From Altererythrobacter sp. (lineage in GTDB: Bacteria; Pseudomonadota; Alphaproteobacteria; Sphingomonadales; Sphingomonadaceae), in NCBI GenBank assembly GCA_013002295.1, contig JABDKI010000034.1, forward strand, positions 1 to 35,022: a stretch of DNA of 35,022 bases. The letters are read 5' to 3'. This document shows, in pieces, positions 1 to 35,022 of the stretch (position 1 is the stretch's first letter; each line of letters begins with the position of its first letter). Below the pieces are notes generated by a model. It was not told the origin of the DNA and did not search any database. It saw only the letters and a program-made list of their open reading frames with translations. The translations under genes and the position numbers were made by a program.

Positions 1-79
1 GCGCGGCTTCTTCTGCCGGAGCAGAGCAAGCTGCCAATCCCAGACTTGCTGCTGCAAGAACAGTAAATGTCTTCCTCAT
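1..79 (-). CDS. Lipoprotein, N-terminal fragment (runs off the left edge)
   Basis: Only the first 26 codons are present. They read as a bacterial lipoprotein signal: a basic start (MRKT), a short hydrophobic core and the lipobox LAAC, with Cys17 or Cys18 as the acylated residue, followed by a small polar/Ala-rich stretch. A strong Shine-Dalgarno (AGGGGGAA) lies about 6-8 bases before the ATG at 79. The gene is divergent from the CHAT gene and shares the 80-301 upstream region with it. The mature protein is outside the window, so no function can be given. The short length alone would be weak evidence, but RBS plus lipobox together make a real gene likely. Confidence 0.7.
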   Translation of the reverse strand, partial: MRKTFTVLAAASLGLAACSAPAEEAA

Positions 80-196
80 TTTGTAATTCCCCCTGTTGAG
101 TTCGAAGCCTTGCTAAACCCAGATTGCCCCCGATTGCAACAAAATGCTTCTTCACCCAAGATAGGCGAGCGATTCAAATGGTGCGCAATTACTCCA

Positions 197-208
197 CTCT
201 AGCTAGAG
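197..208. promoter_or_regulatory. Perfect 12-bp palindrome upstream of the CHAT gene
   Basis: CTCTAGCTAGAG is a perfect inverted repeat with no spacer, ending two bases before a possible -35 box (TTGGAC, 210-215). Its position suggests an operator for the CHAT promoter, for the divergent lipoprotein gene, or for both. No cognate regulator is visible nearby, and a 12-bp palindrome can arise by chance in 35 kb. Confidence 0.3.
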
Positions 209-209
209 C

Positions 210-239
210 TTGGACACGATTGACCCGCTGTCCTATACT
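210..239 (+). promoter_or_regulatory. Candidate promoter of the CHAT gene
   Basis: TTGGAC (210-215), an 18-base spacer and TATACT (234-239) form a plausible sigma-70-type promoter. The -10 box matches the consensus at 5 of 6 bases and the -35 box is weak. It lies about 60 bases upstream of the proposed ATG at 302. The rest of 80-301 holds the divergent lipoprotein RBS and nothing else recognisable. Confidence 0.35.
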
Positions 240-301
240 GCGGAGGGGTCGGATCATGCCGTAATGGCTTTGGGTTTTGTTATTGGGGAGTGGCGCGCGA
301 G

Positions 302-1861
302 ATGGGACTTTCATTCGGACAAGGACATACCAAGCGATCACTTTTAATATTGGTCACTATAATGTTCGTGGCAGCGTGCAGCGAGGCGCCCGGAGACCCT
401 GCACCGGCTGATCAAGAGCCTATCGGGTTTCTTGGTGAAAGTGCCAAAAGTGCTCACTCTGCTGGAGAAAGCCCTGATCTTTCGATTATCGTTGCCCAAC
501 CCGAGAGTTCGCTGCGTCAAATCATCCCAAAAAACCCGGAATGGCGACAACTGATTGAGGCAATCGCAGGTGAAAGTCTATTTACAGAAGTTCTCAGGAG
601 CAAAGAACAGCACGGGCGGGAGACCCAGGTTCGTGCTGGAAATGAAGACGATCTTCTTGGCGCGGAAAAACAACTGCGCGCAATCCAGACACGGCTGAAG
701 CAATTGTCAGCCGGCGGTACGCCGACTTATCTGTTGCTTCATCATGTCGATTCAGAGGGCTATCTCTCGGTTTTCCTGCTCGATTCAGAAAATGGGCTTG
801 AACGAGCAACCTATCCTGAAAGTTATGAAGGGCTAGATTTCCTGGTCGAGGGGCTTGGAGTGCGGCGACTGGCATCTACACGCGCGCCCATCGAGCGGGG
901 CCAGCCAGAGCCCACTCAGGAAGAAATCGATGCCTTGAGAGCAGCGGATCAGACACCGGCAGCGAAAGCCGAACGTGAAGGTTCTCTTCGTGATGCTCGT
1001 GAAATCCTCATACCCGACCATGTTTTCAATGCTCTTAAGGAACGCTCCGGCCGGATTCTGGTGAAGGGCGCGCGTGACAGTTCGACCGCGCCATATGCTG
1101 CATTACCGATGGGTGATGGCCCTGCGGCGCGCCGTTTCTCATTTGTCATGTTGCCGGACTTACGAACAATGGAGGATGACAACGGGATCTTCGAATTCGA
1201 CCAGCTAAATCTGAATAGGGCGGTAGTCGTCGGCAACCCTGATCTGTCTGATGATCCGAAATACAAGTGGCATGACTTGCCTGGTGCGGAAGCGGAGGCT
1301 CGCAGTGTCGCCAGCAAGCTCGACAATGAAAAATTGCTTATCGGCAAGGCGGCAACCCGAAGCGCACTGACCGGCGCAATACATTCGATCGACAATCTGG
1401 GCATGGTTTACATCGCATCGCACGCCATCGCAGATCCGCGAAACCCGTTGACACGCGGCTTTGTTGCGATGAGCGGGCGGGAGGGGCACTATTTTGCCGG
1501 ACACATACGCCAAGAGCGTTTTCGTGGTTGGCAGCAGCGCAATCCGCTGGTCGTCATGAGTGCGTGCCAGACGGCTTTAGGCAGAGTGCTTGACGGCGGC
1601 GGCTTCGGAATTGCGCGAAGCTGGACAACCGTAGGCGCAGGCCAAGTGGTTTCAAGCCTTTGGAATGTAAGCGACAATGCCACGAAGATACTGATGAACC
1701 ACTTTTTGGAACGGCTTAAAGCGGGCGACACCCCGGAAATCGCAATGCAAAAGGCCCAGCTCAAGACCATGCAAGCTAGGACCAGAGACAAGCGCCAACC
1801 TTACCTTGATGATCCAAAAATGTGGGCGAGCTTTTCAATCTATGGCAAGCCGTCAGGGTAA
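302..1861 (+). CDS. CHAT-domain (caspase-like) protease, predicted lipoprotein
   Basis: CHAT proteins are caspase/separase-like cysteine proteases. From the ATG at 302 the product is 519 aa. Residues 1-26 form a lipoprotein signal: a basic stretch near HTKRS, a hydrophobic core and the lipobox FVAAC, so the protein should be exported and acylated at Cys26. The CHAT fold covers roughly residues 220-515. The catalytic His is in IASHAIAD and the catalytic Cys in VMSACQTALG, followed by the usual SLWNVSDNATKILM segment, so the dyad looks intact. A GTG at 290 is in frame, but GGGGA abuts it directly; GGGGAG at 285-290 is better spaced for the ATG at 302. The next gene, 110 bp downstream on the same strand, encodes a TIR protein. 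Most described CHAT proteases are cytoplasmic, so the export signal is unusual. Its target is unknown. Confidence 0.85.
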   Translation: MGLSFGQGHTKRSLLILVTIMFVAACSEAPGDPAPADQEPIGFLGESAKSAHSAGESPDLSIIVAQPESSLRQIIPKNPEWRQLIEAIAGESLFTEVLRSKEQHGRETQVRAGNEDDLLGAEKQLRAIQTRLKQLSAGGTPTYLLLHHVDSEGYLSVFLLDSENGLERATYPESYEGLDFLVEGLGVRRLASTRAPIERGQPEPTQEEIDALRAADQTPAAKAEREGSLRDAREILIPDHVFNALKERSGRILVKGARDSSTAPYAALPMGDGPAARRFSFVMLPDLRTMEDDNGIFEFDQLNLNRAVVVGNPDLSDDPKYKWHDLPGAEAEARSVASKLDNEKLLIGKAATRSALTGAIHSIDNLGMVYIASHAIADPRNPLTRGFVAMSGREGHYFAGHIRQERFRGWQQRNPLVVMSACQTALGRVLDGGGFGIARSWTTVGAGQVVSSLWNVSDNATKILMNHFLERLKAGDTPEIAMQKAQLKTMQARTRDKRQPYLDDPKMWASFSIYGKPSG

Positions 1862-1971
1862 AATGTGCCGGGAGCCAATGTCGACCCGAGATTTGGTGCT
1901 GAGAGACGTTCTCCGCTGCTGCGCTCAATCAATCGCTAGACTTGGCTCACGATTAGTTGCATTTTCGCGCA

Positions 1972-3939
1972 GTGGCTGATGTCTTTCTCTCCTATGCACG
2001 GCCTGACCAGGCCAAGATTGAAGAGCTCGCGATCGCAATCGAGGCGAGCGGCAACAGCCTGTGGTGGGATCGGCAGATCGAAGGTGGCAGGCATTTCGCC
2101 AAGGATATCGAGCGCGAGCTGGAGCAAGCCGGCGCAGTGGTCGTTGCTTGGTCGAAGGATTCCATAAAAAGCCACTGGGTCTTGGACGAAGCAGGTTTTG
2201 CTCGCGATGCGGACAAACTGATACCAATCTCTTTGGATGGCACGCTACCTCCATTCGGTTTCCGCCAAATCCATTCGATTGACTTCTCCAACTGGCCTCA
2301 AGACCAGAGCGCCTCCACTGCGCTTCAGCGTGCAATCTCGCACCACCTCGCTGAGGCGACAGGTGAAGATCCAGCAACCGGCACAGTTCAAGTCCCGGCG
2401 ATCGGACTGCCTCCACAAGGATTTGGTCAGAACAGCGGCTGGCGTGCACCTCTCAAATCCGGAATGTCACGCCGCAATCTGATGATCGGTGCGATTGCTC
2501 TGACTGGCGGCGCATCGGCCCTAACCGGCTGGCAACTTGGCTGGTTCGGTCCGGACAAGTCTGCCTCCACATCAATGGCTGTTCTGCCATTTGCGAACTT
2601 GACCGGAGACGAAGGGCAGACGTGGTTTTCCAGCGGCTTCTCGAACGAGCTGCGGCAGGCACTGTCGAGGAACCCGTTGCTTAGGGTTTCAGCGCCCACA
2701 TCGTCGAATGCTGGGGATGGCGAGGATGATTTCGCGATCGCGCGCGCGCTTGGTGCCGCCAGTATTCTTCGCGGTGCGGTGCAGCTGGTTGATGACACCG
2801 TGCGCATTTTCGCCGAGTTGCTGCAGGTCGAGGACGGTGTGGTCATGTGGTCGGAGTCCTATGATCGCGAGTTCAAGGATGTTCTGGCGGTCCAATCGGA
2901 GATCGCCGGAACGGTCGCACTTTCTCTTGTCGAGCGTATCACGAGCAGGGATGCTGCGCGAAGCAGTCTTGAAGAGCAGAAAGAGATCGGGGGTACCGAT
3001 ATCCCGCGTGCGTATGAGGCCTATTTGCGCGGACAGGCGTTCAATGATTTGAGTTCGGGTCTGGACAGCAAGAGGTCGGCGCTAAGTCAGTATGATTTGG
3101 CGATTGAAATTGATCCGAATTATGCAGCCGCGCACGCCAGGCGCGCCAACGTTCTTGCATCAATTGCCAATGCGGCCAACGATGCGAATGAAGTGAACCG
3201 TCTGTTCGCGCAAAGCATTGCTGCTGCTGAGCGGGCAATCGAGATCGCACCAAACCTTGCGCAAGGCCACATGGCTTTGGGCTATGTCCGGTACTATGGA
3301 CAGATCGACCGCGCTGGCGCCTATCCGCACTATAAACGTGCCGAAGAACTCGCTCCGCGCGATGCGGATGCCCTGCGTTCGATTGCGACATTCTATTCCT
3401 TCGGCGATCAAACAGCTCTCGCAATGGACATTATGGATGAGGTGATCGAACTTGACCCTCTCAATGCGCTCGCGTTCAGAAGCGCCGGCTTTGTGGCACT
3501 CTTCGCCGGTAGCTTTGATACCGCGATCGCTCGCATGGAAAATGCATTGCAACTGAACTCCAGCCTGGCCAATGCGAATTACGCTGTCGGGGTCGCTCGT
3601 TTGTCCCTCGGTGATCCTCGACTGGCATACGAAGCCTTCGACGCGGAACCGGTCGCACTTTTTCGCCTTGCGGGTCTGGCAATCGCCAACCAGAAGCTTG
3701 GGCAAGTAGCAGCGGCGCAGGCATCGTTTGATGAATTGATAGCCCTGTATGGCGATTCAGGTCTCTATCAGCAGGCCCAGGTTCTCGCGCAGTGGGGGAA
3801 AATCGAACGCGCGCTCCTTGTTCTCAAGCGTGCATTTGACGAGGGCGATCCGGGTGTGGTCCTGACCACCAATGATCCGCTGCTCAATCCCTTGCGTGGT
3901 TCCGCAGAGCTCAATGAACTGCTCTTGAGACTCACCTAG
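1972..3939 (+). CDS. TIR domain - transmembrane - TolB-like - TPR protein
   Basis: From a GTG at 1972 the product is 655 aa. Residues 2-130 form a TIR domain (ADVFLSYARPD, then SHWVLDEAGFA, whose Glu73 is at the position of the conserved TIR NADase glutamate). Around 165-191 there is SRRN followed by one hydrophobic segment, giving a likely N-in/C-out membrane topology. Next comes a TolB/FlgO-like domain (about 200-320: MAVLPFANLTGDE, LGAASILRGAVQ), then TPR-like helical repeats to the C-terminus (AIEIDPNYAAAHARRAN, AIEIAPNLAQGHMALGY). This layout is often labelled adenylate-cyclase-like, but no cyclase domain is present. An in-frame stop at 1954-1956 limits the start to TTG 1957 or GTG 1972; neither has a clear Shine-Dalgarno, and GTG gives the usual TIR beginning. 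Whether this TIR hydrolyses NAD or only binds partners cannot be told from the sequence. Confidence 0.85.
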   Translation: MADVFLSYARPDQAKIEELAIAIEASGNSLWWDRQIEGGRHFAKDIERELEQAGAVVVAWSKDSIKSHWVLDEAGFARDADKLIPISLDGTLPPFGFRQIHSIDFSNWPQDQSASTALQRAISHHLAEATGEDPATGTVQVPAIGLPPQGFGQNSGWRAPLKSGMSRRNLMIGAIALTGGASALTGWQLGWFGPDKSASTSMAVLPFANLTGDEGQTWFSSGFSNELRQALSRNPLLRVSAPTSSNAGDGEDDFAIARALGAASILRGAVQLVDDTVRIFAELLQVEDGVVMWSESYDREFKDVLAVQSEIAGTVALSLVERITSRDAARSSLEEQKEIGGTDIPRAYEAYLRGQAFNDLSSGLDSKRSALSQYDLAIEIDPNYAAAHARRANVLASIANAANDANEVNRLFAQSIAAAERAIEIAPNLAQGHMALGYVRYYGQIDRAGAYPHYKRAEELAPRDADALRSIATFYSFGDQTALAMDIMDEVIELDPLNALAFRSAGFVALFAGSFDTAIARMENALQLNSSLANANYAVGVARLSLGDPRLAYEAFDAEPVALFRLAGLAIANQKLGQVAAAQASFDELIALYGDSGLYQQAQVLAQWGKIERALLVLKRAFDEGDPGVVLTTNDPLLNPLRGSAELNELLLRLT

Positions 3940-4110
3940 TAGCTTGGCTGCTGACTGCCTGGATGCGGGATGGAACCAATCCCGGGTCTCCAAGCATGAT
4001 TCGAGTTATCGATATTGCGTGCCGACACCTTGGCCATTAGAACCCTACCTCGCGTGGAGCGGGCGAAAGGTGACGGTCGTGCTCCTTTGCGACAAACCCG
4101 CCTCCAACGG

Positions 4111-5142
4111 TCAGCGCTGCACCCGGCCCGAGCCATCTCCTGACATCAGCTTCTCAACCTCAGGCACAGTGACGCGATTGAAGTCGCCCATTATGGTGTG
4201 CTTCAGAGCGCTGGCAGCAACGGCAAATTCCAAGCTTTGCTGGCGGTCTTCGTAAGCGTTCAGGCCATAGATCAGCGCAGAGGCAAAACTGTCACCGCCC
4301 CCAACACGGTCAACAATGTCAGTCAGCTCATACTTGCGTGACAGCATGAATCCATCGTCGCGCGTGCGCAGACACGCCGACCAATTGTTGCGGTCCGCGC
4401 TCAAGCTTTCACGCAATGTAATCGCGATGGTGTGCATATTGGGGTAGATGTCGAGCACCTTCTGGCCCAGCGCCTCATACTTCTTCGTATCGAGTTCGCC
4501 GGATTCTACATCAACATCAACCGAGATATCGAGCGACTTCTGGCAGTCCTCTTCATTGGCAATGCCGACATCGACATATTTTACCAGCTCGCGCATGACT
4601 TCTGGCGCAGTCTTGCCGTATCTCCAGAGCTTCCCGCGAAAGTTGAAGTCGCACGAAACAGTCACGCCAGCTTCCTTCGCAGCCTTTACGCAAGCCATCG
4701 ACAGATCTGCAGCTGACTGGCTGAGTGCTGGCGTAATACCCGTAATATGCAGCCACTTTGCGCCCTTGAAGATTGTTAGCCAATCAAACTCGTCCATGCC
4801 GGCATTGCAGATCGAGGAGTTGGCCCGATCATAGACGACTTTGGAAGGACGTTGGTTCGAACCTGTCTCCAGAAAGTATATGCCAACGCGATCGCCAGAG
4901 CGGCTGATATGCGCAGTATCGACACCGAATTTCCGCAATTCCATGATCGCGTTTTCACCAATGTCATTGTCCGGCAGCGCGCTAACAAAACCTGCGTTCA
5001 GGCCGTAATTGCACAGCGCGACTGCCACATTGGCTTCACCGCCGCCAAAGGTCGCTTCGAAGCTCGGAGATTGGAAAAAGCGCTCATGACTCGAGGTCTT
5101 GAGACGCAACATGATTTCGCCAAAGGAGAGAAAGTCCGCCAT
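4111..5142 (-). CDS. kdgK: 2-keto-3-deoxygluconate kinase
   Basis: PfkB-family sugar kinase of 343 aa, predicted to phosphorylate KDG to KDPG with ATP in the cytoplasm, the last alginate-specific step before the Entner-Doudoroff aldolase. The substrate-side motif GGGEANVA is at 33-40, DFNFRGKLW at 165-173 is typical of KDG kinases, and the PfkB signature [13 protein letters not shown] ends the active site with catalytic base Asp284. Length is normal for the family. The ATG at 5142 has an AGGG Shine-Dalgarno. It is the last gene of the six-gene alginate operon, 35 bp after the SDR stop. No convincing terminator lies between its end and the convergent TIR gene. No KDPG aldolase gene is in the window. 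Confidence 0.93.
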
Positions 5143-5177
5143 TGTATTTACCCTGATCGAGTTGCTTTGGGCTTGGC

Positions 5178-5930
5178 TTACGAGAACGCCAAGCCGCCGT
5201 TGATGTCGACGTTCGCGCCGGTGATGAATGAAGCTTCATCGGACGCCAGATAAGCGACGAGATCTGCGGTTTCCTCTGCCTTGCCCTGACGACGAAGAGG
5301 CGTCGAATTCGCGACATTCTCTCGTGCGGCGTCCGGGGTGAACTTGTCATGGAATGTCGTCGCGATCATCCCGGGGCAGATCGCATTGGCACGGATGCCT
5401 TTCGGCCCCAGTTCTTTCGCCAATCCGCGCGTCATAGTCATGACAGCGCCTTTGGAAGTGGCGTAAGCGATAGCTCCGCCACCACCGCCGTCACGCCCAG
5501 CGAGTGATGCCAAATTCACGATCGAAGCACCTTCGCTCATGAACGGGACCGCCGCTTTGCAGGTCAGGAATGTCGATGTGGTGTTCAATTGCATGACGAA
5601 GTTGAAGAACTCTTCATCCATCTCTTCCAGCGTCTTGCGGGCGACCAAACCACCGGCATTGTTGACGAGAATATGGATCGCATCACCAAAGGTGTCACGG
5701 GATGCCGCAATGAGTGCGTCGACCTCGGCTGGCTTCGTGACATCGGCTTTGACTGCGATCGCTTTGCCGCCGGCGGCTTCAACCGCCGCCACAGTTGCAT
5801 CAGCATCGGCCTGATTGCTGTTGTAATTGACCACAACATTCGCGCCCTCGCTGCCGAGTTTGACGCAAACCGCACGGCCGATGTCTCGGCTACCGCCGGT
5901 CACTACAGCTGTTTTACCTGCGAATTTCAT
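5178..5930 (-). CDS. SDR oxidoreductase, probable DEH reductase
   Basis: Classical short-chain dehydrogenase/reductase of 250 aa. The cofactor-binding TGGSRDIG is at 11-18, NNAG at 90-93, and the catalytic Ser142, Tyr156 and Lys160 (YATSK) are all present; the C-terminus ends in the common [13 protein letters not shown]. In this context it most likely reduces 4-deoxy-L-erythro-5-hexoseulose uronate (DEH) to KDG with NAD(P)H, the role of the A1-R type SDRs in Sphingomonas sp. A1. This substrate is inferred from the neighbours, because SDR sequences alone rarely fix substrate. The strand after the Rossmann loop ends VVVNYNSN without an Asp, which is compatible with NADPH but not decisive. The RBS contains GGGGAC before the ATG at 5930. 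It lies between the MFS gene (34 bp) and kdgK (35 bp). Confidence 0.88.
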
Positions 5931-5964
5931 TACTTTGTCCCCGTCCTAAAAGAGTAAATTTGCG

Positions 5965-7239
5965 CTAAGCAGATTTTGGTTTGAGTGGTTTGATGTCGGG
6001 GCAGAAAATGAGCACCGACAATACGGTCATGATCGCGAGACCAGCGCCGACAAGGAATGCCGGAGTGTAGCTGTTCACGGTGATGACCGGGATTAAGAAG
6101 TTGAGGAGCACCACAGCGAGCTTGGCCGCTGTTCCGGCAAATCCCGCCAGCGAGCCTACTGATTTACCGCTATAGAAGTCGCTAGGAAGAGTTTGGATAT
6201 TTCCGACTGCCGTCTGGAAGCCGAACAGAATCACCGCCATGATCAGCACTGCTGTCAAGGGTGTGCTAGCCTGTGTAGTAGCGAGCAACGAGACGAGCAT
6301 AATCAGACCGCCAAGCCCGATAACGGTCTTACGGGTGCGATTGACCGTCCACCCCGCTTTGAGCCGGTTGCCAGCCAGCAAGCCGCCGAACCAAGCTCCG
6401 AACATGGCCCCCACATATGGGATCCATGCATAGACAGCGATTTCCTCGACACCAAAGCCGTAGGTATTGAGCAAGTAGATCGGCAACCAGCCAACAAACA
6501 GCCACCAGATCGGATCAAGGAAGAAGCTTGCGAGGATGACACCCCAGCTCTCTTTGCGGCTCAATATCTCTTTGGTGTCAGGAGCGTAATCGGCAACCTC
6601 ATTGGTCTCCACATTGCGCTGACCAGTCAAGATGTACTCGCGCTCCTCTTGGCTAATCCAAGGGTGCGCTTCAGGACCACTCTTGTAGACGATGAGCCAA
6701 GGGATCAGCCAAAGGAAGCCTAGCGCTGCAATAGCAACAAAGGTCGCTTGCCAGCTGCCAAGAAAGACAAATAGCAGTCCGATGATTGGTGCCGAAACGA
6801 TGCCGCCGATCGCTGCACCGGAATTGAAAATACCCTGCGCCAAGGCCCGTTCGTTGATCGGGAACCACTCGGCATTGGCTTTGGTGGCGCCTGGCCAGTT
6901 GCCTGCTTCGGACACGCCCAAGACCGCACGGAAGAGCGCGAAGGACAAAAGGCCTTGCGCAAATGCGTGAAGCGCCGTTGCAGCAGACCATACGACGATC
7001 GAGAGAACGAAGCCGAGCCGCGTTCCGATCCAGTCGAAGATCTTGCCAAAAATCGATTGGCCAAACGCATAGGCGAATGTGAAGACGTTGAGGATGATTG
7101 CGTAGTCATATTCCGTGAGCTCAAGCTCTTTGGAAATTTCGGGCCACAGGAAGCCAAGGGCGCCGCGGTCGATGTAATTGATCACCGTCGCGACTGCGAC
7201 GAGGACGACGATCCAATAGCGTAGATTGCCTTTGAACAT
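5965..7239 (-). CDS. MFS transporter, ACS family (uronate/DEH importer)
   Basis: Inner-membrane protein of 424 aa with about 12 hydrophobic segments. ACS-family (anion:cation symporter) signatures are clear: NYIDRGALGFLWPEI near residues 21-35 and SEAGNWPGATKANAEWFP in the TM4-loop region, as in hexuronate carriers of the ExuT type. In this locus it should bring the linearised unsaturated uronate (DEH), or the monouronate itself, from the periplasm to the cytoplasmic SDR and KdgK, probably by proton symport. The GGAGAG Shine-Dalgarno lies inside the end of kdgF, and only two bases separate the kdgF TGA from this ATG, so the two are probably translationally coupled. The exact substrate is inferred. 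Confidence 0.9.
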   Translation of the reverse strand: MFKGNLRYWIVVLVAVATVINYIDRGALGFLWPEISKELELTEYDYAIILNVFTFAYAFGQSIFGKIFDWIGTRLGFVLSIVVWSAATALHAFAQGLLSFALFRAVLGVSEAGNWPGATKANAEWFPINERALAQGIFNSGAAIGGIVSAPIIGLLFVFLGSWQATFVAIAALGFLWLIPWLIVYKSGPEAHPWISQEEREYILTGQRNVETNEVADYAPDTKEILSRKESWGVILASFFLDPIWWLFVGWLPIYLLNTYGFGVEEIAVYAWIPYVGAMFGAWFGGLLAGNRLKAGWTVNRTRKTVIGLGGLIMLVSLLATTQASTPLTAVLIMAVILFGFQTAVGNIQTLPSDFYSGKSVGSLAGFAGTAAKLAVVLLNFLIPVITVNSYTPAFLVGAGLAIMTVLSVLIFCPDIKPLKPKSA

Positions 7240-7241
7240 GA

Positions 7242-7604
7242 TCAGCTCTCCATTCCGAGAAAGTCTTCACGCGCCGGGCTGAATGTGTCGATCAGCACGC
7301 CGGGCTCTAGACAAACGGCACCGTGATCAAGGTGCGGCGCGATGTAGAAACTGTCGCCCGCTCCCAGCACTTGCTTCTTTCCGTCGACAAACACTTCGAA
7401 CTTGCCGCTTTCGACATAGGAGGATTGGCTGTGCCGGTGCGCGTGAACCTCACCAATTGAGCCTCGATCAAACCACACCTTGACGATCATGAGGTCGGGT
7501 CCATAGCCCAAGATTTTTCGGCGTATTCCTCCGCCCAGATCCTTTTTTTCTATGGCCTTGTCTGAGACAAAGGTCTCGCTTTGGCCGACTGTTATGGTCG
7601 CCAT
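7242..7604 (-). CDS. kdgF: Cupin protein, KdgF-type uronate linearisation enzyme
   Basis: Small single-domain cupin of 120 aa. The first cupin motif is GEVHAHRHSQ with metal-ligand candidates His54, His56 and Gln60; the second is APHLDHGAVCLEPG with His94. KdgF proteins convert the 4,5-unsaturated monouronate released by exolytic lyases into its open-chain ketone, speeding what is otherwise spontaneous chemistry. Position between the PL17 gene and the transporter fits this. No signal peptide is seen, so it is predicted cytoplasmic, which would require the transporter to accept the cyclic monouronate or both forms. The ATG at 7604 has a strong AGAGGGGAA Shine-Dalgarno and lies one base past the PL17 stop; a longer open frame upstream to 7643 only overlaps PL17 and is not the start. 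Confidence 0.9.
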   Translation of the reverse strand: MATITVGQSETFVSDKAIEKKDLGGGIRRKILGYGPDLMIVKVWFDRGSIGEVHAHRHSQSSYVESGKFEVFVDGKKQVLGAGDSFYIAPHLDHGAVCLEPGVLIDTFSPAREDFLGMES

Positions 7605-7605
7605 T

Positions 7606-9786
7606 TCAGTTCCCCTCTTCACCCAAGACGATCCGCCCGGCAAAGCCTTTCCAACGGACGGTTTGACCGTCGGCTAAAGCGTTATGTGTTAGGTCAGGAT
7701 CATCATGATAGGAGATCGCCAATACGGTCTTCGCGCCGTTCTTGGTTTCGACGATCACCACGTCGTATTCGTTATGTTTTTGGTACCGCAGCGACCCGAT
7801 AAGGCTTCGGCTGTCGATTGTTTGTTCGGTTGCACCGTCATAAAGTCCGTGCGATTCCAGTGCGCTGACAAATGTAGCGCTGCTGGCGTCGGTCACACGT
7901 TGAATGACCATCGGTTCGCGCCGCAGATTGAACTTGGGGTCGTTTGCTCCGCTTTCGCCTAGGATAATATTCCCATTTTCCTGAGGCACAAACCGATAAG
8001 TGTAGAACCGCCCATCGAGGATCCATGTCATGAAAGCCCTGTCCGCCTGCGGCATCGAAGTGCCATCAACCCAGACGTGCTGATACCCGTGGCCCGATCC
8101 CAGAACGGGACGGCCAGCAACATTGCGTGCCACCTCGAAGCCGGTTTCCATGATATGACCCGAGTAATGCAGCGGCAGATCAAACTGTGAAGATTCGTCG
8201 CTGCCAGCCCGCAAAACATCGATCACGACCGGCTCTGCCAGGCCCGCTACTTCGAGCATCGCCATCGTGCGCGTCATCGTTACACCTTCGTAGGCGCTAT
8301 CGATCGTCGCAGTGCTTACCTGAAGATCGGCTTCCGAAGAGAAATACAGCTGCGTCGGCGCAAACTTGTCAGCATGTTTGCCGTCACCGCCGAAATGGCT
8401 CGTCTCGTTTACAACCAGAGCGTTGTGCGCGATCGTCTGCTTGGCCCAACTTTCATTTTCAGGAAGGTAGCGCCCGCCCTCTTTGGCTTCGATATTGAGA
8501 AAACGAGCCGCGCCATAATCTCGCACGATTTCGTGCCCGTTGGCATACAATTGCCAGCTGAGCTTGTCGAAGTGACCATGGCCCATGCCTTGAGAGCTGT
8601 TCTTCGCGACCAGGGCAGTGTGGCGCGGCCCTGAGCCATGCCGGAAGATCGCAACCGCACCTCGGTCACCATCTGGCCCGTCAGTCAGGAGCATGGATTT
8701 GAAATCAAACGGCTTGGCTTTGCCCGCGGCGAGATCGCTTGAAACAGCAAGACCGTTCTCGTTGAGAACAGTTCGGTTCTGCCATTTCGCAATCGAAAGT
8801 AAGCCCGGATCCTGTGACACGCCATATGCAATCGCCACGCCTTCGTAGAGCTCGGCGGTATTTAGGCTCTTGTCCCTGATCGCGTCATTGAACGGAAAGA
8901 AATAACCGCCGTATGTCAGCTGGATCGTCGTTGTGATGGCTTTTTGAAGGATACCATCGCGATGTTCGAAAATCCGGCGCTCAGGCTCATTGCGCTCAAT
9001 ATCATTCGCGAAAACCACGAAAGGAAGCAGCGCGAACCGCTGATAATACGGGCCTTCTGTGTAATAGCCATCAGGTGAGAACAGCAATTCGCTTTGACGA
9101 AGGAAGCCTGCATCACCACTTTTGTCAGAGCCTAGCAATGCACGGTCAACCATGTCCTGGTCGCCAAGCAGATAGCCAGTCATGCCAACCCCGGCCGTTG
9201 CCCAGGTTGCATGATTGTGAATACGATCAAATGTCCGCTGCGAGTCCACAGAAAGAAATTTCACTGCCGGGCGGAAGACATTGTCATCAATCCGCGCGCG
9301 CTCAGTATCGGTCAGAGTATCGCGGACATCGCGATAGCCTTGCACGGCGTGGACCAGCCACATTGCGTCGTTGAGCACTTGCCAAAATAGCCTGCCGACA
9401 TTCTGGTTAGCTTTCGCCGGATGATCACCCAATGTCGGATACAGCTCCGCATACGCCAAAAGCATGTCGCGCACATAGACGCGATATTTCTCGTCACCGG
9501 TTATTGCGTAGAGCTGTCCGCCTTGATGTATCGCGCGATAGTTCCGCTTGTGCTGCTCGTGCGTATAACCGCCGCCCGGATCCTTAGGGACCGGAACGAC
9601 GACCCCCTGCTCCATCATCGCATGGACGAACTCTTGCGCTCTTTCCATTTCATCCTGGAACAAGGGTGGAAGCTGTGAGGTCGCCTCGCCACCCCCAGGC
9701 GAGACGACCTCGGGACGTGCAGCTGCCTGACCGGGTTGTGCCATGGCACAAAATGCCAAGGCGGCTGCGAGAGAAATAGCCTTCAT
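7606..9786 (-). CDS. Exolytic oligoalginate lyase, PL17 family
   Basis: Protein of 726 aa with a type I signal peptide (about residues 1-22, ending near QAAA). An N-terminal alpha/alpha-barrel alginate-lyase domain is followed by a heparinase II/III-like beta-sheet domain. Residues matching the PL17 oligoalginate lyase Alg17C are visible: Asn191 and His192 (IHNHATW), Tyr248 (TEGPYYQR), His403 (GMGHGHFDK) and Tyr440 (GGRYLPENESW); their mutual spacing agrees with the Alg17C set Asn201/His202/Tyr258/His413/Tyr450 as I recall it. It should remove unsaturated monouronate from alginate oligomers in the periplasm. The ATG at 9786 forms an ATGA overlap with the PL6 stop; an in-frame GTG at 9792 is less likely. 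GAGGGTGAG upstream can act as its RBS. Confidence 0.95.
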   Translation of the reverse strand: MKAISLAAALAFCAMAQPGQAAARPEVVSPGGGEATSQLPPLFQDEMERAQEFVHAMMEQGVVVPVPKDPGGGYTHEQHKRNYRAIHQGGQLYAITGDEKYRVYVRDMLLAYAELYPTLGDHPAKANQNVGRLFWQVLNDAMWLVHAVQGYRDVRDTLTDTERARIDDNVFRPAVKFLSVDSQRTFDRIHNHATWATAGVGMTGYLLGDQDMVDRALLGSDKSGDAGFLRQSELLFSPDGYYTEGPYYQRFALLPFVVFANDIERNEPERRIFEHRDGILQKAITTTIQLTYGGYFFPFNDAIRDKSLNTAELYEGVAIAYGVSQDPGLLSIAKWQNRTVLNENGLAVSSDLAAGKAKPFDFKSMLLTDGPDGDRGAVAIFRHGSGPRHTALVAKNSSQGMGHGHFDKLSWQLYANGHEIVRDYGAARFLNIEAKEGGRYLPENESWAKQTIAHNALVVNETSHFGGDGKHADKFAPTQLYFSSEADLQVSTATIDSAYEGVTMTRTMAMLEVAGLAEPVVIDVLRAGSDESSQFDLPLHYSGHIMETGFEVARNVAGRPVLGSGHGYQHVWVDGTSMPQADRAFMTWILDGRFYTYRFVPQENGNIILGESGANDPKFNLRREPMVIQRVTDASSATFVSALESHGLYDGATEQTIDSRSLIGSLRYQKHNEYDVVIVETKNGAKTVLAISYHDDPDLTHNALADGQTVRWKGFAGRIVLGEEGN

Positions 9787-12050
9787 TCGCACTCACCCTC
9801 AGCAAAGACATTGCCTGAGAGCAACGCGCGATGCGGCCCGTCATAATTCAACTCTTCCAAAAGCATGTCTGGAGTTTCTGCAAACTGGTTGTCGCTGATT
9901 GTTGTGCTGGGCGTCCCGACAGTGTGCACCACTCGCAAAGGTGCGGAGCTCGCCACGTTGTTCTCGGCGATCTCTGCCACTTGAACGCCGTGCAAGTGGA
10001 TTGACCCGCCAGTCCCGTTTGTCGCTGCCAATCCGACATCGGAGAGATTGTTGCGAAGGACTTTGACGTAAGGCCCAAAGGTGCTTTCATCGCGACCACC
10101 GCGATAGATATTCGCGATCGGTCCGCCAATTCCCGCAAAATTGCTATCGAGAATGTCGAGATACTCGACATTATATTGGCCAAAGTCTTCAGTCTCGGCC
10201 GCAGCTGAAACGATTGACCCAGTGATATTGGAAAAATTGCTGTTGCGAATGGAGATGCTGTTCGCAAATGCGCTCTTGCCCAAGGTCAAAACGTTGAATG
10301 ACTTGTTGACCATGAGATCCCGGACCGTGACGCCGTCCAGCTCGATCCGCATATTGGATTGAATCGGAAAACTCGTCGTCCGGATCATCGAATTCCCGAC
10401 AGAGTCGGGCGTCAACGCGCCGTCAATAACGAGATTCTTCAATTGGAGATTGCCGCCCTGACGAAGCTCGAACAATGTCGGGCGCGCGAACATTATTCGA
10501 GGCAATTCCTCGCCTTCAACTAGCTTGCCTCGGAGCGCGATTGTGCTGCCAATCGCCATTGTGCGATCCACAATGTAGTCGCCCGGTTCTAGCACCAGAA
10601 CGTCGCCGGCCTCGGCAGAAAGCAGTGCTGTCGCAAGCGAACCATCGCCAGGTGCAACCGAGATTTCGCGGCCCGATTCCCCGAAGGCTATTTCTTGGCC
10701 TGGCTTGGGATACCACTTGACCCCAACGCTATCGAGCGAAAGCACCTCTAGGTCGCGCGGAGCACCCACTTGTGCCAACGCCGGATCAAGCGGATAGAGC
10801 AGTCCGTTCTCCGCTCGCTGCATTTCAGCCGGCGCCTGCACAAATCCCAGCAAGGCTTCGTCAACATCGCCAATGAGCACGCGATTGTCGCTAAAGGCAA
10901 TTCCTGACGTGTCATCATAGCGCTCGACGAACGACTCGCCTTCGAGCCCGCTCAACAGATTGTTTGCGAACACGCTGTTGAGAGGAGGAGCCGAACGCTC
11001 TTCATCCGCCCCAACATTGAACGCGACGCGGCGACTATCAACGATAGTGTTATGCTCAATCACCGCGCCATCGACTTCGACATAGCGATTGACGGGTGAG
11101 TTGGGCACACCATTCATCACCGCCAGCGCGCTCGAGAACGCTTTGCCGCGCAATCCCTCAAGATAGTTGCCTCGCACCGTCTGGTGACGGTTGATAACAC
11201 GGATGCCGCCGGTGTGGTTCTCGCCATAGCCGAGGAACACGTTACGTTCGACGAGATTACCATCCCCATGGCGCAGGGTCAGCGTGCCTTGAGCCCGCAA
11301 GAACAGATTGCCACGGAAGATATTTTCGCCGGATTTGGACGAAATGATTTCAACCTCACCACTGGTACGGTCGAAGACATTGTTCTCTACCGTCGTGTTC
11401 GAATTGTACATCGAATAGCGACTGGTTCCGATCCGCAACGTCTCACCACCATTCGAACCCAGCGGCGGACGCGGGCCAAAATAATTGTGATCGATAAGGT
11501 GTCCGTTCTCGCGGCTCTCCTCGCTATCCAAACGAACAGCAAGAGTGACGCCTTTGTTCGTCTTTCCAACCAAATGATTGTGATCAAATCGGTTGTTGCT
11601 GCCATACATGCCGACCCAATAGTCAGACTCATATCGATCAGGTTTGCTGAAGTTGTCGACCACCACTTCGGTGACCCGGCTATTGCGCGCCTGGTCCTGC
11701 TTAGTGCGACGGAACGAAATCACTTCGCCGCGCGGGCTGTATCCGTCTTTGAAAACAAGACCGGTGACAAGAATGTGCTCGCCGCCAATCCTGAGGCTCG
11801 ATTGGCCGGTTAGAAAGACCTTGCCAGCCTCCTCCGAGATAACGGTGATGGGTGCACCTGGGCGACCTTCCCCAGTGATGACGAGTTCAAAATCTCGCCA
11901 CTCGCCATTTGCTAGAATGATGACGTCGCCGGCTTCGATCTGCGTGAGGGCGTGCGCATACTCGTTCTGATTGCGCACGAAATAGTGCTCTGCGTTGGCT
12001 GGAACAGCCAAGACAAACACCAACAGGACAAGGCAAAGCCTTGCAAGCAT
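9783..12050 (-). CDS. Alginate lyase, PL6 family, two-domain type
   Basis: Protein of 755 aa with a signal peptide cleaved after ANA (residue 20). Repeated short strands with Asn ladders (NNRFDHNHL, TTVENNVFD, NIFRGNLF, NLVERNVF) mark a parallel beta-helix. The PL6/chondroitinase B catalytic pair is visible as Lys239 (SSKSGENIF) and Arg260 (LTLRHGDGN), 21 residues apart as in chondroitinase B; acidic residues in NGGETLRIG and SGEVEII are likely calcium ligands. A second beta-helix follows from about residue 440, as in the long two-domain PL6 enzymes. It should depolymerise alginate in the periplasm or at the cell surface, feeding PL17. First gene of the operon; RBS AGAGGA. Chondroitin/dermatan as substrate is possible by family but does not fit the KDG pathway genes downstream. 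Confidence 0.94.
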   Translation of the reverse strand: MLARLCLVLLVFVLAVPANAEHYFVRNQNEYAHALTQIEAGDVIILANGEWRDFELVITGEGRPGAPITVISEEAGKVFLTGQSSLRIGGEHILVTGLVFKDGYSPRGEVISFRRTKQDQARNSRVTEVVVDNFSKPDRYESDYWVGMYGSNNRFDHNHLVGKTNKGVTLAVRLDSEESRENGHLIDHNYFGPRPPLGSNGGETLRIGTSRYSMYNSNTTVENNVFDRTSGEVEIISSKSGENIFRGNLFLRAQGTLTLRHGDGNLVERNVFLGYGENHTGGIRVINRHQTVRGNYLEGLRGKAFSSALAVMNGVPNSPVNRYVEVDGAVIEHNTIVDSRRVAFNVGADEERSAPPLNSVFANNLLSGLEGESFVERYDDTSGIAFSDNRVLIGDVDEALLGFVQAPAEMQRAENGLLYPLDPALAQVGAPRDLEVLSLDSVGVKWYPKPGQEIAFGESGREISVAPGDGSLATALLSAEAGDVLVLEPGDYIVDRTMAIGSTIALRGKLVEGEELPRIMFARPTLFELRQGGNLQLKNLVIDGALTPDSVGNSMIRTTSFPIQSNMRIELDGVTVRDLMVNKSFNVLTLGKSAFANSISIRNSNFSNITGSIVSAAAETEDFGQYNVEYLDILDSNFAGIGGPIANIYRGGRDESTFGPYVKVLRNNLSDVGLAATNGTGGSIHLHGVQVAEIAENNVASSAPLRVVHTVGTPSTTISDNQFAETPDMLLEELNYDGPHRALLSGNVFAEGECE

Positions 12051-12085
12051 CCCGTCTCATCCTCTCATCGTTTTCCCTGATGAGG

Positions 12086-12113
12086 ACAATACGGACAGTC
12101 CGATGATTGTCAA
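12086..12113 (-). promoter_or_regulatory. Promoter of the alginate operon with a palindrome in its spacer
   Basis: On the minus strand a perfect TTGACA (12113-12108) is followed after 16 bases by TATTGT (12091-12086), about 36 bases before the PL6 ATG. The spacer contains CGGACTGTCCG (12102-12092), a perfect 5-bp inverted repeat with a one-base centre, and GACAAT/ATTGTC arms (12085-12090 and 12106-12111) extend the symmetry. A factor bound there would block polymerase. TTGAC plus GGwCTnGnC in the spacer is shared with both receptor promoters. Confidence 0.6.
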
Positions 12114-12139
12114 TCAATCTGGACTGATATTTGTTAGAT

Positions 12140-12156
12140 TTTTTGTAATACCAATT
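12140..12156 (-). promoter_or_regulatory. Putative GntR/FCD operator A (alginate operon)
   Basis: The plus strand reads TTTTTGTAATACCAATT. The family operator form is AATTGGTnnnACCAATT; here the right half is perfect and the left half keeps the TT and GT positions. It lies 26 bp upstream of the TTGACA at 12113, about -60 to -80, and 4 bp beyond the regulator gene's stop. Three further copies are at 12918, 16240 and 19471. Confidence 0.5.
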
Positions 12157-12159
12157 GAA

Positions 12160-12900
12160 CTAGCCGATTGTGGAGGCTTTGAGAAACCGCTGCCGGCTTT
12201 CTGAAGCTCGCGCTTGCACCTCTTCAAGCGCCCTGCGCTCGGTTGCTTCCAGCATATTCTCCAGAAGGCGATGGAAATGCTCGCGCATTGCATTACGTGC
12301 GCCAGCCGGATCGCGCGCCTTTAACGCATCGAAGATTGCACGATGCTCGGCAGTGCGTGATTCCGCATCATGCACACAAACGGATTCGTAGGTTGCCTTA
12401 ACCTCGGGAATGTCTTCGCGCATTCTCCAAAGCGACTGAATCGTATGAACCATGGCGGCATTGTTGGATGCCTCGGCAATGGTCAGGTGAAATTGTTCGT
12501 CAGCTTCGTTGGCAACATCATCATCTTCAGAACGCATCAGTTCGACCAACCCGGCCAGCTTTTCGATCGCATCGTCGGTAATGTTGTGCGCGGCAAGTGC
12601 CGCTGATTCAGACTCGACCAGCAATCTGGCCTCTGTCACTTCGAATGCGCTGGCACGAGGCAGATTGTGCGCCATCGTTGGCGCGTTTTCGCTTACGTAG
12701 ACACCTGAGCCGGTTTTAATCTCCAAACGGCCAATCGCTTGTAGCGCGATTTCCGCTTCCCTGATCGTGACACGACTAACCCCTAGTTTCTCCGCAAGCT
12801 CCCTTTCACCGGGCAATCGCGTGCCGGGCGGGTAAGCGCCCGCATCGATCAAACCTGCAATTTGCTCTGCAACAGATTGAAAGAGTCTCTTACTCGACAT
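12160..12900 (-). CDS. GntR-family regulator, FadR/FCD subfamily
   Basis: Transcription factor of 246 aa. The winged helix-turn-helix covers residues 1-72, with the subfamily signature GERELAEKLGVSRVTIRE and wing GRLEIKTGSGVYVS. The FCD effector domain (about 85-225) keeps the metal-binding set Asp134, His138, His186 and His208, so it probably binds a carboxylated sugar acid through a metal. In this locus KDG, DEH or a related uronate is the likely ligand. It sits between the PL6 operon and the receptor genes, all on one strand, with ACCAATT-type sites upstream of each unit and of itself, suggesting it controls the whole locus. Start: ATG at 12900 with AGAGG upstream; the TTG at 12903 is not needed. 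FCD proteins are usually repressors, but the site positions could also suit activation. Confidence 0.92.
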   Translation of the reverse strand: MSSKRLFQSVAEQIAGLIDAGAYPPGTRLPGERELAEKLGVSRVTIREAEIALQAIGRLEIKTGSGVYVSENAPTMAHNLPRASAFEVTEARLLVESESAALAAHNITDDAIEKLAGLVELMRSEDDDVANEADEQFHLTIAEASNNAAMVHTIQSLWRMREDIPEVKATYESVCVHDAESRTAEHRAIFDALKARDPAGARNAMREHFHRLLENMLEATERRALEEVQARASESRQRFLKASTIG

Positions 12901-12917
12901 CAAAACCTCTACTCAGG

Positions 12918-12934
12918 AAACTCCTATACCAATT
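12918..12934 (-). promoter_or_regulatory. Putative GntR/FCD operator B (regulator promoter)
   Basis: AAACTCCTATACCAATT lies 17 bases before the regulator's ATG. The ACCAATT half is perfect and the other half is poor. On the coding strand it supplies TATAGG, a weak possible -10, so binding would suit autorepression. It shares ATACCAATT, two variable bases and ACTAG with site A. No strong -35 is visible and the spacing to a TTGAC box seen at the other sites is absent. Confidence 0.4.
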
Positions 12935-12977
12935 TCACTAGTCAGTTTGCTGCCATTTGACCAGCGTGCATGTGGAT

Positions 12978-13009
12978 GGCCGGCAACCCGGGGAAGCGCG
13001 CTGCCGGCC
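12978..13009 (-). terminator. Hairpin downstream of the first TonB receptor
   Basis: GGCCGGCA (12978-12985) and TGCCGGCC (13002-13009) form a perfect 8-bp GC-rich stem with a 16-base loop, starting six bases after the receptor stop. There is no following T run on the minus strand, so it may be a processing or stabilising hairpin rather than a full intrinsic terminator. Confidence 0.45.
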
Positions 13010-13015
13010 GAGCCA

Positions 13016-16000
13016 TTAAAACTTGAAGCGGACACCTGCGAAATAGCGTGGTCCGTAGACCAGCACCTGACTTAGATCGTCAGATGCGCCGCGGAAATCG
13101 GTCCGTGGTTCATTGAACAGATTGATGCCTTCGAGTGTAAAGCGAACATTGTCATTCAGCTTGAATGACGCACGCGCTTCGAAGACCCCGACGCTGTCCA
13201 CGAACCGCAAGCGTCCAGGCGTCGAAACGAACTGCTGGAAGTAAGTGCTTCGATATTTGTAGACGCCCTGGAAATCGAATGGACCGATTTCGTAGTAGGC
13301 CTGCGCCGAAAGGACATGCTTGGAGAATCCCGGCAGGTTGCCAGGCGCAACAAGTCCATTGCTCGTCGTACGCGTGCCATCGCTGGCCACACTCGTGATC
13401 GCCCCCAGCACATCGTCCTCGAACTCGAAGTTTGAGTCCGCATAGTTGTAGCTGACCTTGAACCCCAGCCCGTCGAGCGGCTGTGGCAGCCAACTCAGGC
13501 GGTGAGCCGCAGTAACTTCGACTCCGTAAATCGTCGTGCTGTCGTTGCTCGTATCAACTGAGGTTGTAAACAGACTTAGGCTTTGCCCGTTGATCTCATA
13601 GTCCTCGAAAAAGCCAATCGTCTCGAAGCCGCCATTGAAGCTCTTGTAGTATGCGTTGAAGGCAAGCAGCGAGTCGTCGTTCGGATACCATTCCAAACCA
13701 GCATCGACGTTCCACGAAAGCAGTGGCTCAGTCGCAGGATTGCCTGTGGCGCTGACATTATTGAATCCACCAGCGAGCGCATCGCCCACTGTTAGAAACT
13801 CATCATCATCGTTGAAACTGAAGATGCGGCCATCACCAAGATCGGATGGATCTGGACGCGACAGCGAACGATAGAACGCGAAGCGGCCAAGCAAATCGGG
13901 CTGGAACTCTGCAACCACATTCACGCTTGGCAGGAACTCGGTGTAAGACGTATCAGTCAAGCGGCGGACCAAATTGGTCGAATCTTCGACCAATACAAAT
14001 CCGCTCGTTCCGTCGCCATCCAAGTCCGCAAGTTCGACTGTGAAGTCTGAGCGGAAGCCAGTCGACCGGATCGAAGTATTCACGACTCGAAGGCCGACAT
14101 TGCCCCGCACCGGCATGCCGCCCCAATCGCTATCGAAATTGGCTTGGACGTAGCCCGCCCATGTACGCTCCTCAACGTCGGTATTCTGAGCCGATAGGAA
14201 ATCGCCCGTAGGATAAATCGGAATACCGTCATCATCGAACTCAAGGCCCGATGGATCTTCGCGTTCAAGCACACGCGCTATGCACAATGCATCAAACGTT
14301 GCGAAGGTATTCGACGTTCCGATCACGTTGCCATCAAGATCGACGTTGGTGATAAGCGGGTTTCCGCCCGAAATTGACGATAGGAATCCAGATTCAGGGA
14401 AGTTTGTGCGACATTCCTGGTTGGCAACAAACAACGCGCCCGAACCATCAGTGTCGTTGTAGGTGTTCTCGAAACGACTTGATCCGCGAACAGCCCCTGG
14501 CACATCGCGGTATGTTAGCTGCTGATAGCGCGTACCAGCTAGAATGGCCGAGAAGAAACCTTCCGTTTCATACTCAACGTCTCCACGAACCGCCCAGATC
14601 TCATTGAAGCGATCTTGCTCCAGATCGGCGCGCAAGCGCGGATCGTTGGCGAAAAGGGTATAGTCGTTGACATCGAAGTTCTGCGTCACAAAGTTCAGAC
14701 CTTGCGACCCGTTCTGGAAAATCTGAACTGCCGTCTCAATCCGGTCATCTGTACCATTTGTACGGCCAGAATTTGGAGTTTGATCGCTTTCGAACGCTTC
14801 AGGGAAAAACGGATTTCCATCCGCATCTGTATTGCCAAAAATGCTTTCGCCGTCTTCGGTACGGAAACGGATCTGGACCGCCTCCTCGATGCGCTGCGTA
14901 CGAGAATAGGAAGCATCGAGCGAAACATTCAGGCGGTCAGTTGGTCGAAACTCGACTGACAATCCGCCACCGTAATATTCTTCGTCGCGCTCAAGGTATT
15001 CGCTGACCGCTTCAACTCGCTGCTCGTTGGTAAATTGCCTGAGCGCGCCCGTTTCAGTGACGATCAGAGGTAAGTTGATCCGATTGGGATCACCGGGGCC
15101 GTCTATGCGACGACTTTCTGCAAAGTTCAGATCGCTGCGCTGCTCTTTCTGCACACGATTGGAATATTGGAAGTCCAGATTGATATCGACATCCGGAGAT
15201 GGCTGATACTGGACCGCACCAAAGAATGCGTCGCGGCGCTCCTCGGTGATGTTGGAGCGCAACGCATAGCTGTTGCGCGCAATGAGAAAATCTTCCGTTA
15301 CGGAACCGTCACGCAGGCCTGCAATCGTCGAACTACTCGTATCGCAATTGCCGTCGTCGAACACACCATCGCCCGTGTCATTTGGATCGATGACGCAAGG
15401 GCGGACTGTGCCGGATACTCGCGCTTCTTGCTCAGGATTGTTCGAGTCAACGCGCGAGAAACCAAGCGAAACACCGAGCTCACCTTCACCCAGATTGAAT
15501 TGATCGACATAGCTTAGCGTGCCGCGGTACCCGAACTTATTGAAACGCTGATCTGAATCGATATCTAGATTGTCGGGATTGATGTTTAGCTTGAAATCAC
15601 CCTGTATCCGCCGCTTACCGTAGTCGAGCGGACGAATGGTCTCCAAAACGATCTGACCCGCGACACCACCTTCGATGTAGCTTGCGGCTTGCGTTTTGTA
15701 GATGCCAACCTTGTTGAAGAGCTCTGATGGGAAGACACTGAAGTTGACTGACCGGTCACCGCTGCCGTTGGTCGCCACCCTGCCGTTTACAACTGTCGAA
15801 CTCAGAAAAGGCCCAAGTCCACGAATGGAAATCTCAGTCGCGCCGCCGTTTTCACGGTGCGAGCCCGCACCCGTGAGAGTTTCAAGCGCCTCACCAATAG
15901 ACAGCGCAGGAAGATCACCGATCTCATCAGCCGAAAGCGCATCAAACACTTCGGTCGATTGACGCTTTTCATCGATCGAGTTTTGGATCGTCGCGCGAAT

Positions 16001-16153
16001 GCCGGTGACGACGATTGTACCTTCATCAGCCTCAGCAACATCCGCTTGATCCGCATCTTGGGCCATCGCTACACTTGGCAATGCAATGGCAGCCAAGGCA
16101 CTACCGGCCATAAGGCGCGCGAAACTACTCTTCTTCGAATGAATCTTGCCCAT
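13016..16153 (-). CDS. TonB-dependent receptor 1 (probable alginate oligosaccharide uptake)
   Basis: Outer-membrane receptor of 1045 aa. The signal peptide ends at SVAMA (residue 31), the TonB box is GTIVVTGIR (45-53), and the plug domain contains ALSIGEALETLTGAG and ISIRGLGPF. The remainder is a long beta-barrel ending in the aromatic signature GVRFKF, as needed for BAM-dependent insertion. It should move oligosaccharides too large for porins across the outer membrane using TonB energy. Alginate oligomers are the likely cargo because the lyase operon lies downstream on the same strand and its promoter shares a conserved module with that operon and receptor 2. Start at ATG 16153 with an excellent GGGGAGGAA Shine-Dalgarno. 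Its length is typical of Sphingomonadales carbohydrate receptors. Cargo specificity cannot be read from sequence. Confidence 0.93.
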   Translation of the reverse strand: MGKIHSKKSSFARLMAGSALAAIALPSVAMAQDADQADVAEADEGTIVVTGIRATIQNSIDEKRQSTEVFDALSADEIGDLPALSIGEALETLTGAGSHRENGGATEISIRGLGPFLSSTVVNGRVATNGSGDRSVNFSVFPSELFNKVGIYKTQAASYIEGGVAGQIVLETIRPLDYGKRRIQGDFKLNINPDNLDIDSDQRFNKFGYRGTLSYVDQFNLGEGELGVSLGFSRVDSNNPEQEARVSGTVRPCVIDPNDTGDGVFDDGNCDTSSSTIAGLRDGSVTEDFLIARNSYALRSNITEERRDAFFGAVQYQPSPDVDINLDFQYSNRVQKEQRSDLNFAESRRIDGPGDPNRINLPLIVTETGALRQFTNEQRVEAVSEYLERDEEYYGGGLSVEFRPTDRLNVSLDASYSRTQRIEEAVQIRFRTEDGESIFGNTDADGNPFFPEAFESDQTPNSGRTNGTDDRIETAVQIFQNGSQGLNFVTQNFDVNDYTLFANDPRLRADLEQDRFNEIWAVRGDVEYETEGFFSAILAGTRYQQLTYRDVPGAVRGSSRFENTYNDTDGSGALFVANQECRTNFPESGFLSSISGGNPLITNVDLDGNVIGTSNTFATFDALCIARVLEREDPSGLEFDDDGIPIYPTGDFLSAQNTDVEERTWAGYVQANFDSDWGGMPVRGNVGLRVVNTSIRSTGFRSDFTVELADLDGDGTSGFVLVEDSTNLVRRLTDTSYTEFLPSVNVVAEFQPDLLGRFAFYRSLSRPDPSDLGDGRIFSFNDDDEFLTVGDALAGGFNNVSATGNPATEPLLSWNVDAGLEWYPNDDSLLAFNAYYKSFNGGFETIGFFEDYEINGQSLSLFTTSVDTSNDSTTIYGVEVTAAHRLSWLPQPLDGLGFKVSYNYADSNFEFEDDVLGAITSVASDGTRTTSNGLVAPGNLPGFSKHVLSAQAYYEIGPFDFQGVYKYRSTYFQQFVSTPGRLRFVDSVGVFEARASFKLNDNVRFTLEGINLFNEPRTDFRGASDDLSQVLVYGPRYFAGVRFKF

Positions 16154-16187
16154 TGGTTCCTCCCCGGGGGTTCAAATTTTTCAGGCA

Positions 16188-16256
16188 AGCTAAAGACCAG
16201 ACCGGAAGAGTCAACCTAAAGAATATGCCAATGTGGAAATGTTTGTCCTACCAATT
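16188..16256 (-). promoter_or_regulatory. Promoter module of receptor 1 (operator C plus TTGACT)
   Basis: The upstream element TGTCCTACCAATT (plus strand, ending at 16256) is followed on the minus strand, 25 bp from the 17-bp operator frame, by TTGACT (16214-16209) and by GGTCTGGTC in the spacer. A weak -10 such as TAGCTT is near 16192-16187. The order and spacing match the receptor 2 promoter base for base in position, 42 bases from the first A of AATTGG to the TTGAC box. Confidence 0.55.
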
Positions 16257-16277
16257 TGGCGCGTGATCCATCCACAA

Positions 16278-16308
16278 CGAAAAAGCGCCCCGCAATGCGA
16301 GGCGCTTT
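16278..16308 (-). terminator. Intrinsic terminator of receptor 2
   Basis: On the minus strand AAAGCGCC, a short inner CGC/GCG pairing, then GGCGCTTTTT form a GC-rich stem followed by a T run (plus-strand arms 16282-16289 and 16301-16308). It lies about 34 bases after the receptor 2 stop and before the receptor 1 promoter, so the two receptor genes are probably separate transcription units. Confidence 0.75.
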
Positions 16309-16341
16309 CGCGTCAACCAACCCGTAGGCTGAAAGCCAGAG

Positions 16342-19300
16342 TTAAAAGCTCAGTGTTGCACCGAAGGTGATCCGGCGATCCGGCAAGCCTTGGAAGCACA
16401 GCAGTGCATCGTCATTGACGCAGTACTGTTCAATCTTGGATTTGGTCAGGTTCACACCTTCCACACCAAGGCTGAGATAATCGGTCACATCGTAGACGAT
16501 GCTGCCGTTCAGCTGTCCGCGTGCCGAGGTCACAACCGGGAAACCCAGGGTCGAGTTCAGTGAGGCTCCGGCCGCTGTATCAAGCGTTCGGAAATCATCA
16601 CGCCATGTGTAACGCGCTCGCGCTGAAAGGCCGAACTTCTCATAGTAAAGCGTGACGTTGTAGGCATGCTTTGAGAAGTCGAGCAGCCCCTGAACTCGTT
16701 CAACCGGCACGCTTATCGATGGATTGATAGCTTGGAAAATGTCTTCGCCGCGCCCAGAGTTTGCGTTGGTCGCTTCGCCACCGCTGAAGTCCTGGTAGGT
16801 GTAGTTGGCGATCAATCCAAAACCCGACGCGAAGCCAAGTGTATCTTCGTATTGCGACAAATCGTACTGGAAGGCGACTTCGATACCCGTCTGCTTTGTG
16901 CTCGATGAGTCATTGACGATCGTCTGAAGTGGAACACACAGACCATTACCAGGCACATTCGACAATACGTTACGGTCTGGTACCGGGTTAAAGATGCCGC
17001 CGCCTTCGCATGGATCGGTAATGTCGCGGAAACCGTTTGAATCCTCAACGGCGTCCTCAACCTGGGTCACAAACAGATTTGTGCGATCCTTGTGGAATAC
17101 ACCAATACTGATCAGCGAAGATGGCGCAAAGTACCAGGACAGCGATGCATCAAATGATTGCACTGTCTCAGGCGCCAGGTTTGGATTGCCAAGGGCCACG
17201 GCATTATTCGGCCCAGTTGGGAACGAAACCGACAAAGACAGATCATTAAAGTCCGGACGATTGATGTCCTCGGTATAGCTAGCCCGGAAGACCAGATCTT
17301 CGGTCAAGTCCGCGATCAAGTTCACCCGCGGCATGAACTCGCTGTAACCACCGCTTGATGTCACCGGAGAGGCAACACCATTTGCGATCGCGTTACCGAA
17401 TGAATCGATACTGGTATCCACCCACCGGAAGCCTATGTTGCCCCGGATAGAGCCGGCCTCAAAATTGGCCTGCGCGTATAGCGCATGGGTTTGCTCTTCC
17501 ACACGGAATGATGCGCCGAGGTTGCCTGAGGCATTCGGATCAAGATCTGCCAGCAAACGGCCGCCACCGGCGATAGCAGCCTGCCCGCCCGGCGTCGCGT
17601 CAAGAGCCGCCTGCAGTTGCGCAAAGACTTCATCGCGGTTGGAGAACGCTTGGTTTGGATCGACCACGACAAAGTTGCGGAACGCCAAGGTTCGGCCATC
17701 GAATGCACCGAAATTGCTTGGACCCTGCACAATCAAGCCTGCGAGCGACGAGCCGCTTGGACTGTTGTTGATCGAACCGGTGCTAAATGTGGAACGCAGC
17801 TGATCGAACTGTGTCGAGCTGTCATTGTATCGATAGCCCGCATCGACCGAAGTGATGAAACCGAGCACACCGTCCAGATCGAGAGTAGTGTCGATGCGGA
17901 ACGCATCTTCCTTATTCTCTGTGCGATTGTTGCTGTTAGTCACTGCGTCAAGAACCGTGTTTGCCGGATCGAGCAATTGCGCGACAGTCGGAGCAAATGG
18001 CGAATCGAAATCAACTCCGAATGTGAGAGCACCGCCAGACAGATCATAGATGAATGGCACTGAGTTATCATTGCTGGAGCCATCAAGCGGCGTCAGCGGA
18101 TTCGGGTTGATGAAGTTGAGCGTGGTGCTCAGATTCGGGCTTGAAGAATCTGACGTCGAGCGTGCGAATTCGACTCGGGTGGTCAATCGACCGGTTTCGA
18201 ATTCTGAGCCTAAACGATAAAGCTCGCTTTTTGTGACACGAGCCCCTGTATCGCTAGAAAAGCGCAAATTCGGATCGTCATCATCGCGCGCAAGGTTTGG
18301 CTGGATTGTGCCCCGCAACGCCGCTTCGATGCTACCCAATTCCACGCCATCCAGCGAGCCAAAATTGATGGTTTCGAAAGCGTCTGGAACATTGTTGAAG
18401 CGTAGAGAGCTAACACCGGAACCCTGAATGCGCGAGCTGTCCTGACGACGCTCCTGATCATTGTAGATAGCATCGACGAAGAACATCAAGCTATCGCTTG
18501 GCGCCCACTCCAGCGAGCCCGCCAGATTGATTGTCTCATATTCGAAATTTTCGCGCTCCTGGTTCAGGAACTGGATTCCGAGATAGGGGAAAGCTGGCCC
18601 AGGCGAACCATCAGCGGCCACGCCCTGACCAGGTAGAATTACAGTGTCGCGGTCAACACGTGGCCGGAAAGACGTCGCCTCCTGCTCTGAATAGCTACCG
18701 CTGACCACAAGGCCGATCTCACCGCCACCGGTTTCCCAAACGTTGCCATAACTTCCCGAAAAGCGCGGCGTAACGCTATCAGACAACTCGCTATATTCGC
18801 CTTGCGCGCGGAAAGAGATGATGCGGTCGCTGATGTCCAACGGGCGAATTGTGCGTAGGTTGACGGTACCACCAACCGAACCCTCGATCGTTCCTGCGGT
18901 CGGAGCCTTGATAACCTCAACCGAGCCGATGATGGCCGGATTGATATCTTCGAAACTGATACCGCCACGTCCTGTCCCGGCCGATACTGTTTTCACGCCG
19001 TTGATCAGCACCTGGTTGTCGTTTGTGCCACGGATCTGAACACCGGTGCCGACGCCGGCCGTACGGGTGATCTGAATGCCTGTTACGTTTTCGAGAACTT
19101 CAGCCAGGTTCTGATCGGGAAGCTTACCGATATCTTCTGCCTGAATGACTTCGATGATGCTGTCGGCATTGCGTTGTTCATTCAGCGCGCTCTGCAACGA
19201 ACTGCGGATGCCGGTGACAACAATCACATTGCCTTCTTCCGATGCGACGCTCGAATCACTCGAATCTTGAGCAACCGCGACTGAAGGAATCGCAAGAACA

Positions 19301-19383
19301 CCTAAGGCTGTTCCGGCAAGCGCCCTTGTAAGAACACGTGAATTCAAAGCGGTTGAACGGCCGCGACCTGCAAATCTAGACAT
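16342..19383 (-). CDS. TonB-dependent receptor 2 (probable alginate oligosaccharide uptake)
   Basis: Outer-membrane receptor of 1013 aa from the ATG at 19383, which has GGGAGG six bases upstream; a GTG at 19395 is in frame but lacks such a site. The signal peptide ends SVAVA (residue 38), the TonB box VIVVTGIR is at 53-60, and the plug contains LPDQNLAEVLENVTGIQI and GVQIRGTNDNQVLINGV, the form common in Xanthomonas- and Sphingomonas-type carbohydrate receptors. The barrel ends ITFGATLSF with a terminal Phe. It belongs to a different receptor type from receptor 1, since the plugs differ, so the two may take different oligomers, for example different M/G composition or length. Regulation appears shared with receptor 1 and the lyase operon through the upstream module. 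A clear terminator follows. Confidence 0.93.
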   Translation of the reverse strand: MSRFAGRGRSTALNSRVLTRALAGTALGVLAIPSVAVAQDSSDSSVASEEGNVIVVTGIRSSLQSALNEQRNADSIIEVIQAEDIGKLPDQNLAEVLENVTGIQITRTAGVGTGVQIRGTNDNQVLINGVKTVSAGTGRGGISFEDINPAIIGSVEVIKAPTAGTIEGSVGGTVNLRTIRPLDISDRIISFRAQGEYSELSDSVTPRFSGSYGNVWETGGGEIGLVVSGSYSEQEATSFRPRVDRDTVILPGQGVAADGSPGPAFPYLGIQFLNQERENFEYETINLAGSLEWAPSDSLMFFVDAIYNDQERRQDSSRIQGSGVSSLRFNNVPDAFETINFGSLDGVELGSIEAALRGTIQPNLARDDDDPNLRFSSDTGARVTKSELYRLGSEFETGRLTTRVEFARSTSDSSSPNLSTTLNFINPNPLTPLDGSSNDNSVPFIYDLSGGALTFGVDFDSPFAPTVAQLLDPANTVLDAVTNSNNRTENKEDAFRIDTTLDLDGVLGFITSVDAGYRYNDSSTQFDQLRSTFSTGSINNSPSGSSLAGLIVQGPSNFGAFDGRTLAFRNFVVVDPNQAFSNRDEVFAQLQAALDATPGGQAAIAGGGRLLADLDPNASGNLGASFRVEEQTHALYAQANFEAGSIRGNIGFRWVDTSIDSFGNAIANGVASPVTSSGGYSEFMPRVNLIADLTEDLVFRASYTEDINRPDFNDLSLSVSFPTGPNNAVALGNPNLAPETVQSFDASLSWYFAPSSLISIGVFHKDRTNLFVTQVEDAVEDSNGFRDITDPCEGGGIFNPVPDRNVLSNVPGNGLCVPLQTIVNDSSSTKQTGIEVAFQYDLSQYEDTLGFASGFGLIANYTYQDFSGGEATNANSGRGEDIFQAINPSISVPVERVQGLLDFSKHAYNVTLYYEKFGLSARARYTWRDDFRTLDTAAGASLNSTLGFPVVTSARGQLNGSIVYDVTDYLSLGVEGVNLTKSKIEQYCVNDDALLCFQGLPDRRITFGATLSF

Positions 19384-19417
19384 ATTCCCTCCCACAGGAT
19401 TTCTTTTCTCTCATGTC

Positions 19418-19487
19418 CGGATAATGTCTAGACCATATATGTCAACCGGATAAATATACCTTTGTGGGTAATTCTGTCCTACCAATT
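19418..19487 (-). promoter_or_regulatory. Promoter module of receptor 2 (operator D plus TTGACA)
   Basis: ATTCTGTCCTACCAATT (19471-19487) lies 25 bp upstream of a perfect TTGACA (19445-19440). The spacer holds GGTCTAGAC, including the palindrome GTCTAGAC, and TATCCG at 19423-19418 is a possible -10. The 13 bases TGTCCTACCAATT are identical to those in front of receptor 1. The remainder of the 323-bp gap, 19488-19706, holds a T run at 19502-19508, a terminator-like hairpin, and nothing else recognised. Confidence 0.55.
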
Positions 19488-19634
19488 ATAATCACTGCTC
19501 GATTTTTTTACTTTCCAGCCTAGGTGCCGGCGTAACTTTCACGGCCGAGCCCATATCTGCGCGGGTGAGCGCCCTTCCTTGTATGCCTGCGTCTCGATGA
19601 GAAGGCGATCTGAGTTGAAGTTTGGAAAGAACAG

Positions 19635-19662
19635 GCGCGGGAACCCACGGACTGTTCCGCGC
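19635..19662 (-). terminator. Probable terminator of the trehalose operon
   Basis: Plus-strand arms GCGCGGGAAC (19635-19644) and GTTCCGCGC (19654-19662) pair over nine bases with one bulge. On the minus strand the stem is followed by CTGTTCTTTCC, a broken T-rich tail. It begins 45 bases after the otsA stop. Confidence 0.45.
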
Positions 19663-19706
19663 GGGGATTTATAAACCTGTGCAATCGTGCTTTGAAAGGT
19701 CTCGAT

Positions 19707-21119
19707 CTATCCTTGATCAGCCCGATTGGAATTTGATGAGTTGACCGAGCTAAGGTCCCCACAAAAGCGCGCGGTCCAATCCCGGACATTGTCATCGCGG
19801 ATCGTTTGAATCATCGCCTGATAGCGCGCCTTGCGTTCTTCCAACGGCATGTCGAGTGCGATGCGAATGGCGTGACTCAGATCATCCGGGCTGTGCGGAT
19901 TGACCAGCACGGCATCAGGCAACTGATGCGCCGCACCGGCGAAACGTGAGAGGATCAGTACGCCAGGATCTTCCGGGTCTTGCGCTGCAACATATTCCTT
20001 GGCGACCAAATTCATTCCGTCCCGCAGCGGCGTGACAAGTCCGATCTTCGATGCACGGAAGAAACCGTAGAGTTCGGCATGGCTGTAGCCTTGGTTCACG
20101 TAACGGATCGGTACAAGATCGACCTCACTGCGCGCGCCGTTGATCTGCCCTGTTTTCTGCTCAAGCTCGGTTCGGATCTTCTGATAGCTTTCCACATCCT
20201 CACGACTTGGCGGCGCGATTTGGATGAACACCAGATCGCGAACGCGTTCCGGTTGCTGGTCAAAAAAGCGGCCGATCCCGTCGATCCGTTCTGGCAAGCC
20301 TTTGGAATAGTCTAGGCGATCTACGCCAATCATGGCGGTTCGTTCTCGCGTGGACGATAGAAGCCGCTCTTCGGCAATCTTGGCTTCGTTCTTGGCGCCT
20401 TGTGCTTGAAAGTGATCCCAATCAATACCGATGGGATAGGCTTTGGCGGTCGTGTTGCGGCCTTCGAAGCTGATCTGTCCGCTATCTTCACTGACTTCGG
20501 CGCCAAGTTCTTTGCGGCAATAGTGCAAGAAGCTTTCCAGCCATTCCTCTGTCTGGAACCCGATCAAATCATATTCGAGCATCGTGCGAACCAGCCGCTC
20601 GTGATAAGGCAATGAAACGAACAGCCGCGCGGGCGGCCAGGGTATATGCAGGAAGAACCCGATGCGATTCTTCAGACCCCGCGACCGCAGACGTTCGCCC
20701 AGGGGCAGTAGATGATAGTCATGCACCCAGACCAGGTCTTCTTCTTCGATCAGCGGCGTAACACATTCGGCAAAACGCTCATTGACGCGCTCATATCCTT
20801 TGCCCGTCTCGCGCTCATACTCGGTCAGATCGAGCCGATAATGGAACAGTGGCCACAGCGTAGAATTGGCATAGCCGTTATAATATTCGTCAATATCGCG
20901 GGCAGAGAGATCGATCGTCGCAGTCGTGACACCGTCATTGCGTTGCAAGTTTATGTTGCCGGTGCGATCTTCGCTTTCCTCGCCTGACCAACCAAACCAG
21001 ATGCCGCCGTAGTCCTTGAGCGCTGAATTAAGCGCGCCTGACAACCCTCCCTGCGCGCCGGCTACGCCGCGCGCCTTTGGCACAGCAACGCGGTTCGAGA
21101 TGACGACAAGGCGAGTTAT
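19707..21119 (-). CDS. otsA: Trehalose-6-phosphate synthase, apparently with an ATA start
   Basis: GT20 enzyme that joins UDP-glucose (or another NDP-glucose) and glucose-6-phosphate to trehalose-6-phosphate in the cytoplasm. Motifs are complete: LVWVHDYHLLPLGERL, HIPWPP, RLDYSKGLPERI and DGMNLVAKEYVA. The conserved N-terminus TRLVVISNRVAVPKARG is encoded in frame, matching the E. coli OtsA beginning MSRLVVVSNR, and its SNR loop is needed for substrate binding. No ATG, GTG or TTG precedes it before an in-frame stop at 21128-21126. The codon at the Met1 position is ATA (21119-21117), with GGAG nine bases upstream, overlapping the GH15 TAA as ATAA. A GTG at 21083 would drop the first strand and has no RBS. 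From ATA the product is 470 aa. Third gene of the otsB-GH15-otsA operon. Confidence 0.9.
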   Translation of the reverse strand: MTRLVVISNRVAVPKARGVAGAQGGLSGALNSALKDYGGIWFGWSGEESEDRTGNINLQRNDGVTTATIDLSARDIDEYYNGYANSTLWPLFHYRLDLTEYERETGKGYERVNERFAECVTPLIEEEDLVWVHDYHLLPLGERLRSRGLKNRIGFFLHIPWPPARLFVSLPYHERLVRTMLEYDLIGFQTEEWLESFLHYCRKELGAEVSEDSGQISFEGRNTTAKAYPIGIDWDHFQAQGAKNEAKIAEERLLSSTRERTAMIGVDRLDYSKGLPERIDGIGRFFDQQPERVRDLVFIQIAPPSREDVESYQKIRTELEQKTGQINGARSEVDLVPIRYVNQGYSHAELYGFFRASKIGLVTPLRDGMNLVAKEYVAAQDPEDPGVLILSRFAGAAHQLPDAVLVNPHSPDDLSHAIRIALDMPLEERKARYQAMIQTIRDDNVRDWTARFCGDLSSVNSSNSNRADQG

Positions 21120-22936
21120 CGGATTTCACTCCATGGTTTCGACAGGAGGCCAGCGCAGTTGATTACGCCCACCAGCGAGTAAGTTTGCGGGAAATTCCCC
21201 CAGAGCTCACCAGTTTCATAATCGAGGTCTTCGCTAAGCAAGCCTGATTGCGTTGTATGGCTTAGCATGGTTTTGAACAAATTGCGGGCTTCTTCGTCAC
21301 GGCCTGCCAAATGCAGCGCCTCTATCAGCCAGAAAGTGCAGACATTGAACGCCGTTTCGGGCGCTCCGAAATCATCTTCCGCGGCATAGCGCAGCATGTG
21401 ATCGCCGCGGCGCAAATGCTTCTCTACGGCTGCGAAGGTTTGTTGGAAGCGCTCATTGTCAGGTGACAGGAAGCGCAGCTCCACCATCTGCAACAAGCTT
21501 GCGTCAAGGTAGTCGCTTTCGAAGCTAGCGCCGTAATGCCCGCCCTCTCCATTTTCCTTCCAGGCATGGGTTTCGATCTTGTGGCGGATAGTGTCCGCGC
21601 GCTCCCGCCACAGCGTGGCGCGGTCTGATTTGCCTAGCCATTCAGCGGTCTTGGCAAGACGATCACACGCCGCCCAGCTCATGACAGCCGAGTAGGTGTG
21701 CACTTCCTGCCGTGTTCGGAATTCCCATAAGCCAGCATCGGGCTGGTCGTGCATCGCCCAAGCCATTTCGCCAACTTCTTCCAGACTTTCATAGTCCCGG
21801 TCGTCCGCGATGCGGAGCAGACGCTGGTCAATGAAGCCCTGCACCGTAGGCAGAACGATCTGACCATAGCAGTCGTGCTGGATTTGCTTGTAGGCTGCAT
21901 TGCCCCGCCGAACCGGGCCCATGCCGCGATACCCAGCCAGGTAGCTCGCCGTAGTCTCGTCCAGCTCGCTCTCACCCATCACAGAATAGAGCGGTTGGAT
22001 CTGGCCACCTTTAGCCGCATCGACGATGTTGCGGAGATATCCGAGATACTTTTCCAGCACATCGAGTGCGCCCAAGCGGTTCAAGGCTTGGACTGTGTAA
22101 TAAGAATCGCGGATCCAGCAATATCGGTAATCCCAATTGCGCTCCGAATGTGCAGCCTCGGGGATCGACGTCGTGAGCGCTGCCACGATCGCGCCCGTTT
22201 CCTCGTGCTGACACAGCTTCAGCGTGATCGCGCAACGGATCACCTCTTCCTGCCATTCAAGCGGAATGGCCAGACTGCGCACCCATTGCTGCCAATACTT
22301 GCGAGTGGATTGTTCCATTCGGCGGATTTCCTCGCGCAGATTCCCGACAAATGGCTCGTCAGGTCCCAGGAAGAAATGCGTGTCCGCTTCGATACGGAAC
22401 GTTCGCTGTTCGATGATGTAGCCAATCGGCGCGTCTGTGCTGAGGCGCAACGCTTGCGGGCCGACCAGATAGCGAATGTGGTTGGTGCCGCTTGTGGCGT
22501 CAGCCAATGCTGCGCCGTAGTTTTTCATCGGTCGCAGCACGACCTTGATACGTGGATTTCCTGCAATCGGCCGCACAATCCGCCCGAACGCAACCGGGCG
22601 ATACATTCGTCCTTTGCCTTCATAGCGCGGCGCAAAATCAAGCACCTCGATCACGCTTCCGTCTTCGGATTCGAGCCGGGTGACCAATATGGGGGTGTTG
22701 CGGATGTATTCCTGGCTGGCGGAAACCTGCCCTTCCAACTCGAAACGCCAAACCCCGGCTTGAGCCTGGTCTCCGTTGAGCAGCGAGCAAAACACCGGGT
22801 CGCCATCGACGCGAGGAATGCAGCCCCAGACCAAACCCCCGCTCTGATCAATCAGGCCAGAGACCTGACAATTTCCGATAGGCCATAGCTCAAGATTTGA
22901 GAGCCCACTCAATTCAGAACAACTCCAACCACTCAT
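21116..22936 (-). CDS. GH15 family glucoamylase/trehalase-like hydrolase
   Basis: Glycoside hydrolase of about 606 aa with an N-terminal beta-sandwich (WPIGNCQVSGLIDQSGGLVWG...) and an alpha/alpha-barrel. GH15 signatures are present: RNWDYRYCWIRDSYYTVQAL, GLWEFRTRQEVHTYS with the likely general-acid Glu, and GELWGNFPQTYSLVG near the base Glu. Bacterial GH15 proteins hydrolyse alpha-glucans, and some are trehalases; sitting between otsB and otsA it may trim glucan or turn over trehalose. No signal peptide is seen. The start is uncertain: ATG 22936 has AAGGAG only three bases upstream and overlaps otsB by 23 bp; TTG 22912 directly follows the otsB stop with GGAG ten bases away; ATG 22951 is less likely. 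The open frame up to 23044 is only overlap with otsB. Confidence 0.88.
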   Translation of the reverse strand: MSGWSCSELSGLSNLELWPIGNCQVSGLIDQSGGLVWGCIPRVDGDPVFCSLLNGDQAQAGVWRFELEGQVSASQEYIRNTPILVTRLESEDGSVIEVLDFAPRYEGKGRMYRPVAFGRIVRPIAGNPRIKVVLRPMKNYGAALADATSGTNHIRYLVGPQALRLSTDAPIGYIIEQRTFRIEADTHFFLGPDEPFVGNLREEIRRMEQSTRKYWQQWVRSLAIPLEWQEEVIRCAITLKLCQHEETGAIVAALTTSIPEAAHSERNWDYRYCWIRDSYYTVQALNRLGALDVLEKYLGYLRNIVDAAKGGQIQPLYSVMGESELDETTASYLAGYRGMGPVRRGNAAYKQIQHDCYGQIVLPTVQGFIDQRLLRIADDRDYESLEEVGEMAWAMHDQPDAGLWEFRTRQEVHTYSAVMSWAACDRLAKTAEWLGKSDRATLWRERADTIRHKIETHAWKENGEGGHYGASFESDYLDASLLQMVELRFLSPDNERFQQTFAAVEKHLRRGDHMLRYAAEDDFGAPETAFNVCTFWLIEALHLAGRDEEARNLFKTMLSHTTQSGLLSEDLDYETGELWGNFPQTYSLVGVINCAGLLSKPWSEIR

Positions 22937-23660
22937 ATACTCCTTCGACATTTGGCACGCTATATTCCGCCGCCGTATCATCGCGATTGCCAACGCAAAT
23001 CCCAAAGCCACCGAGTTCTTTGCAGGCTGTGAAACCATCTTCATCGGTCACGTCATCTCCGATGAAGATCGGTGTCGCACCAGCAAACGTCGCAGTCTGC
23101 ATGAAAGCACGGACGGCATTGCCTTTGTTCGCACCCTTTTGGACGACTTCAACGACACATTTCCCGGTCTTAATAGCAAGTCCATAGCTGTTAGAGATGT
23201 CGGTCGCAAAGCTGAGGGCGTCAGATCCTCGCTCAGGATTTGAACGATAATGCAAAGCGCCGCCATGTGTCTTGGCCTCGAACCGGAGACCCTCTTTGCG
23301 CGCATACTCAGCCAATGCATCGAGAGCCTTACGAGGTAGTTCCAGCGGCTGCGGGCCAAGCAAAGAACCATCACCTGATGCCATTTCAGCACCATGGGAA
23401 CCCGCACGAGCGATGGCGGGCGCGCCTAGGTGTCGCTTGATATCCAACAAGGAACGACCGCTAATGACTGCCAGTCGGTTATCCATCCGGGCAGCAAGCG
23501 CTTCCAGCGCTTGAGCCAGATTGAGAGGCACACTGATATCGTCCGGACCGGCCGCAATCTCCACCATTGTACCGTCGAAATCGACAAACAGCGCAACGGC
23601 ATGCTTGCGACACATGTCACTCAGACTTGCAGGCTCTCTGAGAGATTGAGACTTAGTCAT
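22914..23660 (-). CDS. otsB: Trehalose-6-phosphate phosphatase
   Basis: HAD-superfamily phosphatase of 248 aa. Motif I is FVDFDGTMVE with nucleophile Asp27 and acid/base Asp29, motif II is in VISGRS, and motif IV is FIGDDVTDEDGF, with the basic KTGKCVVEVVQKGANKG segment typical of OtsB. It removes phosphate from trehalose-6-phosphate, completing trehalose synthesis with OtsA for osmotic and desiccation protection. The ATG at 23660 gives the usual family start; the Shine-Dalgarno is poor (GGGTATT). A longer open frame to 23774 is mostly the intergenic region and is rejected. First gene of the operon, followed by GH15 with overlap. Confidence 0.92.
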   Translation of the reverse strand: MTKSQSLREPASLSDMCRKHAVALFVDFDGTMVEIAAGPDDISVPLNLAQALEALAARMDNRLAVISGRSLLDIKRHLGAPAIARAGSHGAEMASGDGSLLGPQPLELPRKALDALAEYARKEGLRFEAKTHGGALHYRSNPERGSDALSFATDISNSYGLAIKTGKCVVEVVQKGANKGNAVRAFMQTATFAGATPIFIGDDVTDEDGFTACKELGGFGICVGNRDDTAAEYSVPNVEGVYEWLELF

Positions 23661-23739
23661 CGCACATGCAATACCCAATTGCGGCAGTGCACAAAACAAC
23701 AAACTCAAAAAGGCGCGTTGCGAGTGCGCATTGTGTTGT

Positions 23740-23754
23740 ATTGGTTCCAATTGG
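23740..23754. promoter_or_regulatory. Nested palindromes upstream of otsB
   Basis: ATTGGTTCCAAT (arms ATTGG/CCAAT, two-base centre) overlaps the perfect palindrome CCAATTGG. The pair lies 80-94 bases before the otsB ATG, in the only gap between otsB and the 23788 gene. It resembles, but does not match, the ACCAATT operators of the alginate locus, and may be the site of a separate regulator. No convincing -35/-10 pair was found around it. Confidence 0.35.
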
Positions 23755-23787
23755 TGCAAGCAGGACACGCCCAAAGGCGCCCGAGAG

Positions 23788-25014
23788 CTATAGTGCTTCG
23801 AAGGTCAGTCCCGCATTGGCTTGAAGGCGCTCGACCAAGGCATCGCCCATGAGCGCGGCCGGTGTCCAAAACCCTCCTGCATTCTTGCCCGTCTCAGCTG
23901 TCTCGAGGATGCACAGCCCCGCTTCGGCAAGCATTTTGGCAGTGGAGCCGTATCCCGGATCACGGTCGCCAGTAACACGAACGCTAACGACTTCGCGGCT
24001 TTCCGTGGTTCCGGCCAGCTTGATCTTGAAGAAGCCCGCCTCCTGAACCTCTTTCGAAGGTCCTTCTCCCGGCTTTGGCAGAAATTTTTCGGCTAGCCAG
24101 CGCGTGGGCGGCAGAGCCAAAACGCCCATGAAGCCACCCATGCCCAGCGTCATCGCAATCGATCCCAGCCGACCACCAAAGCCATCGCCGGTCATTGTGT
24201 ACTCGGAGTAGCGAAAATTGTCGCCATAACGATTGCCTTGCAGCGCGTTAGTGCGTTGCACAATGCGGGTATTGATCCCAGCCATGACAAAAGGCGCGCA
24301 CCATGATTTTAGCGCATCACTGTAATAGCGTGCTTCAGTGCGCTGCTTGGCGGTGTTGTTATACTCATCGGGACACAGCAGGTATGGGTCGGCGAGCTTC
24401 TTGCGCAAGGATGGATCAGCCCCCGCTTCTTTCATTACATTAAGCAGGCTGGCGACTGTGCCGCCGCTGAACTCTCCTTTAGCCGCCTCAACCCCGAATT
24501 CGATTGTCTCGCAGGTGTCGCCGGTGGTCTTCGCCGCATGGTTCTGCAGAAAATGTGTACCAAGGTCGCTTGGTATTGAGTCGAAGCCACAGCAGTTGAC
24601 GATCAGCGCACCACTTTCGCGAGCAGTCTCACCATACTTCTCGAGCATTGCGGCGATCCACTGAACCTCGCCTGTAAGGTCGCAATAATGGGTGCCACTG
24701 GTCGCGCAAACCTTGACCAGCTTCTCACCATACAGCGCGTAAGGACCGACGGTGGAGATAACGAGGCGCGTTTGCGCGCACATATCGGCGAGCGATGCCT
24801 CATCATCCGAATTGGCTATGAGCGTTGGTAAATCTGCCGCGCCTTCGCCCAATTTCTCTTTCAGAGCGGCGAGCTTGGCCGGCGAGCGAGCAGCGATAGC
24901 CCATCGCACCTCACCGCCTACACCGTATTTTGAGAGGAAGTATTCCGCTGTAATTGCACCCACAAAACTGGTGGCGCCATAGATAACGAGATCAAACTTG
25001 GCTGAGTCGGTCAT
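23788..25014 (-). CDS. Saccharopine-dehydrogenase-like oxidoreductase
   Basis: Protein of 408 aa with an N-terminal Rossmann fold (DLVIYGATSFVGAITAEY) and the HYCDLTGEVQW and NCCGFDSIPSDLG segments typical of the family that includes the mycobacterial trans-acting enoyl reductase and many saccharopine-dehydrogenase-like proteins. The family acts on lipids or other unknown substrates; true lysine-pathway saccharopine dehydrogenase is unlikely given these motifs. A hydrophobic stretch (GSIAMTLGMGGFMGVLALPPTRW, split by the Pro pair) may contact the membrane. Start at ATG 25014 with CAGGAA. It stands alone on the minus strand, separated from otsB by 127 bp, and its neighbours give no clue to substrate. 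Confidence 0.85.
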   Translation of the reverse strand: MTDSAKFDLVIYGATSFVGAITAEYFLSKYGVGGEVRWAIAARSPAKLAALKEKLGEGAADLPTLIANSDDEASLADMCAQTRLVISTVGPYALYGEKLVKVCATSGTHYCDLTGEVQWIAAMLEKYGETARESGALIVNCCGFDSIPSDLGTHFLQNHAAKTTGDTCETIEFGVEAAKGEFSGGTVASLLNVMKEAGADPSLRKKLADPYLLCPDEYNNTAKQRTEARYYSDALKSWCAPFVMAGINTRIVQRTNALQGNRYGDNFRYSEYTMTGDGFGGRLGSIAMTLGMGGFMGVLALPPTRWLAEKFLPKPGEGPSKEVQEAGFFKIKLAGTTESREVVSVRVTGDRDPGYGSTAKMLAEAGLCILETAETGKNAGGFWTPAALMGDALVERLQANAGLTFEAL

Positions 25015-25097
25015 GCAGGTTCCTGTTGTGAATTGGGGCGGTAGCGCTTCAAGGCTTGATAGCCAGCATTGCGAAGAACAGTACCTTGAGTATCCAT
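25011..25097 (-). CDS. Possible 28-aa leader peptide (weak)
   Basis: An ATG at 25097 opens a 28-codon frame (MDTQGTVLRNAGYQALKRY...QEPA) whose TGA overlaps the ATG of the 23788-25014 gene as ATGA. The overlap and basic composition suggest a coupled leader, but no good Shine-Dalgarno precedes it and chance open frames of this size are common. Confidence 0.22.
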   Translation of the reverse strand: MDTQGTVLRNAGYQALKRYRPNSQQEPA

Positions 25098-25102
25098 ATG
25101 AC

Positions 25103-25290
25103 TCAATGGCGGTGGAGACAGTCGGGCACTAAGTCTTCTCCGCCCGCTCGGATATGCCTGATCTCACCATTCTTTATGTGATAGCCGCCATTCACAAGAT
25201 CAGCATGGCAGAGCGTTCTTTACTGACCTGCCTTCCGCGGATTGCTTTTCCTTCTCGGCATCTGCATTTTTTAAGCCAAACTTCGGACAT
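25103..25290 (-). pseudogene. Two overlapping small frames, possible gene remnant
   Basis: This is most of the 334-bp gap between 25014 and 25349. One frame (25290-25192, MSEVWLKKCRCREGKAIRG...) ends in TGA overlapping a GTG as GTGA. The next (25195-25103) reads MNGGYHIKNGEIRHIRAGG then EDLVPDCLHRH. Both look protein-like, with CxC and Cys/His residues as in a small metal-binding protein, and a single shift would join them into about 64 aa. Neither has an RBS. It may be a decayed gene or chance. I do not recognise a family. Confidence 0.2.
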
Positions 25291-25348
25291 TTTGGTTTAG
25301 TCAAAGGCCAGTGCGATTTGGAGACCGGATAAAAGCGATGGCAAAGCC

Positions 25349-27109
25349 ATGGGCGCGATAACTAACAGGCTCTCGCTGCCTAGCACTCGCTTTGCGCTGG
25401 GTTTGCTGCTCATCGCTATTGCCGCAGTCGCGTCCCATATCGTGCTCGTCAATTCCCTATCGGAATTGGATGAGGATTCGATCGTCATCAATAACAGCGG
25501 ACGTCAACGAATGCTCTCAGAGCAAACTTTCCGGCTGGCCAGCGAATTTGTTGCGCAGAGTGCATCGAGTGATGCGGTGGAATTGAGTAAACAATTGAGC
25601 GCGTCCCTCGCACTCATGCGCCAAACCCATGAGCGGCTTGCAGCCGATGTACGGCAAACCGCCAATCCCACAGAATGGGACCGGGATTTGAGTTCAGCCT
25701 ATTTTGGAGGGGATCCCTCGCTTGACGACCGGCTAAGTGAATACTTCGTCGCCTTAGAGGCAATAATTGAGACCAATCCCGACGCGCTCAATGCGGATCA
25801 TCCCGCCTATCGCCAAATCGCCAACACGCACAAAGGCGGCATCTTGAGCGATCTCGATCAAGTCGTGAAGATCTATGAAGGAAAGGCGCAAGCGCGCCTA
25901 CAGGTCTCTCAAAATCTTCATGGGCAATTGATGCTGGGCTTGTTGATGCTTCTTATTTTTGAAGCGCTTTTCGTCTTCAGGCCGCTGATCCGAATCCAAG
26001 CGCGCGCGAATGACGAATTGCGTGAGGCCCGCGACAAGGCGCAGTCGGAATTGGCCGCAAGAACCAGCGTCCTAGCCGCAGTTTCTCATGAAATCCGCAC
26101 ACCGATGGGAGGGGTGCTCGGCATTATTGATCAGCTCAAACGCGAGAGATCCCCCGCAGAACAAGAGCGCGCGCTCGCATTGATCGAGGATTCCAGCCAG
26201 GCTTTGCTAGAAACGCTGGACGGGATCTTGCAGCAGGCGGGATTATCACAGGACGCTGCGGCACGAGATGGCAAGAAATTTCGTCCCAGCGCAATTGCGC
26301 AGCGGGTGGCCGAGCTGTTTCGGCCTTTGGCGAGGCGGAAATCAATCCAGATCGAACTTCGGGCGAGTTCTGACGCCGAAGTTATGGGCAATCCCGGTCA
26401 AGTTCAGCAAGTGCTGGCAAACCTAGTCTCGAACTCTGTAAAGTTCACTCAGTCGGGCACAGTGACAATTGAAGTCCGCCCCCCTCAAGCAGCAGAGGCA
26501 AACTGGACTTTTGTCGTATCGGATACCGGCATCGGCATTGATCAGAAGCGGATTGAACAAATTTTCGAACCCTTTGACACCAGCGGCACGGATTCGCTTG
26601 GCAGATCGGTCGGTGCGGGTCTGGGACTATCGATCACCCGGGATATTGTTGACGCGATGGGTGGCCAGATTACCGTCGAGAGCAATCCGGGACCAGGCAC
26701 GTCGTTCACGATCGAGTTTCCTTTGGCCGAAGTCATCGAAGAGGCCACACAGGCTGCTCAATCCAGTGAAGTAGGCAATTTGTACCTCGCGCTGGAAAAG
26801 GCAACTGAGCAAGTCCAGGCGGAAGCCACCGCGAGCAAGCTTGGTTGGAATGTGCTGCAACTCGAGGACCAACCCGAATCTTATACCGCCAATGCGGGAC
26901 CGGTGATGATCCTCGCTGACAGCTCTCGTATTGCCTCTGTCACGGCTAAATGGCTGGAGGCAAGTGATCGCATCTATGTTCTTGGTGAGAGCGCGGCGGC
27001 GGGCGCGATCATCAACGAAAACCAGGAGAAGACGGTACTCTTTCCAACAGGGAATTTATCGGGCGCCTTGCAAGCTTTGATGGGGAGTACGCGCGATGGC
27101 ATCGCTTGA
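25349..27109 (+). CDS. Membrane sensor histidine kinase with PilJ/NarX-like sensor
   Basis: Protein of 586 aa. TM1 is at 14-35 and TM2 at 193-211, enclosing a periplasmic helical sensor that begins NNSGRQRMLSEQ, the PilJ/NarX type motif. A short coiled coil leads to HisKA with phospho-acceptor His247 (AAVSHEIRTPMGG), then a complete ATPase domain: N box ANLVSNSVKFT, G1 SDTGIGID, F box FEPF, G2 GAGLGLS. The C-terminal 110 residues contain a receiver-like fragment (GPVMILADSS) without a recognisable phospho-Asp site. The next gene overlaps by 14 bp and supplies the receiver and HPt, so the two form one phosphorelay. ATG 25349 lies in a small hairpin (ATGGC-AAA-GCCAT, 25338-25350) and has no clear Shine-Dalgarno. 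The ligand is unknown. Confidence 0.9.
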   Translation: MGAITNRLSLPSTRFALGLLLIAIAAVASHIVLVNSLSELDEDSIVINNSGRQRMLSEQTFRLASEFVAQSASSDAVELSKQLSASLALMRQTHERLAADVRQTANPTEWDRDLSSAYFGGDPSLDDRLSEYFVALEAIIETNPDALNADHPAYRQIANTHKGGILSDLDQVVKIYEGKAQARLQVSQNLHGQLMLGLLMLLIFEALFVFRPLIRIQARANDELREARDKAQSELAARTSVLAAVSHEIRTPMGGVLGIIDQLKRERSPAEQERALALIEDSSQALLETLDGILQQAGLSQDAAARDGKKFRPSAIAQRVAELFRPLARRKSIQIELRASSDAEVMGNPGQVQQVLANLVSNSVKFTQSGTVTIEVRPPQAAEANWTFVVSDTGIGIDQKRIEQIFEPFDTSGTDSLGRSVGAGLGLSITRDIVDAMGGQITVESNPGPGTSFTIEFPLAEVIEEATQAAQSSEVGNLYLALEKATEQVQAEATASKLGWNVLQLEDQPESYTANAGPVMILADSSRIASVTAKWLEASDRIYVLGESAAAGAIINENQEKTVLFPTGNLSGALQALMGSTRDGIA

Positions 27110-28751
27110 AGATCTATCCCCGGAAGAACAAGCGCGTATCCTCAAGCTTCGGCTAGAGCGTGCTGAACGCGCGCAACTTGACGCCGAAGTCGCACTCGAA
27201 GGGCGGATGAGGGAGCTCGACCGGGCGAACACAGAACTCAGTCAGCGCGAAAGCGAGCTTGCCAAGAAGCTGGACGTGGAGAGCAGGAAGCTTCTTGCCG
27301 CACAGTCGACCGCTCAGATGGCAACAATCTACGGCGAAAAAGGGAAGCCATTCACTGCATCCGAGGGTGCGGGGGTGCTGCTCGGCTTGCCAGATCATGA
27401 AGAAGGCACGCTTGAGAAATTGATCGCAGCCATTCACCCCCTGGACAAAGACCGGATTTTGCGAGTTGGCGTTGAGTTCTTCACGACTCTGAAATCGGGA
27501 ATTGATCACGAGTTTGAGCATCGAATTATTCGTTTAGACGATGGATCAACACGTTGGTTAAGATGGGTGATCCGTCGCGAAACGGGTGTCGATGACCGCC
27601 CTTCTGCGGTTTTCGGCACCGTCCGCGATATCACGCGAAGCAGGGCGAATGAACGCGCGGTCCGCGCTTTGCAATTACGGGCCGAGCGGCGCGTTGCCGA
27701 ACTCAATAAACTTAGTCAGCAGCTTGCTGAAGAACAGGCGAAGACTGCAGAAGCGCTGACTGCGAGAACTCAGTTTCTTAGCGAAATGGCGCACGCAATT
27801 CGCACGCCGCTCAACTCTCTAACCGGCGGTCTGGAATTGGTTGCTGATGAGCTGGCCGGGAAATCTCAGGATTTTGAAGTCGTTAGGGACGCTGCCGATC
27901 AATTGGCGGAGATTGCATCAAAATTGATCGAGCAAGCCGACACGGGCGAGTTTCAAGCTATTGATGTACAACTCGATCCGGTGTCCGAAAGATCCAACGA
28001 GATCGGCCACCCCCCCCCTGCTCCGAAAGTTTTGTTGGCTGAGGATACAGAAAGCAATCGCTATGTCATTGAGCGGCTTTTGAACTCGATTGGCTGCGAG
28101 GCAACCACCGTCACCAATGGCGTGGAAGCGGTCGAGGCGGCTCGTGCCGCGTCATTCGATGTGATCCTTATGGATGTGATGATGCCGATTATGGACGGAG
28201 AGCAAGCCACGCAGGCTATTCGTGCCATGACAGGGCCGGCCTCGCGCACTCCGATCATAGGCGTGACAGCTCACAGCCTTCAGGCTGAACGCGAGCGGCT
28301 ACTTTCGGCCGGGATGACGGCTTGCCTGTCCAAACCGATCAGGCGTGAGGAGCTTGAGACGGCAATCAAGACTGCGATGATAGGGCGCGAGGCAGTGCTG
28401 CCGCTGGCCGCAAGATTTGACCACGAGCTGTTCCAGCGCGCGTTCTTCGATTTGCCCAAGGCATATCGGGATCGCATGCGGGACGCAGCCAAGAAGGACA
28501 TCAGCGACTATGGAGAGGAGGTCTTGAGGGCCGCCAAATCCAAAGATAACGAGGCGCTTTCGAGAGCCGCACACAGCCTCAAAGGGGTCTCCCTAAATGT
28601 CGGCGCGGTCGGGATTGTCGAAGAATTGAGCCGTTATCGGGAAACTTTGGCGAAAGATCCCGGCTTTTCCAGCGCTTCGCTGCGCCGAGAGATCGCCTCA
28701 AGCTTGCTGGCTTTCGACGATCTCTACGGCGCATTGGTCAGTGAGAACTAG
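27096..28751 (+). CDS. PAS-HisKA-receiver-HPt protein lacking an ATPase domain
   Basis: Soluble protein of 551 aa. An N-terminal coiled coil (about 5-75) leads to a PAS domain (about 80-180, ending FGTVRDITRSR), a second coiled coil and a HisKA-like helix pair with His233 (EMAHAIRTPLNSLTGG). The expected HATPase domain is absent: only about 30 linker residues separate HisKA from the receiver (Glu316/Asp317, phospho-Asp360 in VILMDVMMPIMDG, Thr391, Lys413). An HPt domain follows with His493 (AAHSLKGVSL). It probably takes phosphate from the kinase encoded just upstream. GGGGAG eight bases before the ATG gives a good RBS inside the first gene. No DNA-binding response regulator is adjacent, so the final target lies elsewhere. 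Its stop codon overlaps that of the convergent gene. Confidence 0.88.
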   Translation: MASLEDLSPEEQARILKLRLERAERAQLDAEVALEGRMRELDRANTELSQRESELAKKLDVESRKLLAAQSTAQMATIYGEKGKPFTASEGAGVLLGLPDHEEGTLEKLIAAIHPLDKDRILRVGVEFFTTLKSGIDHEFEHRIIRLDDGSTRWLRWVIRRETGVDDRPSAVFGTVRDITRSRANERAVRALQLRAERRVAELNKLSQQLAEEQAKTAEALTARTQFLSEMAHAIRTPLNSLTGGLELVADELAGKSQDFEVVRDAADQLAEIASKLIEQADTGEFQAIDVQLDPVSERSNEIGHPPPAPKVLLAEDTESNRYVIERLLNSIGCEATTVTNGVEAVEAARAASFDVILMDVMMPIMDGEQATQAIRAMTGPASRTPIIGVTAHSLQAERERLLSAGMTACLSKPIRREELETAIKTAMIGREAVLPLAARFDHELFQRAFFDLPKAYRDRMRDAAKKDISDYGEEVLRAAKSKDNEALSRAAHSLKGVSLNVGAVGIVEELSRYRETLAKDPGFSSASLRREIASSLLAFDDLYGALVSEN

Positions 28752-30175
28752 TAAGCGCCGCGGCCGCTCAAGACTGCCCCCGGAGTGCACAGCAATAGTT
28801 TGAGATCAACCCACAGGTTGGTTCGCTTCAGATACGCCCGGTCCATAATTGCCTGGCGTTCGAATGGAATCTCTGCGCGGCCTCGCACTTGCCAGGTGCA
28901 AGTAATGCCGGGCTTGCCTTGCAGCCTTTGCCAATGGCTCCCGCGGTAAGTGGTCACTTCGCTCGGCAGTGCGGGTCGCGGTCCGACCAGAGACATACTG
29001 CCGCCAAGCACGTTGAACAGTTGCGGCAGTTCGTCGATCGAGAACCTGCGGATAAAGCGACCCGTGCGCGTAATCCGCGGATCATTGCGCATTTTGAAAC
29101 AGGTGCCGTCACGCTCTGACTGAGCTAGCAACGCTTTGCGCCGTTCTTCCGCATCGGTGTACATCGAACGAAACTTGATCATCGAAAAAGGGCGCCCGTC
29201 TTCGCCGATGCGGGTCTGACGAAACAACACAGGGCCTCTGTCTTCCGTTCGGATTGCAAAGGCCGTTGCAATAAGGATCGGCAGCAGGGCCATAATGGCC
29301 AGACCGGCAAGAATAACGTCGACAACCCGTTTGCCGGCAGCATTCAGCGCTTCAAAGACACCTCGGCTCGCCGCCGCTGTTGCCGCGGCATAAGCCATGA
29401 AAACCGCATTGCCCCAAATGTAACGCTTGGCCATCCGGCGCGGCTCCATTGCAAGCCGCCAGATCCATTCGCTCTTGCAGGCTCGGACCAATTTGGGCGC
29501 GCGCGGAATACGGCCGGAATAGTAGTCGAATAGACCCCCGACCCCCATAACCACGGGGGCATTGATCCGATGACGATTGCGAGCGATCCATTTCTCCTGA
29601 AGCGGGACACCAAAGCCGACCAGCAAGATTCCGGCGTGCGACCGGTTTATTCGCTCGATCAGCAACTCCTCTTCCTCCGCTGAAAAGTATCCGGAATGAG
29701 TGCCGGCAATTCGAAGCGCGGGAATCTGCGTTGTTGCCCAGTCAGCAGCACCATCAGCGGCGCCAGGTACCCCACCAAGAAGGAAAATCCCTGTCCCTTG
29801 CGTCGCAGCTTCGCGGCAAAGCGCAGGAAACAGGTCGGTGCCATTGAGGTTTTCGCCCAACCGTAAACCGCAAAACTTCGCCGCAACCTCCATCCCGACA
29901 CCGTCAGGCAGCAAAAGGTCACTACCTTCGAGCGCATCGCGATATTCGCGATCACGCCGCTGCTGATTCACGCAATGTGCATTGATGAAGTTGATTGTCG
30001 AAGGTCTTGAGGCTCCAACGCGGGCTAAAATGTGGCGGGCCATCTCTTCGCGCTCACCGCAAACAAGCGGCAGACCGAACAGTCGGGCAACGGGCCACTC
30101 ACAACCGGCCTCAATCAGATCGGATAAGGCGGCGCCTGATACGGTATCGAAATTCTTCAGCGGTGTGTGCTTCAT
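28748..30175 (-). CDS. GT26 (WecG/TagA/CpsF) - sugar-1-P transferase fusion
   Basis: Protein of 475 aa carrying two enzymes. Residues about 35-245 are a GT26 glycosyltransferase ([48 protein letters not shown]). Residues about 278-475 are a monotopic polyprenyl-phosphate glycosyl-1-phosphate transferase: membrane helix [18 protein letters not shown], then [39 protein letters not shown] and the catalytic Asp381-Glu382 in [14 protein letters not shown] with [10 protein letters not shown]. The second half starts glycan assembly on undecaprenyl phosphate, and the first may add the next sugar. The ATG at 30175 has GAGGAA. It is transcribed away from the flippase and glycosyltransferase genes across a 281-bp region. 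Sugar identities cannot be deduced. Confidence 0.92.
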
Positions 30176-30297
30176 CGGACAAATTCCTCGATTGAATCTG
30201 CCAAGCTCTCCGCAACACCCGTGCCAAACCCATAACGTGTTGAATTATATAATTATTCAGGATGCCCCGTTTGGGTTGGTTGTGTTGAAATGGTCAA

Positions 30298-30343
30298 TCT
30301 TCGCAATATGGGTCACGAATTCTTCGCAAATTGCGAAATTCGC
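30298..30343. promoter_or_regulatory. Array of TTCGCAA half-sites between divergent polysaccharide genes
   Basis: TTCGCAA occurs at 30300-30306 and again at 30323-30329, 23 bases apart, preceded by TC in both. The second copy forms TTCGCAAATTGCGAA, a perfect inverted repeat with one central base (30323-30337), which overlaps GCGAAATTCGC, another perfect palindrome (30333-30343). This looks like a multi-site operator. A perfect TATAAT within the palindrome AATTATATAATT lies at 30243-30254 and may be a -10 on either strand, but no matching -35 was found. Confidence 0.5.
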
Positions 30344-30456
30344 GGATTGGGAGACGAACTTTCGCTCGAATTTTAGACAAGAACCCCTGATTTCCGCCGT
30401 TTTCCGACTTGGCACGATTGTTGAATTTCTTCTCCCGCAACAATTGCGAGGAAAGA

Positions 30457-31731
30457 ATGTCCAACAAATTTCAAATGCTGATCAAGCCAGATCGCTGGCC
30501 AGCGTTTGCGCGTGGCATGCTCGCTTATGGTTCGGCGGAAGCGGTCACGCGGATCGTGCGCCTGGGTTCGATCCTGATTGTGGCGCGCCAGATTTCTCCC
30601 GAGCTCTTAGGTACAGCCGCCCTCGCACTCAGCCTGTTTGAACTGACCCGCGTTTTGACCAATATCGGGATCGGTCAGCGCATCATTACCGCGATCGAAA
30701 GTGAACTGGAGCCGATCTGCAATCGAGCCAGCCAGCTCTTCTGGTTTGTGTGTGTTGGCGTGACGATCGCGCAGCTCTTGGTCGCGACTAGCGCGTGGTT
30801 GCTGTTCAAATTGACCGATGTCGCTGCGATGCTGGCCGTACTGTCGGCTGTCTACCTCTTCATGCCTGCAGGCCTGGTGCAGATATTCCGTGCCATGCGA
30901 GCTCAGCGCATGGCGGCTACAGCGCGCGTGGCAGCCACGCAGAATGTCGCGGATTGCATTTTGACGGTTGTTCTGGTTGTCGTTTGGCCGAGCGCATGGG
31001 CAATCATTCTGCCAAAGCTTCTGACCGCGCCGATCTGGCTCGTCATGGCTCGCGCGACCCACCGCTGGTCGCCCAACGGGGTCGCCGGTCTTGCCCCGAT
31101 TTCCGATTTCGCGACGTTCGGTCCGGCAATTCTTGGCTCTGAGCTGCTCACTGCTGCGCGGCTGCACGCGGACAAATTGCTGGTCGGCGCTCTGCTGGGC
31201 ACTGAAGCACTGGGGCTCTATTACTTCGCTTTCAATGCCGGGCTCGGCATCACGCAGGCGCTGGTCACGGCATGCAGTCTAGTCTTGCTGCCAATCCTTG
31301 CGAAGGCTGACGGGGAACGTCTCGAGCGAGAATTCAAACACGCATTTGTCATGGGCCTTTCAGTGGTAGTCCCATTGGTCGGCATGCAGGCACTGCTCGC
31401 CCCCTACTACGTGCCTGTCATTTTCGGCGAAAACTGGGTTCCCGCAGTACCTCATCTGGCCTTGCTGGCATGCGCCGCTGTCCCCTTGTTCATGGCGGCA
31501 GTGATTGGCGCGAGATATCGGGCAATCGGGAAACCCCTCTCGGAAACGCTCGTCATGTCATGCGCGACCATCGCCGCGCTCAGCGGGCTTGTGGTCGGCG
31601 CTCAATTTAACCTCGAAGCGGCGTGCATTGGCTTCGGTCTGGGCCTCAGCATGATCTTGATCCCTGTCGCCGCCCGCCAACTCTTCTCATCTTACCGCTC
31701 AACATCCGTCCCATTGAAAGGAGACCTCTGA
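30457..31731 (+). CDS. Oligosaccharide flippase (Wzx-like, MOP superfamily)
   Basis: Polytopic inner-membrane protein of 424 aa with about 12 hydrophobic segments and few charges between them. The N-terminal ARGMLAYGSAEAVTRIVRLG and VARQISPELLGTAALALSLF pattern, plus DKLLVGALLGTEALGLYYFA in the middle, is typical of polysaccharide flippases that move lipid-linked oligosaccharide from the cytoplasmic to the periplasmic leaflet. The ATG at 30457 follows GAGGAAAGA, giving a good start; a longer frame from 30409 is less likely. Its TGA overlaps the next ATG by one base (TGATG). Together with the downstream glycosyltransferases and the final membrane protein it suggests a Wzx/Wzy-type pathway. Confidence 0.9.
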   Translation: MSNKFQMLIKPDRWPAFARGMLAYGSAEAVTRIVRLGSILIVARQISPELLGTAALALSLFELTRVLTNIGIGQRIITAIESELEPICNRASQLFWFVCVGVTIAQLLVATSAWLLFKLTDVAAMLAVLSAVYLFMPAGLVQIFRAMRAQRMAATARVAATQNVADCILTVVLVVVWPSAWAIILPKLLTAPIWLVMARATHRWSPNGVAGLAPISDFATFGPAILGSELLTAARLHADKLLVGALLGTEALGLYYFAFNAGLGITQALVTACSLVLLPILAKADGERLEREFKHAFVMGLSVVVPLVGMQALLAPYYVPVIFGENWVPAVPHLALLACAAVPLFMAAVIGARYRAIGKPLSETLVMSCATIAALSGLVVGAQFNLEAACIGFGLGLSMILIPVAARQLFSSYRSTSVPLKGDL

Positions 31732-32660
31732 TGTCTGACCTGCACTTCTCTGTCGTTATCCCGGCATACAACGCGGCCGAAACCCTTCGGTCGACTGTAG
31801 CCAGTGTCCTGAGTCAAACCGATCAGCGGTTCGAAATCATCATTATCGATGATGGATCAACGGATGACACGCCGAATGTGATGCTCGAACTGGCCGCAGT
31901 GGATTACCGGATCAGAGCAGTCTCAAAACCGAATTCCGGCGTGTCGGCCACACGCAACTATGGCGCGTCGCTTGCCTCTGGTGAGTGGTTGGCTTTCCTC
32001 GATGCAGACGACCAATGGCATCCGGAAAAGTTGGCGAGGCACAGCGAAGTGCACTCCTTCAACACACTCGCTGGAGCAAGCTTTGCGCAGGTTGAATTCG
32101 CGCCAGAGCAAAACGGAAAAATCAAAGCCGGGCGAACATTCTCAAGCGTTCCAGCCGATTATCTCGGGCTGAAGGACGTTGTGGTTGAAAATGCGGTTTG
32201 CACAACTTCAAACCTCGTCATCCGCCGGGACATCTTCATGGCACTTTCGGGCTTTGATACAGACATGCGGTACGCTGAGGATCAGGATTTCCTCGCCCGC
32301 GCAATCGACAAGGGCGTCCTGATTTGCGGGATCCACCAAGCACTGGTCCGGTACCGGATGAGTGAGAATGGCCTCTCCTGCAATTTTGACGCGATGCTGG
32401 AAAACTGGCGCGGGTTTGCGTCGAGCTGGCTTTTTGGCCGTGACCTAGTGGAAGCAGAGGCAACCTACTGCCGATATCTCACGCGCAGGGTTCTTAGAGC
32501 CGGGGCACCAATCGACGTTGCATGGTCATTCATGCACCGCGGGCTTCGTGCTGACCGCAAGGCATACATGGCCGACGGACCGCGCAGCTTCTTCACTCTT
32601 GGCGGTGTCATAGCAGGTGGAGCGCTGCCTGCTTCACTTCGCCGAACTGTCTTCGCCTAA
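31731..32660 (+). CDS. Glycosyltransferase family 2
   Basis: Cytoplasmic or membrane-associated GT-A enzyme of 309 aa. Conserved elements: FSVVIPAYNAAETLRSTVAS at the start, IIIIDDGSTDDTPNV, LAFLDADDQWHPEK with the DxD-type metal site, and RYAEDQDFLARA, the ED region carrying the likely catalytic Asp. It should transfer one sugar to a lipid-linked repeat unit from an NDP-sugar. Start at ATG 31731 with AAGGAG seven bases upstream, directly at the flippase stop; the upstream frame from 31623 overlaps the flippase and is not used. Donor and acceptor are unknown. Confidence 0.92.
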   Translation: MSDLHFSVVIPAYNAAETLRSTVASVLSQTDQRFEIIIIDDGSTDDTPNVMLELAAVDYRIRAVSKPNSGVSATRNYGASLASGEWLAFLDADDQWHPEKLARHSEVHSFNTLAGASFAQVEFAPEQNGKIKAGRTFSSVPADYLGLKDVVVENAVCTTSNLVIRRDIFMALSGFDTDMRYAEDQDFLARAIDKGVLICGIHQALVRYRMSENGLSCNFDAMLENWRGFASSWLFGRDLVEAEATYCRYLTRRVLRAGAPIDVAWSFMHRGLRADRKAYMADGPRSFFTLGGVIAGGALPASLRRTVFA

Positions 32661-32684
32661 ATTTTCAATCGCTGGAGCATTCCA

Positions 32685-33671
32685 ATGTCACTTCCCAAAG
32701 TTTCAGTCGTCATGCCGATCTACAACGTCGAAAAGTTCGTCGGCGCAGCTGTACAATCAGTTTTGAATCAATCGTTTGAGGATTTTGAACTGATCTGCGT
32801 CGATGATGGAGGCGATGACCGATCTATGCAGATCGTTCGCGAATTTATCGATCCACGTATTCGTATCGTCTGTCAGTCAAATCGCGGCCTTGCAGGAGCA
32901 AGAAATACTGGGATCGCGCATGCTCGCGCTGATTTCGTTGCGCTTCTTGATAGCGATGACATTTGGCACCCTGACAAACTGGCGCTGCATTACATCCACT
33001 TGAATGCGAACCCCGATATTGGCGTGAGCTATTCGGGATCGAAATTGATCGACAGCGACGGAAACCCCTTGGGCGTAACAATGCGGCCAAAGCTAGGCCG
33101 GATCACGCCAAGAGACATTCTGTGCCGCAACCCGATCGGCAATGGCAGCGCTCCGGTTATTCGCAAGTCAGCCCTGGATCGGGCGGTCTTTCGCAATCCG
33201 GACGACCCAGCGCGACTTTGCTGGTTTGATGAAAGCTTCCGCCAGTCGGAGGATATCGAGATGTGGACCCGGCTTTCCGTAAAGCACAGTGTCGCATTTG
33301 CGGGTATCCCGGGCCAGTTGACGGAATATCGCATCATTCCCGGCGCCTTGTCCGCCAATGTTGTGAAGCAATACCTCAGCTGGACGAAGATGCTCCGCAA
33401 GCTGCGCAGCTATGCGCCTGAATTCGTGGCAGAGCATGGCGACATGGCTCGCGCCTACCAGCTGCGCTATCTTGCGCGTCGATCAGTACAACTCGGCAAC
33501 TTTGAGCTTGCGCGCGACTTCTTGTCCAAAGCGCTCAGCTTGAAACCGCATATCCTCGTCGAGGAGCCACGCAAGACCATCATAACTGCAGGAGCAGTCG
33601 CTGTAGGAGCCATCCTGGGGCGCGATCGCTTTGTTGCTTTGACGCGGCCATTATTGCAGAATGCAGCGTGA
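32685..33671 (+). CDS. Glycosyltransferase family 2
   Basis: GT-A enzyme of 328 aa. Motifs: KVSVVMPIYNVEKFVGAAVQ, LICVDDGGDDRS, LAGARNTGIAHARADFVALL, DSDDIWHPDK (metal site) and RQSEDIEMWTRL (catalytic ED region). It resembles the previous gene product in length and layout but has a longer C-terminal helical tail with a TPR-like piece (GNFELARDFLSKALSLKPH), which may mediate contacts within the assembly complex. GGAG lies seven bases before the ATG, 24 bp after the previous stop. Its TGA overlaps the next GTG as GTGA. Sugar specificity is unknown. Confidence 0.92.
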   Translation: MSLPKVSVVMPIYNVEKFVGAAVQSVLNQSFEDFELICVDDGGDDRSMQIVREFIDPRIRIVCQSNRGLAGARNTGIAHARADFVALLDSDDIWHPDKLALHYIHLNANPDIGVSYSGSKLIDSDGNPLGVTMRPKLGRITPRDILCRNPIGNGSAPVIRKSALDRAVFRNPDDPARLCWFDESFRQSEDIEMWTRLSVKHSVAFAGIPGQLTEYRIIPGALSANVVKQYLSWTKMLRKLRSYAPEFVAEHGDMARAYQLRYLARRSVQLGNFELARDFLSKALSLKPHILVEEPRKTIITAGAVAVGAILGRDRFVALTRPLLQNAA

Positions 33672-34714
33672 TCAAGGTCGCACATCTGCTGGACGACTTT
33701 GCAATGGGCGGCGTGACGCGCGCGCTCACGCTGTTTGATGAGCCGGCACTCGCCGCCCGCGCACAATCAAGGGTAGTGCCAGTCAATTCAGACGTCAGAC
33801 TTGCGCCTTGCGTTGAGGCGGATCTGATCGTCGATCATATGGCACTTTCCTGGAAGCGATTGGTCTTCCTAGCGAGCCTTCGTGCGCGAAATCCCAAAGC
33901 GCGGATCGTGCATGTAGAGCACAGCTATACAGCCAGCTTCGAACGCGCACATGTGAAATCCAAAGCACGATTTCGTGCGATGCTGAAAGTCGCTGCGACA
34001 CTTGTCGACGAATTCATCTGCGTATCAAATGCGCAGAAAAGCTGGCTTGCAAAGGCGGTCGGAATCAAAGCGGACAAGCTTTCCATGATCTACTCTTGGA
34101 CCGATCGCGCCGAATTGTTCGACATTGATACCGTACGCAAACATCGCAGCCAAAAGATGCGGCTGCTCGCCTATGGTCGGTATGCACCGGTGAAGAATTT
34201 CGGCGCACTCATCGAAGCAATGCGGCATGTACCGCCTGATATCGTTGATCTGACGATCTTTGGCGATGGGCCCGACAGGGACAAGCTAGAGGCATTGTCG
34301 GCTGATCTGGACAACGTCCGCGTCCTTGGCCCCTGCGACACTCCTGGCACTTATCTGGAGGATTGTGACGCTGTTATCATCCCGTCGAGAAGCGAAGCAT
34401 TCGGCCTTGTCGCAACTGAAGCGCGTATGGCCGGTCGCGCGATAATCGTCTCCAATGTGGACGGCCTGCCCGAGCAAGTCGGTAACGGTGGTTTTGTAGC
34501 GACCATGGGCAATGCAGACGAGATCAGCCAAGCAATTCTGGATGCTGCAAAGCGAGATCTTGTTCAAATGGGCATTCAAGGACGCACTGAAGTTCGCGGA
34601 CAGTCTGAGGAAATCACCCTCCGCTGGATACGCTTGTTCGAGCGCGCGACCGAACAGGTTGCTGAGAAAACAAAGGCACCCAAGGCGCGCGAGCTGGTCG
34701 AAGCCGCAAGCTAG
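33668..34714 (+). CDS. Glycosyltransferase family 4
   Basis: GT-B enzyme of 348 aa. The N-terminal domain starts IKVAHLLDDFAMGGVTRAL with the GGV(T) donor/acceptor loop; the C-terminal domain has AYGRYAPVKNFGALIEAM, LTIFGDGPDRDKLEAL and the EX7E element in PSRSEAFGLVATEARMAG. It is a retaining transferase acting on the lipid-linked glycan. It starts at GTG 33668 in a GTGA overlap with the preceding gene, with no strong Shine-Dalgarno, so it is probably translated by coupling. Last plus-strand gene of the cluster; a terminator follows. Confidence 0.92.
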   Translation: MIKVAHLLDDFAMGGVTRALTLFDEPALAARAQSRVVPVNSDVRLAPCVEADLIVDHMALSWKRLVFLASLRARNPKARIVHVEHSYTASFERAHVKSKARFRAMLKVAATLVDEFICVSNAQKSWLAKAVGIKADKLSMIYSWTDRAELFDIDTVRKHRSQKMRLLAYGRYAPVKNFGALIEAMRHVPPDIVDLTIFGDGPDRDKLEALSADLDNVRVLGPCDTPGTYLEDCDAVIIPSRSEAFGLVATEARMAGRAIIVSNVDGLPEQVGNGGFVATMGNADEISQAILDAAKRDLVQMGIQGRTEVRGQSEEITLRWIRLFERATEQVAEKTKAPKARELVEAAS

Positions 34715-34743
34715 ACAGTTAGGCCTAGAGGTTGGGGAGGAGG

Positions 34744-34779
34744 AGCCGTCAGTTTGCGAAAGCAAGCTGGCGGCTTCTT
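34744..34779 (+). terminator. Intrinsic terminator of the flippase/glycosyltransferase operon
   Basis: AGCCGTCAGTTTGC (34744-34757) pairs with GCAAGCTGGCGGCT (34762-34775) over 14 positions, two of them G-U, around a stable GAAA tetraloop, followed by TCTT. It lies 30 bases after the GT4 stop and 25 bases before the end of the convergent gene. Confidence 0.8.
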
Positions 34780-34799
34780 ACTGTGCCAAATCGAGCAGG

Positions 34800-35022
34800 C
34801 TAGGATACTGCATTCTCTGGAGCAGATTTTAGCGCGATGCCGGTCATCACCAGCGCTGGCCAGTAAAGATAAGCCAGAATTTCCAGGTTCTCTGCAAACG
34901 AATAGAGCACCAATGTGACCGTTAGGCCGAGCCCGGCGCGAGCCAATCTTTCCGACTGAGCCTTTACCAGCAGAAATATGAAGGTGATCGCCAGCGGCAC
35001 CGCCAAAGCCACTGTTCCGAGC
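34800..35022 (-). CDS. C-terminal part of a membrane protein, likely O-antigen polymerase/ligase (Wzy/WaaL-like), truncated by the window
   Basis: The frame is open to the right edge and ends at TAG 34802-34800. The visible 73 residues contain two or three hydrophobic segments (VALAVPLAITFIFLLVKAQ, GLGLTVTLVLYSFAEN, LAYLYWPALVMTGIAL) and a short polar tail, as in the C-termini of O-antigen ligase family proteins. Its place beside a flippase and glycosyltransferases supports this, and it would join or polymerise repeat units in the periplasm. The GTG at 35012 is not evidence for a start. Most of the protein is outside the window, so the family call is tentative. Confidence 0.6.
   Translation of the reverse strand, partial: LGTVALAVPLAITFIFLLVKAQSERLARAGLGLTVTLVLYSFAENLEILAYLYWPALVMTGIALKSAPENAVS

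Follow-up and report, generated by a model that had tools for sequence, protein, structure and literature searches.

The locus described here raises the question whether two TonB-dependent receptors and an alginate operon are controlled together, through a shared promoter module, by the GntR-type regulator encoded between them. It lies in a window of 35,022 nucleotides (the whole stretch of DNA that was analysed), which is one of the contigs of a host assembly of 2.1 Mb that is 88% complete.

Gene content and promoter module of the window

On the minus strand, the genes follow in the order TBDR2, TBDR1, FCD-type GntR regulator, PL6, PL17-type oligoalginate lyase, cupin, MFS, SDR and PfkB-type kinase. 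The initial annotation had named an FCD-GntR regulator, TonB receptors and an alginate-lyase operon, and these labels are backed by Pfam and NCBIfam matches. Such matches identify TBDR2 (16342–19395) and TBDR1 (13016–16153) as TonB-dependent receptors. The regulator (12160–12903) was assigned from its Pfam FCD and GntR domains and an orthologue alignment, and the alginate operon (4111–12050, with a KdgF-like cupin) from its ORFs, Pfam and NCBIfam matches and synteny; the oligoalginate-lyase model gave 972 bits, which is under its curated cut-off of 1400. The nearest regulators among the named genomes are 93% identical and belong to uncultured Erythrobacter.

A 17-base element had been reported upstream of all three units, each time followed by TTGAC on the minus strand, and both the sites and their spacing were confirmed. 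The 13-mer TGTNNTACCAATT, four bases before which the 17-mers start, occurs exactly at 12144–12156 (PL6 operon), 16244–16256 (TBDR1) and 19475–19487 (TBDR2). Read on the minus strand, the sites are AATTGGTA(TT/GG/GG)ACA. We designate them O1, a candidate operator with the sequence AATTGGTATTACA in the operon promoter and AATTGGTAGGACA in both receptor promoters. The minus-strand TTGAC, the predicted -35 box, is located at 12113–12109, 16214–16210 and 19445–19441, respectively. This corresponds to distances of 26, 25 and 25 bp from the 17-mer and 43, 42 and 42 from AATTGG, as claimed, or 30, 29 and 29 bp after the 13-mer.

The genome-wide search proposed with the initial annotation yielded three matches to AATTGGTANNACA-N15-40-TTGAC in the 2.1 Mb assembly, all within the window and upstream of the targets at this locus, and none for the backwards control. 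The bare 13-mer was rejected as a genome-wide marker, with 5 exact and 13 one-mismatch occurrences (18) in the assembly compared to 11 for the backwards control. Its two exact copies outside the window (on contigs C36 and C171) lie within opposite-strand ORFs, 151 and 154 aa long, with no TTGAC following in the stretch examined.

Conservation of the module in related loci

In a first set of 25 loci (the window and 24 others), exact NATTGGTANNACA was followed by TTGAC within 10–59 bp in 19 cases, all of them at 28–31 bp. The reversed pattern gave no exact match in the same loci and one with a single mismatch. Exact cores without a nearby TTGAC occur as well, for example before the regulator gene of locus L062. 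From these 25 loci a rule was fixed, namely NATTGGTANNACA with at most two mismatches, 28–31 bp before TTGAC and at most 330 bp from the start. It was applied to a held-out sample comprising 30 of 36 named loci found by regulator similarity; the other six, contigs already present in the first set, were left out. L135 (Steroidobacteraceae, 39%) is part of this module test, but lies outside the 29 loci used for the regulator gene.

The held-out module was found upstream of 26 of 27 PL6, 22 of 24 TBDR2 and 16 of 26 TBDR1 homologues, compared to none of 158 upstream regions of regulator, PL17, KdgF, MFS, DEHR, KDGK and GH15 genes; the reversed control gave none. Conservation upstream of orthologous alginate loci, set beforehand as a test of the module, is evident. 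O1 and TTGAC are 29 bp apart in 49 of 64 held-out promoters, 28 bp in 11 and 30 bp in 4. As the held-out loci are related and were chosen by their regulator, they are not independent trials, and the main point is the comparison between target and other genes of the same loci. In marine bacteria of the Erythrobacter type, the promoters for alginate uptake and degradation thereby have these short sites in common, at a constant distance.

Second operator copy, promoter anatomy and the site before the regulator gene

Three features are absent from the description in the initial annotation: O2, a second copy of the operator; a variant of it upstream of the regulator gene; and, within some core promoters, further operator cores. 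O2 is located about 23 bp downstream of O1 and in most of these promoters adjoins the -35 box, with TTGG at -17 from TTGAC. On the minus strand of the window, the candidate O2 lies at 19452–19464 for TBDR2 (GGTAT, 23 bp from O1) and at 16221–16233 for TBDR1 (ATTGGCAT); both fall on conserved columns. The O2 region of the PL6 operon spans 12114–12132 (ATCAGTCCAGATTGA). The receptor form is GGTATG, its two G residues being present in 15 and 14 of 16 promoters and in 36 and 35 of 38 held-out ones. The PL6 form is tAtgCCAGATTGA, with CCA in 26 of 26 held-out promoters, and in L057 O2 is the palindrome TTTGGCATGCCAAA. That O2 is the same operator as O1 is supported by TBDR1 promoters in which a poor O1 stands beside a near-perfect O2 (L121 with 12/13, L122 with 13 and L130 with 11). 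Despite these few striking cases, the scores of O1 and O2 show no anticorrelation over all promoters, and neither site reaches 10/13 in 14 of 74 receptor and 6 of 46 PL6 promoters. GG directly before TTGAC was observed in 36 of 38 held-out receptor promoters at each position, and GA in 26 of 26 PL6 promoters.

Downstream of the -35 box, the TBDR2 promoter has the -10-like TATCCG (19418–19423), in which T and A at +22/+23 are conserved, and the PL6 promoter has TATTGT (12086–12091). PL6 promoters of relatives are near consensus, with TTGACA and TATAGTC. Receptor -10 boxes look weak.

The element GGwCTnGnC had been placed in the spacer of all three promoters. It is present at 16195–16203 and 19426–19434, while the operon promoter has GGACTGTCC instead. 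As part of a three-promoter module it was rejected, since its 9 occurrences in the window are at chance level, 6.9 being expected, and PL6 promoters have no GG there. The -35/-10 region holds operator cores in 4 of 40 promoters (mean of 500 shuffles 0.23, highest value 3), the 40 being those with at most three mismatches among 48 listed promoters, a list that takes only promoters with TTGAC. Inverted TCATGCCAA occurs in this region of four related held-out TBDR2 promoters (L104, L105, L107 and L108), and TTGGTATGA in that of L103. In its best fixed register, the receptor spacer element scored 3.29 of 9 against TTGGTATGA (maximum of 500 shuffles 2.93) and 3.41 against the inverted word (shuffle maximum 2.97). 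In receptors, GGwCTnGnC (GGTCTAGAC in the TBDR2 spacer) may be a degenerate third operator, which is missing from many promoters. One row of the held-out promoter alignment, TBDR2 of L110, is mis-anchored.

Before the regulator gene, the window contains the operator variant AATTGGTATAGGA at 12922–12934 (minus strand). The variant, AATTGGTATAG, precedes the regulator in 8 of the 13 loci whose regulators reach 72% identity or more (one AACTGGTATAA counted) and in 15 of 29 held-out loci, compared to 0 of 126 other upstream regions. The right half normally seen is absent from it, and 14 of the 29 loci do not have the site. Just before it, a conserved CTGGA-N16-nCTAGG was noticed by eye in several loci (window positions 12890–13000, L052–L057), which might serve the regulator as an unusual promoter.

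The regulator, its probable mode of action and known systems

The regulator belongs to the FadR/FCD subfamily of GntR proteins, with an N-terminal winged helix and a C-terminal FCD domain. Its matches to PF00392 (GntR, 64.3 bits) and PF07729 (FCD, 88.7 bits) both exceed the gathering scores. In a Foldseek search with the AF2 model (pLDDT 90, pTM 0.65), GntR-type regulators were the best matches (6az6, E 8e-11, TM about 0.48). The putative metal ligands D135, H139, H187 and H209 are invariant in 30 aligned sequences; the pattern was compared with the ligands named for DgoR, Ps5454 and Tm0439 (PMC7674646). The predicted operator TTGGT-ATG-ACA(A/G) agrees in sequence with the FadR-subfamily form TKGT-N2/3-ACMA, the consensus being given as TKGT-N3-ACMA in the source (PMC4494728).

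Taken together, the sites are very probably bound by the regulator of the same gene cluster, in a well-supported, conventional circuit. Comparative genomics lends strong support to the claim that all three units are under the control of one local FCD protein, namely through the conserved placement of the module, its joint occurrence with the gene for the regulator and the fit to the subfamily consensus. The target set is well supported by these comparisons, and we infer from there to binding, sign of control, cooperation, effector and promoter positions. We consider it fairly probable that the protein acts as a pathway-specific, autoregulated repressor on a small alginate regulon, working through tandem operators and being released by an alginate breakdown product. 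The regulon would consist of the two TonB receptors, the PL6-PL17-cupin-MFS-SDR-kinase operon and the regulator itself. Dimers would occupy tandem copies of TTGGTATGACA, the centre of O1 lying near -70 and that of O2 near -47, next to the -35 box, positions that assume TTGAC to begin near -36; some receptor promoters would offer a further copy (O3) between -35 and -10. RNA polymerase would be obstructed at O2, and also at O3 in promoters that have one, and cooperative binding to O1 would raise the affinity. Release from the DNA would follow when the FCD metal site takes up an alginate-derived acid (DEH, KDG or an oligouronate). Such an acid is a reasonable candidate effector because the FCD metal ligands are invariant and DgoR is described as requiring metal for binding its sugar acid (PMC7674646).

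The initial annotation had read O1 as a single asymmetric site near -70, better suited to activation or looping. This conclusion is weakened by O2 at the -35 box, the variant at the regulator gene and the operator cores inside some promoters. According to this alternative, the same regulator and targets would be involved, but effector-bound FCD dimers near -70 and -47, a tandem pair phase-locked to the -35 box across the family, would contact RNA polymerase at the catabolic promoters and the protein would repress its own gene only. We regard this as unlikely, although the tight phasing of O1 leaves it an appreciable share of the probability, and the weak-looking -10 boxes of the receptors also speak for it. 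If this reading holds, the polysaccharide locus would be governed by an FCD regulon of dual mode, with a geometry like that of class I/II. Near-consensus promoters such as those of PL6 in relatives make repression the simpler assumption, and it is further favoured by the O2 copy abutting the -35 box, the site at the regulator gene, the operator cores in core promoters and AusR, the described alginate GntR regulator, also being a repressor in the accounts cited (PMC8286568, PMC7874173).

Several observations count against the repressor model. The distance of O1 from TTGAC departs from 29 bp by no more than 1 bp, which is more rigid than a simple roadblock needs. Some promoters have neither O1 nor O2 at 10/13 and the strengths of the two sites are not anticorrelated, the regulator-gene site has one half and is often missing, the O3-like element is missing from many receptor promoters, and the O1 module is missing at 10 of 26 held-out TBDR1 homologues.

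Another possibility is that the sites are real, but bound by a DNA-binding protein other than the neighbouring FCD protein, which we judge improbable. Among 199 genomes of the family, 54 have a regulator match at E ≤ 1e-30, and in 22 the match reaches 54% identity or more. The strict module TTGGTATNACA-N27-32-TTGAC was found in 13 of the 199 genomes (18 places; control 0 in all). Of the 22 genomes with such a close regulator, 10 are without it, as a different binder would allow. However, it is present in the other 12 compared to 1 of the 177 remaining genomes, and that single match (G090) is inside an ORF. The 54% cut was picked after the results had been seen, and at E ≤ 1e-30 the ratio is 12 of 54; Fisher values for the co-occurrence make the evidence look stronger than it is, as they take genomes that are related to each other for independent ones. 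The fit to the FadR-subfamily consensus (PMC4494728) and the operator variant before the regulator's gene likewise argue for the FCD protein. That the likeness is a functionless remnant of one duplicated promoter region is very unlikely given the held-out conservation: the two window receptors do have further bases in common around the module, as had been noted, but the conserved columns of 16 receptor promoters are mainly O1, O2, GGTTGACA and the -10 area, PL6 promoters differ in the form of O2 but keep the spacing of O1, and receptors located elsewhere (G160) or inverted (TBDR2 of G180) retain the module.

The best NCBIfam neighbours of the regulator are ExuR and UxuR of enterobacteria, which serve the hexuronate pathway through KDG and bind operators of the AATTGGT..ACCAATT type. 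An equivalog assignment was rejected, as the scores of 125.5 and 107.0 bits compare to NCBIfam cut-offs of 396 and 442; unlike in those systems, the right half-site is degenerate here and the copies are in tandem. Close in logic is AlgO of Sphingomonas sp. A1, which we take to be a GntR-type repressor. It is likened by description as a regulator of alginate genes in a sphingomonad, as here (PMC8286568). As described in the same source, that strain imports by a pit and an ABC system, whereas the window encodes TonB receptors and an MFS carrier. AusR of Zobellia galactanivorans is described as a GntR-family repressor of alginate genes with single, double or triple operator copies (PMC8286568, PMC7874173). 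Family, target genes and multiple operator copies are alike, although AusR is flavobacterial and the likeness is one of description, motif and orthology apart. NanR of E. coli is an FCD-type repressor that binds direct GGTATA repeats cooperatively, and GGTAT repeats are also present in the window promoters. A NanR-type repeat operator was rejected: in the account cited, under half a helical turn separates the NanR repeats, and a 32-residue N-terminal extension is required for cooperation (PMC8012715), whereas the copies in the window are spaced by about 23 bp and the DNA-binding domain begins at residue 9, without such an extension. The system is best read as a locally encoded FCD-GntR alginate regulon, its logic close to AusR and AlgO; it is neither an ExuR/UxuR equivalog nor NanR-like in repeat spacing. 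Among the literature matches listed, none describes this regulator or operator.

For the use of alginate across Erythrobacteraceae, the module provides a cis-regulatory code that can be put to the test, and its conserved two-operator geometry offers a clean test of FCD action from about -70 and -47. Of the 22 genomes whose regulator reaches 54% identity, 21 (all but G082) were searched with a looser pattern. This gave 32 matches, 21 of them at alginate loci or receptors and 11 elsewhere (control 3); 8 of 9 inspected among the latter lie within an ORF of at least 150 aa. The ninth, outside any such ORF (L142, G153:C1:367450-367493), is a possible extra target or due to chance. In 21 genomes without a regulator match, the looser pattern occurred once, in an ORF (control 5).

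The module can also flag alginate receptors distant from the operon, as in G160, where a second module precedes a lone TBDR2 homologue on another contig. This homologue (L090, G160:C3:176069-176113) is far from the alginate operon and adjoined by an MFS-type gene in the opposite direction. A further genome contains a second alginate cluster (L091, G146:C1:1363001-1374644) with TBDR1, a diverged regulator paralogue (48–49% identical) and PL6, and the receptor of this cluster also has the module.
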